In this document: positions 1 to 64,000 of the stretch, in pieces | Layout: each line of letters starts with the position of its first letter | Position numbering within the stretch: position 1 is the first letter of the stretch | Assembly: GCF_021917145.1 (NCBI RefSeq) | Contig: NC_061073.1 | Location: 6,354,550 to 6,418,549, forward strand | Length of the DNA stretch: 64,000 nt | Reading direction: 5' to 3' | From: Hypomesus transpacificus | Lineage: Eukaryota > Chordata > Actinopteri > Osmeriformes > Osmeridae | Made by a program: the position numbers and the translations under genes | Notes under the pieces: model-generated | The model's input: the letters and a program-made list of their open reading frames with translations, nothing else | Told to the model about the DNA's origin: nothing | The model's database searches: none

Positions 1-40
1 AAAACCCTGCATTGCATTAGGGGAAATGTATGTATACTGT

Positions 41-1105
41 GCAGGTACACGAGGGAAGGCAGATTGCAGCCAATCACCTTCTCGGCATTTCAGATGATAC
101 GCTGCAGCCTACTCTTGTCCTTGGCAGTGGCAGCAGCGTACCAGACGGTGATGGAGGAGGTGAGGATGGACTCAATGATGGCTGAGTAGAAGTGCACCAT
201 CATTGTCTTTGGCAGGTTGAATTTCTTCAGCTGCCGACGGAAGTACATCCTCTGTTGTGCTTTCGTGATGAGGGAGCCGATGTTGGGATCCTGGGAGAGG
301 ATAGTGCCTAGGAAGCTGAAGGACTCCACAGTGTTGACTGGGGAGTCACTCGGTGATGGGGGTGATTGGGGCTGTGTTCGTCCTGAAGTCCACAACCATC
401 TCCACTGTCTTAAGAGCATTGAGCTCTAGGTTGTTCTGGCTGCACCAGGTCACCAGGTTGGCCGCTTCCCACCTATAATCAGACTCGTCTCCACCAGAGA
501 TGAGCCCAATAAGGGTGGTGTCGTCCGCAAACTTCAGGAGTTTGACGTACGGATGACTGGAGGTGCAGCTGTTGGTGTACAGGGAGAAGAGCAGAGGAGA
601 AAGGACGCAGCCCTGAGGTGATCCAGTGCTGATGGACCGGGAGTCAGAGACTTGTGTTCCCAGCTTAATGCACTGCTTCCTGTCAGACAGAAAGTCTGTG
701 ATCCACCTGCAGATGGAATCAGGCACGTTTAGCTGGGAGAGCTTGTCCTGAAGCAGGGCTGGAATGATGGTATTGAAGGCAGAGCTGAAGTCCACAAACA
801 GGATCCTCGCGTAGGATGCTGGGGAGTCCAGGTTCTGTAGAGTGAAGTGGAGGGCCATGTTAACTGCGTCGTCCACAGACCTGTTGGCTCTGTAGGCAAA
901 CTGCAGGGGGTCCTGTAGAGGGTCAGTGATGGATTTAAGGTGTGCCAGCACCAGGCGCTCAAAAGACTTCATTACCACAGAGGTCAGGGCGACGGGTCTG
1001 TAGTCATTATGTCCAGTTGGCCTGGGCTTTTTTGGCACAGGGATGATGGTGGAGGACTTGAGAAGGGATGGGAAGGGATGGTTCAGGGCAGACGTGTTTA
1101 GTGCT
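41..1105 (-). mobile_element. LINE fragment (CR1/L2/Rex1 group), antisense
   Basis: Minus-strand reading from 1038 gives a reverse transcriptase palm region: a [10 protein letters not shown] block (first catalytic Asp), [14 protein letters not shown], and the FADDTTLIG box with the catalytic Asp pair. The thumb and C-terminal part (ESILTSSITVWY) continues in another frame at 90-419, so the copy carries at least one frameshift. No 5' end or endonuclease domain is present, so it is 5'-truncated as usual for LINEs. It interrupts the LTR sequence at about base 40. The clade is judged from motif style only. Confidence 0.85.
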
Positions 1106-2885
1106 TGGAATGCTGGAAACGACCGGGATACAAACTTTTCGGAGATGCCGTTAAGACTGGCATGCTAGCAAGCTACCAAACCGAGTCTACAAGAGGAGCG
1201 GTAAAGGAAAGAATTGTGAGTACAGCCAATTCGAAGATAGGTGACTGTAAAAGGAACAAGTGCATTCTGCTTACACCTGTATTGGGATTTCTTTTTTTGG
1301 AAAAAGTTTGAAGAAATTGCGGGGATAATTGGAAGCATTGGTGCTTTGATGAACTGATTGAACTGATTGAGTGCATACACTGAACGTTTTGGATACTTTG
1401 TAGCTGCAAATAGCATTGGCGAGGGGAAGACAGTACCCACGTTTCTTAGCGTGATGGGAGCTAAGACGTTAAATCTGCTGCGCTCTTTGATGCAGCCGGA
1501 TAAGCCCGGGACAAAACGTATGATGTGATTGTGTAAACATTAGCAAGGCACTTCTCTCCACACCCATTGATCATAGCGGAACGTTTCCGTTTCCATAAGA
1601 GGAATCAAGAGGAGGGGGAGTCCGTTAATATGTTTGTTGCTACCATGAAAAGGTTAGCAGAGCATTGTGAATTTAAAGAGTCGCTAAGCGAAGTAATAAG
1701 AGACAGACTGGTGTATGGTCTGAGGAGTGAAGCCATACAGAAAAGGTTGCTGACGGAAAGGGCATTGACACTGGACAGGGCATCGGAAATAAGTGTGTCC
1801 ATGGAGATGGCCGCTAAAGAGGCACATCAGCTAAGTTCAAGTACCACACTGCATGAGATTTCAAATGAAACTTATGAAAAGCAAATCAAATGCTACAGAT
1901 GTGATCAGATTGGACATGTAGCATCTGAATGCTGGAGCAAAACTGGATTGTAGGAACTGCGGGGGAAAAGGGTCACATCGAACGTGCTTGCAAGAGTAAA
2001 AGGATAACAAACAGTAAAAGGGAGCCTCAGCCACCAAAACGTGCTGGGAAAAAGAAAGCGGTGTATAATGTGACAATCGTCCGCAATTTGTCTCTGCAGA
2101 TCTTGCCGAGTTTCTTGAAAGACACGGAATTCAACATATACGGTCTGCTCCATATCACCCCGCTACTAACGGATTAGCAGAAAGGTTTATTCAGAGCATG
2201 AAACACTCACTCAAGGCTTTACAAGGACAAGATTCCCTCCATCAACGACTGCATGCTTTTTTGTTGTCGTACAGGAATGTGCCACATGGAACGACAAAGG
2301 AGTCTCCGTCAACACTTCTGATGAAAAGACGTTTGCCTACCAGCTTCGATCTTCTGAAACCTCCCAGGACGAAGGCGGCGGTGTGGCGTGAGCAACGGGT
2401 ACAGATACAAAGGCGGCAGAAGACGGCAAGAGACGAGGTCTTCTGTCCTGGAGACCCGGTGATGGCACGTAAATATACAAGTGGTGCAAAATGGGTTCCA
2501 GGCACAATACTACACAATACAATACTTGCACAGACAGGTCCTGTGTCTTACACGGTCCAAACAGCTGAGGACAGGGTCTGGAGGAGACACACAGATCAAC
2601 TTTCTACAGGGAAAAACAACTCCAGTGTTGTGTTCGCCTGGGGGGTGTCCACAACAGTGCCACAACTTCCCACCGAGGTCCCTACTACCATCAGCGTGCC
2701 AGTGCAAATTCCAAAGTCTGCGTCAATCGCTCTAGACCCAGTTTCTCCAAGGGCTGAGTCTATGTCATCCCCATCTACACCGTTGCCACTGCCTGGCAAC
2801 CCCGGTGTGTCCTCACCCAAAGAATTGACTGTTCGTCGGTATCCAGTCATTCAACACCGACCACCAAACCGTTTGAAGTAGACTT

Positions 2886-3081
2886 TAGGGAGTCAGGTGG
2901 CTGAACGGTGAGGAAATCGGGCTGGTAATCTGAAGGTTGCCAGTTCGATTCCCGGCCGAGCCAAATGACGTTGTGTCCTTGGGCAAAGCACTTCACCCTA
3001 CTTGCCTCGGGGGGAATGTCCCTGTAGTTACTGTAAGTCGCTCTGGATAAGAGCGTCTGCTAAATGACTAAATGTAAATGT
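2886..3081 (+). mobile_element. tRNA-derived SINE with L2-type tail, copy 1
   Basis: The head looks like a Ser/Leu-type tRNA gene, with an A box (GTGGCTGAACGGT) and a B box (GGTTGCCAGTTCGATTCC). A conserved body (GTGTCCTTGGGCAA, then CTTGCCTC) follows. The tail, CTCTGGATAAGAGCGTCTGC then repeated AAATGTAA, is nearly the same as the 3' end of the L2 LINEs elsewhere in this window. A second copy lies at 31903-32089. It is non-coding and depends on LINE machinery. Confidence 0.85.
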
Positions 3082-3340
3082 AAGTATTAGATATGTGACA
3101 TACCCAGTGCTGTGGGGCAGAATAAACCCTAGGGTAATGTCTGGATTTGGGGCAGTCTACCCTCATTTCCATAGCATAGCCTAGATAACAAAATACACAC
3201 ACATGGTATTGTGACATGTTGGTGCATTTAATGGTCATAATTATATTAAGATGGTGTGGTTATGGGTAGACTTAGTCTGTAAGTGGGGTTTGTTATTTGT
3301 GGGATTTCAAAGTGGTACTTTTCATTTAAGGGGGAGGAGT

Positions 3341-3520
3341 TGTTATGTATCATGGTATTATGTTCCTCGCTGACACCCGTAGGAAAAACCCTGCATTGCA
3401 TTAGGGGAAATGTATATATACTGTTGTATGCAAGCGAGTGAAGTAAAGACACAATGAATCCAACGTTGACTCTGCTGGGTCTTATTCTGGAGTAATACAA
3501 TCATTACCAATACACCACAC
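3341..3520 (+). repeat. Right LTR of the fossil Ty3/Gypsy-like element
   Basis: Begins TGTTATG just after a purine tract. It contains the stretch shared with bases 1-40 of the window, and ends with CA near 3520. The exact 3' edge is uncertain because the left LTR is cut by the window border and by a LINE. Confidence 0.65.
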
Positions 3521-3831
3521 CGACCAGCACTATGGTTATTTTAACTGTTATTTGTCACTTTGCATTCTCTAATTATACTTTCTTCTCTCTGTTGCCCACC
3601 TAACGTCCCCTGTGGTGTGAGGGGGGTTGAGCTGTCAACATCGGCCTGGTTGCTGGTGAGACAATGTTTGACCTAGTCCCCAGGTAGACTTTGGTCTCCT
3701 GTGACAGACCACACATACCCCTTTTCCACCAATGCATTTTGGGTGCCGGTTCAGAGCCGGTGCCTAATCGCGAACCAGTTCTTTCTCTTTCGACAGACTG
3801 GGAACCGGAAAAGTGGTTCGTACGTGGTTCA

Positions 3832-5056
3832 AGTTCAAGTTCAAGTCTTTTATTTGTCAGGTGCACAGAGCAACACAAGGTTAGACTGGGCACTGAAATT
3901 CTTAAGACAAGACAACGCAAGCACTTGGCATAACATAACATATAAGTACACAGAACAAATTTACATCTATGCTGAGCTTAGATAAGTGAACTTCCTAAAT
4001 ATACAGATAGCAATAAATAAACGACTATACTAACCCTAACACTAAAACTTCCTAAATTACAGATAACAATAAATAGTACGCTATACTAACCCTAATACAC
4101 AAAAAAAAAAAAAAAAAAAAAAACCTGTTACAACCCTATAAACTAATCTAACCTAAATGGAGTACAGTGCAGTAGTGCAAATTTACAGATCAGTGACTTT
4201 GTCAATGACCAAACAGGAGCCTGGTGGCGAGGTACAGTAGTGCAATGTTACTGAAAGAGCAACCAGTAGCTGAAAGTGACAGTGTATAAGTGACTAGTGT
4301 GCAGTAAAAATGTCCATATCAGTGTCCATTGAGAAGCCTGATGACCCTTGGGTAGAAACTGTTGTCCAGTCTGCGTGTGCGCGACCGGATGCTGCGGTAA
4401 CGCCTGCCAGAAGGCAACGGGGTAAAGAGACTGAAGGATGGGTGGGAACAGTCTCTTAGAATCCTGCTGGCTTTCCTAAGGCAACGTGTGTGGTAGGTGT
4501 CCTGTAGGGCTGGGAGCTTCCTGCCGATGATGAACTCAGCAGAACGGACCACACTTCGTAGGGCCTTGCGGTCCCGGTCTGTGCAGCTCCCATACCACAC
4601 TGTGATACAACCAGTCAGAATGCTTTCTATAGTGCATCTGTAAAAGTTAGTAAGGATGACTGAGTCCATACCAAACTTCTTCAGTCTCCTCAGGAAGAAG
4701 AGGCGCTTACGGGCCGTTTTGACCACCTTGTCCGTGTGAACAGACCAGGTGAGGTCATTGCTGATGTTCACCCCGAGGAACTTGAAGCAGCTGACCTTCT
4801 CCACTTCCGATCCATTGATGAATAGGGGTGCATGCTCCTCCTCCTGCCGCCTCCTAAAGTCCACAATCATCTCCTTGGTCTTGCTGATGTTAAGAGAGAG
4901 GTTGTTGTCCTGACACCATGATGTCAGGGTGTCAACCTCCTCTCTGTAGGCTGACTCGTCACTGTCAGAGATGAGGCCCACGATGGTTGTGTCGTCAGCA
5001 AACTTAACGAGGAGGTTGGAGCTGTGCGTAGCCGCACAGTCGTGGGTGAACAAGGA
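3832..5056 (-). mobile_element. LINE fragment (CR1/L2/Rex1 group), antisense, second copy
   Basis: Minus-strand reading at 4319-5056 gives the C-terminal half of a LINE reverse transcriptase: KFADDTTIVGLI, CFKFLGVNI, ESILTGCITVWYG and the final SGRRYRSIRSRTRRLDNSFY block, ending in a normal stop. Downstream of that is a 3' UTR and a tail of AAGTTC repeats (plus-strand sense) at 3833-3850. It is 5'-truncated. GGTTCGTACGT lies on both sides, once at the left and three times at the right. It is a distinct family from the copy at 41-1105, though clearly related. Confidence 0.85.
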
Positions 5057-5494
5057 GGTTCGTACGTGGTTCGTACGTGGTTCGTACGTGGTTCGCAACG
5101 AGCACCACTTCGGAGCTGGTCTAGTTTACGAACCAATAAAGAACCGCTTGGGGCGGGGTTACCGTGACCAACAAAACGCTTTGGCCGCCATTGCTCTAAG
5201 TTTTTACAATTCATATTTCAGCTAAACGGTACTTCAGAATCTGAATAAAAATGTATCGAGAAGTGGGCAGTTTAGTTGCTGAAAATGTGCTTATTTTATT
5301 GATGAAACTGCTAATTTGTAAATTTGCTCCGACTTCTCGAAAACCTAGCTCTAGCATCTCACCACGCTTGCTCCTGGGGCGGGGTTGCCGGGGGCGGGGT
5401 TAGCAGGGGCGGGGTTACCGTGAGCAACAAAACAGGAACAGAAACATTCGACCGCCAATATTGAAGTTGTAGCTACCTGTAAACAACAATCAAA

Positions 5495-5725
5495 ATGGAC
5501 GCTATCGCTATCAAAAAACAGTGGTCCAAGGAGGAAACCAGCTGTTGTCTTGCAGTCTGGTGCTCTGCAGAGGTCCAGAGGAAACTGGAAGGAGCTTCAC
5601 GGACGAAGCCGGTGTTCCAAGAGATCCAGCGCGAAATGGCTGCTGCCGGGTTCAACAGGAGCGTTGAACAGATCATCGACAAACTAAAAAAGCTGAAAAA
5701 GGAATGTGTTATGTATGAGCAATAG
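5495..5725 (+). CDS. Myb/SANT-like accessory protein of a Harbinger element (76 aa, short)
   Basis: The ATG at 5495 opens a 76-residue ORF. It starts WSKEETSCCLAVW (Myb/SANT-like first helix with spaced Trp) and continues with a basic third helix (VEQIIDKLKKLKKE). This is the trihelix/MADF-like DNA-binding domain that Harbinger elements encode next to their transposase, where it normally helps bring the transposase to DNA. It stops at MYEQ, soon after the DNA-binding domain, whereas family members usually go on, so it is probably truncated or spliced onward. I cannot tell whether it is expressed. Confidence 0.65.
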   Translation: MDAIAIKKQWSKEETSCCLAVWCSAEVQRKLEGASRTKPVFQEIQREMAAAGFNRSVEQIIDKLKKLKKECVMYEQ

Positions 5726-5745
5726 TGGGGCTGTACATTTTCTAT

Positions 5746-6559
5746 CAAGTATACAGTACAGTATATACATTTTCTTTGACTGCAATCTGATCGATGTTCA
5801 ACTAAAACGATGCTAGGAGGGTAGGCTAGCTAGCGTTACATGCTGAGGCAAAAGTTGACATCTTGTTCGATTTTAATAATAAAAATAAATATCTTATGTA
5901 CTTACCATTATTCTCAATTGTAATCTCTTTGTATACAAATGGCGAGTTGAACAAACACGTCGGATGTGCCGTGTTTGGATGCCGATGTAGGTTCGCAAAA
6001 CCATGAGCAACAACAGCAACGAAACGTCTGCCATTGTTGATGTTGTGTTTGTGTTTGGCGCTACCGCGCTAGCGTTGCTGGGAAATATGAGACTTATACA
6101 GTGACATAATGACGTGGCTCTGTGGTGGCTCTTGCCCGTGGAGAGCTGGTGGGGGCAAGACACTTTGCCTCCCCAGGAGACCTGGTAGGATCTTCCGGAC
6201 AGGTAGGATGAGATCCAGATAACGTAGGAAACAGCAGACAAATGGGTACATTATCCTTTGCATGAATGTACCAGAGCATTGGCAATTTGTTTAAAATAAT
6301 AAATTTTTAATTATGTGCATAAGTGACTAGAATAGTTGAGGTTGAGTATGAATAGCTGAGCTCGACTTGATCCTTCCAGTAAGAGCATTTTTGGCTAGCT
6401 CTGAAAGATGACGGGCACTTTGACAAGGATCTGCAGAACGGGACTTGTGTCTTCTGTTGTAGCGATCTCATTTATAACTATGACATCTTCAATGACTCTC
6501 GATTTAACTGAACTAAGAAATAAAGTTTCAAAGGTTAAAGTAAATCTAAGGGGCAATCT
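5746..6559. other. Intergenic, mostly unassigned
   Basis: AT-rich sequence with an antisense L2 scrap at 6098-6215. No convincing coding exon or RNA gene was seen. Confidence 0.5.
6098..6215 (-). mobile_element. L2 LINE scrap (reverse transcriptase part), antisense
   Basis: The reverse complement matches the L2 copy at about 10071-10210 ([15 protein letters not shown] segment). Only ~120 bases survive, without ends, and the reading frame is damaged. Confidence 0.8.
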
Positions 6560-7487
6560 ATGGAGTTAGATTAGTTTCATAATTCAAACAAACAAACGCA
6601 ACACGATTCAAACAAACTTAACACGATCCAAACAAACGTAACACGATTCATACAAACATAACACGATTCAAACAAACAACGTAACACGATTCATACAAAC
6701 ATAACACGATTCAAACAAACAAACGTAACACGATTCAAACAAACGTAACACGATTCACAAATGTAACGCGATTCACAAATAAATGACCCTATTACATTCG
6801 TTTGCAACCTGACAAACACAAGTTACAAATCCCTGCATTAGTTGGTGTGAATCCCTGCATTCGTTCGTGTGGATTTTTGGAACTTTCCTGACGCGCTTAG
6901 ATTCACAAATGCATTTTTTCTAAAAGATATCCTGCAGCCTATCAGATGTCTCCAATTTTAGCCAATCACCGGAGAATGTCTAATATCGGTAGACGGGCTC
7001 TGCGTTAGCCTAGGAAACACGGAAAATGACTAAACATGAATCCTGCCATTCTCAACAATATTTAATCAGGTATGATCATCGGTTTAAGAAGATTAACAAG
7101 CAATATTTCACCTACATGCTACCAGACGACATTGATCGTGATCTGAAGGAGACGATGTCCGTCATTATGGCAGGTTGTTGAAGTCCACATAGACACGTTA
7201 ATGTGATTGGCTAAAATTGGAAGAGACGATCTGATAGGCTGCAGAGGATATCTTTTAGAAAAAATGCATTTGTGAATCTAAGCGCGTCAGGAAAGTTCCA
7301 AACATCCACACGAACGAATGCAGGGATTCACACCAACGAATGCAGGGATTTGTAACTTGTGTTTGTCAGGTTGCAAACGAATAGGGTATGTTTGTATGAA
7401 TCGTGTTACGTTTGTTTGGATCGTGTTAAGTTTGTTTGAATCGTGTTGCGTTTGTTTGTTTGAATTATGAAACTAATCTAACTCCAT
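6560..7487. mobile_element. Fold-back (long inverted repeat) element with tandem-repeat arms
   Basis: The left arm (6560-6969) is the inverted complement of the right arm (7203-7487). The outer ~100 bases are almost identical, starting ATGGAGTTAGATTAG and ending CTAATCTAACTCCAT. AATCT lies just outside both ends and is the likely target duplication. Each arm contains ~20-bp units of the type AACACGATTCAAACAAACGT, about nine in the left arm and four in the right. Inner arm parts match again (AGATTCACAAATGCATTTTT and its complement). The 233-bp loop carries a 51-codon ORF. No transposase is present, so it is non-autonomous. I do not recognise the family. Confidence 0.85.
7026..7181 (+). CDS. 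51-codon ORF in the loop of the fold-back element, unknown
   Basis: Runs from ATG at 7026 to TGA at 7181. Composition is protein-like: basic in the first half (RYDHRFKKINKQYF), acidic in the middle (LPDDIDRDLKE). It could be an independent small ORF or a captured exon; a GTATG stands in frame after TTAATCAG at about 7070. I recognise no domain. It may be chance, since 51 codons in a 233-bp loop is not exceptional. Confidence 0.3.
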   Translation: MTKHESCHSQQYLIRYDHRFKKINKQYFTYMLPDDIDRDLKETMSVIMAGC

Positions 7488-8923
7488 AATCTATGGGCAT
7501 CAGGTGAGTTCATTTGCTTTAATTATGCTAAAGAAATGTAGCATATTGTGAACATTTGAAGATTATTATCAAAACATGCAATTCTGTGCCCTCGCAGGCA
7601 TTTTTTTGGGTAAGACAAGTATGGATGGCGTTTTCTCCAAATCATCCTTTGGAGAGGCACTTCAGTTTATCAGTCCTGCGCAAAAAATGGAGAACCTGAG
7701 GGCGCATCAACTGTTGCTGAAAATTGCGCTGAATCCCAAACTGAATTGTGCGGACCATAAGCTATAAAATAAATAATAAAATGATTGGTTGAGGATGCAT
7801 AGGCTACATGATATTGAAATCAACTGTTCAATTATTACAAACAATAAATTGTTCTTGCAATATATTTGGAAACATTTACAGCATTCTTTTAACTTTTTAG
7901 ATGACGGGTCTTCCTGTGAAATTACTGAGAAACGCCATTTGAAACGTCCATCATCCAATTTAATGCAACCAAAAACAGATGAAGTTGTTCTGCTTTGGAA
8001 AATCTCATTCGTATATTTAGCATTAATTCTGTTTTCGTCATCAGTATGTTGATGGATGATTGTTCATATTTATCAATTAAAAAACATTTAATTTATCCTA
8101 TGGTTTCTGTACGGATTTTGAACAATTATATATAGGCTATTAAATACCAATAAAAAAAAACATGTACAATAGGCCTATGTTTAATGTTTGAATTGCAATA
8201 CACAAATTCAAAACAATTCCCTGGTCTCCTTTGAGCGTCTTGATGCACTTTTGCACTGACATATTAGGCTGCAGTAATTTCCATTGTCAATGTGCTCGAC
8301 AGGTTTTTCACATGTTCCCAGATTATGTTTTTATTATTAGGCTTCTATAATTCACTTCTTAACCAATGTAAAATATTCTCCTTATTGTTAGGCTACACAT
8401 CCGAACTGATATGATGTCCGTGCCATATATGTTTCACTAATGGCACAACAGTCTTCTTTAAGCCAAAATTCCCTCAACATTTTTTATCTTAAGTGTCACT
8501 TCGTGTTTTTTTTGTTGTTTTTTTTACAGTAGGCCTATAATACCCCATTAGGCCAAGTTGGCTATTATATTTTTTACGAACGATTGGGCGGATTTCTTAG
8601 TCGAGAGCTTGTGGCAGCTATGCTCTCCTAAAAAAAATGCTGAAAGACCACTCAAAATAACAATGATGTAAAACAAAATGCTACTGCATTTTAAATCGGA
8701 CAAAAGCTAAAATCGTAAAAAAAGAAACAGCTAGATTTCTGGGACAACGTATAGAACCGAATTTCATCAAAGAGTATACTCTTTGGTTTCAGGCTACATT
8801 TCACGTGATTCAAAAACACTTCCTACTTCATATCACACTACTTCCGTTTCAGGTCAGAGTCAGACCGCTAGCTGCATGTTGTTTCACACTCAATACTAAA
8901 CAGTGTAGCCTACATGAGACAAC
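7488..8923. other. AT-rich intergenic region upstream of kti12
   Basis: Only short ORFs without recognisable domains occur here. The last few hundred bases must hold the kti12 promoter and 5' UTR, but I see no clear TATA box or CpG-rich stretch. Confidence 0.5.
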
Positions 8924-11900
8924 ATGCCACTTATCATAATGTGTGGTTTCCCTTGTAGTGGGAAAACACGAAGGGCAGTAGAATTAAAACATTATTTTGA
9001 ACAGAACGCAGAAAGAAAAGTTCATGTTGTAGGAGATGGAACGTTGGGGATCGAGAGAAATGCCATGTATGCAGGTAATGTTTAGATACCAATGAGCTTC
9101 CATATGGGGCAGTGAATATTTTGTAGCATTAGTCTGATATGCTTGTGCAGTCATTATACCCCTGGATGATACGTTTTACAGATTCACAGAGTGAGAAAAG
9201 TGTGAGAGGAGCTTTAAGAGCTGAGGTGGAGCGGTGAGTTAATTAGTCTAAAATTCTGCTACACAAACTAGGTATGATATGCTAGAATTACACTTTTGTT
9301 CACGTGGCATTTAAAAAAAAAAAAAATACAAATTTGTTTCCGAATTAGTTTTCTTGACAGGCCTCTTAATGTCATCGTGTTCATTTATGTTAATAGGAAG
9401 GTCAGTAAGGATGATATTGTCATTCTGGATTCATTGAATTACATAAAAGGTAACAACATATTTAATCGTTAAAACCCTTGACATTTTATAGGTTATTTTA
9501 CACTTTGTTTAAGTGTAAATGTGTTTCACTTTTTTTAAGTGTAAATGTGTTTCACTTTGACAGTACTTTAGTTCAAATGTACTGTTCCACCTGTTCATCC
9601 TTTAGGTTACAGATATGAACTTTTCTGTCTTATTAAACACACACAGACGCCTCACTGTCTGGTGAGTAGCTTACAGATGCACTCCTACAGCATTATGATA
9701 TTTATAAAAAGGGGTAAAGTAGTTACAAGGTCTTGCAGAAATAAACCCCTTTTAAAACATTGTATTATTAATATTTCCAATCAGTGTTTGCACAACATGT
9801 ATAGCCTGTTCAAAATGTACTGTATATTATTAGTAATTCATTTTATGCATCGTAGGTGTACTGTTTGACATCAGCGGAAGTGAGTTCGGCATGGAATACA
9901 CACAGGGATGTTGGGGACCAGTACACTCAGGAGATGTAAGTATGTTGTGGTTCATTTGTCTTGTCTCACTCAGTTATTCTGCTGGACCTTTCTGCAACGT
10001 TTGATACGGTTAACCACCAGATCCTGCTCTCCAGACTTTCTGAAATGGGCATCACTGGCACCGCACTCCAGTGGATCTCATCCTACCTGTCGGGAAGATT
10101 CTACCAGGTCTCCTGGGGAGGCAAACTGTCAGGCCCTCGCCAGCTCTCCACTGGTGTCCCACAGGGCTCCGTCCTTGGACCCCACCTCTTCTCTCTGTAC
10201 ACCACCTCACTTGGACCAATCATCACCTCCCATTGCTTCTCCTACCACTGCTACGCTGACGACACGCAGCTGTACCTGTCGTTCCCCCCGAATGATCCGG
10301 GGATCTCAGCTAGGATTGAGGCCTGCCTCACAGACATCTCCGCCTGGATGACCGAGCACCACCTCAAGCTGAACCTCGCCAAAATAGAACTTCTCATCAT
10401 CCCGGCTAAACCCTCCATCTCCCACGATCTGTCAATCACCCTGGGATCTGCGACGGTGACCCCTTCATCCTCTGCCAGGAACCTTGGGGTTACCATGGAT
10501 GACGAGCTCTCCCTCACGGCCCACATTGCTGCAGTCTCCCGGTCTTATAGATTCACCCTCTACAACATCCGGAAGATCAGGAGATACCTGTCTGAGCACT
10601 CCACCCAGCTGCTAGTCCAAGCACTTGTCCTCTCCAAGTTGGATTACTGCAACTCGCTGCTCGCTGGTCTCCCAGCATGTGCAACCTGCCCTCTTCAGAG
10701 GATTCAGAACGCAGCGGCCCGCCTGGTCTACTATCTACCCAGACGCTCCCATGTTATCCCGCTCCTCATCTCTCTCCACTGGCTACCCATCAACGCCCAC
10801 ATCAGATTCAAGACCCTGGTACTGACCTTCCGAGCAGTGAACGGGACTGCACCTGACTACATCAAGTCTCTCCTGCAACCTTACACCCCCAAGACGCACT
10901 TATTCCGGGAGTACTACGGCACTTAGGAATGCTTGATTGGACCTGATGTTAGTTTCCTCCAGGATCACAATGACTCTTATTGAGAGACTTGTTGCTTTTG
11001 TAGGTTAGTCATAGCGAAGTTAACTCTTGAACTCTTGTACTCGCTGTGAAATATTTTACTGTTGATTGTTCTTCTACAGGTACAGTCCTGCACTTTTTTG
11101 TGATTCATGTTGTTTTAATTTGTAACTTGTATAACTGCATGCTCTTATGGGTCTTTCCTTTGGCACTTGTTTAGTTTTTTTCACAATGTATGCTTCATGT
11201 TTTGGCTGCTTGCAATGTTTGGGACTACCTCGTTGTTATGATCAGTGACCTATGCTCTTTTGTAAAGCTCTCTCTTGGAAGTCGCTTTGGATAAAAGCGT
11301 CTGCTAAATGCATAAATGTAATGTAAATGTAAATGATGTAGTGTATGTATGATGTAGATTTATGTTTTGTTTTTGCAGCTTGGATGCATTAGTTTTGAGG
11401 TTTGAAGCACCAGACTCCAGAAACAGATGGGACAGCCCACTTTTCACTATTCAGAAAGAAGACACACTTCAGTTTGAAGCCATCTCAGATGCCATCTTCA
11501 AAAGAAAAGCCCCGCCTCCTAACCAGTCTACACAGAGTGTGAGAAATGGATCACTGGCATTCTCGATCACTCTCACTCTTTCTCTTTCTGTCTTTTTCAT
11601 TCTCAATCGCAATCAAATACAAAACAATAGGCGACTATATATCTTTTCATATTCAATTTCAACAGGGTCAAATCATCTGTGCTGATTGTTAACTATGGTT
11701 GATGTATGATGCACATGGTTTAATATGGCCTCTTTTATATTCAATTATATATTTATTTTGTCTGTAAATTACAGCAACCACTGTCATCAACAAACTTTTT
11801 GTATGAACTGGACAAGGTCACACAAGATGTATTGATGGTGAGGATTTCTATCCAAAAGTGTTCCTGATTTTCCTTTTAAATCCCTTTGTTCAGAATTTCT

Positions 11901-12819
11901 GTCTGGTCTTGAATTGCTCTTTTAACCCCTGCAGTCTGATGACATATTTCTGTTTTTCAGGCTATTCTGAACTCACAGAAGACAAGTGTTCCTGGGGATC
12001 TCATTGCAGTACCAGGTGCTACAGAAAAGATATCCTTTACTGATGGCATTCCAGTAATATATGTAATCCATTTATAGTTGTTCACCTACAAGGCTATAGA
12101 TAGAAACGCCAACCAAGTATAACTGTTCAGTTACTGGCCATGTTTAATTGTATTGCCACCATATGACTAACCCTATGTCTGAAACTGACTTGAGTTAGCC
12201 AGCCTACATTAAATACTCAGACTTCTCAGAATACTTTGCCATGGGTAGCGGATGAATGTATGTGCATCAAAGACCATGGCCGTGGGAACTGCTGACAGCA
12301 TGAGAATTTAAAATTATATGACTTGAAAATCCACCACGTGGCCCCGCAACATTAAGCCCCCCCCCCCTGATAAAATATGTTCGCGTGGCTATGTCAAAGA
12401 CCATCATTAAGTTCATTCCAGATAGCAGCAGATCAATGGAATCGTCTGAAAGGGCTTGCCTTTAAGCGTGTGGGATGTTGGAAAGGAGAATTTAGTTTGA
12501 CTGGCTTGGCAGGAGATGACCAATGGAACCGGATGATTTGTTCCTCTGGCTCACTTTAAACTTCCCTTTTTGATATTGTTGTTAGATGTAGCAACATGTA
12601 ATTAGAACAGTCACATACTGTATTTTTCAGCTCAGAATGATTTTCCCTGGTGTTTCCTTTAACCTGATTTCAAACATAGAACTCACTCGAAGTCTCAACA
12701 TGGTGGAACTCCGGAAGCTACGTCGCCAGTTCATCAGTTACACCAAAACACACCCGACAGAGAACATTGGACACATTGCTAACATGTTTGTACAGTATCT
12801 AAACAAAAGTATTCATTGA
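8924..12819 (+). CDS. kti12: Kti12, Elongator-associated P-loop protein (9 exons, 275 aa)
   Basis: KTI12 is a P-loop ATPase that binds Elongator and tRNA and is needed for U34 wobble modification. Exons: 8924-9074, 9182-9233, 9397-9449, 9606-9661, 9856-9935, 11379-11538, 11775-11837, 11961-12029, 12676-12819, summing to 828 nt (275 codons plus stop) with phases joining cleanly. The Walker A motif GFPCSGKT is at residues 8-15. [17 protein letters not shown] and the C-terminal [12 protein letters not shown] block match the family. [12 protein letters not shown] is also a family signature. The human protein is longer (about 354 aa) through a low-complexity middle insert, and the human gene is a single exon. 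Intron 5 holds an L2 LINE. Intron 8 is AT-AC. The start gives the conserved MPLIIMCG N-terminus. Confidence 0.95.
9950..11339 (+). mobile_element. L2 LINE, 5'-truncated, in kti12 intron 5 (sense)
   Basis: Reads through a reverse transcriptase: [27 protein letters not shown] and [16 protein letters not shown], then a 3' UTR. It ends with GTCGCTTTGGATAAAAGCG and an AAATGTAA-type tail. Near 10890 the coding sequence jumps from YTPKTHLF to the last residues, so ~150 bases present in the copy at 34313-35463 are missing here. It begins inside the reverse transcriptase. It lies in the same orientation as kti12, 15 bases or so beyond the donor of exon 5. Confidence 0.9.
12030..12675 (+). other. kti12: U12-type AT-AC intron of kti12 (intron 8)
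   Basis: Exon 8 ends GCTACAGAAAAG and the intron starts ATATCCTTTA, the U12 5' splice-site consensus. Upstream of the acceptor lies TCCTTTAAC, close to the U12 branch site TTCCTTRAC. Its branch A is 13 bases from the terminal AC at 12674-12675. Splicing AT to AC joins the frame exactly (GATEK to IELTRSLN), giving the same spacing as human KTI12 (GTTEH-LRFTRPL). Using the nearby AG four bases on would shift the frame. Confidence 0.9.
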
Positions 12820-13493
12820 GTCTCGATGAACAGAAAAGCCTTTTGTTCAGAGTGAGACATGTAGCTTCTGTCAGTGTTTTTCTTTATACTGTGTGAGACA
12901 AATACATTTGTTTTAAGGCACATATCTTCATCGATACTGTTGCATGATTTCATATTGCTCTGTAGTTCCTTGGTTTCTTTCTTTGTTTATATAGATATTT
13001 GAACAATGGTTTTGGAGCCTCTGAACTAAGAAGCTTCAGCTCCAGTGCATTCAGTGCACACGTTTACATTTAAATTGGCTTTATTCTGCTCACTTCAGTC
13101 AGTGTGTTGAATGGCAGGTTTTTTGCACAGGCCCCTGGCCTGACTTCAAAAAGCAATAGCAGCTTTTCATGTGTTAAACCTCAGTTAAAAATGTTTAACA
13201 TTGTAATAAGAAGGATTTGTTAGGGCTTGTGAATTCAGTGCCTAGGTTTTCTGTTCAAATGCACCAGAATTGCAAGACCCATTGAGCTTCTGTATGAGTG
13301 CAGTTGTTACTCATGGAATCCTGTACTTATTGTCAACTGTCAGTAAGTGCTTTTGGCCTTGTCTTTGGATGTCCTTAAGGCTTAGAAGGAATCAACCTTT
13401 ATGCTCCATCAAGCCTTCCGACTAAACATAGATGATGATGGAAATGTATTTCCGAGTGCGCTGACACTTGTAGGGGTTTTCCATTTCCTGTTC

Positions 13494-13499
13494 AATAAA
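13494..13499 (+). promoter_or_regulatory. kti12: Polyadenylation signal, kti12
   Basis: AATAAA about 675 bases after the stop codon, in an otherwise non-coding 3' flank. It is the most plausible 3' end of the transcript. Confidence 0.5.
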
Positions 13500-15029
13500 T
13501 CATTTACTAAAAGCAAGGGTATCTGAATGTGTATACAAAAGACAACAGAGTGGCTGGTTGCCCTTATAGTATGTATAAATTAACTTGGATATATTTTAGG
13601 TGTTTATTATTAAAGAAGTCTCTTATTCTACCCTATTGCAATGAAAGTACCAAGTCAATGAAGTCAGTTGCCAAGTACAATTTCAAGACCAAATATAAAT
13701 ATTTTTTACATATATGTAAGGTGCAGGTGTCTGACACTCAAGCCAAGCATCTCAAAGGACTGGACAAAGAATACAGGAATAAAGGGCGGTTAAATAGTAT
13801 CACAATATGGGAGGGGGGTGACAGTCAACATAGCTATGCAAGCACAGAAAGAAGACGCGGTGCATTCATGGTGCTAGATAACTTCTTAAGATAAGTCTTT
13901 AGATAGGGCTCCTAGAAATGGCCTTGACGTTCTTCCTATTTTCCTTGTTCAAAGTTGCATGGCATTATACACTTTGGTGACATTGTGATCTCTGACCTAC
14001 AATCTAGTGTCACAGATTTCCTAGTTGCATCTTACAAAGAACTAACTTATGGCTATGCAGGCAAAAGCTCTAGCAAACAGTATAATGAAAGTTTATCAAT
14101 GATTCAAGCAACATAATTCATAGATAGGCATATTTCTCTCCTGGACATGACCAAGGGTGAGCTAATATAGCAGAGTATAGATTAAACATTGTTAAATATA
14201 TTCAGAACATTCAAAACAGAATACAAGTTATATAATCATTATTATTCGTAATCTTTATATTGTTAATCAGTCCTACAGTGGTTAATGACTGACCTCTTCA
14301 TTACCAGTGAAGCTGGAAGTTTGACAAGAGCCTGCAAGTTCATTTAAGTAATCCTTCAGAATTTAACTCGATTTAAGCTTTTAATCTTGATTTCAAAACA
14401 AGAAAATACCATTTGAGCGGTGTGAACAGACTGTTGCATAAGAAACTGTAAGAATGTGTAATATAGGCTATCAATTAATAATGAATAAATAAAGAAGAAG
14501 AAATAATAATCAATGAATTATACAGTGCGTATTGTAGGCTACACACAATGCTTCTTTGTTGATTGCACAGCTATTAGATTTGTGTTTACAATTGGACACT
14601 TGTGTCTGATAAGCCAAATGCTTTAAACTTTATTTTTCAAAAAGCTTCCTTCGAATTATTTCCTGCGGCAAATAAAAGTAAGTAAAGGATCAGCTGATTT
14701 CATAGTAGGTGATCCATTGATTGTTTTGTAGTAATCATTTCCATTGTGCCTAAGAGGGATGATCTGAAGCGTCTCTGAAAAGGAAAAAGGTTGTTTTAGA
14801 CATTATGTGTAGATCCTTGCAGTGTCCTTTTCCTCCACTGCAACAGGGGGCGTACGCACAAACTTCCCCGGTCTGAAACCCCAAAACAAACACCACTGTT
14901 TTGCACGTAATCAGTCAGGTGTTTTATCGTACTTTAGCCTTCTAGCCTATTACTATATTTCACAACGTGTAACACATTTTAATAGTTTTTGCATGCGACA
15001 TTGTACGAAATTATTAGGAAGAGTCCACC
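13500..15029. other. Intergenic region, no gene seen
   Basis: AT-rich. A 121-codon ORF at 13529-13894 shows no domain or codon bias and is treated as chance. The last ~150 bases are the likely promoter and 5' UTR of the CHY zinc-finger gene. Confidence 0.5.
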
Positions 15030-18000
15030 ATGAGCAACTTTGAGGTACGTGTGCCACTTATGTTGCTGTCAACGGTCATTGTGTCAAAGCAGCAGTCATA
15101 TAGCTGCGTCCTGATAGTGTCGACGTCAAGTGATATTTCTATACCAATGGTTCTTAGGCTATACAACCAAATGAAGTCCGCTTGCTGTGTAGCAAAAAGA
15201 TAATACATTTCATGTTCAAATACCGGTAACGTAATTGTGGATGCTATTTGTAAAATAAATAGTAGGAAACTTAGTTTTTTGTACATTGTACACAGGCATC
15301 AGCATTGGACAACCATGGGTTATCGACTTCCTTGTCTCATAAGGAGAAAGAGAACCAGGGTCAGACAGACCCAGCCCGTGGTGGCCCTCAACCGGTTTGC
15401 AGGTTCTTCGCACAGGGACGCCACTGTAATTTTGGGAGTAAGTGTCACTTCCTCCATCAAAAAAGAGATCTTAAATCTGCAAAGGGTCAGTTTGAAAACA
15501 GTACAAATAGGCAAACAGATCAGGGAAGCCCAATTGTGGAGGTCACACAGGCCAAGGAAACTAGCTCTGGAGAAGTAGGTCACAGGCCTGGGCCAGCCAA
15601 ACATGAGAGAGCGAACCACCGGCCCTGTCGATATTTCCTCTCTGGCTTCTGTTCCATGGAGGATAAGTGCCGTTTCTGGCATCCGGAGCATTTCTCCCAG
15701 TTTGAGGTCCAGTCTGTACAAAGAGATGTAGCCAGAGCCAGGCCAAGCCTACCTGCTCCTTGTACCCCTCATGAAGTCAGACTCAGTGATCTGACAGACG
15801 ATCTTTCCAAACAACTGCGGGACACTGAGATTAAGCAGATGACAAAGCGTTTTCCCAAAGAACAGCTTATTGTTCAGGAACGGGACGACGGCCAAGTTAC
15901 TTTCTACAGGTTTTCAATTGAGGCCACAGATCCAGACTGGGTAATAATGGAATTTCCCTAATGCTTCACAAAGCAACATAAACATGTTCTTTGTTTTTAA
16001 CCCTTTTGTAAAACTTGGCTGACCAAGTTTCGGCTTTTGTAAAACTTGGCTGACCAAGTTTCGGCCTTTGTTAAACTGTCTAACTATGTTTCACAGCCTT
16101 TTGACCTCAAAGAAGTTGATGTTATGGTCAGCTTCCCAGAGAAATATCCTCAAGAGGTACGCACATTTCTACCTCATCATTACTTCAGTCATAATCTCGT
16201 GCAAAAGTCAATTTAAGACGGATTTGATCATCTTTTCATAGATTTTCACCATAGATATACCCCAGGACCAGGATTTGCCTTCAGTTATGGGACAGTAGGT
16301 GGAACTAATGCAGGAACACTGTTATTACACACAACTTTGATATCAGTTCTCTTACATTTGTTTTGTGTCCATACAGGCATGTGCAGCGGGCCTCCCTGGA
16401 GTGGCTGCAGGCTAAGCAGGCCACCAATCAGCTGATGGGGAAAGTGGAGCTGCTCTTCCGGCCGTTCCTTCGTTGGTTGGACCGGAGTTTAGAGAGACTG
16501 TTTACGGAGGGAGCCAGGCTGGTGAGACACCTCTACTCTATTCTACCTCTACTCAACTATTACTTAAATGCAGGATAGGCAAGTTTTCAATTTTAGCTTG
16601 AGTTTGAAAGGATAAATATCCCACCCCCTCCTTCAAAGCCACACCCCCAAAACACATGAATGCCTGCCTGACTACTGCCAGGAGGTAGGTAGGTAGACAG
16701 ACAAGTAGCCTGTCCAATCATTGCAGTCTCAACAACATTGCCTACCTTGCCTTTAAGAGTAGTGTGCTCTTATGGCGCCAATGTAGTAACATTATACGCA
16801 GCGAGTGGCTGGCTTGTGCTTCATTCCCAATACTTTCCATGATGGATTTATGTTTATGATGACCTCATGGATTCCTTGCACTACCATCCGCCATTTTTAT
16901 ACTCAAGGGTGATTTCAAACATTTGTCTTCTCTGTATTCAACTGTATTCATTTGCCTTCTCTGTCTTCATCTCTGTAGCTGAAAAAAGACCTTGACGTTG
17001 CGAGAGCAGGCCTGGAGTTTGTGCCCTTCCAGCAGCTTCAGGCAGCGGTGTGCAAGGAGCAGGGCGGCAGTGACACTGCTGACCCTGTCACCTGTACTTC
17101 AATTGCTGAGGGAGAGGAGAAGGAGGGGACTGAGGAAGAGGGGGTCAAAGATGACCCTGGATGTGATGACCAGGAGGAGGAAGGTGGTGGCCCAGTGGAG
17201 AACATCAAAACCAGCAATCCTCGGAGAGGCACTGAGGTCAAGCTGCTGGGTCTGACGCTGGGGGAGCAGACAGCCACTGTGGTTGCCAGACAGATCACCT
17301 TGTGTCTGCAGTGCAACAGGTGAGACCAGCCTTTCCCCACTGATGCAACAGTGGACATTCATCTTCTTACCTGATGAGTTTATCCTCCGCCGTATGTGTA
17401 CAAGCATATCTGACTACCCTGGTCTGTGTTATTGTCAGGTGTAAGGTAACGGCAGATTTAACGTTGAGTGCAAAGAGCCCCTGCACGGCCCAGTGTGAGA
17501 AATGCAGCTCGGGGATCAGCGCTGCGTTTAGACCCAGCATGCTGCACCATTACAGTGACGTGCTAGGATACCTGGACCTGACCAACGCTGTTCCTGTGGA
17601 CCTGATCCTCCAGGACTGTGCACTCATCGTGGGCTGCCTTAGCTGCTCCCAGGAGGGCCCTCTGGAAGTGAGCTAGCTTACATGTTACAAATAACAAATA
17701 CTAATTACAATACTAATTGTTTATGTGAGGTCAACTGAAAAACATGCATTTTGAAGGACCTAAATGTGTTGAATGTGTTGAAATGTTTTATCTTCTCAGA
17801 ACCTTTCGTATGGTCAGAGTATGGCCATCAACTGCCAACACTGCCACAGCAAACTGAGCGTCTTAGTTGACAGTACAAGGTTCCAGTACATTCCATCATG
17901 TTCTAAGGACAAATTAGGTCAGAGCACACTTGATAGTGGCCCATTGATGGTTAACCTGAGAGTATTCTGGTTTATCTCCTCTGTCCAAATATATGGTATC

Positions 18001-18833
18001 TAAAAGCTGGTATTCTTGTTGTCTGCTGTTCACAGGGCAGGGCAACACTTCACTGAACTATCGGCAGAGTATAAGAGACCCGGCAGTACAGCTGGGAAAA
18101 CCACTGCCTGGAAAGGGATCCTGCAAACACTACAAACAGAGTCATCGATGGCTAAGGTCCGGGATGCTGATTTCCATAGCAGCACTGGTTGTGTTTGAAG
18201 CATTCTTTTTTACAGGAAAATTGGTTCCAGCTGACACCTCTGCGTGTGTTGCCAGGTTCCCATGCTGCGGTCGGGCCTACCCCTGTGATGTGTGCCATGA
18301 TGAAGACCAGGATCACCTCATGGAGCTGGCTAGCAGAATGATCTGTGGCCATTGTGCCAAAGAACAGGTTAGGCAAATAAAGCAGCATTGTAAGGGGTCA
18401 TGCTTCTGTCAAGGTCACCACTCCCATTATGTTCTCATTCATGACCTTATGTCATGTACTGGTTCTGCCCTATAAGCTGCCAATGGGCAGAGATAGCCTG
18501 AGTTTGAACTTCATTGAATCTGTCCTTTGCAGCCATACAGCAATGGGAAGCCCTGTGTGTGCTGTGGAGGCATGATGACCAGAGGGGCCTGCACCAGCTA
18601 CTGGGAGGGAGGACTGGGCTGCAGGAACAAAGTTAAGATGAACAGGTACTGTGTCATAGACGGACAAGCACACATGCAAGGCTTCCACGCACACACACAA
18701 GCTTGGCATGTTTACACAATCTAAATGTTTAGAATTTGAACTGTCCCATTTTTTTATTCACAGGAATGATCGGCATAAATACGCAAACGTAAGCAAAACA
18801 GTGTCACGGAAAGCAGCAAGTGAGAAGAAGTAA
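15030..18833 (+). CDS. CCCH + RWD-like + CHY zinc-finger protein (12 exons, 673 aa)
   Basis: Exons: 15030-15044, 15296-15940, 16097-16156, 16242-16294, 16377-16521, 16979-17319, 17439-17667, 17800-17917, 18036-18156, 18256-18367, 18533-18645, 18764-18833, summing to 2022 nt with consistent phases. Two CCCH fingers lie at about residues 40-59 and 116-134 (spacings 8-5-3 and 7-5-3). An RWD-like segment follows (VMVSFPEKYPQE), then an acidic linker, CxxC pairs, and a C-terminal CHY finger (GSCKHYKQSHRWLRFPCCGR, then PCDVCHDEDQDH and CGHC). CHY fingers bind zinc and occur in ubiquitin ligases and in yeast Hot13. The domain order recalls the fungal C18H10.09 type. The biochemical role is unknown. 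I do not know a human orthologue. Confidence 0.9.
16014..16070 (+). repeat. Short tandem duplication in intron 2 of the CHY gene
   Basis: A ~31-bp unit (TTTTGTAAAACTTGGCTGAC and following) occurs twice, with a partial third copy. It lies just upstream of exon 3. Confidence 0.8.
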
Positions 18834-18899
18834 CAGTTCAAATGAAGGCAGTGATTCTTCAATCAATCTATACATGTTATTGTCATCGCAAAACTGAAC

Positions 18900-18905
18900 A
18901 ATAAA
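18900..18905 (+). promoter_or_regulatory. Polyadenylation signal, CHY gene
   Basis: AATAAA 67 bases after the stop codon. Confidence 0.6.
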
Positions 18906-21006
18906 ATTCAGTTGATTTGACTCAAGAGCTACAGTACATTCAAACATTTGAAGGCTTCTGCTATAAAATTCCATAGGATTATTAGGGTTCCAAGCAAGGC
19001 CCCTTGTCTTAAGTCTTTTAAATGATGGTAAAGGTTTTGGAGTAATTAATGTTTTTGGACTTAAATCAACAAATATCTGATTATCAAATCAAAGAAAAAT
19101 AAGTATATTAATTGAATATGCTTCACTATAAACTACACTGTGGAGGGTACCCCAAAGATGTAATCATATAATATAAGAGCTTTGACTATTGTTTCTAATA
19201 TAGGCCTACACAACAACAAAATAAACATGCAACAATTCTTCTGATTTTATCTGATGAAATAAATTAAAGATCCTGTAAAGTAACTTCCATGTTTTGCTTC
19301 TAAGTACATTATATACGTGTGAAATTAGTTCCTGAAAGCATGTGCAAAGCGCTAAAACTTTGACGCACTGAAATGTGGAGTTATAGCGAAGAACTGTTTC
19401 TCTTCCGTTTTCAGATCAGGTTTCAATGGGCGGAGCCAAAAAATGCCCTATCTATGTCATTTCGCCCTATCTACTTCAGATCACTGAATGGCTCCTCCTG
19501 CCGTACTGTTATTGTCAACCCAGTCTCATCCCAACTCGTCAAATATTGACGCTTGGGCAGAGCCCTTTGGCGTCACTATACCGACGCCGGGGGATGCCTT
19601 TTTCGTCGTTTTTTGACGCCTAGGGACGCCCATGACTTCCATGTTAATATGTTTGGCTTTTCCCGTAGAAAATTGTGAACTATGGCGTCGTATTTTGACG
19701 CATTAGGTCTCCCATAGATTTTGATGAGCGGCTTTCGGATTTTTACGAAACGTCACCATAATAAGTCGGGTGATTTCGTAAAAATCCGGCCGATGTGCTT
19801 TCAACATGATTTTTTTTGTTATATCCAAGACATAAACGTTATCAATGACATAAACCTTATTTAAGGACATAAAAGTTATTTTTAAAATGGACTGATACCA
19901 AATAAACCGATCTAAAAAGGTAGGCCTATATGCATGAAAAAGAAAAGAAAAATAGAATCCATCGGGGGAGGAATATCATTTTATTTTAATCATAATTTTA
20001 AGCGCATGGAAGCAATCATGTCAAATGCACTGACAGCAAAACCTATAAATTATCCAACATTATTGTAATTTTATTATTACACACGAGTCGCCTAAAAGTT
20101 TGACGCTCAATATCTGGCTGGAACTACTTCTTGTCACCCAAACCTCCGCTCTCTCGTACTGAAAAGGTAAGCTATTATCGATGAGGTAAACGTATATTTA
20201 AGATACTATCCTACTATACAGTTTTTTTTAATTGTTTTTAGGTTGGTTTAATGTTATTATGTTTGACGTACATTGCCCGGTGCTTTGCATCACCAATATA
20301 AATTAATTGACTTTGTAAACTGCAAAAATAGGCTAATACACTGTGCTAGCTAGTTAGCTAGTCTGACGTTATGTCATGCAAGGTCATGAACCGGTGCACT
20401 TTCATTGGACTCAGACCAATGTTTATCTTTGCTGGCGTGGTCCTTTTTACATCTCATAGCTTGCTAGGTATGACATTTATTGTATTGTATTTTTTATCTT
20501 TTCTTACTTGCAGCTGAAGTCACGCATTTTCTGGAAACGATATCGATATCCTTATTACCTCACCATATTATTACCTCACCATATCCTTGCCTTACTGCCT
20601 ATTTTAATAATTTGTCAGGACGTACCTGTGTATACCTGTGTCCACCTACCTCTGTCCACCTGTGTTACGCCCTCCACAGGCTCTGCCTGTCTTTCTGTTT
20701 GTCTTTCTGTTTGTCTGTGTTTGTGTGAATCTCCAGGCTCCAGTGATCCAGTCCACCCTACCTGCACAAGATCCACACCTGCGGTCCAGTTTCCCAATAA
20801 CTTGCGGTGACATACCCTGGTTTGCCCTCCACTCACCGCCAGATCGTTGTTTTTACAACCTGGTACCTACGTTCCTGGCCTCCTTGTACTTCCGAGTCTA
20901 TTATCTACTATTTGTATTCAAAGTGTTCTAATATTGCACTTTCTTGTGTCCCAAAGAAACATCCCACTCGCCATCTGCCCATTTGTCTGTCTACTCTTTC
21001 AACTCA
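18906..21006. other. Region between CHY gene and KDZ transposase ORF
   Basis: Holds a dispersed repeat (19263-19440) and a cluster of TGACGC-type motifs (19365-20105). Possible 5' UTR exons of the KDZ gene are suggested by a good donor (GAAAAGGTAAGC) at about 20162 and an acceptor (TTGCAG) at about 20514. No protein-coding exon is recognisable before 21007. Confidence 0.4.
19263..19440 (+). repeat. Dispersed repeat, copy 1 (opposite copy at 43625-43832)
   Basis: Shares ~160 bases with the reverse complement of 43625-43832, including CCTGAAAGCATGTGCAAAG, CACTGAAATGTGGAGT and CTTCCGTTTTCAG. Ends not defined; non-coding. Confidence 0.75.
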
Positions 21007-24000
21007 ATGATGAGTGATTTGCAGTTGATGGAATTGGAGGATGAGCTCAAGAGTGTAGATACATTTCTTGAACATCTCAAGACAGAAGAGGTAAAGCAGC
21101 TTCTGTTTTGTCTATAGTTAACAGTATTCCTTCTTACCAGTTCATATAAGATACATGGAGGCGTATTTAAAAGACATGAATCAGAAGGGTTACACTACTT
21201 TAACTGCTTTTTCTGTCAGTAGTCCGAAGGCATTTCCCATATTGGTAAACCTTTCTTAAACCAAGTTGTAATTCTAGACAGAGAAGAACAGACAGAAAAC
21301 TAAGACCACATCACCAAAGCCTGTTCATTGGAAGAAGAGGGACCACAATGGGGACATTGTTCACCAGCGCCCACGAGCCCTTAGAAAGCAGTCAACATCA
21401 CAAAGACCAGACGAAGGAAGACATGTTTCTTCTTCACCGCCATTAGACCATGGCCAACACCTAGACCATGGTGAATAATCTTTCGTTCCAAATGCTGTAT
21501 TTCAACAGTGTGTTGTGGCGATGTTGGAGTTACGATATTATTATTTTTTCTCCTCCCTTTTGAAGATTTGAATATGCGGCAGCTTGAGGACCTTCTACAG
21601 GACTCAGAGAACATGGAATCGCAAGATTTTGTTCAGCAGCCACCATTGTCCAGTTGGAGTCAAAGGCAGAAAGAGGTCCAACAATGTTGGCAACAGGCGA
21701 GGCCACAGAACCTTGACAATTTACTTTCTGCTGAGAACATCGTACAGATGACATGCAATCACTGTCACGTGAAAGAAGCTGTCATCCGTTGTGGGGAATG
21801 TATGCCCTCAGAGTGGTTTTGTGCTGAGTGTGATGGCTCGGTACATAAACACCACACTCTTCACAACAGGCAAACCATCATGGATGGATTTTTCAAATAC
21901 ATCCCACCAACAGAGGCTGTGACACTCTGTGACACTGGAAAATACAGCATTTGTGAACAAGGTTGGCATTTCTTTTACAATTGATTGTCAATTTTCTTAA
22001 CAGATCATTCTTATATGAAATTGAAATGTGTTATTTAAGTCATTACTCACAACCCAAACATTATTAATTGTATACCTTATGGTTCTTTGCCTTGCAGATT
22101 GTTTTCTGCCAACAGCTCTACCTCAAAGGATATGCTCCTGTGACACCGCTGATGCAGCAGTCTCTGTTGGTAGATCCATCATACTGGTTTGCATAAATGG
22201 TAGGATCTTGTTAAACTGTTGAATTTTTTTATATTACTAACACAGACACTGTTCCACCAGGATCTCTTCCATTCCTTTGAGGCTATGAACACAGCAGCTC
22301 CAGGAATGTCCAGACAAGCCTTTACAGCAATGTTGGACCAGAGAACAAAGCAATATGGAAGAGTAAGTAAAAAGCAGTTCAAGGTCCACAAGTGGCTGTA
22401 GTAGGTAGTACATATTTCAGATTATAGACTGAAGACCTTACCACACAAAATAGTCATTTGCTTCCTTATGGATTTGAAAAGTTGCATACAAAACACAAAA
22501 CATACAAAGGCAAAGATGTAGTTTATCGTTTTTGAAAGCTGTATTATATTATTTTCTTTAGACTGGCAAAGTGAATGCAGATGCATTTCAAAGAAGTTTT
22601 CTGCAATTTGTGTACTGCAACTATGAAGAGAACCAACTTCTTGGAAAGGAGCCATTGGTCTGTCCAGCCTGTAGCCCTGAAATTGTGGCTGTTTCTGTGG
22701 ATGGCAACAGAAAGTTGTACAGGTTCCAGAAAACAAACCAGTGAGTTCTGTGCACACATTATGAACAGCCAATGTAGTTAATATACAGTATGTCCAGCTG
22801 TTAATGACACTGTTAATGTCAATGTTTTTTTTGATAAGTGCTACATAAATAAAAGGTCCTATTACAAAGGTAGTCCATAATACATTGTCTTAAAGGAGTG
22901 AAGAGCCAGGGTTCTTCGATGGAGTGTTTTTAGCCCGAGACTCTGAGGTGTCCAGTTTTGTTGAGGAGGTCCGGGGAACTGTCAAGAGTGTACGTTTTAC
23001 ATTATTCTGAACAACATTTATTGGGATTATTTTGTTCTAATTAAAGTTAAAGTAGAAAACACGATTGCCTTCGGAGAAGGGAGTCTATGATCAGGTGGGG
23101 ATACAGCACTAGATTCTTATCCAGGGGGCACAGTACATTCATATTGCATATTGCTTTATCCTTCAAATGTAAGATAGGTCAGGCAATGACAAAATCTTGA
23201 CAGTTAAAGTTTGTGTGTTTGCGTGAACAGTCCTGCAATCTAGTGTACTTGAATTAACTATTGTCATGTTCAAATGATTTACTTTGGTAGACCGCAGGAA
23301 AAGCGATGTGTGGTGACACCCAATGGAATGCAGCAAGAGAGACTTCAAAGCGGGCCAACAATTTGGATGAAGAAGGTGTGGAATTTGCTGTGTGTAGACA
23401 TGGATTTCTTCTCAAAGGTTGGTATGGGTCTGATTAAGTAGTAGTAAAAAAATAAAATAATATATATTTATATTATGATCTAAATCTTCTTTCATGTGCA
23501 TTGTGCTTTTTTTAAAGGTCTGAATATGTATAGAGGAGAAATCTTTGCATATCCAATGTTTCTCCAAAAAGAGTTCCAGAGTGCTACATTTTTGGCCATG
23601 GATGTGACCTGCCGATATGTGCCATACTTGACAAAAGTGTCAGAGGCCCTGACGCATCTTCAACCCCTTCAGGAAATGAGGCATTGCTTGTCTGTGATGC
23701 ATGCCAAAGCCCACAATACAAAATGCGAGGTGATGCTTTTAGCTACTTGACCGTACATTTTAGAGTATGATGTGGCAAACTGAGTGTAAAATGCCATAAT
23801 AAATGACAATAGCCATACCACAGTGGTCTGGACTGACCCATACAACAACCTAGGAGTGTGTTTAAAGTTTTTCTGTAGCCCCTAAGTGCTGCCCTCTAAA
23901 GTTGGTAATCTCAGGATATGCTTCAATAACATGTGTCCACACCGCTTTACACATTATCTTCTTCCTGTAGATTCTGTGGACTGCAAGGAACCAGGAGGGC

Positions 24001-25687
24001 GCCGGCACCACTCTCGGTGAAGAAGTAGAGCAAGTGAATAGTTTTCTCTCCAGATGTGCCCTTACCACCAAGTATATGGCCAAGTCAGGTTTGTAAGCTT
24101 ATTTCCCCCTGCCAGCCTGCAAATGTACTTGTTTTACAAAATTGTATTGTGATTTTGTTTTGTTCTTCACAGTAAGAACTGACATGCTGACTGTCCATGC
24201 TATGGGGTGGAATGAACGGAAAGAGAATGGCCTCCATATAGCCTTGTCTTCTAGATTCAAGAAGGTGTGTTCACATACTGAAGATGATTAACTTTTTAAA
24301 GCAGTTACATATAAACGTAACTTTTACTTATTATACCCAAAATGCATCAGGTTGTTATAGTACCCCCTAGTAGAAATTGTAGTGGTACAGGACCTCTGGT
24401 AGTTTTAAAGACCTTCTGTATTGCTGTTTTCAGACAGTAGAGAAGACTGTGGATGTAGCTGAGAGCCTGAAGACAATGCAGGAGCAGTTGCATTGCTGTG
24501 ATGACATGCTGAAACAATGGGTTGTTGATGTCAAGCAGTGGGCCAGTAGCAGTAAGAAAAATACTTAATTCATAAACACTCTCAGTCACTTGGTTGTAAT
24601 ATCTGCATATCTGTAGCTTAAATGTTAAAAGTGTATTTATTTTATCTCTAATCAAGGAAGCACAGCACCTGGTCCTGTTGATGCTCAAAGTTTGCAGATC
24701 ACAATCGAAGCACTCTTTGTGAGCATTTGTCAGAAAAAGCACTACCTTTACAGACAAAATGGTATGTATAGTGTAAACATAACTAATGCAGATAAATCTT
24801 AGGCTATACTGATATCTTCATTACCATGGCAGCTCTTTTTATGTACTATTGTTTTTACTGTATTTGCAGATCGCAACAAAAGGCGACAGAAAATAACTCA
24901 AAAGATAGCCCAGGAAAAGAAACGGTTGCTGGAAGACATCCAGAGATACAACCAACAGCCTGATGGTGACCCTGTGGACACAGAGTTAGTTGTGCAGAAA
25001 CTCTCTAACAAAGCTGCAGAGAGCATGATCTGGCCTTGGCAGGAACAGAACACAGGTGTTGCATCAAGATTTAACTTAAGTATGCATATAAAATGTCATC
25101 AAATTAGTTTATTAATGTCAAATGTTTTTATTCCTTGACAGACGGTGTGGACATCCTTACAAAGAAGAAGCTCTTTGACCACGTAATGCTTGCCTCACGA
25201 CTAAAAGAGGAAAAGCAGATCCTTGTGAAGGAGATGCTGCAGCACTGCCAGTACCTCAAGGACTCAGTGGCAAAGGTCCAGACACTGATGGGCACTGTTT
25301 TAGTGAGCACACAGACAGGAAGTAAGTGTAAATCAAATGATCTGGCTACATGCATTTTCAAATTTATAGGTCAAACTATTTAAGTGGAAACCAATCCTGC
25401 AAGTATAGTCTTCGGTAAATTCATTTCAACATAAATTAACAACATTTCCAGGCTTGCCAAATGGATTAACCGAGGAGGGGTCCAAGGGCCTCATCAGTGC
25501 ACTAAAAAGAAGACTGCAAGACCTGAGACTCAAACAGCAGACCATAGCAGGCACCTACAGATGCACTCTCAAACCAAGTAACAGGCTGGTGGAAGAGGAG
25601 GACAGGGAAATGGAAGAAGACATGGACTGGCAACGTGGCAACAGCTCGGATGATGATAGTGATGAGGAGGAGGATGCAGAGAATTGA
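21007..25687 (+). CDS. KDZ-type (Zisupton-like) transposase gene, exon missing in cysteine cluster
   Basis: Exons: 21007-21090, 21278-21470, 21566-21961, 22098-22199, 22246-22362, 22562-22740, 22896-22989, 23291-23417, 23518-23729, 23971-24088, 24173-24264, 24434-24551, 24657-24761, 24870-25055, 25142-25321, 25452-25687. The N-terminus is acidic. A Cys/His cluster (CNHCHVKEAVIRC, WFCAECDGSVHKHH) follows, then the start of a CxC3-like cluster (RICSCDTADAAV). The KDZ core has VAVSVDGNRKLYRF, RHGFLLKGLNMYRGEIFAYP, LAMDVTCRYVPYL and VMHAKAHNTKCE; the C-terminus is coiled and ends acidic. All later exons join in phase. The exon ending at 22199 (phase 1) does not join the one at 22246 (phase 0), and only 46 bases separate them. 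The exon completing the cysteine cluster, about 35-40 aa in relatives, seems lost. Terminal repeats were not identified. Confidence 0.85.
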
Positions 25688-25889
25688 ATTCAAGTCACTT
25701 GGATCTGAATCACTCAGTCACAGCTGTAATCGCCTGAGACCTAACTTGATATACTGTAATGTATACTGTGTGTTCTCTCCCTTTGATCTTTACCTGTAAT
25801 GGCCCAGGCGAGTCAATTGCAACAAAGGCTGCCTCCAGAGCATGACTGCAGCAGAGCACAGAGCATTATTTGTAAATGAGTGATAGAAC

Positions 25890-26132
25890 ATAACACTTAA
25901 CTTATAACATGGGTGAGTTGGTGACCAAGCTAACGTTTTCGGGTTTTTGTTTTAGATTCACTGTTAGGTAAGGGAGCGTGCTGGCTCCGCATTCCCATTG
26001 CGGGGAGGGCCAGCGGCTCCCAGGTTTTGGTTTTATTTTCACTAACTCAGTCTTGTTTTTCTGTTCAATAAACTTTCGTATTACTTTTTACATACATTGA
26101 CTTGCGTGGTTGGACTCAATTTATGTTGGCTG
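25890..26132 (+). repeat. Inverted-repeat arm, left (partner 28862-29102)
   Basis: Starts ACTTAACTTATAAC and ends near GTTGGACTCAATTTATGTT. Its reverse complement recurs with few differences at 28862-29102. It contains GGGGAGGGCCAGCGGCTCCC and an AATAAA at about 26066, and could serve as the 3' end of the KDZ transcript. The pair could be the ends of one 3.2-kb element, or two independent insertions in opposite orientation. Confidence 0.85.
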
Positions 26133-26350
26133 GCAGATTGGGCAATTGGGAAATGATGGGGATAAATTATTCATGTATTATTCATCATATATTTATTCAT
26201 CATATATTTCAATTATCCAGATTGTTTTTGAAAAATTCTGATTTAACTCTGTATAACTCGAGACAACTATCATCTCAATATTTAATATTGATTAGTGACC
26301 ATTAGTGAAAATCTGAGTCTGGATGAGGTTGAAGTTCTGTGTGTAATATA

Positions 26351-26480
26351 AGGTGCGTTCGACTTCATGCAGCGCCGGCGTCGCCTGCAGCCCGGCTGAC
26401 ATGACGCAGCCAATGGTATTCTCAGATTCAAGGCAGCCGGCTGTCGACGCCGCCGGCGCTGCATGAAGTCGAATGTACCT
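26351..26480. mobile_element. Short palindromic MITE, AGGTGCGTTCGAC family, copy 1
   Basis: 130 bp. Begins AGGTGCGTTCGACTTCATGC and ends with the near-complement GCATGAAGTCGAATGTACCT. GC-rich hairpin of CGCCGGCG type inside. Related termini occur at 26759-26875, 37847-38422 and 43138-43535. Confidence 0.8.
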
Positions 26481-26758
26481 ATAGACGCATTTTCTGTTGA
26501 TAGAAATGAGTGGGAATATTTGGCATATAAACCACGCAAATAGGGATCCTCCCAACGGAACCCTGAATTAGCTGAAAGCTACTGATAGCTAACTGTAGTT
26601 CTTTAAAACCAACGAGATTCCAAACAATCGTAAAACGAAGTAATCGGATGGTTTCTAATTATGCGAAATTACACATTATGACAAACCAAAAAGGCTAAAT
26701 ATAGCTACCAACAAATCTTGCCATACACCATGATTTAAGTAGCCCTAGCCTACACAAA

Positions 26759-26875
26759 AGGTGTGTTCGACTTCATGCAGGGCCGGCGGCGCGGACCAGC
26801 CAATGGCATTCACTCCTTCAAGTCAGCGAGGCCGGCTGTCGGTGCCGCCGGCGCTGCATGAATTCGAATACACCT
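26759..26875. mobile_element. Short palindromic MITE, AGGTGCGTTCGAC family, copy 2
   Basis: 117 bp. Begins AGGTGTGTTCGACTTCATGC and ends GCATGAATTCGAATACACCT. Same GC-rich interior as copy 1, with more changes. Confidence 0.8.
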
Positions 26876-28861
26876 AATGTCAAGGCTAATCCCTCGATGC
26901 GTCATCTCATTTAAAATACTACTCCATTGCCAACTAGGGCATTTAATGCTAATATTGATTACCTCTTCAACACCTCCATTATATTATAATCTATTCATAC
27001 ATACTTTGTATGTGATATATCAATTGTTAAGATGTTCTGTTTTCAAACCCTAAACATGTAAACTTTGAAACATGTAGGCCTAGTTGAACTACAAATATGG
27101 CGTCGTTCAACATCTCGATTCAGTGTTTAATGGAATACGTTTGTAGTTCTTTTAGTAATTTGTGTTTTACACCAATATCATCTCCAATTTTATATTAGAT
27201 TTATCATAAATGTAAAATGTATATGCATTATAGATCAATACGCATTATATATAATCAGCACTACAAAAGTAAACTTTGGAATGTCTTTTTCTCATACTTT
27301 TATTTTATATTAAATCCGAGTTTTGAATGTTTTTGTCACACTGCATGGAATGTCTCAATGGAGCAACATGGACATTTTCAGCCCGGTAGCAGCATACATT
27401 GGAGTACAAGACACATTTTAGATTTTGAAAATGAACATTTCAAGGTGGCGCTGTTGAGCCTCTATCTGGCTTAGAGGTAAAGCCATGTGAAAAAAAGTAT
27501 TTACTAGTCCAAAATATTCGACAGGGCAAGCCACGAACTAGTACCACCAAGGACATCAAACCCCTAACCCTAGCGCTGTCTGTTCAGACCATGTCTTATG
27601 CAGAACAACTAATCATCTTTTAAGTTTGGGGATAAACAAATGCACAAGTGGTTCTGTACCCTGGTTCTGTTTGTGCTAAACCAGGACTATGTGCCACCAA
27701 AACATAATTTGACTTTGACCACTGATGTCGTCTATTTAGATTATGAATGGTCTTGGAATCTATACTTGTAAAGATACCTCACTGCAATGGCAGATTTGGA
27801 TTTTAATAAGACTGTCGTACAACAACGTCAAACCCATTTTTGGAAAGGTCTTAGCTTGCGGGTTCATTTATGTAAATTTGACACATTCCTGTAAACCCTT
27901 ATCTGATATATTGACCTTTGAACCCTTGCCAGGGGTCACCTTAAAGCCCTATATTTAGTAGTAGTATGGTATTTTGGGTTCCTTTCATGGCACATAGTCC
28001 TGGCTTGGTACAGTGAATGACTGGGGTTATATTACCTGTGTCTTTTAGTTTCATAACCCTAGCCCCTACAGGGGATCAACAGCGCCACCTAGAAAAGGTA
28101 ATTTTTCCTAAAATTCAATTAAATTTTCTTTCCTATCTGAAGCTAGGATCATCCTGGGATTTTGTATTTAGACCAATATTGACACTCTTCACATCATACT
28201 GGAACCATGTGCGAAGATAATGATGTCAAATAATGTTAAGTAAAGTTTACATATAAGGATATTTAAATGTTGACTTTTCGAGTACTGATACATTTTGTCT
28301 TTCATAAAAGACCAATGAATGTATATTTGTCATATTAAGTGATTTAAATGTAACTGAGGACAAAGATCTTCTCAAAAAATTAGTTTTTAAATTAAAAGAA
28401 CTACATTTCCCACAACCCCGCCAATATGTTTTAACGCTAATATGCGCCATATTTGTAGTCCACGTAAGTTCGCTATGGTTATCATTTTAGTTAAGTGTAG
28501 CCCACATTATTTAATGACCTATTCAATTACTTTAAAAACTTGTATAAGTCTTACCACGTGTCAACATGCAAAAAAATAGAATATATAATGTATAATTCAT
28601 ATAGCCTATCTTCATGCCATCACCTTTATTAAGGCATGGATTATTCTGAATGTGACGTCATCGCGCCACACTCCCAGTACAGATTATTCATATTCAGCCA
28701 CAAGGAATCCATCATTTAACATTGTATGTAATGTGGTGTTAATAAGATAACAAATTTACATCCGCTTGTGATGGCCTAACTTTTAATATAAGTTTTCTCT
28801 TCATAGGTAGTCTACTCTTACCTCCACCAAGCAAAGGATCAGACGGTTGCTTGTAGGCTAA

Positions 28862-29102
28862 CATAAGTGAGTCCAACCATGAAAGTCAATGTTTATAAAA
28901 GTAATACCAAAGTTTATTGAACAGAAAAACAAGACTGAGTTAGTGAAAATAAACCAAAACCTGGGAGCCGCTGGCCCTCCCCGCAATGGGAAGGCGGAGC
29001 CAGCGCGCTCCCTTACCTAACAGTGAATCTAAAACAAAAACCCGAAAACGTTAGCTTGGTCACCAACTCACCCGTGTTATAAGTTAAGTTTTATGGAGGC
29101 AA
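28862..29102 (-). repeat. Inverted-repeat arm, right (partner 25890-26132)
   Basis: Reverse complement of the left arm, ending GTTATAAGTTAAGT at its outer edge. I found no clear target duplication outside the two arms. Confidence 0.85.
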
Positions 29103-29659
29103 CCATAAATCGATGCCTAGAACCCAGGAAGTGACTAAATGACTAAATGTAAATGGATAACAAACAAAACTTGAACTGAGAAAAAGATTGTGGCCGTAAC
29201 AGTATCACAATAAGCTCATAACATGTTACAGTGTATATCAATAACAAATATAGAATTGGGAACTCTTTAAACAATAACCAGGCAGCTAGGCACAGAAATA
29301 TTAACAGCAGACTTCCAGGTATCCTCCCATTCTTTTACACTGTGAAAAGAAATACACATCAGAATCAGAATAAGGTTTATTCACTATGTATGTGAACAAA
29401 CAGAATTTACGGTGGCAGGGAGGGGCAAACAATAAACATACGGATCTTAAAGTAAGTAAAAGTGCAAAAGTTTAACTATTTCTTAGAACTAAAATCTAAT
29501 AATAAAACAATTTAAATATAAAATATGTATAAAAATAAGAGTAAGACTAAGTAAGTACAATTTTGATAACAAAGTGGTTACTTTATCAAAAGTTAGTGAA
29601 ATACAGTGATCAATGTTATCTGTTTTTACAATTTCACCATGAGATTATGTGACTTAAGT
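29103..29659. other. AT-rich sequence, no gene
   Basis: A stub at about 29134-29155 (TGACTAAATGACTAAATGTAAA) resembles the SINE/L2 tail. Nothing else was recognised. Confidence 0.4.
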
Positions 29660-30780
29660 TAAAGGTCCCCATGGCATGCTGTTTTTGGATGCTTTTATAT
29701 AGGCCTTAGTGGTCCCCTAATACTGTATCTGAAGTCTCCTCCCGAAATTCAGCCTTCGTGCAGAATTACAGCCACTACGAGCAGTCCCACAATGAGCTTT
29801 CCTCAGGATGTGCCGTTCCTGTATCTGTAGTTTTGAATGCTATGAGGAGGAGAGAGGCGGGGCTAACTGCCATGCTTCGGTCGTTTGTAAGCCATGATGT
29901 CTCTCGAGGAAAAAACAATATCGTGCTTGCACAGTCGTAGCTAATTTTATCATTGGCGGGCCATATTCTTTGGACGGGCAAAGCAGAGTAAGGGGAGGTA
30001 ACCTTTCCCCCTTATAACGCATAAGAGGAAAATTCCAGATGGGCCCATCTGAACTTTAATTTTCTCAAAGGCGGAGCAGGACATCCAGGGCTTGGTTTAC
30101 ACATATCGCAATTTCTAGCCACTGGGGGACCATAGGTAGCCTGGCTCTGCCCTCCTACGTACTTCCGCTCAATTTGGATTTTGCTTCTGTACTAGGTCTG
30201 GGAGCTCGGCTCTGAAGTCGGTTTCCAGAAACAAATTTGTTGTAGGTCCAATCAGCGAACAGAGGGAGTGGCTGAGAACGATGACGTTAATGTCGTGCAC
30301 TTGTTTGAGTGGTTCAGTAATGGCGGCGGAGAAAGATGCGAGCAAAACTATTCTGCGGTTGTGGCAACGCTGCCGAATATAGGTTAAAGCCGGAGCAAGA
30401 ACATTCCTTGCTGAGTTTTGTTGGTGTCCATGATGTTGTGGCCCTCCTCCCCACGGGGTTCGGGAAAAGTTTGATTTTCCAGCTACGGCAGCTTGCTCCA
30501 TTACAGTAGTGGTGAAGGAGTTGGCTAAGGCGAACGCTTGCGATTGGTTATGGCAAATCAGAGTGGTTCTGGGCGGATCCAATTGTTTTACACTTCAACA
30601 GAGGACCCGCCTTCAAGGAAGTTAACGTTTGTCAATGGAGAGATCCCAGACCCTCTGTACAAATGAAATGTACGAGGGTCTGGTTAGGACCAGGCTAGAC
30701 CATAGGTAGGATAGGGGAACTCATATTAATGTTAAATAACCTCCTAAAGTTAAGTTTTCATATCATGGGACCTTTTACAC
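29660..30780. mobile_element. MITE with AAAGGTCCC(A)TGG termini, carrying a nested hAT MITE
   Basis: The left end TTAAAGGTCCCCATGGCATG is the imperfect complement of the right end CATATCATGGGACCTTTTAC. The body contains the stretch ATATAGGCCTTAGTGGTCCC, which I associate with a common fish repeat. A second element (30137-30697) has inserted near its right side. No transposase. Confidence 0.75.
30137..30697. mobile_element. hAT-like MITE nested in another MITE
   Basis: Terminal inverted repeats TAGCCTGG / CCAGGCTA, flanked on both sides by GACCATAGG (30128-30136 and 30698-30706). An 8-9 bp target duplication of this kind is typical of hAT elements. The minus-strand ORF inside (30169-30582) shows no known domain. 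Confidence 0.85.
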
Positions 30781-31300
30781 TGTATAAGTAAGGGTTTGGA
30801 GAAGCACATTTTGTCGTATTGGCTTAAATAAAATTCAAATCCTAATAGTAATCAAATCAACTGCTTGGACAGTAATATGAATCTGGTATCTGTGGCCGTT
30901 ACAGGACTATAATTAACACAAAGAATAACAAATTCTTATTGGATACTGCAGTTCTTTAGTAGAGTAGAAGTTAATTTCTCTGATTCAAGTTGGTGATAGT
31001 TTCTTCACAGAGGCAATGTATGTTTAATGATAAATGTTCAACTTTTAACAACAGGAACTATAGGCTTTTCACAAGTTGCTTGTGATGAAAAATGCTGTTT
31101 TGTTACATTTCAGATGGAGGAAAGAACTTGAGATATAGCCAAAAGATAAGAGTACAGTCTCTTAGAGTTCGATGGGCCTAAATGGTGACAAGTCAGATAG
31201 TTTGTTGCACAGAACCACCTGGGGAAGTCATCCTTGGAAACTGTTAGGAAAAGGGCAGGCGCTTTTACCCCTAAAATTGCAAGGGATTGTATCTGTCTAT

Positions 31301-31807
31301 TAGGGCCGGGCGGTATGACGGTATATACCGTTCGACGGCAGAAACCGGGAGAGTTTTGGCTATACCGTTTCAACCGCGGTATACTTTTTGACTACTTTTA
31401 AATGTTTTGGGTTGGGCAAAAAGGGCTCGCATCTAAAGTCTGAGTGAGGACATGCCGGGAAATATCAAACTGAGGCTTTAACGTATCGACCGAGCTTTAA
31501 CAAGGTTGATACGCCGACACCGAAGTTAGATATTGATAGTAAAACTCTGAGCTGTGAGTACGTCACCATGCGGATGGCATGACTGTGCATCCGCCAATCG
31601 GAACGCTCGTACTGTCGTTGCCTTTAAATAATAGCCAGTAACGTCTTGTAGTACATGCAATACTGTTTTTTCCACCACACTAGTGGCACTGGTAAAATTT
31701 CTTAACTGAATTTACAGAACAATTACTATACCGTGATATATACCGTAACCGTGATATAAAATTACTCATACCGTGATAGAAGATTTTGGCCATATGGCCC
31801 ACCCCTA
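31301..31807. mobile_element. MITE with TAGGG(C)CGGGCGGTAT termini, hAT-like
   Basis: The left end TAGGGCCGGGCGGTATG is the complement of the right end CATATGGCCCACCCCTA. Near the ends there are repeated ATACCG/CGGTAT motifs, which could be subterminal binding repeats. No clear target duplication was found. Confidence 0.7.
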
Positions 31808-31902
31808 TCTATCACTCTCTATCTAAGGCCTGTAGCTGCCAGGAGTTCCTCTGTAGGATGATAATTTGTTTGGCCACAAGTGCATTACTTCAGACGGCCT
31901 AA

Positions 31903-32089
31903 GGTCAGATGGCTGAGCGGTTAGGGAATCAGGCTATTAATCAGAAGGTTGCCGGTTTGACTCCTGGCTGTGCAAAATTATGTTGTGTCCTTGGGCAAGA
32001 CACCTCACCCTACTTGCCTCAGGGGGAATGTCCCTGTACTTGCTGTAAATTGCTCTGGATAAGAGTGTCTGCTAAATGACTAAATGTAA
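31903..32089 (+). mobile_element. tRNA-derived SINE with L2-type tail, copy 2
   Basis: Head GATGGCTGAGCGGTTAGGG (A box) and GGTTGCCGGTTTGACTCC (B box), body GTGTCCTTGGGCAAGACACC, tail CTCTGGATAAGAGTGTCTGC then AAATGTAA. Same family as 2886-3081. Confidence 0.9.
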
Positions 32090-32364
32090 CTTGAAGCCTG
32101 GCAAGATGGATTCATGGACAAACTCAAAAAAGCTTTAATAATAATTAAACCCCCACTAAAAATAATTTAAATGAAACACAATTGCATGCATCTGAGCTCA
32201 CCTGCTTTGAACGTCCCTCTTTTTAAACAGGAAATTGCAGCCTGAAAATATATGAACAGAGGAATAACAAATAAGATGATTTGCCTGATTTTTTTGGGGT
32301 CATTACAAGAAAAGATTATTCATAATGCATAAGCATATGACCCTTACATAAGACAACCTTTACC

Positions 32365-34077
32365 TTAAATTCTTTTTCTTTTTCCCGGGGAATGATTTTT
32401 GGGAAGACCTTGAGGAGAAGAGATGTGGGAAGAAGTAGAAAGTGGGTAACATAGAGAGAGGGTTGGTGATGGAGGTAAAGAGAGCGAGGGACTGGGGAAA
32501 GGAGGTGCGGAGAAAGAATGGGAGGGAAGAGCAGGAGAACAGAAAGAGTGGGAGGGAGTCATAGGATGTGAAGAGGGAGAGGGAGTAGGAAGAGTAGATG
32601 AAGAGAGAGAGGGAGTAGGAAGAGTAGATGAAGAGAGAGAGGGAGTAGGAAGAGTAGATGAAGATAGAGAGGGAGTAGGAAGAGTAGATGAAGAGAGAGA
32701 GGGAGTAGGAAGAGTAGATGAAGAGAGAGAGGGAGTAGGAAGAGTAGATGAAGATAGAGAGGGAGTAGGAAGAGTAGATTAAGAGAGAGAGGGAGTAGGA
32801 AGAGTGGATGAAGAGAGAGAGGGAGTACGAAGAGTAGATGAAGAGAGAGAGGGAGTAGGAAGAGTAGATGAAGAGAGAGAGGGAGTAGGAAGAGTAGATG
32901 AAGAGAGAGAGGGAGTAGGAAGAGTAGATGAAGAGAGGGAGTAGGAAGAGTAGATGAAGAGAGAGAGGGAGTAGGAAGAGTAGATGTAGAGAGAGAGGGA
33001 GTAGGAAGAGTAGATAAAGAGAGAGAGGAAGTCATAGGAGGTGGGTGGGGGACCGGGACAAGGTTAAGGGTGAAGGTTTGATCCTGAGTGGAGGCAGGGG
33101 ATGTTGCTTCTGGTGTTTCTTCTCTTGTTTCTTCACCAGCTGTGGCAACGAGGCTATTATGGTCTGAGAGATAAAGACAAATAAGTAAATGTAGAGGGAA
33201 GCAATATGTTCTCTGCTCCCAGCTTGAATCTAACTATAACAGCCCCACAAATGAGGTTAATTAAACAGAAACAGGGTCTAATCGGGGAATATTTACTCAT
33301 CAACAATATTCTTTTAGTATATTTTATGTTACATAACGTGTTTAGAAACTAAATACAAAGTTATAAAAAAGCATGTCCCAATGCAAAATATGTGTTCTTA
33401 CATTTAAGATAGTATTCATAAAGGGTGGTCATTTTTTTAATGATCTCCCTCACAGGCCCCTCTGGTATGAAGCCTATGCCTGCAATGACCTCTGCTGTAA
33501 ACCCCCCCCCCCTCTCTTCTCTTTCCCCATGAAGAGCAGGGGCTTTAAGTCCAGTTCATGCAGCTTATTGACCTAAAAAACAGACATTAACAAGTTATCA
33601 GGCTTTGTCCTCTGTATCAGCTCTCTTGCCATCTGATCAACTACTTTTGAAATAGTATCATACTTCTTCCTACTTTTCAAAGTATCTACTATACTTCTTT
33701 TCAAATTGACAAAGCTAGGGGTCCTTACAAGAAGACTATAAGATGTGATGCTGCTATTGATTAAATGATATGGCCTGATACCAATGAAACTGGCATTGAT
33801 ATCAAGTTCCGACCATTATAGTATGGATCTGAATGGAACCGTAACCTAAGATCTCCACATTCTCACTCACAGATATGCGGGCTGAATCTATCACTCTGCC
33901 TGCGTTGCGGTGCTTCTTCACATTCTCCCCCCAGTCACCAACATGCAAACTCTCCTCCTTGGACTTAATCCTCTTTTTTTGTGAGAGGCTTGCAAAACAT
34001 GAAAGGCATGTTTTGCGGTTGACAGTATTCATGACCTGGCAGTGAGGGCAAGGCCTGCTTTTGGGTTTGGTCATTTT
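32365..34077 (-). pseudogene. Unrecognised zinc-ribbon gene with a coding minisatellite; two frame breaks at slippage tracts
   Basis: Three minus-strand exons: 33871-34077 (acceptor TTTGCAG, ATG at 34074), 33402-33572 and 32365-33163. Exon 1 encodes a Cys4 ribbon (CPHC-x11-CLSC) and a basic stretch (SQKKRIKSKEE). Exon 2 encodes a compact segment (VNKLHELDLKPLLFMGKEKR, GPVREIIKKMTTLYEYY). Exon 3 is Ser/Pro-rich, holds the 30-bp repeat, and ends basic (LPKNHSPGKRKRI). Two problems: a run of 11 G in exon 2 needs 12 (or 9) to stay open, and one repeat unit in exon 3 is 26 instead of 30 bp. With these two lengths normal the frame stays open to the stop. They may be assembly errors, length alleles or decay. 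No function is assigned. Host gene and transposon passenger are both possible. Confidence 0.55.
32580..33020. repeat. 30-bp minisatellite, about 15 units
   Basis: Plus-strand unit GAGGGAGTAGGAAGAGTAGA plus TGAAGAGAGA. Most units are identical or differ by one base. One unit at about 32930 is 4 bp short. The length 30 is a multiple of three, and read on the minus strand each unit encodes ten residues of the type STLPTPSLSS. Confidence 0.95.
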
Positions 34078-34312
34078 CTGCAAACATAAAGACATTGACA
34101 TGTACCTCGTAGCTAGTCCCCACATGTAGGCAACTAGATCACCACCATCTCTCCCATTGGGAACCAATGATAAAAAGGCAGCGATGACACAGACATTATG
34201 GGCAAAGCTTGTCTAAATGGTATGCTTTTCGGCAGTGCGATGCCACTGTCACCCCCCATACAGGTAGCATAGCTATCTAGGAATCTAGGTGTGCAGCTGC
34301 GTTGGTCTGAAG

Positions 34313-35463
34313 ATCGTCACCTCGCAGACATCTCCGCCTGGATGACCGAGCACCACCTCCAGGTGAACCTCGCCAAAACAGAACTTCTCATCATCCCGGC
34401 TAAACCCTCCATCTCCCACAATCTGACAATCACCCTGGGATCCGTGACGGTGACCCCTACATCCTCTGCCAGGAACCTTGGGGTTACCATGGATGACAAG
34501 CTCTCCCTCGCGGCCCACATTGCTGCAGTCTCCCGGTCGTGTAGATTCACCCTCTAAAATATCCGTAAGATCAGGAGATACCTGTCTGAGCATTCCACCC
34601 AGCTGCAAGTCCAAGCACTGGTCCTCTCCAAGTTGGACTACTGCAACTCGCTGCTCGCTGGTCTCCCAGCATGTGCAACCCGCCCTCTTCAGAGGATTCA
34701 GAACGCAGCGGCCCGCCTGATCTACAATCTACCCAGACGCTCCCATGTTCCCCCGCTCCTCATCTTTTTCCACTGGCTACCCATCAACGCCCGTATCAGA
34801 TTCAAGACCCTGGTACTGACCTTCCGAGCAGTGAACGGGACTGCACCCGACTACGTCAAGTCTCTCCTGCAGCCTAACACCCCTACCCGTCACCTACGGT
34901 CTTCTTCGGACAACCGCCTGGTGGTCCCACCGCTCAAGTCCGTCGGTCCCAACACAAGCTCCTCTCCTGCCTGGCCCCCCAATGGTGGAACCAGCTCCCC
35001 ACCTCCATCAGGGACACTGACTGTCTCCCCACCTTCAAGAAAAGGCTCAAGACGGGAGTACAACGGCACTTAGGAATGCTTGGCTGGACCTGATGTTAGT
35101 TTCCTCCAGGATCACAATGACTCTTATTGAGAGACTTGTTGCTCTTGTAAGTTAGTTATAATAAAGTTAACTTTTGAACTCTTGTACTTGCTGTGAAATA
35201 TTTTACTGTTGATTGTTCTTCTACAGGTACAGTCTTGCACTTTTTGGGGTTCATGTTGTTTTAATTTGTAATTTGTATAACTGCATGCTCTCATGGGTCT
35301 TCCCTTTTTTAGTTTTTCACAATGTATGCTTTATGTTTTGGCTGCTTGCAATGTTTGGGACTACCTCGTTGTTATGATCAGTGACCTATGCTCTTTTGTA
35401 AAGCTCTCTCTTGGAAGTCGCTTTGGATAAAAGCGTCTGCTAAATGCATAAATGTAAATGTAA
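34313..35463 (+). mobile_element. L2 LINE, 5'-truncated
   Basis: Same family as 9950-11339. Starts within the reverse transcriptase after the YADD box ([20 protein letters not shown]), continues through [11 protein letters not shown], and ends in the same 3' UTR and GTCGCTTTGGATAAAAGCG tail. One in-frame stop at about 34556 and at least one frameshift near the C-terminus make it inactive. It abuts the 5' side of the zinc-ribbon gene (minus strand). Confidence 0.9.
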
Positions 35464-36318
35464 GATAATCACGCCCCTCTCGTTTGCAAGTGAGATCGAA
35501 AATAAATACAGCACAGAAATAAATGTGGTGTGGAAATAAATGTGGTGTGGAAATATTTGTGGAAATAAATGTGGTGCATAAAAGTCTCAAAAAATAAATA
35601 AATGTGGCACTAGGAAATAAAAGTCCCACGAAGTAAATGAATGTTGTCTTTACAAAAACGCAACTTTGAAAAAAAATGAATGTATTTATTTATTGATGTC
35701 GGTAAATGGATTCAGCTATATAATTACATAATGCTATATTTATATATGTATTGCCATCTTAGTTTTATTTCAGAGTTTATTTCATAGCCATATTTATGTA
35801 TGTATTTATCTATTCATTTACCTATTTATTTATTTTTGACTAACTCGGCGTAGTAGCATAGGCTATAAACGGTAACTAACGGTATCAGTACGGGATTCAT
35901 TCAAAAAGCAGCTAGTTTAGGAAAAAGGGCGCATGCATTCATTTTGGGCTATTTAGTTCTGTAGGTATTTGTTAAACATAAGTGGTGAATTTGTTTACAT
36001 TTTGTCGGAATCCATCATGGCGGACATTGAACATAAACTAATCTTGTTTTAACCCTTGTTTAAACTAGTTGAACTACTCCAGGGTTAAAATTAAGATGTG
36101 CAACACATCTCTGATTAATTATAAACTAGTTTAAACATAGATTTACTAACCCCTAATTAATGTAATCCATGTTGGTGCAACCCAGCCTTATAGCCTATAC
36201 TTTGTTCTATATTTCACTTTGTTGTTATCTATCGGTCTTTGTCAGACACGTGGGTTTGTGTGTGACGTCGCCGCGCCGCCATTTTCCAGGTACAGCTAAC
36301 GTGCAGTCGATGAGCTCT
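35464..36318. other. AT-rich, AAATAAATGTGGTG-type short repeats
   Basis: 35490-35640 has several degenerate copies of AAATAAATGTGGTG. An imperfect palindrome (GTTTAAACTAG and its complement) lies at about 36058 and 36123. No gene. Confidence 0.5.
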
Positions 36319-37555
36319 GATGAGAATTTACTGAAGATAACAAGCAAATAAATCGCTAAACTGGAGAAGAGCAAGAAAACTGAGAAATGGCTGTACTACG
36401 ATAAACTTACCAAAAATGCTGGGATCCGTTACTTTGAGAAATTGTCATTAGGGATGGGACGTATGGCACTGACGCATCGATGCTTGTGTCGCAAAACCAA
36501 TACGCACAGTTTCGAAAAAGTGTTTTGGAGCTTGTATCAAATTACGAAACCACGTGACAGATGACGTTCAATGCTTCAAACGTCACGAACTGGTTCGAAG
36601 TTTTGCCGCTCTTCTGAACCAGAGCCATGGAAGGAACGAAGCCACCGTTTCTTGTTAAAGACAAATCTCACATTGTCAGAGAAGCAGCACCAGGCATCGC
36701 TAGAGTTTCTTCCATCAGTCATTATTATTTAGCCAAATCCGTATAGTAATAATTATAAATCCGTGCATTTGTGTTGTGTTATTTTATTGAAATGAAACGT
36801 AACATGATAGGACTAGGTAGGTCTATACAGTGCCCAGAAAACAAATGTTGATGATTCGTCAACATTGTCAACAGTAATAATAATTTGTAAAAATAAAGTT
36901 CCCCCAGTTCACAATAGACCTACATATAACAAATGTTAAGAAAAAATCTGTGTTATCTAGTTTGATTGATATAAAGACCATATCGTATAAAGTCCGTCCA
37001 ACCGCTTTAACAAGTAATGATCTCTTCGGTGGTGTAGTTGGTTAAAGCGTTGTACGACTACATATTGTTAATGCGAATCTGGGATCCCAAGTTCGCGCCC
37101 CAGTCCAGTGAATCTCGTACGATATTCTTTAACTTTTACTGTGAGAAAAAATGACATAATTCTAAAGGCCTACGGATATATCACAACATTTTAATGTGTG
37201 AGCACTAATATCAGATCAAAATGAACACATGTAGCCTTAATTAAATATTGAATAACGTAGGGTAGTCTACCGTCGGAGACAACCACTACGCCTCATTCAG
37301 CCAGTTTAAACGGCTGCTAGATGACGCTGTTCATTTTCAAAGCGCCGATAGTTCGGCTCTTTGGGCCAGCACAATCCGGAAGAAACCACCAAAGCTTCAC
37401 AAGGCATCGTTCGCCCATCCCTAATTGTCATCCATTCAAGACATAGATCCATACGAGCTGACTGCAGTAAATTGGAGTGCGGATTTACATTCCGACCAAA
37501 GGACTTTAATGTCAGTACATGCACAAATATATAAATTGCACTGACATTAACTTAA
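36319..37555 (+). pseudogene. Broken ORF with RYFEKL/DPYEL motif, split by a hAT MITE
   Basis: Reading MSSDENLLKITSK, an in-frame TAA, then IAKLEKSKKTEKWLYYDKL and GIRYFEKLS. The frame is interrupted by the 975-bp MITE (36449-37423) and resumes as SIQDIDPYELTAVNWS. The motif RYFEKL-x(5-6)-DPY-x-L-x(3-4)-W is shared with the ORF at 39406-39594. I believe this block belongs to a fish transposon-associated protein, but the assignment is unproven. Inactive because of the stop and the insertion. Confidence 0.5.
36449..37423. mobile_element. hAT MITE with 8-bp target duplication
   Basis: Ends TAGGGATGGGAC and GCCCATCCCTA, flanked by ATTGTCAT at 36441-36448 and 37424-37431. An 8-bp duplication is diagnostic of hAT-type transposition. 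975 bp, no transposase. Confidence 0.9.
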
Positions 37556-37846
37556 GCATACATTTTCTGTTCAGATAGATCACTGATTTGCAGTTTGCAT
37601 TATTGTAATCGTCAAAATAAGACTTTTAATACATCTGAAGTATTAAACCTATATATATATATGTTTGTTTCCATTTAGCTGTCAAAGTAAATCACAAGAA
37701 AACAATTAACAACACATTTCTGAAAAATTTTTTCATATGTTTTATTGTAAATGCAAGGCTGGTCAGGCTGGTCAACACTGTCTTGCAGTGTTGGTGCGAG
37801 TGATTTCTGTCTCCATCATGTCATATGTTGGTTGACCTGCAATAAC

Positions 37847-38422
37847 AATAGGTGCGTTCGACATGGACTGCGGCTGCATTAACCGACCGGCGAGAGTGGC
37901 CGCTTGCAGTCTGGGAGGAGTTGAAAACGGTTCTGTGAAGTCGGACATTTCAGCTCCTGTGGTTTGCTGCGTTGACGACAGTCACGGCCGATTAAGCGCT
38001 GTTTGCTCACTTTACTCTATTTATAATTAAACGTAGTCTTTCCGGCGGAGTAAAACCCTTTCTTTCATACATTTTTTATTCAATTCAACTGTTTGGTCCG
38101 GATTTGAGCATTGGCGAAACTGAAGGTGTCCGAATATTACAAAACATGCGTCAAAGTTGTCGTGTGTAAGTCTGGCCAATCATGAAATAGCTGTGTCGTC
38201 ACTTGAACCCATGCAGTTGCTCTTGAGAAAATGCGCTCGGCTACACAGCCGGCAATTCTCGAATCGATCTCACAGTACTTTGATGGCCACGTCACAGTGA
38301 CGTATCCTCGGCGCCGTCTCAAGTCGGACAAAAAAGTCTAACCAGAATTCACTGTTTCAAGTCAGCCGGCTGCAGCCGACTTCAGCGCCGCATGAAGTCG
38401 GGTCATGTCGAACGCACCTATT
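37847..38422. mobile_element. Long member of the AGGTGCGTTCGAC family
   Basis: 576 bp. Terminal inverted repeats AATAGGTGCGTTCGACATG / CATGTCGAACGCACCTATT. Its right end also has GCATGAAGTCG as in the short MITEs at 26351 and 26759. A truncated, inverted copy is at 43138-43535. Confidence 0.85.
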
Positions 38423-39405
38423 AAAAAAAGGTTTAAGCTTCATTACGTGGGACCAGAAGGGTTAGTAGGCTACTATTAGTCAGTAATTATACTAAAGTAA
38501 GAGTAGGCCTACATATGTTACAGCCCTGTAGCCTATAAGACGATTGCATGACATTTAACGGTATAAACAGAAGATATAAGACTTGAACTTGAACATAATC
38601 AACCATGCATTGTTTTGACTCATCTCCTGTGCCACATAATTCGTCCAAAACTACACGTGGATGTAACGTTAGATATTTCACATTTGTCAACATCACTTAA
38701 ATATCTTACCTTTATAACAATGTCGAGCGCAAACATACATAGAACGTGATATGTTCTGTATGTTCTATGTCTACGTTAGCTTTAAATGTTAAGTATGCCT
38801 AGGCTACTTGTACCGTGTCCTGGCAATAAATAAACAACATTATGCTACATGTTTTGCCAGGATAACTGGCAAGACCATTGAATGTTCATGATGTTCCTGT
38901 GTGTTTATTCCTTTGACTGGGTACAACAACGCGATCAGTCAACCGACTAAATGTTTTTAATGTCGGGCTACGAATTTATTGAACAACTTCTGTCTGATAC
39001 GTGTGGCATCCTTTAGCCAAATAATTAGCCTACATTTTGCAAAGAGATTGAAGAGCTAGACAACAAATGTTCTAATGAATCACCGACTAAAGTTATCTTC
39101 TGACATTGCCTTTGCTCCATGTTAAAAGCTCCAAAATGATGGACTGGCAAAAGCTTTATAACTATAAATCTACTCTAAAATGTACTTTAAAGTATGGCTA
39201 TCGACGTTGGCAACTTATCCAGTACGACAAGTATGTCAAAGTAGTAGAACCGTGATCCCAAGCTAGCATCGACATTGCTGTGTTTACACTGGCAGACGCT
39301 GTGCAAACCACTTCAGGCGGAAATAAATTGCATATTTGTAGAGTCATGGCGGCCCCCTAGTTCTGGCGCGTAAACTTGTCTATACTCTTTGGTACAAGTG
39401 TAGCC
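38423..39405. other. Unassigned AT-rich sequence
   Basis: Only short ORFs without domains; no RNA gene recognised. Confidence 0.4.
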
Positions 39406-39594
39406 ATGTCTAAACGACCGAAATGGTCATCAAAACACGTCCAAGATCCAAAGGCATATAGGGAAGGACTTGGACCACAAGAAAAGGGTCGATATTTTGA
39501 GAAATTAGGATTTATTGGCGGTGCAGATCCCTACCAGTTAGCTCCCTCTACTTGGATCCGTGACGACCCGGTGATTCTGCCAGAGAATGTATAA
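39406..39594 (+). CDS. 62-aa ORF with RYFEKL/DPYQL motif, unknown
   Basis: ATG at 39406 (MSKRPKWSSKHVQDP), then GRYFEKLGFIGGADPYQLAP and TWIRDDP, stop at 39594. Closely parallels the broken ORF at 36319-37555. It has a basic start and a Trp five residues after the DPYQL block. It may be the first exon of a longer transposon-borne protein whose remainder is absent here, since a MITE begins 46 bases downstream. Confidence 0.4.
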   Translation: MSKRPKWSSKHVQDPKAYREGLGPQEKGRYFEKLGFIGGADPYQLAPSTWIRDDPVILPENV

Positions 39595-39640
39595 TAAAGA
39601 GAGAACTCCCACTCTCGGGAAACTTCCGGGTTCTGAACTG

Positions 39641-40370
39641 GTTGCAGTTCCACTCAAGTTCCATATGAGGGCGCTAACGGTCGAGTGCAGAATGAATGGA
39701 GGTCTATGGAGCTATACCCCTCAAAATCCACTTTTCTCAGGATATGATTTTTTGTCTAGTAATTTGAATTCTGAAATCGAAAGGGGAGGCAAAAAAATAC
39801 ACACCACTGGGTGTTAGATTTTTTTAAAAGTCGCCTTTCTGTTCTAAAAAGCCTTTGAAAATGGCATTGACGTCATACACATCATACGACCAGAGCTACT
39901 GCTTGACGGCAAGCTCTGGTTACTTCCACTTTACTCTCGAGGCATCGACAACACAGCTGACAGGTTAGGCTCTCCCTGTCAATACACATGCTAGAAAGAG
40001 TTTTGGCTTGCTAATGTTGTTGCTAATGTTGCTAATGCTCTGACATTCTGGTTCTGCTTCGGATGCCATCAAGCGGGATCTCTGGTCGTAGTCAGTCCTT
40101 CACTAACCAATCAACATTCGTTAGCAGAATGCTAGCGTGTTATGGGCAACAACGACTTACCCTGTAAGAAATCAAAAGGACATAAGTACTCGTTCAATCA
40201 ACTTTTGACCTGTAATCCATGTTGAACATGCAAAAACTATAATCAAATCTGAGATTTATCAACGACTATCAGGCGAAAGAGAAAAATGTAGCCGTTTAGC
40301 TCCATAGACTCCCATTCATTTTGCACTCGACCGCGATCACTCCCAGTGGAACTCTGGTGGAACTGCAACA
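39641..40370. mobile_element. MITE with ~75-bp imperfect terminal inverted repeats
   Basis: The left end GTTGCAGTTCCACTCAAGTT and the segment GGTCGAGTGCAGAATGAATG recur as complements at 40295-40370. About 730 bp with an AT-rich centre; no ORF. Target duplication not identified. Confidence 0.75.
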
Positions 40371-41411
40371 AAATTCGGTACAATGGGGAGTGGGCAGGCT
40401 CTCCTTAAACAGGCTCTGGTTCTGCCATCAGTTGGATATCCCGATATTGTTAACTAGTTACCTGGTTTTCTCACCAAACCCATACACATGCAGTAGTTTG
40501 ATATGAATTATATTATGTCAATGTCAGCTTTACAGTAAAATAAGCACACAGTAAAACCAAAAAAAAAGTAATTGTTTTTACTATTTACTATAAAAAATAT
40601 TATCATTACAATATAAAATGTGTTATGAGCCGCTGAAATAAACATTTCACAATACCTGACAAGACATGTGCCGAACAAATACGGATGTTGTCCAGATTTT
40701 TCCATCGATCTTGGTTGAGCCCATGGTTGAGTTTTGCCAACTACAAGCGCCTCCTTTACTCAGATAATCTCTGGCATTCCTCTCCCTGGTTTTTTATAAC
40801 TTTTGGAAGTCGATAATATCCCAAATGTTTTTCTCGATCTGTCCTATTGGTACAACCTGAAACATGGCAATAATTCACAATTTTCCTTGACGACGTTCGG
40901 GATATACTTCAGTGCAAGTGCTTTGTTGTGATGCGGAGTGCCTCCAAGATGGCGACTTCCGGTCCAATGACGCGTCGTGAAAACCCTCTATTATGTCTTG
41001 TCTCCTGTCCATCCTGAACAGGTTTAGTAATCTGCAAAAAGTGTGTATTTTATGGACAAGTAACACTGCACCCTGACAGTGACTGTCTACCAACTCAGAT
41101 ACTATTGTACAAAACATTAGGCTATATCACAACACAGTATAACATCGAAATAAAAAGGCATCTTTACCTGTTGGTTTTCTAGCATTTTGTTTTACATTAT
41201 GAATTTCATTACGCTTCTTTGGTGAGACCTCTAGGTACCCTGTTTGTGCGTTAGCCATCAATAATTAATTTTCCAACATGAAATGCACAGCTTTACAGGT
41301 TTAAACTCAGTACATTCTTGAAAGCAAATTTAGATTATGAAATTAGGCTGCATGTTTGACTGTGGGTACTCAACAAGCAACGTGCTGACAGGACACCTTT
41401 TTGACCCGATT
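40371..41411. other. Unassigned sequence
   Basis: No gene or clear repeat seen. Short ORFs here lack domains. Confidence 0.4.
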
Positions 41412-41705
41412 TTGACATGGCAAAAGATTTACAGGAGCAGAAAACGATTAGCAGGAGCAGAAAACGATTAGCAGGAGCAGAACAATATTAGCAGTAGCAG
41501 AACAAGATTAGCAGGAGCAGAAAACGATTAGCAGGAGCAGAAAACCATTTGCAGGAGCAGAAAACCATTTGCAACCGTAAAAAAAAGTGTTTGTAAAAAA
41601 GAATTTGCATAATACAATACTTTTTACAGATGCAAAACTAGGCTATTTCTGCTCCTGCAAATCGTTTTCTGCTCCTGCTAATCGTTTTATGCTACTTCAA
41701 ATTAT
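41412..41705. repeat. Hairpin element built of GCAGGAGCAGAAAACGATTA repeats
   Basis: About seven ~20-bp units in the left part (41425-41575) and two complementary units in the right part (TCTGCTCCTGCAAATCGTTT, CTGCTCCTGCTAATCGTTT, about 41648-41690), separated by ~75 bases. Same architecture as the fold-back element at 6560-7487 (tandem ~20-mers in inverted arms), though the repeat sequence differs. Confidence 0.8.
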
Positions 41706-41772
41706 TATTGACCCTAATTTGACTCCATAGAGTTGACTCCATAGAGTTGACTCGTATTTGGGGGGGAGTGTT

Positions 41773-43093
41773 GGCGTCCCCATTCATTTCTATAAAAAGT
41801 GCTCAGTGGCGCAGTGAGGCAAGCGAGAGCGCTAAATGGACCGCGCCATCTTTCCAGACCGACTCGTCCGGTCTTGCGCAGAAGCTTATTCCTAGTTCCG
41901 AAACTCGTGCATGCTTGCAACTAGCTGTATAAGTCATACTTTGTGACAACCACTCGCGAGCTTGTGAGCTGGAGCTAAGGCATAGCAGAAAACTGTCAGA
42001 ATGTGGTACAAGCCCGATCAAGAAGCAGATGCATGTAAACGTTACGAAGATCAATACCATTAGTACTGTAGTATTATACGTGCAGGGCCTATACATTGTT
42101 CTTTTTGCTTCGTGTATATAACGACCAAATTGTGGCTATCAGACATATTATTCATATTCGTCTTTGCTCCAGAATAACATGTCAACAATCAATAATGACG
42201 CCGTAACAGGCCATGATATTACAACTAATTATATGATGCTATAATTACGTTTGTCATGCCATGAGCATAATAATTTGTTCATTACAAAATGGTTAAATCT
42301 GCTTTAAAATAACGGACATAAACTCTACAAACAACCGTCATGTATGTGTGCAACCATTTGTAAAACGTGCTACAATAAAGGCAGGCAACTGTAGATTATC
42401 AAGCCCTTTCTCCTTGTTCTCATTCAGCTCAGGTAAATCGAAAAAGCGATTTGCTGATGTTCCCTTTTGTGCTCGTCCCCTGTTCGTATCCGCGAACACG
42501 TTTCCAGGCAACTTTTCTTGACGTAAGCAAATAAATGGGATGCTAGTTTACCCATTTCGGATTGGTTTCAAACTTAGCTAAAATCAGGAAAAATTATTCT
42601 ATGAAAAAGCTAGTAGTATGAGCCAGGTTGCAATTAGTTGTAATATCGTGGCATGTTACGGCGTCATTATTGATTGTTGACATGTTATTCTGGAGCAAAG
42701 ACGAATATGAATAATATGTCTGATAGCCACAATTTGGTCGTTATATACACGAAGCAAAAAGAACAACGTATAGGCCCTGCACGTAATAATAATACTACAG
42801 TACTAATGGTATTGATCTTCGTAACGTTTACATGCATCTGCTTCTTGATAGGGCTTGTACCACATTCTGACAGTTTTCTGCTATGCCTTAGCTCCAGCTC
42901 ACAAGCTCGCGAGTGGTTGTCGCAAAGTATGACGTATACAGCTAGTTGCAAGCATGCACGAGTTTCGGAACTAGGAATAAGCTTCTGCGCAAGACCGGAC
43001 GAGTAGGTATGGAAAGATGGCGGGGTCCATTTAGCGCTCTCGCTTGCCTCACTGCGCCACTGAGCACTTTTCATAGAAATGAATGGGGACGCC
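41773..43093. mobile_element. Fold-back element with ~460-bp inverted arms
   Basis: The left arm 41773-42230 is complemented by the right arm 42632-43093 at high identity (outer GGCGTCCCCATTCATTTCTA, inner AATAATGACGCCGTAACA). The loop is ~400 bp, AT-rich and without an ORF. ORFs of 60-136 codons in the arms occur as mirror images and have no domains. ACTCTATGAG or its complement lies near both outer sides. No transposase. Family unknown. Confidence 0.9.
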
Positions 43094-43137
43094 ATCTTGG
43101 AAGACAGAAGTAGCTGTCTAGTATATTAACTCTATGA

Positions 43138-43535
43138 GCCGAGCGCATTTTCTCAAGAGCAACTGCACGGGTTCAAGTGACGACACAGCAATTTCATGAT
43201 TGGCCAGACTCACACAAGACAACTTTGACGCGTGTTTTGGAATATTCGGACACCTTCAGTTTCGCTAAAGCTCAAAAAAGTTTAATTGAATTAAAAATGT
43301 GTTGAAGAAAGGGTTTTAGTCAGCCTCTTCACAAACGGAAAGACTAAGTTAAATTATAAATAAAGTAAAGTAAGCAAACAGCGCTTGATCGGCCATGACT
43401 GACATCAACGCAGCAAACCACGAGAAGCTGGAATGTCCGACTTCACAGAGCCGTTTTCAACTCCTCCACGACTGCAAGCGGTTACTCTCGCCGGTCGTTT
43501 CATGCAGCCGCAGTCCATGTCGAACGCACCTATTA
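43138..43535 (-). mobile_element. Truncated inverted copy of the 37847-38422 element
   Basis: The reverse complement follows 37847 to about 38250, ending at CGAACGCACCTATT. The right portion of the element is missing. It begins ~45 bases after the fold-back element. Confidence 0.85.
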
Positions 43536-49649
<6,114 letters not shown>

Positions 49650-51217
49650 AAAAGACACATCTTGTTTTCTTCATATACACAACTGCAACTCCAAACCATG
49701 TTGGGGGAGGGGGAAGATAGCATGTTATCTACTGTAACATGCTTTCATTATATATTGAGAAGCTGCTTACACAGCTCATACTGTGTAAGAAGCCATTGGT
49801 ACACTAATGGTGAGTGAAAACGGAATAATGTATTTACAAGCTTAATAAGTTGCTGTTGTTTTTCTAAAAGCTCTTGGTCAATTTCTTTGAGGGTCAAAAA
49901 TATTAGTTTCATGTCATTTTTCTCCATAAATAAGTGTTCCCTCAAGTTTGTGGTGGGGGGGGGGTGATCATGATGGTATTCTTGCATTTCTCATGTATGT
50001 ATTATATCCATGGCTTTGCAGTTATTTGCACTCAAAACCTATATGTATTCTATAACAGAGTATGTGTGAAAAGTTGCCCTATACTCCCCAAACTTCTTTA
50101 TATCCGTTACCCTTAACTAGCAATGTCTCTATTAAGAAACAGTGGAACACACATCAGTCTAAATAAAGTCGTTGGCCTGTTAAGAACTTAGACATTTCAA
50201 CATGTACTTTTTGAAGGGGCAAACATGAAGCCACACAGTGACTTAAATGCTTAATAATGTGAATAGACTGGAGAAATGTTTCAGTCTTTCTACAGTGCTT
50301 ATGGTACATTGTCATTTTTTGCACAATGCAGACACAGAGGAGTGTAGCAATGACTGTTGTTTGTATAGTCTTTGACACAAACTCTGTTTACGCTCAAACA
50401 ATTGCTGTCCAAGTGCTTTTGTCAGGGTCAAGCTGCTTGTGTGTCAAAGTTTGACTTTCCAAGGAGAGAAGTGGAAGGTCAGACTAAGTTATATGTAGTA
50501 CACACTTGGCTTACACTATTATATATTACTCACACTACTGTATAATAATTTAGTGCAACACATTTCCCTACATTAGGTTGGGCTACTGGATGGCACTTCC
50601 CCATTTTCTGCTGCAGTGTAACCAGATACTCTGGCAGGACCTGAATAGATCAGTCTACCCTTCCACACAATTAGGTGACTGCTTACTGTGCACGGAGATC
50701 AAATACTGTGTGTATGGAGACAGCTGTGTAGTTCTGAAGTTACTACAGTGTACCCCTTGGAAATACTCTACAGTAAGTAGGTTACACAATTAATCTTTAA
50801 TTTGAATAGTTGTTTTACTTCATCAAGAAAATTCAAAACTAAAAGTTAGAAATTCAGTTTGTATTCATGAGTAGCTTGAACAAACAAGGTCATTCAATAA
50901 TACTGCACTTGAATAGTCTCAGGAGCCATGTGTGAAACCCATTTTATTCAGCATCTTAGATGATCCCTCAACACAAACATGTAGTGCCTAACTTAGACTT
51001 GAAGGGAAAGTGAAGTGCATGCCTTTTTCTTCAACAATAAATAATGAATGTGTCTACCCTTAGATAAAGCTTTGTTAAAAGTGTTCCAGATTGCTAAGCA
51101 TAAACAGTAGGATGAAACCCCAAGTAACTATGACGCATTAATAAGGAGGAGCATGGAAAAACCAAATAAAAGCAAGAGGTTGGACAGTAAGTAGAGAGCA
51201 TGGTGCTACAAAGCATG
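49650..51217. other. Convergent 3' flanks of tspan3 and pstpip1
   Basis: AATAAA at 50162-50167 is a plausible tspan3 signal (513 bases after the stop). TTTATT at 50943-50948 reads AATAAA on the minus strand and suits pstpip1 (270 bases after its stop). No other gene seen. Confidence 0.55.
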
Positions 51218-54200
51218 TCAGTCATATGTCAAGTATCTGGCCAGGTAGGACCCAGGCACGAGTCCAGACTTGTCATTCCTCTTCACTGTCCACCAGCCAT
51301 CAACACCCTGGTCCAGAACCATTACTGTCTCCCCTGCAGAGAGTGTGAGCTCATCGTCACCCTAAAAATGGAGATGGATGGGGGCTTACTGTAGCTTGTG
51401 ATGGGGAATATTCATTACATTTGTATACTACATAACACTTGTATTATGAAAAATATCTGTTGTCATCTTGCAATCAATCCCCTTTCATATGCTTTAGGTT
51501 TTATTGGGAATAAGCGGACAGAAATCTTTCAAACCTGAGCCACATAGTCATACAGAGCCTGGTACTCCTCAGTTTTCTCTAAGTTGCTCAGCTGGTCATG
51601 CGGAAATCCAGGGATGGAAGCGTACACGCCATCTGATGCATCAGCTAGGAGTTACACACAAGGGAGGGAGTTCAAATTCATGCAGTGTACTGAGTCAGGA
51701 AGATTGCAACCTCACACAAGATTCCGAGAACGGACTAAGACCTGGGAGAGTGTGTTGACTCTGTCAATAAGAAATACAGAAATGGCTGTATGACATAACA
51801 TTTTCTCTGTTCATAAAGTTTTCTGTAGACATAACTCGAGGTCCATTCGTAGAACTTTTGGAGAAGATTTTGTCATCTGAGTCCATGCAAGTACATACCA
51901 GTAGGTGGCACTGGTGCCTGGACACAATCGTCAATGTTTGTTTTAGAGCCAGTAGAGCAGTTTCCTTGGAGGAGATTTGAAAACCTGTGAACAGTGTGAA
52001 AGGAGAGTGATTACCATACATTTTATTGAATATGTACAGTACCAAACCCATATTTAATCATTGCTCAAATAATACACAAAGATAGGGTGATTAGGCTGCA
52101 CCCGTCTTTAAACACCTGTCACAGAGTTTCCTGGGCAACAACAAGGGAAACTAGATATGTTTTGAGTAAATTCTACTGTTTTGCATATCTGAGTAGTACC
52201 AACCTCTTCATGACTCCCTCGACAAAACGGGTGCTACCATTGGTGTCTGAAGTTGATTCTCTCGCATAGTAGTTCTGAAACAGTATCGGTGCTAGAAAGA
52301 AACCATTGGAACTCAGCAGAGTTCATTTTAAATATGACAAGAATTTATGCAAACACACTGTACACATGTTCTCAATCTGGACAGTAATAATAGAAAGGAT
52401 GTTAATTATCGGTGTGAATGAAACCTGGAATAATTTTAAAATGCAAAAAAATTGAATATCAAAACTCAGGTGGCTACCTGGGGGATTTGAGCCGGTGCTT
52501 TTAATTTCAACAAAGGAGTTGTTGTCTGCAGTGATGTCACACAGTTCTAGTGTTTTCCGAACTTTCTCAAAACACTAAAAGCACAAGCATTATTCAAACA
52601 TAACTATTCCACAGTCTGTCATTAACCTAATCACCAGTACATTTATACCAGTACCGTACGTTACTTTATAACTTACTTATAACTTACTTGGTTATTAACA
52701 GTTTATCCATGATTGTACTTACAATTTGACATTAATTGATGGCATGTGTGTTATCAGTTTTGTGAAACATTTCAAGTTAGACATGACCAACCTCATCATC
52801 TTTGACACATTGCATGGAGAAATGGTTACAGTGCACCCACATGGCGTTCCTGATTATGTTGATACGATCTTCTTCCTGCTGCTGAAACACCTGTAACCCA
52901 AACATTCACTTTATGACTAAGGATGGACCCTGTATGGATAAGCTAAATCAAGGTAAACAAAAGGTACAGGTTCATTTATCATAATGTCACTGTTAACGTA
53001 TGTTTAATGTTGTTGTGTCCTTATTAACTAATGATTGATATAAAGATTTGTACTGATCTGTCATAAATCTTCACCATGATCTTATAGTCAGGTTATGCAG
53101 AACCATTAGAGCACTATATATCTTTAAGTGAACAGCAGTGGAGAACTTCATAAGTGACAAGTCAAATATTACATTTGATGTAATATGAAGTATGATGATA
53201 CATATCAAGATAAAGAGAAGGGTTGCAGCAGTAGTGTTTGTACCTCACATGTGCTTGTGTGTGTGGATTCCCACTCTTGACGAATCTTGTCAAGTTGTTC
53301 CACATTTGAAATGTACTGTTTCTCTGCAGACAGAAGTAACAAGGGTGACATTTTGTTGCCTTATTCCTTTCACATTCATTAAGTCATAGGTGGTAAAGAA
53401 AGGTAGCATTCTCTTCGCCCTTTCAAATTTGCACATTGGACCTTTATTCAATAAAAGAGGAAGTCAGCGAAACCACTGTGACCTTGACTGCATGACCACA
53501 GTAAACTTTTGTGACTTTATAATGTGGCTTTTGTGTAAAACATCAAATTAGTATATTTTGTATTTAGTTCCTGTCCTCTGAGGATATGTTTTACAATACT
53601 GTACAGCCACATTACTCAGATACCCTTACCTGCCTCTGTTGCAGCCTCTCTGCACTGCTTAGCTTTATTGTGCAACTGAAAGGGAAAACGGATAACTGTC
53701 ATGATCACACACAAATTGCATAAAATGGTACAAACCAGTGGCAAATCTTTATAGTGGAAACACAAGGACTTTATAAATGGCATAATAGTGCATTTCAACA
53801 GGCAGGCATATTCAATACTTACTTTCCAGAAAAAAACATTGTATGAACTGTAACAGTACTTGGATATGTGTAATTTACCCTCTCTGTCTGTTTAGGTGTA
53901 GCTGTCGCTGTACTGCCCATCTTCTCAGCAACCTGCTCGGCATCATCAGCTTCTCTGCATCGCTGATCATAGAACCTCTTACACTGGAAGGAAAATAAAT
54001 GTGTACAAAACAAAGTTTGTATGACTGCAATACCTTATCCGATTAATAATTGAAAACATATTTTAATACTGTAGCTTTTCTGTATATGACAGCTCATGTA
54101 TATGCTTTTCAACTCAATAAACGGCATGCAGTTTATACAGGAAGTGGATGTCTGAGGAGGAAGAGAGTGTAACGAAGGGCTGCTGCATGTGCACTACTGA

Positions 54201-56562
54201 CAAATACCAAGAACGACTTCCTGAGTTTCGCAAGGTTTCAGAGGTTCTCCTGCTTCCTTTGCCAGATGTGGGTTAAGTCTCTCAGTCAAGTCTCTTAAAC
54301 TTAATACATATTACAATAGGTTATCTAAAAGTAAACCAAAAACCACTTTGGTGAAGAATGCAAACCTGCCATCACTTTTCCAAATTATACTGCAATATTA
54401 TTGCCCCATACATATCATGCCATATCATTCCCACCACTGACAGCTACTGCTCACTCCATTCCACTCATATTCCAAAAGATGGACCACAAATGAATACTAG
54501 GCTTACAACTCACCTCCATAGTTTTCTTATACAGAGAGACTTTTGTCTTCTGAACCTTATCCATGATTCCCTCAAACTGAGACAAAAAAACTACATGTTG
54601 GTTTTAACATACATTGTAAGATCATTCAGTTTATTACAGTGGATGTGTTAATATTCTTTGATCGATTACGTATTTTTTCCAAACCTTTTTTCGCTGATCT
54701 TTCTGTCGCTCCCTGAACACTTCCATCCTCTTTACCTCCTCCTTCAACATCCCAGAGAGCTGTAAGTGCAGATTCCCAATGTTTTCTATCTCTGAAAAAC
54801 AAAGTGATACAACAAATTGGGCTGAAACAAGGACTATTAAAATATGGAAAATGGGAGTGCTTTTCTCCTTACCAGTTCTGAGTTGATCGATGGATTGTTT
54901 CAAAGTGCTGTAGGACACAAGAGAGACTGTAAAAATGATAGTCTGATGTTGCTCTGATCTTTTCAAAAGACAAAAGGACATTTATTCATACCTTATCTCG
55001 CAGAGCCCTCCTGGCTTGCGTGCAATAGTCACCAACTCCTTGCCATATCTTTCCTCAGCAGATGCCCTAACCCCCCACCCACCACAAAAGATGTATGTTC
55101 ATATTTATTAAACATTATGTTTATCTTAATCTGACTGATATATTAACCTTACCTCATCTTTAAGAGTTCCTCAATGTCTTTACAAGTACGCCGACCATCA
55201 CAAAGTCTTTGAATGAGGGCCTCATATCCCACATTACTGACGAAATCGACTCCCTGGGAACAGGAAATCATATAAAAATCCCTCTTTAATCATCTCGTAT
55301 GGGAAGTTTGCTTAAACAGGAAGTTTCGCTCAATTTGTAAGTGAGTTTCAATGTGGTTTTCAATAATGGTTTTACATTTCCTGGAATGAATTGGTCTACT
55401 GGTATATTTTTCTTTTTCTCATTGGCATTTTATACTAAATACAATCACGAGTATCACTAAGCCTACAGCTAATAAAAAGTTTAACACAGACACACACTTT
55501 TATTGCTTTTTCAAATGTGGGTGGAACGACATTCATTAATAAATGAGGATGCAGCTATTGAATTTAATACTCTTAATAATCAGCGTGGGGGACAGTTTTG
55601 CAATTTTCAGTATAATGAAACCTATGCCCCTGGTATGGGAGCTCATGGCATTTGTTGATTTTCATTTGTAAAAGCAAATAAGGGATAAGACACATTTATT
55701 GATCATGCAATGTGACACACACAATCACTTTGCCTTTTTCCCATCCTATTGATCTTTATTCCTCCAAGGGCAGCCAAAAACAGTAATCTGTTTTAGCAAA
55801 GCGACCGGGACCAAGTTCAAGTGTTTACACATGTCCTGGCCTGGGACATGGGCAGATGAGCAATCTTTTCTGTGTTTTCTTTCTATTGGGGTTATTTAAA
55901 AACCCATGCAAACCCCACACAGAAAAGCCGAGAAGATCTGACCCAAGACCCCAGACCAGTCTTGCTGTGAGGCAACAATTCAAGTCACTGTGCCACCGTA
56001 CAACGTTGAACAGAACATACCATGCAAATAAACCCAGAAGCAGCCAGCTGCACAGCAGATTACTGTTCAGACAATAATTACAGTCAAAACATCAAAGGCA
56101 AAAGAGAAGCATTGGGGCTTGCACGTTAGCAGGAAATAAAGATTCACAACGATACGTGTAAGTGTTTTGACACCATATTGCATAATGGTGTGTTTTAACT
56201 ACATTTATTTGGCTAAAATCCCCAAATTGGTTCACAAATCTAAAGCAAAGGTTTTCATATTCTCTAATGCATAGATGAGATGTTATACTTCGGGTATTAT
56301 TTTGTAACAACATAAAAGCCTACATATCACTACGACACACATATTACTGGATAGTTTCATCAGATTTTTTCAAAGATTAAATTTGAAATAGCTATGGTAA
56401 GCATCACCCTCAAACCACATACACTATAGTTTTATATACACTATTAACATCAGACATCTAAAAAAACACAAAGCCTTGTCTTGATGAAATCCTCCTACTC
56501 AATGTATCACAGCAGTTGGTTGGTTAACTCACCCAAAAGGCATCTTTGAACTGTAGAGTCAT
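51218..56562 (-). CDS. pstpip1: PSTPIP1, F-BAR/SH3 adaptor (15 exons, 417 aa)
   Basis: Exons, 5' to 3': 56562-56533, 55253-55153, 55066-54992, 54907-54873, 54791-54685, 54576-54514, 53983-53879, 53675-53630, 53323-53244, 52890-52792, 52574-52478, 52291-52204, 51984-51899, 51632-51535, 51361-51218; total 1254 nt, human protein 416 aa. It binds PTP-PEST-type phosphatases, WASP and pyrin at the actin cortex. The F-BAR domain spans about residues 5-280 ([47 protein letters not shown]), is coiled-coil rich, and is followed by a Ser/Thr-rich linker. The C-terminal SH3 domain has ALYDY, GWWTV and LVPGSYL. It is in tandem with rcn2, whose stop lies 379 bases upstream of this ATG, and converges with tspan3. 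Confidence 0.95.
55254..56532 (-). other. pstpip1: Intron 1 of pstpip1
   Basis: A 1.3-kb intron with no recognised repeat or coding exon. Its donor GTGAGT directly follows the TTTTGG end of exon 1. Confidence 0.8.
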
Positions 56563-56941
56563 CTCAGCAATGACTTGAAATGTGTGTCTTCTTTTACTTA
56601 AGTGAGTTCACTTCAGTAAGCAGCACTGTAGTATACTGCTAGCATACTGGTTAAAAATAGAGATGATACTAATGAACAGAACAATACAGCATACAGGAAA
56701 CCCCAGCCTTACGTGGTACATATGATTCACAAGTTTGACTCAAATGAGGAAGTGCCCAGCTACCACATGCAACCTCCATCTAAGATAACATTCATTTGGT
56801 TTCATAAGGTACCAATAGCAATAACAAATATATATCAAACCAACCGTCTTTAATATCTACAGAGTTAGTCATGTAAAGACTAGTCTACTTACTAATAATC
56901 TATTACATTTTAAATAAAAAATATATAATTGACATTGATTT

Positions 56942-59131
56942 TCACAATTCATCATGTGATGTGTGCAGCTGTCTTCCATAATCTGTAACTTCACTATGCA
57001 TGAAAATGTCTTGTTTATTCAAAACTTCTGTATCTGAGAGTCTTCCATCATCGTCTTGATCCATTTCTTTGATGAGGTGAATTGCCTATAAATTGCAGTA
57101 AGGTCAAATTAATCAAGACAAAATGACATTTAATTTAATTGTTAGTTTAATTGTTAGTCTCAGCTTTATTCTACTATTGTAGAGTCAACAATAATCTAAT
57201 CGAATGGAACGTACATTCAAATAAAGAATATAAATAAATGTATCATCTAATGACTCAACTACAGGTCTACAGAACCCAACAGGAAACATCTGATCTTAAA
57301 ATATATGCGGCACGCATCGAGGGGTAGGTAAAACAGGCAGGCAGCTGTTGCAAATGTAATTCATAGGGCTTGGATGGTGGTTCACCTCTTCTCTTGCTGA
57401 GCTGTAGCTGTTTGGGGCCACCCAGCGAAGCTGCTCCTCCCTATTAAGTTTGCCATCCCTGTCCTGGTCGTACAGGTCCTGAAAACGTACCGTCTCTTCT
57501 ATCTCCCACTGTGTTGGCTCACTGCCCTCTGTTTAAATAAAAATTTACACAAACTTAACTTTTACTTAGAATGCTATTGTACACATCCAACCATTCTATT
57601 GTATCTTACCATTACTACGGACATCTCCAATGAATTCACTTAGACTGATGAATCCATCCTTATCAATGTCATATTCACTCAACACATCTTCAATGGCAAA
57701 GTCCTAAAAGAAAGGTTATTCTGTGGTTTTACATACGGCAGTGTTACTATATTTCCAGAAAGAACTTGACTTATATGGGCTCAGAAGCACAATTACATAA
57801 GCTATTCATAGACATTTCATCTATGAATTAAAATAACTTGAGTAATAAAGAAGTGTAGATATCCCACTGAATACACATATTATGAGTAGAAACAATGCCT
57901 ACTGCCATGTGATCAACTTCAGATGGGTGTGTGAAGGCAAGAAATTCAATAACGTTGAGGCCAGGCATGCCATCCACATCAGCAAAGTCAAAGCGTCTCC
58001 TCTCCTTCATATGAAGCTAAAAAAAACAACAACATATTGAGTTTTGAACACAACTGACAACATCTACAACATCTATCATGACCGGAACTGTGATCATACA
58101 AATCTGAGAGACTCCTCTTCAGGATTGTCCAGAACAGTGTTTTCATCTGTGTCAATGATTTGTTCATGCACAACTATGTTATATTCATCCCATGACACAA
58201 TGCCATCGTTGTTTGTGTCAAACTCTGGGAAGCGCTCCTCTGCATCTTCAAGAGCGTATTTTCTGTAGACATACTGGATCCATAGAGTGATCTCCTCTGT
58301 GAAGTAATGCAATAAAAAAACAACTCCACATTTAATTACATATATATAAGTTGTAAGTTGTTCCGGGAGTACAACAGCACTAAGGAATGCTTAGCTGGAC
58401 CTGATGTTAGTTTCCTCCAGGATCAGAATGACTCTTATTGAGTGACTTGTTGCTCTTGTAGGTTAGTTATAACGAAGTTAACTCTTGTACTCGCTGTGAA
58501 ATATTTTACTGTTGATTGTTCTTCTTCAGGTACAGTCTTGCACTTTTTGTGGTTCATGTTGTTTTAATTTGTAACTTGTATAACGGCATGCTCTTATGGG
58601 TCTTACCTTTTGCACTTGTTTAGTTTTTTCACAATGTATGCTTCATGTTTTGGTTGCTTGCAATGTTTGGGACTACCTCGTTGTTATGATCAGTGACCTA
58701 TGCTCTTTTGTAAAGCTCTCTCTTGGAAGTCGCTTTGGATAAAAACGTCTACTAAATGCATAAATGTAAATACACACAAAAAATTATATTAAATTCTACC
58801 TGGGGATAAATACTTGTCAGAATCTTTATCAATCATCTTCACAATATCCAGCATTTTTTGTCTCTGCTCAGATGGAGTGAGCTTCTTTATTTCCTCTTTA
58901 TCCTAAATTGTATAAAAAAAGACAAAGCATTACATCTTGCAAGTTTTAAAGTTGAAGTCGATTATTTAGAGGATGGTCTTTTCTAACCTTCGTTCCAAGT
59001 AGGACATCCATATCATGCTCGGGGTTATGCTGGTGACCAATGTAATGATCCTCAAGAACGTGTTTGTGGGAGGGTTCCCCATGTATTAAGTGCATTGCAA
59101 AAAATGCCACGATCATTACTGAATATACCAT
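56942..59131 (-). CDS. rcn2: Reticulocalbin-2, ER EF-hand calcium-binding protein (7 exons, 312 aa)
   Basis: Exons, 5' to 3': 59131-58988, 58902-58800, 58296-58100, 58016-57903, 57703-57610, 57528-57386, 57085-56942; total 939 nt. The N-terminus MVYSVMIVAFFAMHLIHG is a signal peptide. Six EF-hand loops are visible: DKDSDKYLS, DTNNDGIVSWDE, DVDGMPGLNVIE (degenerate), DIDKDGFISLSE, DQDRDGKLNREE, DQDDDGRLSDTE. The last four residues, HDEL, retain it in the ER. Human RCN2 has 317 aa and the same layout (CREC family). Intron 2 carries an L2 3' end. A gene on the plus strand starts about 0.9 kb away, head-to-head. Confidence 0.96.
58361..58770 (+). mobile_element. L2 LINE 3' end in rcn2 intron 2
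   Basis: Matches the last ~410 bases of the L2 copies at 9950 and 34313 (GGGAGTAC, GGACCTGATGTTAGTTTCCT, GTCGCTTTGGATAAAAACG tail). Only 3' UTR, opposite to rcn2. Confidence 0.9.
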
Positions 59132-60019
59132 CTAAGAACAAACAATAGGGATTGTTTAGATGAGGAACAATTAAACCCCACAAATAATGTGGTTGACTCA
59201 TGGACAGAGCTGGATGGCTAGCTATTGTGCTTAACATTTCAAATTAATCCATTAAGCCAGGTAACCTGCAGCATTACAGTAGGATATGCAATCGTATGGG
59301 CTTGGCACTCAAACGTGCATCTCAGTTAGCTAGCTACTGTCTGTACTGTGTTAGCTTTACACTTGTTCAACTACTGGCTATATATGTAAAAAAAGCAAAG
59401 GCCAGCTAAGTAACTTATAAACTATCTACAGTAGTCTATTACTTAGGTGAGGGTACTTGTAGCGACTAGTCTGCAAACATACTACGTTGGTAAGGTACAG
59501 TAGCTACAGTAGACTAACCTTTTAACTATATAATTAAGGCTCCTCTTGAGTGTAAAAAGTAGCAAGTGAGCTTCTATAGACTACAAAAACGATGGTATCT
59601 AGGCTAGACTAGCTCGAGGCCAGCTCAAACATCGTCTGATAACTTGTTTTAGTCCCGCCCACAACATTGTGGTTGCCATGGCTAACAATAAAAATCTAAG
59701 CAGGACATATAAGTCTAGGATGCAGGATGTTTACAACCCACGACCCAAATCATTATTATGATTGGTTTGAGAAAATTCAGTTTCCGCCGTCGTAAAAAAA
59801 TATTTGATCGTCTGATTGTCAATCACCACTAGGAACAATTTACTTCCGGCTCAACTGTGGGTTGTTTTTAGTTGTCAGGTGTTGTGTTGTAAATGTCGTT
59901 TAAGGCTTCGATGTCTTCTACATCAAAGCTGAAAACTAGACAAGTTGGGTTCGTTTCAGAAAGGATTTACAATTATTCCAAACATTGATTTGATCATAGC
60001 ATAGTAATAGTCTCCATCA
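59132..60019. promoter_or_regulatory. Divergent promoter region, rcn2 and plus-strand gene
   Basis: 888 bases between two opposite start codons. On the plus strand a 31-codon upstream ORF lies at 59893-59988. No clear TATA box in the usual position. Confidence 0.5.
59893..59988 (+). CDS. Upstream ORF (31 aa) or 5' exon of the plus-strand gene
   Basis: ATG at 59893 (MSFKASMSSTSKLKTRQVGF) to TGA at 59988, 31 bases before the ATG at 60020. Could damp translation of the next ORF. Ser/Lys-rich; no domain. Chance cannot be excluded. Confidence 0.3.
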   Translation: MSFKASMSSTSKLKTRQVGFVSERIYNYSKH

Positions 60020-60193
60020 ATGTCAAAAGACAGCCGCCACGATGGACGGCGACGTGGTGGGGCTGGCCAGCATCGACTTGGTCCAAGAATCGGTCAAGGA
60101 GGGGACGGTAGAGAGAGGTCTGGTAGCAACAGTTCAGGATCTTCACATGGAGGTGGCAAGAGTCGGAGCACACCCATAACCATCGCTTTGAAG
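60020..60193 (+). CDS. First coding exon of a plus-strand gene head-to-head with rcn2
   Basis: 58 codons in phase 0 from ATG to the donor AAG|GTAAAG. The sequence is Arg/Gly/Ser-rich (MSKDSRHDGRRRGGAGQHR, SGSNSSGSSHGGG) and ends STPITIALK. I do not recognise it. On human 15q24 the gene divergent from RCN2 is SCAPER, so scaper is the syntenic guess, but the residues do not resemble the N-terminus of human SCAPER that I know. The next exons are not visible within ~4 kb, so the gene has a long first intron. Confidence 0.5.
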
Positions 60194-61130
60194 GTAAAGT
60201 CGATAAATATTCTTCTAATGTTAGCTAGCTGGACTACCTTGTATCCAAGATGCCAGGCCAAGTTAAAGTACCCAATGCTAATGCAACCATCTAGCTAGCT
60301 AGCTTGTTGTAGCTAGCTTGATTTGCTTAGCTACAGTATAACATAATTAGATTAATATAACTAGCTATATTGCAGCTCTAGAGTATTCATCAAAATTGTT
60401 GTCTCTTAATAATATGTAACTAACTAAACGGCGTTAATACCAGGGTTAAATTAGCCAACTGTCAGTGTCATCCTAGGTTGGTTTTGACTTATAGCTTGGA
60501 ACCATCAGTATTACTACCCTGCTACTAAGATAGCTTCTGCACCAGTACTACAGTAGGCGTTCAATCTATCTGTGAGATTGTGAGGCTGATCAAAAGGTGT
60601 TGCACGATTGGTTTTCAATTAATTAGTTAGCTTCTAGCTAGCTGGTTAAAAGTTAGGTTGTCAGCTTGCCTGTGGCTGTTTTTGGATTGGACAGTTTAAT
60701 TCTTGGTTAGCAAGACTAGAGATACAGTAGCAAGCTAGTCAATTACCTTTACCAACAAGTTTAAGTGTAGACAGTGTATCCGGTTTTAATTACGATAGTA
60801 GACTGTAATTTGCCAGATCAAGTGTCCATCTGTGATTAACTTATCATAAAATGTTGTGTTTATTTAGCTTCGATTCTATTTTAACTATTACAGGTTTCAC
60901 CAGTGCAGAGTTCTAGTTTAGACTTTATTTTTGTATATATATATATTTTTACACAGAATCAGCATCAAGCCTAGCTGCAGATTAAAGCTCTCAGTTGTAG
61001 CTTATGTATGTGTTGATGTTGTCCTCCGGCAATGCTTGATTCATCGCCTGTCTTGTTAAATTGGATGCTGAGCGTCACTCCATGGCTAATAGAGGTTTAT
61101 ATTAGCAACACTTGAGCCTGCAGCAAGACT
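60194..61130 (+). other. Putative intron of the plus-strand gene
   Basis: AT-rich with several TAGCTAGC stretches. No exon recognised. Confidence 0.5.
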
Positions 61131-61579
61131 CATCCCTGGCAGCAGGGGAGAGTGGCTGAAAGGCCGGCCTACTGTCTACACATGACCACGCAGCGCTGTG
61201 GTAGAGGGAGAGTGAGTGAGTGAGGGGGGGGGGGGGGGGGGGCGGGGGGCACCGATGCAGAGCTGGCAGGAGAGGAGCTGTAAACACGACGAAGAAGAGG
61301 AGAGCAGGCTGGCGTGCAGACGGACAGCAGCCGTGACTGGAGCCCAGGGAGTCGCTGCTAGCTCAGCCGAGTAGCCCAAGGCTCAGCCCTGATTACGGAC
61401 AGTGCAGTCGTGAGGGGACTCTCATCTTACAAAGCACTGTCTTCTCTTCATTTCCATTAGTGGAATATTTGACACAGCTGGGCAACTTTCTATTCCCACA
61501 CAGTGGGAGTATATTTTGGTCCTGCTGTCAGAAGAAGATGTCACCTAGTACTAGTGGCAATGTGAGCACAGAGAAACAG
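61131..61579 (+). other. GC-rich block with possible alternative first exon
   Basis: GC-rich sequence with a G-run (about 61224-61250), many GAG/AGG triplets, and a candidate short coding exon at 61538-61579 (MSPSTSGNVSTEKQ) ending at donor CAG|GTTGGC. It looks like a second promoter with 5' UTR. No domain supports it. Confidence 0.3.
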
Positions 61580-62480
61580 GTTGGCTGAAGGGTGCTGCAA
61601 AAGTATGTCAAGGGCGGATAAGGACGATGAACCTGCTTACAGACTCTACTTCTACTCTGTATGTACTCTGTCTTTGGATCTTTCTCTTTACCTCCCTTAC
61701 CTCTGTCCTGCTGTCTCTTCTTAGATCTGCTTTAAAAAAAGGAAACATCACACCCACCACCTCACTCAGACAAAGAAAGAAATTACTAGGTCTTTGTTTC
61801 TTGTGCATGCAAAGTGTTTGGGTCAGGATAACATTCAGTTTGTGTTATTTCATGAATTTAATGAGTTGTTCTCCAACAAACAGCCTGCTTTTTCCGAATG
61901 CTGGCCAGGTGGCAAGTTGTCAGCAGCTAATTAGGGGATCAGGGAAACCTTTCCATAAGCCTCCTTTAGATTGTACAGTTTGCTATTAGTCAAAAGTGTA
62001 GGCGAAAGACTATGCCAACCATGTCTGATGACAATGCAGGAAATACAATATCTACTACGTTTGGAAATGGGCTACTAAGAGCTACTCAGCCTACTGTTTT
62101 GATTATTTTGGATAGACCATAGCTATTTTGTTGGATAAATAATGCATTCAATATTTTAGATTTCCCTTACTGTTAAAAGGGCTTTGGCTATATGTAAATA
62201 ATTATGCTCACTTAAAGTAGGTCAGTGATGTCCCCCCAGGATATGAAATAGTTGCAGACCCGGACACCGCATGCTGTTTATGCATGTGTAAAACCTAATG
62301 AGCCATTTGAGCAATACTCTCTGAGCACGCTGGAACAAAAGCTGCATATAATACATTCTGTGTGGGCTAATAAGAAGAGATGATACCTCATAGTTATGAA
62401 TGTCCCATGAGCTGTAATGACTAACGGTCTTGGTAGTGTCACTAAAATAAGATTCTTGTCACAAGGGGTACAGTCTACAC
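61580..62480. other. Intronic or intergenic, no gene seen
   Basis: A 120-codon ORF at 61627-61989 has no domain; considered chance. Confidence 0.4.
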
Positions 62481-63267
62481 CAGGGGTGTCAAACCCATTT
62501 TCACCGAGGGCCACATCAGCATTATGGTTGCCGTGAAAGGGCCAGTTGTAACTACAATGTAACGTCAGTAACGATGTAAAAACATGGTGTTTTTGTTGTA
62601 GCTTTTGTGAACATAAGGCCTATTATGCTGCAATTGAAGTCCGCCTTTTAATTCTTGGACAATCTGCTGGTTTTCTTGGAGGATAAATTTGCATATTTTT
62701 CTAAGTGTTTGGTGACAAAATGCAAGCGCGCACAGCGCAAGAGCAAAACTTTTTTTGCCCTTCATTTGAACGCAGAATAGCTTTTTAAGCTTTTTGTAAA
62801 ATAAACATTGCCATTTTCCAATTGGTAAAACCTTGTCTAATGAAGGTGATGTCTTCATAATTTCTGGCTCAAAAATGTCGACAAGAGAAGCAGAAAACAT
62901 GCTAGTTTGGCTGAGTACTCTAAGTTCGAGAGCGATACCAACTTGGGTTGAATGCCCGAGGACCTTGGCTGAAAATGCACATGGGGTACGTTCGCAGAAC
63001 CGGCTGCATTGGAGTGCTGTCATTCAAACCATGCTCGCCTTCACCCAGTTAAACTTTGCGTTTAACACTGATGTGCATACACTGCTTTCTAGAGGCGGGA
63101 TGTCGTCACTTTGCCGTAACACAATCGAAATGCATGGTGAGAGATGTCGTTTATGGTCAATGCACGCTGTAAAGCAGCGTATACTTATTTCAATAGCCCA
63201 TTAAGCTTCCGCGGGCCACATAAAATGACGTGGCGGGCCACATTTGGCCTTGAGTTTGACACCTGTG
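62481..63267. mobile_element. hAT MITE with GGGCCACAT-rich ends and 8-bp target duplication
   Basis: Ends CAGGGGTGTCAAAC and GTTTGACACCTGTG, flanked by GTCTACAC at 62473-62480 and 63268-63275. Subterminal GGGCCACAT repeats lie near both ends. 787 bp. The ORFs inside (62565-63023 minus, 62833-63204 plus) have no recognisable transposase motif. Confidence 0.92.
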
Positions 63268-64000
63268 GTCTACACAGTCTTTGAGGTTATTTGACTTTAC
63301 ATTATAGTTAATGAATGTTGAAATAGAACATTAGTTTTATTTGACATGAAGCCAACATTGTTCCAAGACTCAATTGCTGTTAAAAAAGGATGAAAAGTGG
63401 TTCAAGTCACAATTTGCATTGTGAATATGACCTTTTTTTGCAAGGCAAGTCACAAGATAGCTTATATAGGGCTGATACAATTTTTGGCCAACACAAGATT
63501 TCATTTCATGATTGTAAAATCACTTGACTCCACATTTTATTTTTGGGAACTTAACTGCACACAGGCCTACTTTCATTAGCCTATTTTCTTTCTTGCAAAG
63601 CAAGAATGCCTGCATTACGAAAGCATTGTTCACAGCCTTCACACATGAAACCTTAGATCATGCTGTGCAATCTGTGAGTTAGGACATTTGTGAATAGGGG
63701 AGGGACATTGTTTTTCCACACTTTTTTTTACCAATCTGCCATTATGTCGATGAATGTGGGACAAAGTTGATCTTACATGTTGTTTATCACACACAGAAAC
63801 AGAGAAGACTCCCATACTTATAAATAGAATGATGACTCACCATTCTGGGCATTGCCTTCCCAGACAAGTCCTCACATTGCTATAAAGTACACCCATGCAC
63901 TTTCTATCATACCGTAGGCCAATTGCAACAAAGTGTCCACTGTGAGCCTGAGATTTCAGCTATAGTCTGATCAACGAGAAACAATTGGGTATAAAAGGTC
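63268..64000. other. Non-coding to window end
   Basis: AT-rich. No gene, repeat family or RNA gene recognised. Confidence 0.4.

Follow-up and report, generated by a model that had tools for sequence, protein, structure and literature searches.

Whether the last intron of the modelled kti12 gene of Hypomesus transpacificus is a genuine minor-spliceosome intron, in a gene whose human counterpart is described as having a single exon, is the question raised by the 64,000-nucleotide stretch of genomic DNA analysed here (hereafter the window). The initial annotation, made from the sequence alone, had placed an AT-AC intron at this junction, with a U12-type donor and a branch site 13 nt before its end, and the sequence, the coordinates and the signals all proved to be as it described them. 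On the evidence assembled below, the reading of 12030-12675 as a true U12-type AT-AC intron belonging to kti12 is given a probability of roughly 0.92.

Gene model and protein product

Positions 8924-12819 (+) of the window hold a nine-exon kti12 gene (Table 1), the exons of which join into an open frame 828 bases long that encodes 275 residues and closes with a stop codon. The 275-aa product matches the Pfam KTI12 profile at 332.4 bits (cut-off 22), with residues 1-271 aligned to profile positions 1-271 (271/271 positions), and it contains both the P-loop ATPase and the C-terminal domain of the KTI12 family, the entire profile being covered. In PDB, matches with E up to 0.1 comprise three entries, namely 6qp0, which is CtKti12 in the account of PMC11995267, and two L-seryl-tRNA(Sec) kinases (PSTK). 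The product is an Elongator-associated, PSTK-like ATPase. For the yeast protein, the C-terminal domain is described as binding tRNA and as needed for Elongator's wobble-uridine modification (PMC11995267; PMC7363723), and it is within this domain that the residues of the present product beyond 228 fall. Additionally, a genome search for KTI12 covering 437 Mb in 376 contigs gave matches at the kti12 locus only (three, with 10/10 candidates scored), and no intronless second copy was thus seen.

Table 1. Features of the kti12 locus, in positions of the window
Feature	Position	Strand	Remarks
kti12 exon 1	8924..9074	+	ATG 8924, P-loop
kti12 exon 2	9182..9233	+	flanked on both sides by GT-AG introns
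kti12 exon 3	9397..9449	+	gene model
kti12 exon 4	9606..9661	+	gene model
kti12 exon 5	9856..9935	+	gene model
kti12 exon 6	11379..11538	+	gene model, genome profile match
kti12 exon 7	11775..11837	+	gene model
kti12 exon 8	11961..12029	+	last codon is 228
kti12 intron 8, predicted AT-AC, U12-type	12030..12675	+	646 bp, phase 0; last in the modelled gene
U12 donor ATATCCTTT	12030..12038	+	9/9 against the consensus RTATCCTTT
dispersed genomic repeat inside intron 8	12289..12393	+	genome matches to the intron
branch motif TCCTTTAAC	12655..12663	+	7/9 against the consensus TTCCTTRAC; A12662, 13 nt before intron end
kti12 exon 9	12676..12819	+	through TGA 12817-12819; end of tRNA-binding domain

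Splice choices at the exon 8-9 junction

The reading frame does not by itself single out the AT-AC pair, as the initial annotation had supposed: when GT-AG, GC-AG and AT-AC/AG combinations were enumerated for donors at 11965-12299 and acceptors up to 12719, with the frame kept to the stop, 97 pairs preserved it, 17 of them GT-AG (counted from the listing). The accompanying argument from residue spacing stands by the Pfam KTI12 profile, which takes the place of the human protein in the comparison (332.4 bits for AT-AC vs 298.4-319.4). Scoring covered the AT-AC form, four of the 96 other pairs and the retained form. The bits obtained were 318.3 for GT-AG 12016/12679, 318.5 for GT-AG 12054/12630, 319.4 for AT-AG 12030/12630, 298.4 for GT-AG 12009/12717 and 286.9 with the intron retained, which places the AT-AC product 13-34 bits over the four rival splice forms. 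Of the alternatives that were scored, the U12-type AT-AC model fits the junction best.

Minor-spliceosome signals of intron 8

The U12 donor consensus is RTATCCTTT, and the branch consensus TTCCTTRAC is expected some 10-20 nt upstream of the end of the intron. Intron 8 begins at AAG/ATATCCTTTA (12030) and ends at CAAAC/ATA (12675/12676), and shows no donor and two branch mismatches, against 3-7 donor and 3-5 branch mismatches in the other seven kti12 introns, all of which are GT-AG. It thus has the donor of the AT-AC subtype, a branch motif at the right spacing, weak when taken alone (0.11 by chance), and AT-AC ends at the junction that restores the protein. The exact branch adenosine is ambiguous, since TTCCTTTAA, one base upstream of TCCTTTAAC, reaches an equal branch score with 14 nt spacing.

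In 20,000 draws from an order-2 Markov model built on the window, an [AG]TATCCTTT donor arises somewhere among 60 start positions with a probability of 0.0006, and a branch motif with at most two mismatches and the right spacing, before AC or AG and within 60 nt, with one of 0.11, giving a joint chance of about 7e-5 if the two are independent (0.0006 x 0.11). At such odds the branch motif adds little, and it is the donor that carries the U12 case. Even so, the donor sequence taken by itself is also present elsewhere: with both strands of the 64-kb window counted together, ATATCCTT occurs five times and ATATCCTTT twice, the second ATATCCTTT lying at 22133 on the minus strand; what counts is its position at the codon junction. 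Pairing with the U11 5' end was computed at -8.2 kcal/mol for the intron 8 donor vs -2.7 kcal/mol for a U2-like donor. With the pairing stretch of U12 snRNA, the branch motif reached -6.7, barely better than a hand-scrambled control (-6.3), and the perfect consensus -8.3.

In zebrafish, 22% of U12 introns are tabulated as AT-AC (PMC7367187 Table 2). Minor introns are described as avoiding phase 0, which makes up about 22% of them on average (PMC10639083), so that the phase of intron 8 is the less usual one.

Repeat content of intron 8 and of the window

Intron 8 matches the genome at 45 places, comprising itself and 44 others, all 44 within intron positions 246-371, while its ends gave no other match in this search, which skips very common words and scored the best 40 of 252 candidates. 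An introner or transposon-born origin of the intron was considered and found no support, as only this inner part is matched elsewhere in that search; with no other whole copy, there is no sign of a dispersed introner. At five other places in the genome, the two halves of the repeat stand about 305-385 bases apart, and the copy in intron 8 therefore looks internally deleted.

Ten of the 94 open frames of the window were searched, and transposable-element pieces were seen among them and in one Rfam match. The pieces are RVT_1 at 349-1164 (-), an integrase core at 2069-2878 (+), an UnaL2 LINE 3' element at 3020-3073 (+; the Rfam match), ALKBH8_N together with an RVT_1 match below cut-off at 4322-5125 (-), and DDE_3 at 45626-46372 (+). 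Within kti12 intron 5, a 328-codon open frame at 9940-10923 (+) resembles by eye the reverse-transcriptase end of a LINE. Downstream of kti12, an open frame with CCCH zinc fingers at 15275-15958 (+) is an exon of another gene.

Minor-spliceosome components and control genes

An Rfam search of the genome returned one full-length U12 snRNA match at 128.9 bits (best 44 of 19,507 candidates scored), carrying the branch-pairing stretch GTAAGGA, and one full-length U11 snRNA match at 118.7 bits (best 40 of 20,810). The same kind of search gave no U6atac match among the best 46 of 24,394 candidates scored; a single U6atac pattern match was discarded as a false place, its flanks being unlike U6atac and Rfam making no call there. 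CENATAC, described as promoting AT-AN minor introns (PMC8280824), is represented by four exon-level six-frame matches, two of them with one internal stop, as can happen when six-frame matches run beyond the end of an exon.

As a positive control, ipo5 was found to hold an AT-AC intron at C12:6800962 (ATATCCTTTT; 184 bp, phase 1), with the donor ATATCCTTTTAA and a branch motif GTCCTTGAC that scores 8/9 and lies 9 nt before the terminal AC. The joined exons agree with a PDB importin-5 chain at 40/40 residues. Human IPO5 is described as carrying a minor AT-AC intron as its intron 21 (PMC8280824). Of the minor-spliceosome parts, U11, U12 and CENATAC are represented in this genome by sequence, and ipo5 supplies an AT-AC intron besides that of kti12.

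The AT-AC intron of the human nop2 gene is a classic one. At the nop2 control locus (L034, G000:C2:12138000-12147999), the 10 kb scanned, possibly less than the whole gene, showed no U12-like donor on the strand of nop2, so this second control lends no support. The nop2 AT-AC intron may have been lost or converted in this animal. Two other candidate nop2 loci, L032 and L033, were discarded.

Proposed splicing route and rival explanations

In the proposed route, the donor of intron 8 would be read by U11 and U6atac and its branch motif by U12, and CENATAC would help this AT-starting subtype, the kti12 intron included. From this single locus, we infer that kti12 would depend on the minor spliceosome. 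Were the intron kept, translation would end at TAG 12075-12077 and yield a 243-aa protein, in which the last 47 residues of the tRNA-binding domain would be replaced by 15 intron-coded residues. If intron 8 is the last intron, as modelled, such an mRNA would carry no exon junction beyond the early stop and might evade decay. Since a higher basal retention is described for AT-AN introns (PMC8280824), the presence of some truncated Kti12 may reasonably be expected.

The closest competitor is an ordinary U2 GT-AG intron, either 12016-12679 (CAG/GTGCTA ... ACATAG/AAC), at the cost of six codons (GATEKI), or 12054-12630, with a gain of 23. Both keep the frame, the 12016 donor scores 6/9 against the U2 consensus, equal to the kti12 donor at 11539, and a good pyrimidine tract accompanies acceptor 12630. 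Nevertheless, both products fall 14 bits lower on Pfam KTI12 than the AT-AC form (318.3 and 318.5 vs 332.4), and this reading, which we consider unlikely, would leave to chance a 9/9 U12 donor and a correctly spaced branch motif (0.0006 x 0.11 if independent). The first of these pairs also enters into a more elaborate, and likewise improbable, arrangement. The U12 sites 12030/12675 lie just inside the frame-keeping pair 12016/12679, whose 6/9 donor equals the weakest of the other kti12 donors. Together they might form a switchable double intron that yields full-length Kti12 in versions of 275 aa and 269 aa, six residues apart in the tRNA-binding domain, of which the 269-aa form would rise when the minor spliceosome is weak. 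The U2 pair could then act as a fallback, and use of alternative major sites is described under CENATAC shortage (PMC8280824).

Removal of an AT-AC intron by the major (U2) spliceosome has precedent, as 85 major introns of the AT-AC or related subtypes have been examined (PMC8280824). For intron 8 it is nonetheless very unlikely, given that AT-AC ends are tabulated for 0.02% of zebrafish U2 introns (PMC7367187 Table 2) and that the donor is the U12 nonamer, unlike those of the seven other introns of the gene. A decayed kti12 or an assembly artefact at the junction is barely credible in view of the single locus in the genome search, the open frame across nine exons and the full-length 332-bit match. 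The U12-type AT-AC intron is the preferred reading.

History of the gene

That human KTI12 has a single exon, as the initial annotation had stated, is borne out by its description as a single-exon nested gene (PMC3192792) and as a retrogene inside a TXNDC12 intron (PMC5408686). On this literature, the human gene lacks the U12 intron because it is a retrogene, which makes the intron-bearing kti12 probably the older form, the direction of change being one that we infer. Among vertebrate U12-intron losses, 3/8 are put down to retroposition, among them that of CCDC16, whose U12 intron is described as lost in mammals in this way (PMC2831892). KTI12, as interpreted here, fits this known route of U12-intron loss by retroposition.

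As a check of the retrogene account by synteny with TXNDC12, the sole Thioredoxin_7 match was considered and rejected as TXNDC12; judged by eye, it is presumably a UAS-domain protein. In the 10 kb around it, tblastn gave nothing persuasive for kti12, the best E being 1.6.

Implications

As predicted here, kti12 intron 8 is a real, ordinary minor AT-AC intron and adds a good case to an established intron class. No report of a minor or U12-type intron in KTI12 was found in the main text of the open-licence PMC papers searched. In yeast, the modification of wobble uridines is described as requiring Kti12, which assists Elongator (PMC11995267). If intron 8 is spliced as modelled, this animal, unlike people, would need the minor spliceosome for its supply of this helper, and minor-spliceosome mutants of relatives sharing the intron would then suffer from impaired tRNA modification, which human patients are spared. 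Moreover, human-based lists would omit one more U12 intron, the human gene being a retrocopy.

Comparison with known systems

The AT-AC intron of IPO5 and kti12 intron 8 share the ATATCCTTT donor, a U12-like branch motif and the AC end. They differ, as found in this genome, in phase (1 in ipo5 vs 0), length (184 vs 646 bp) and branch score (8/9 vs 7/9). A further difference lies in the human genes, since IPO5 is described as having a minor AT-AC intron there too, whereas KTI12 is described as single-exon. With regard to CCDC16, the loss has been traced across species, whereas the older state of KTI12 is drawn from one genome and from papers on the human gene. The two are nevertheless alike in their described outlines, each with a U12-type intron in the intron-bearing form that is absent from an intronless human gene taken as a retrocopy.
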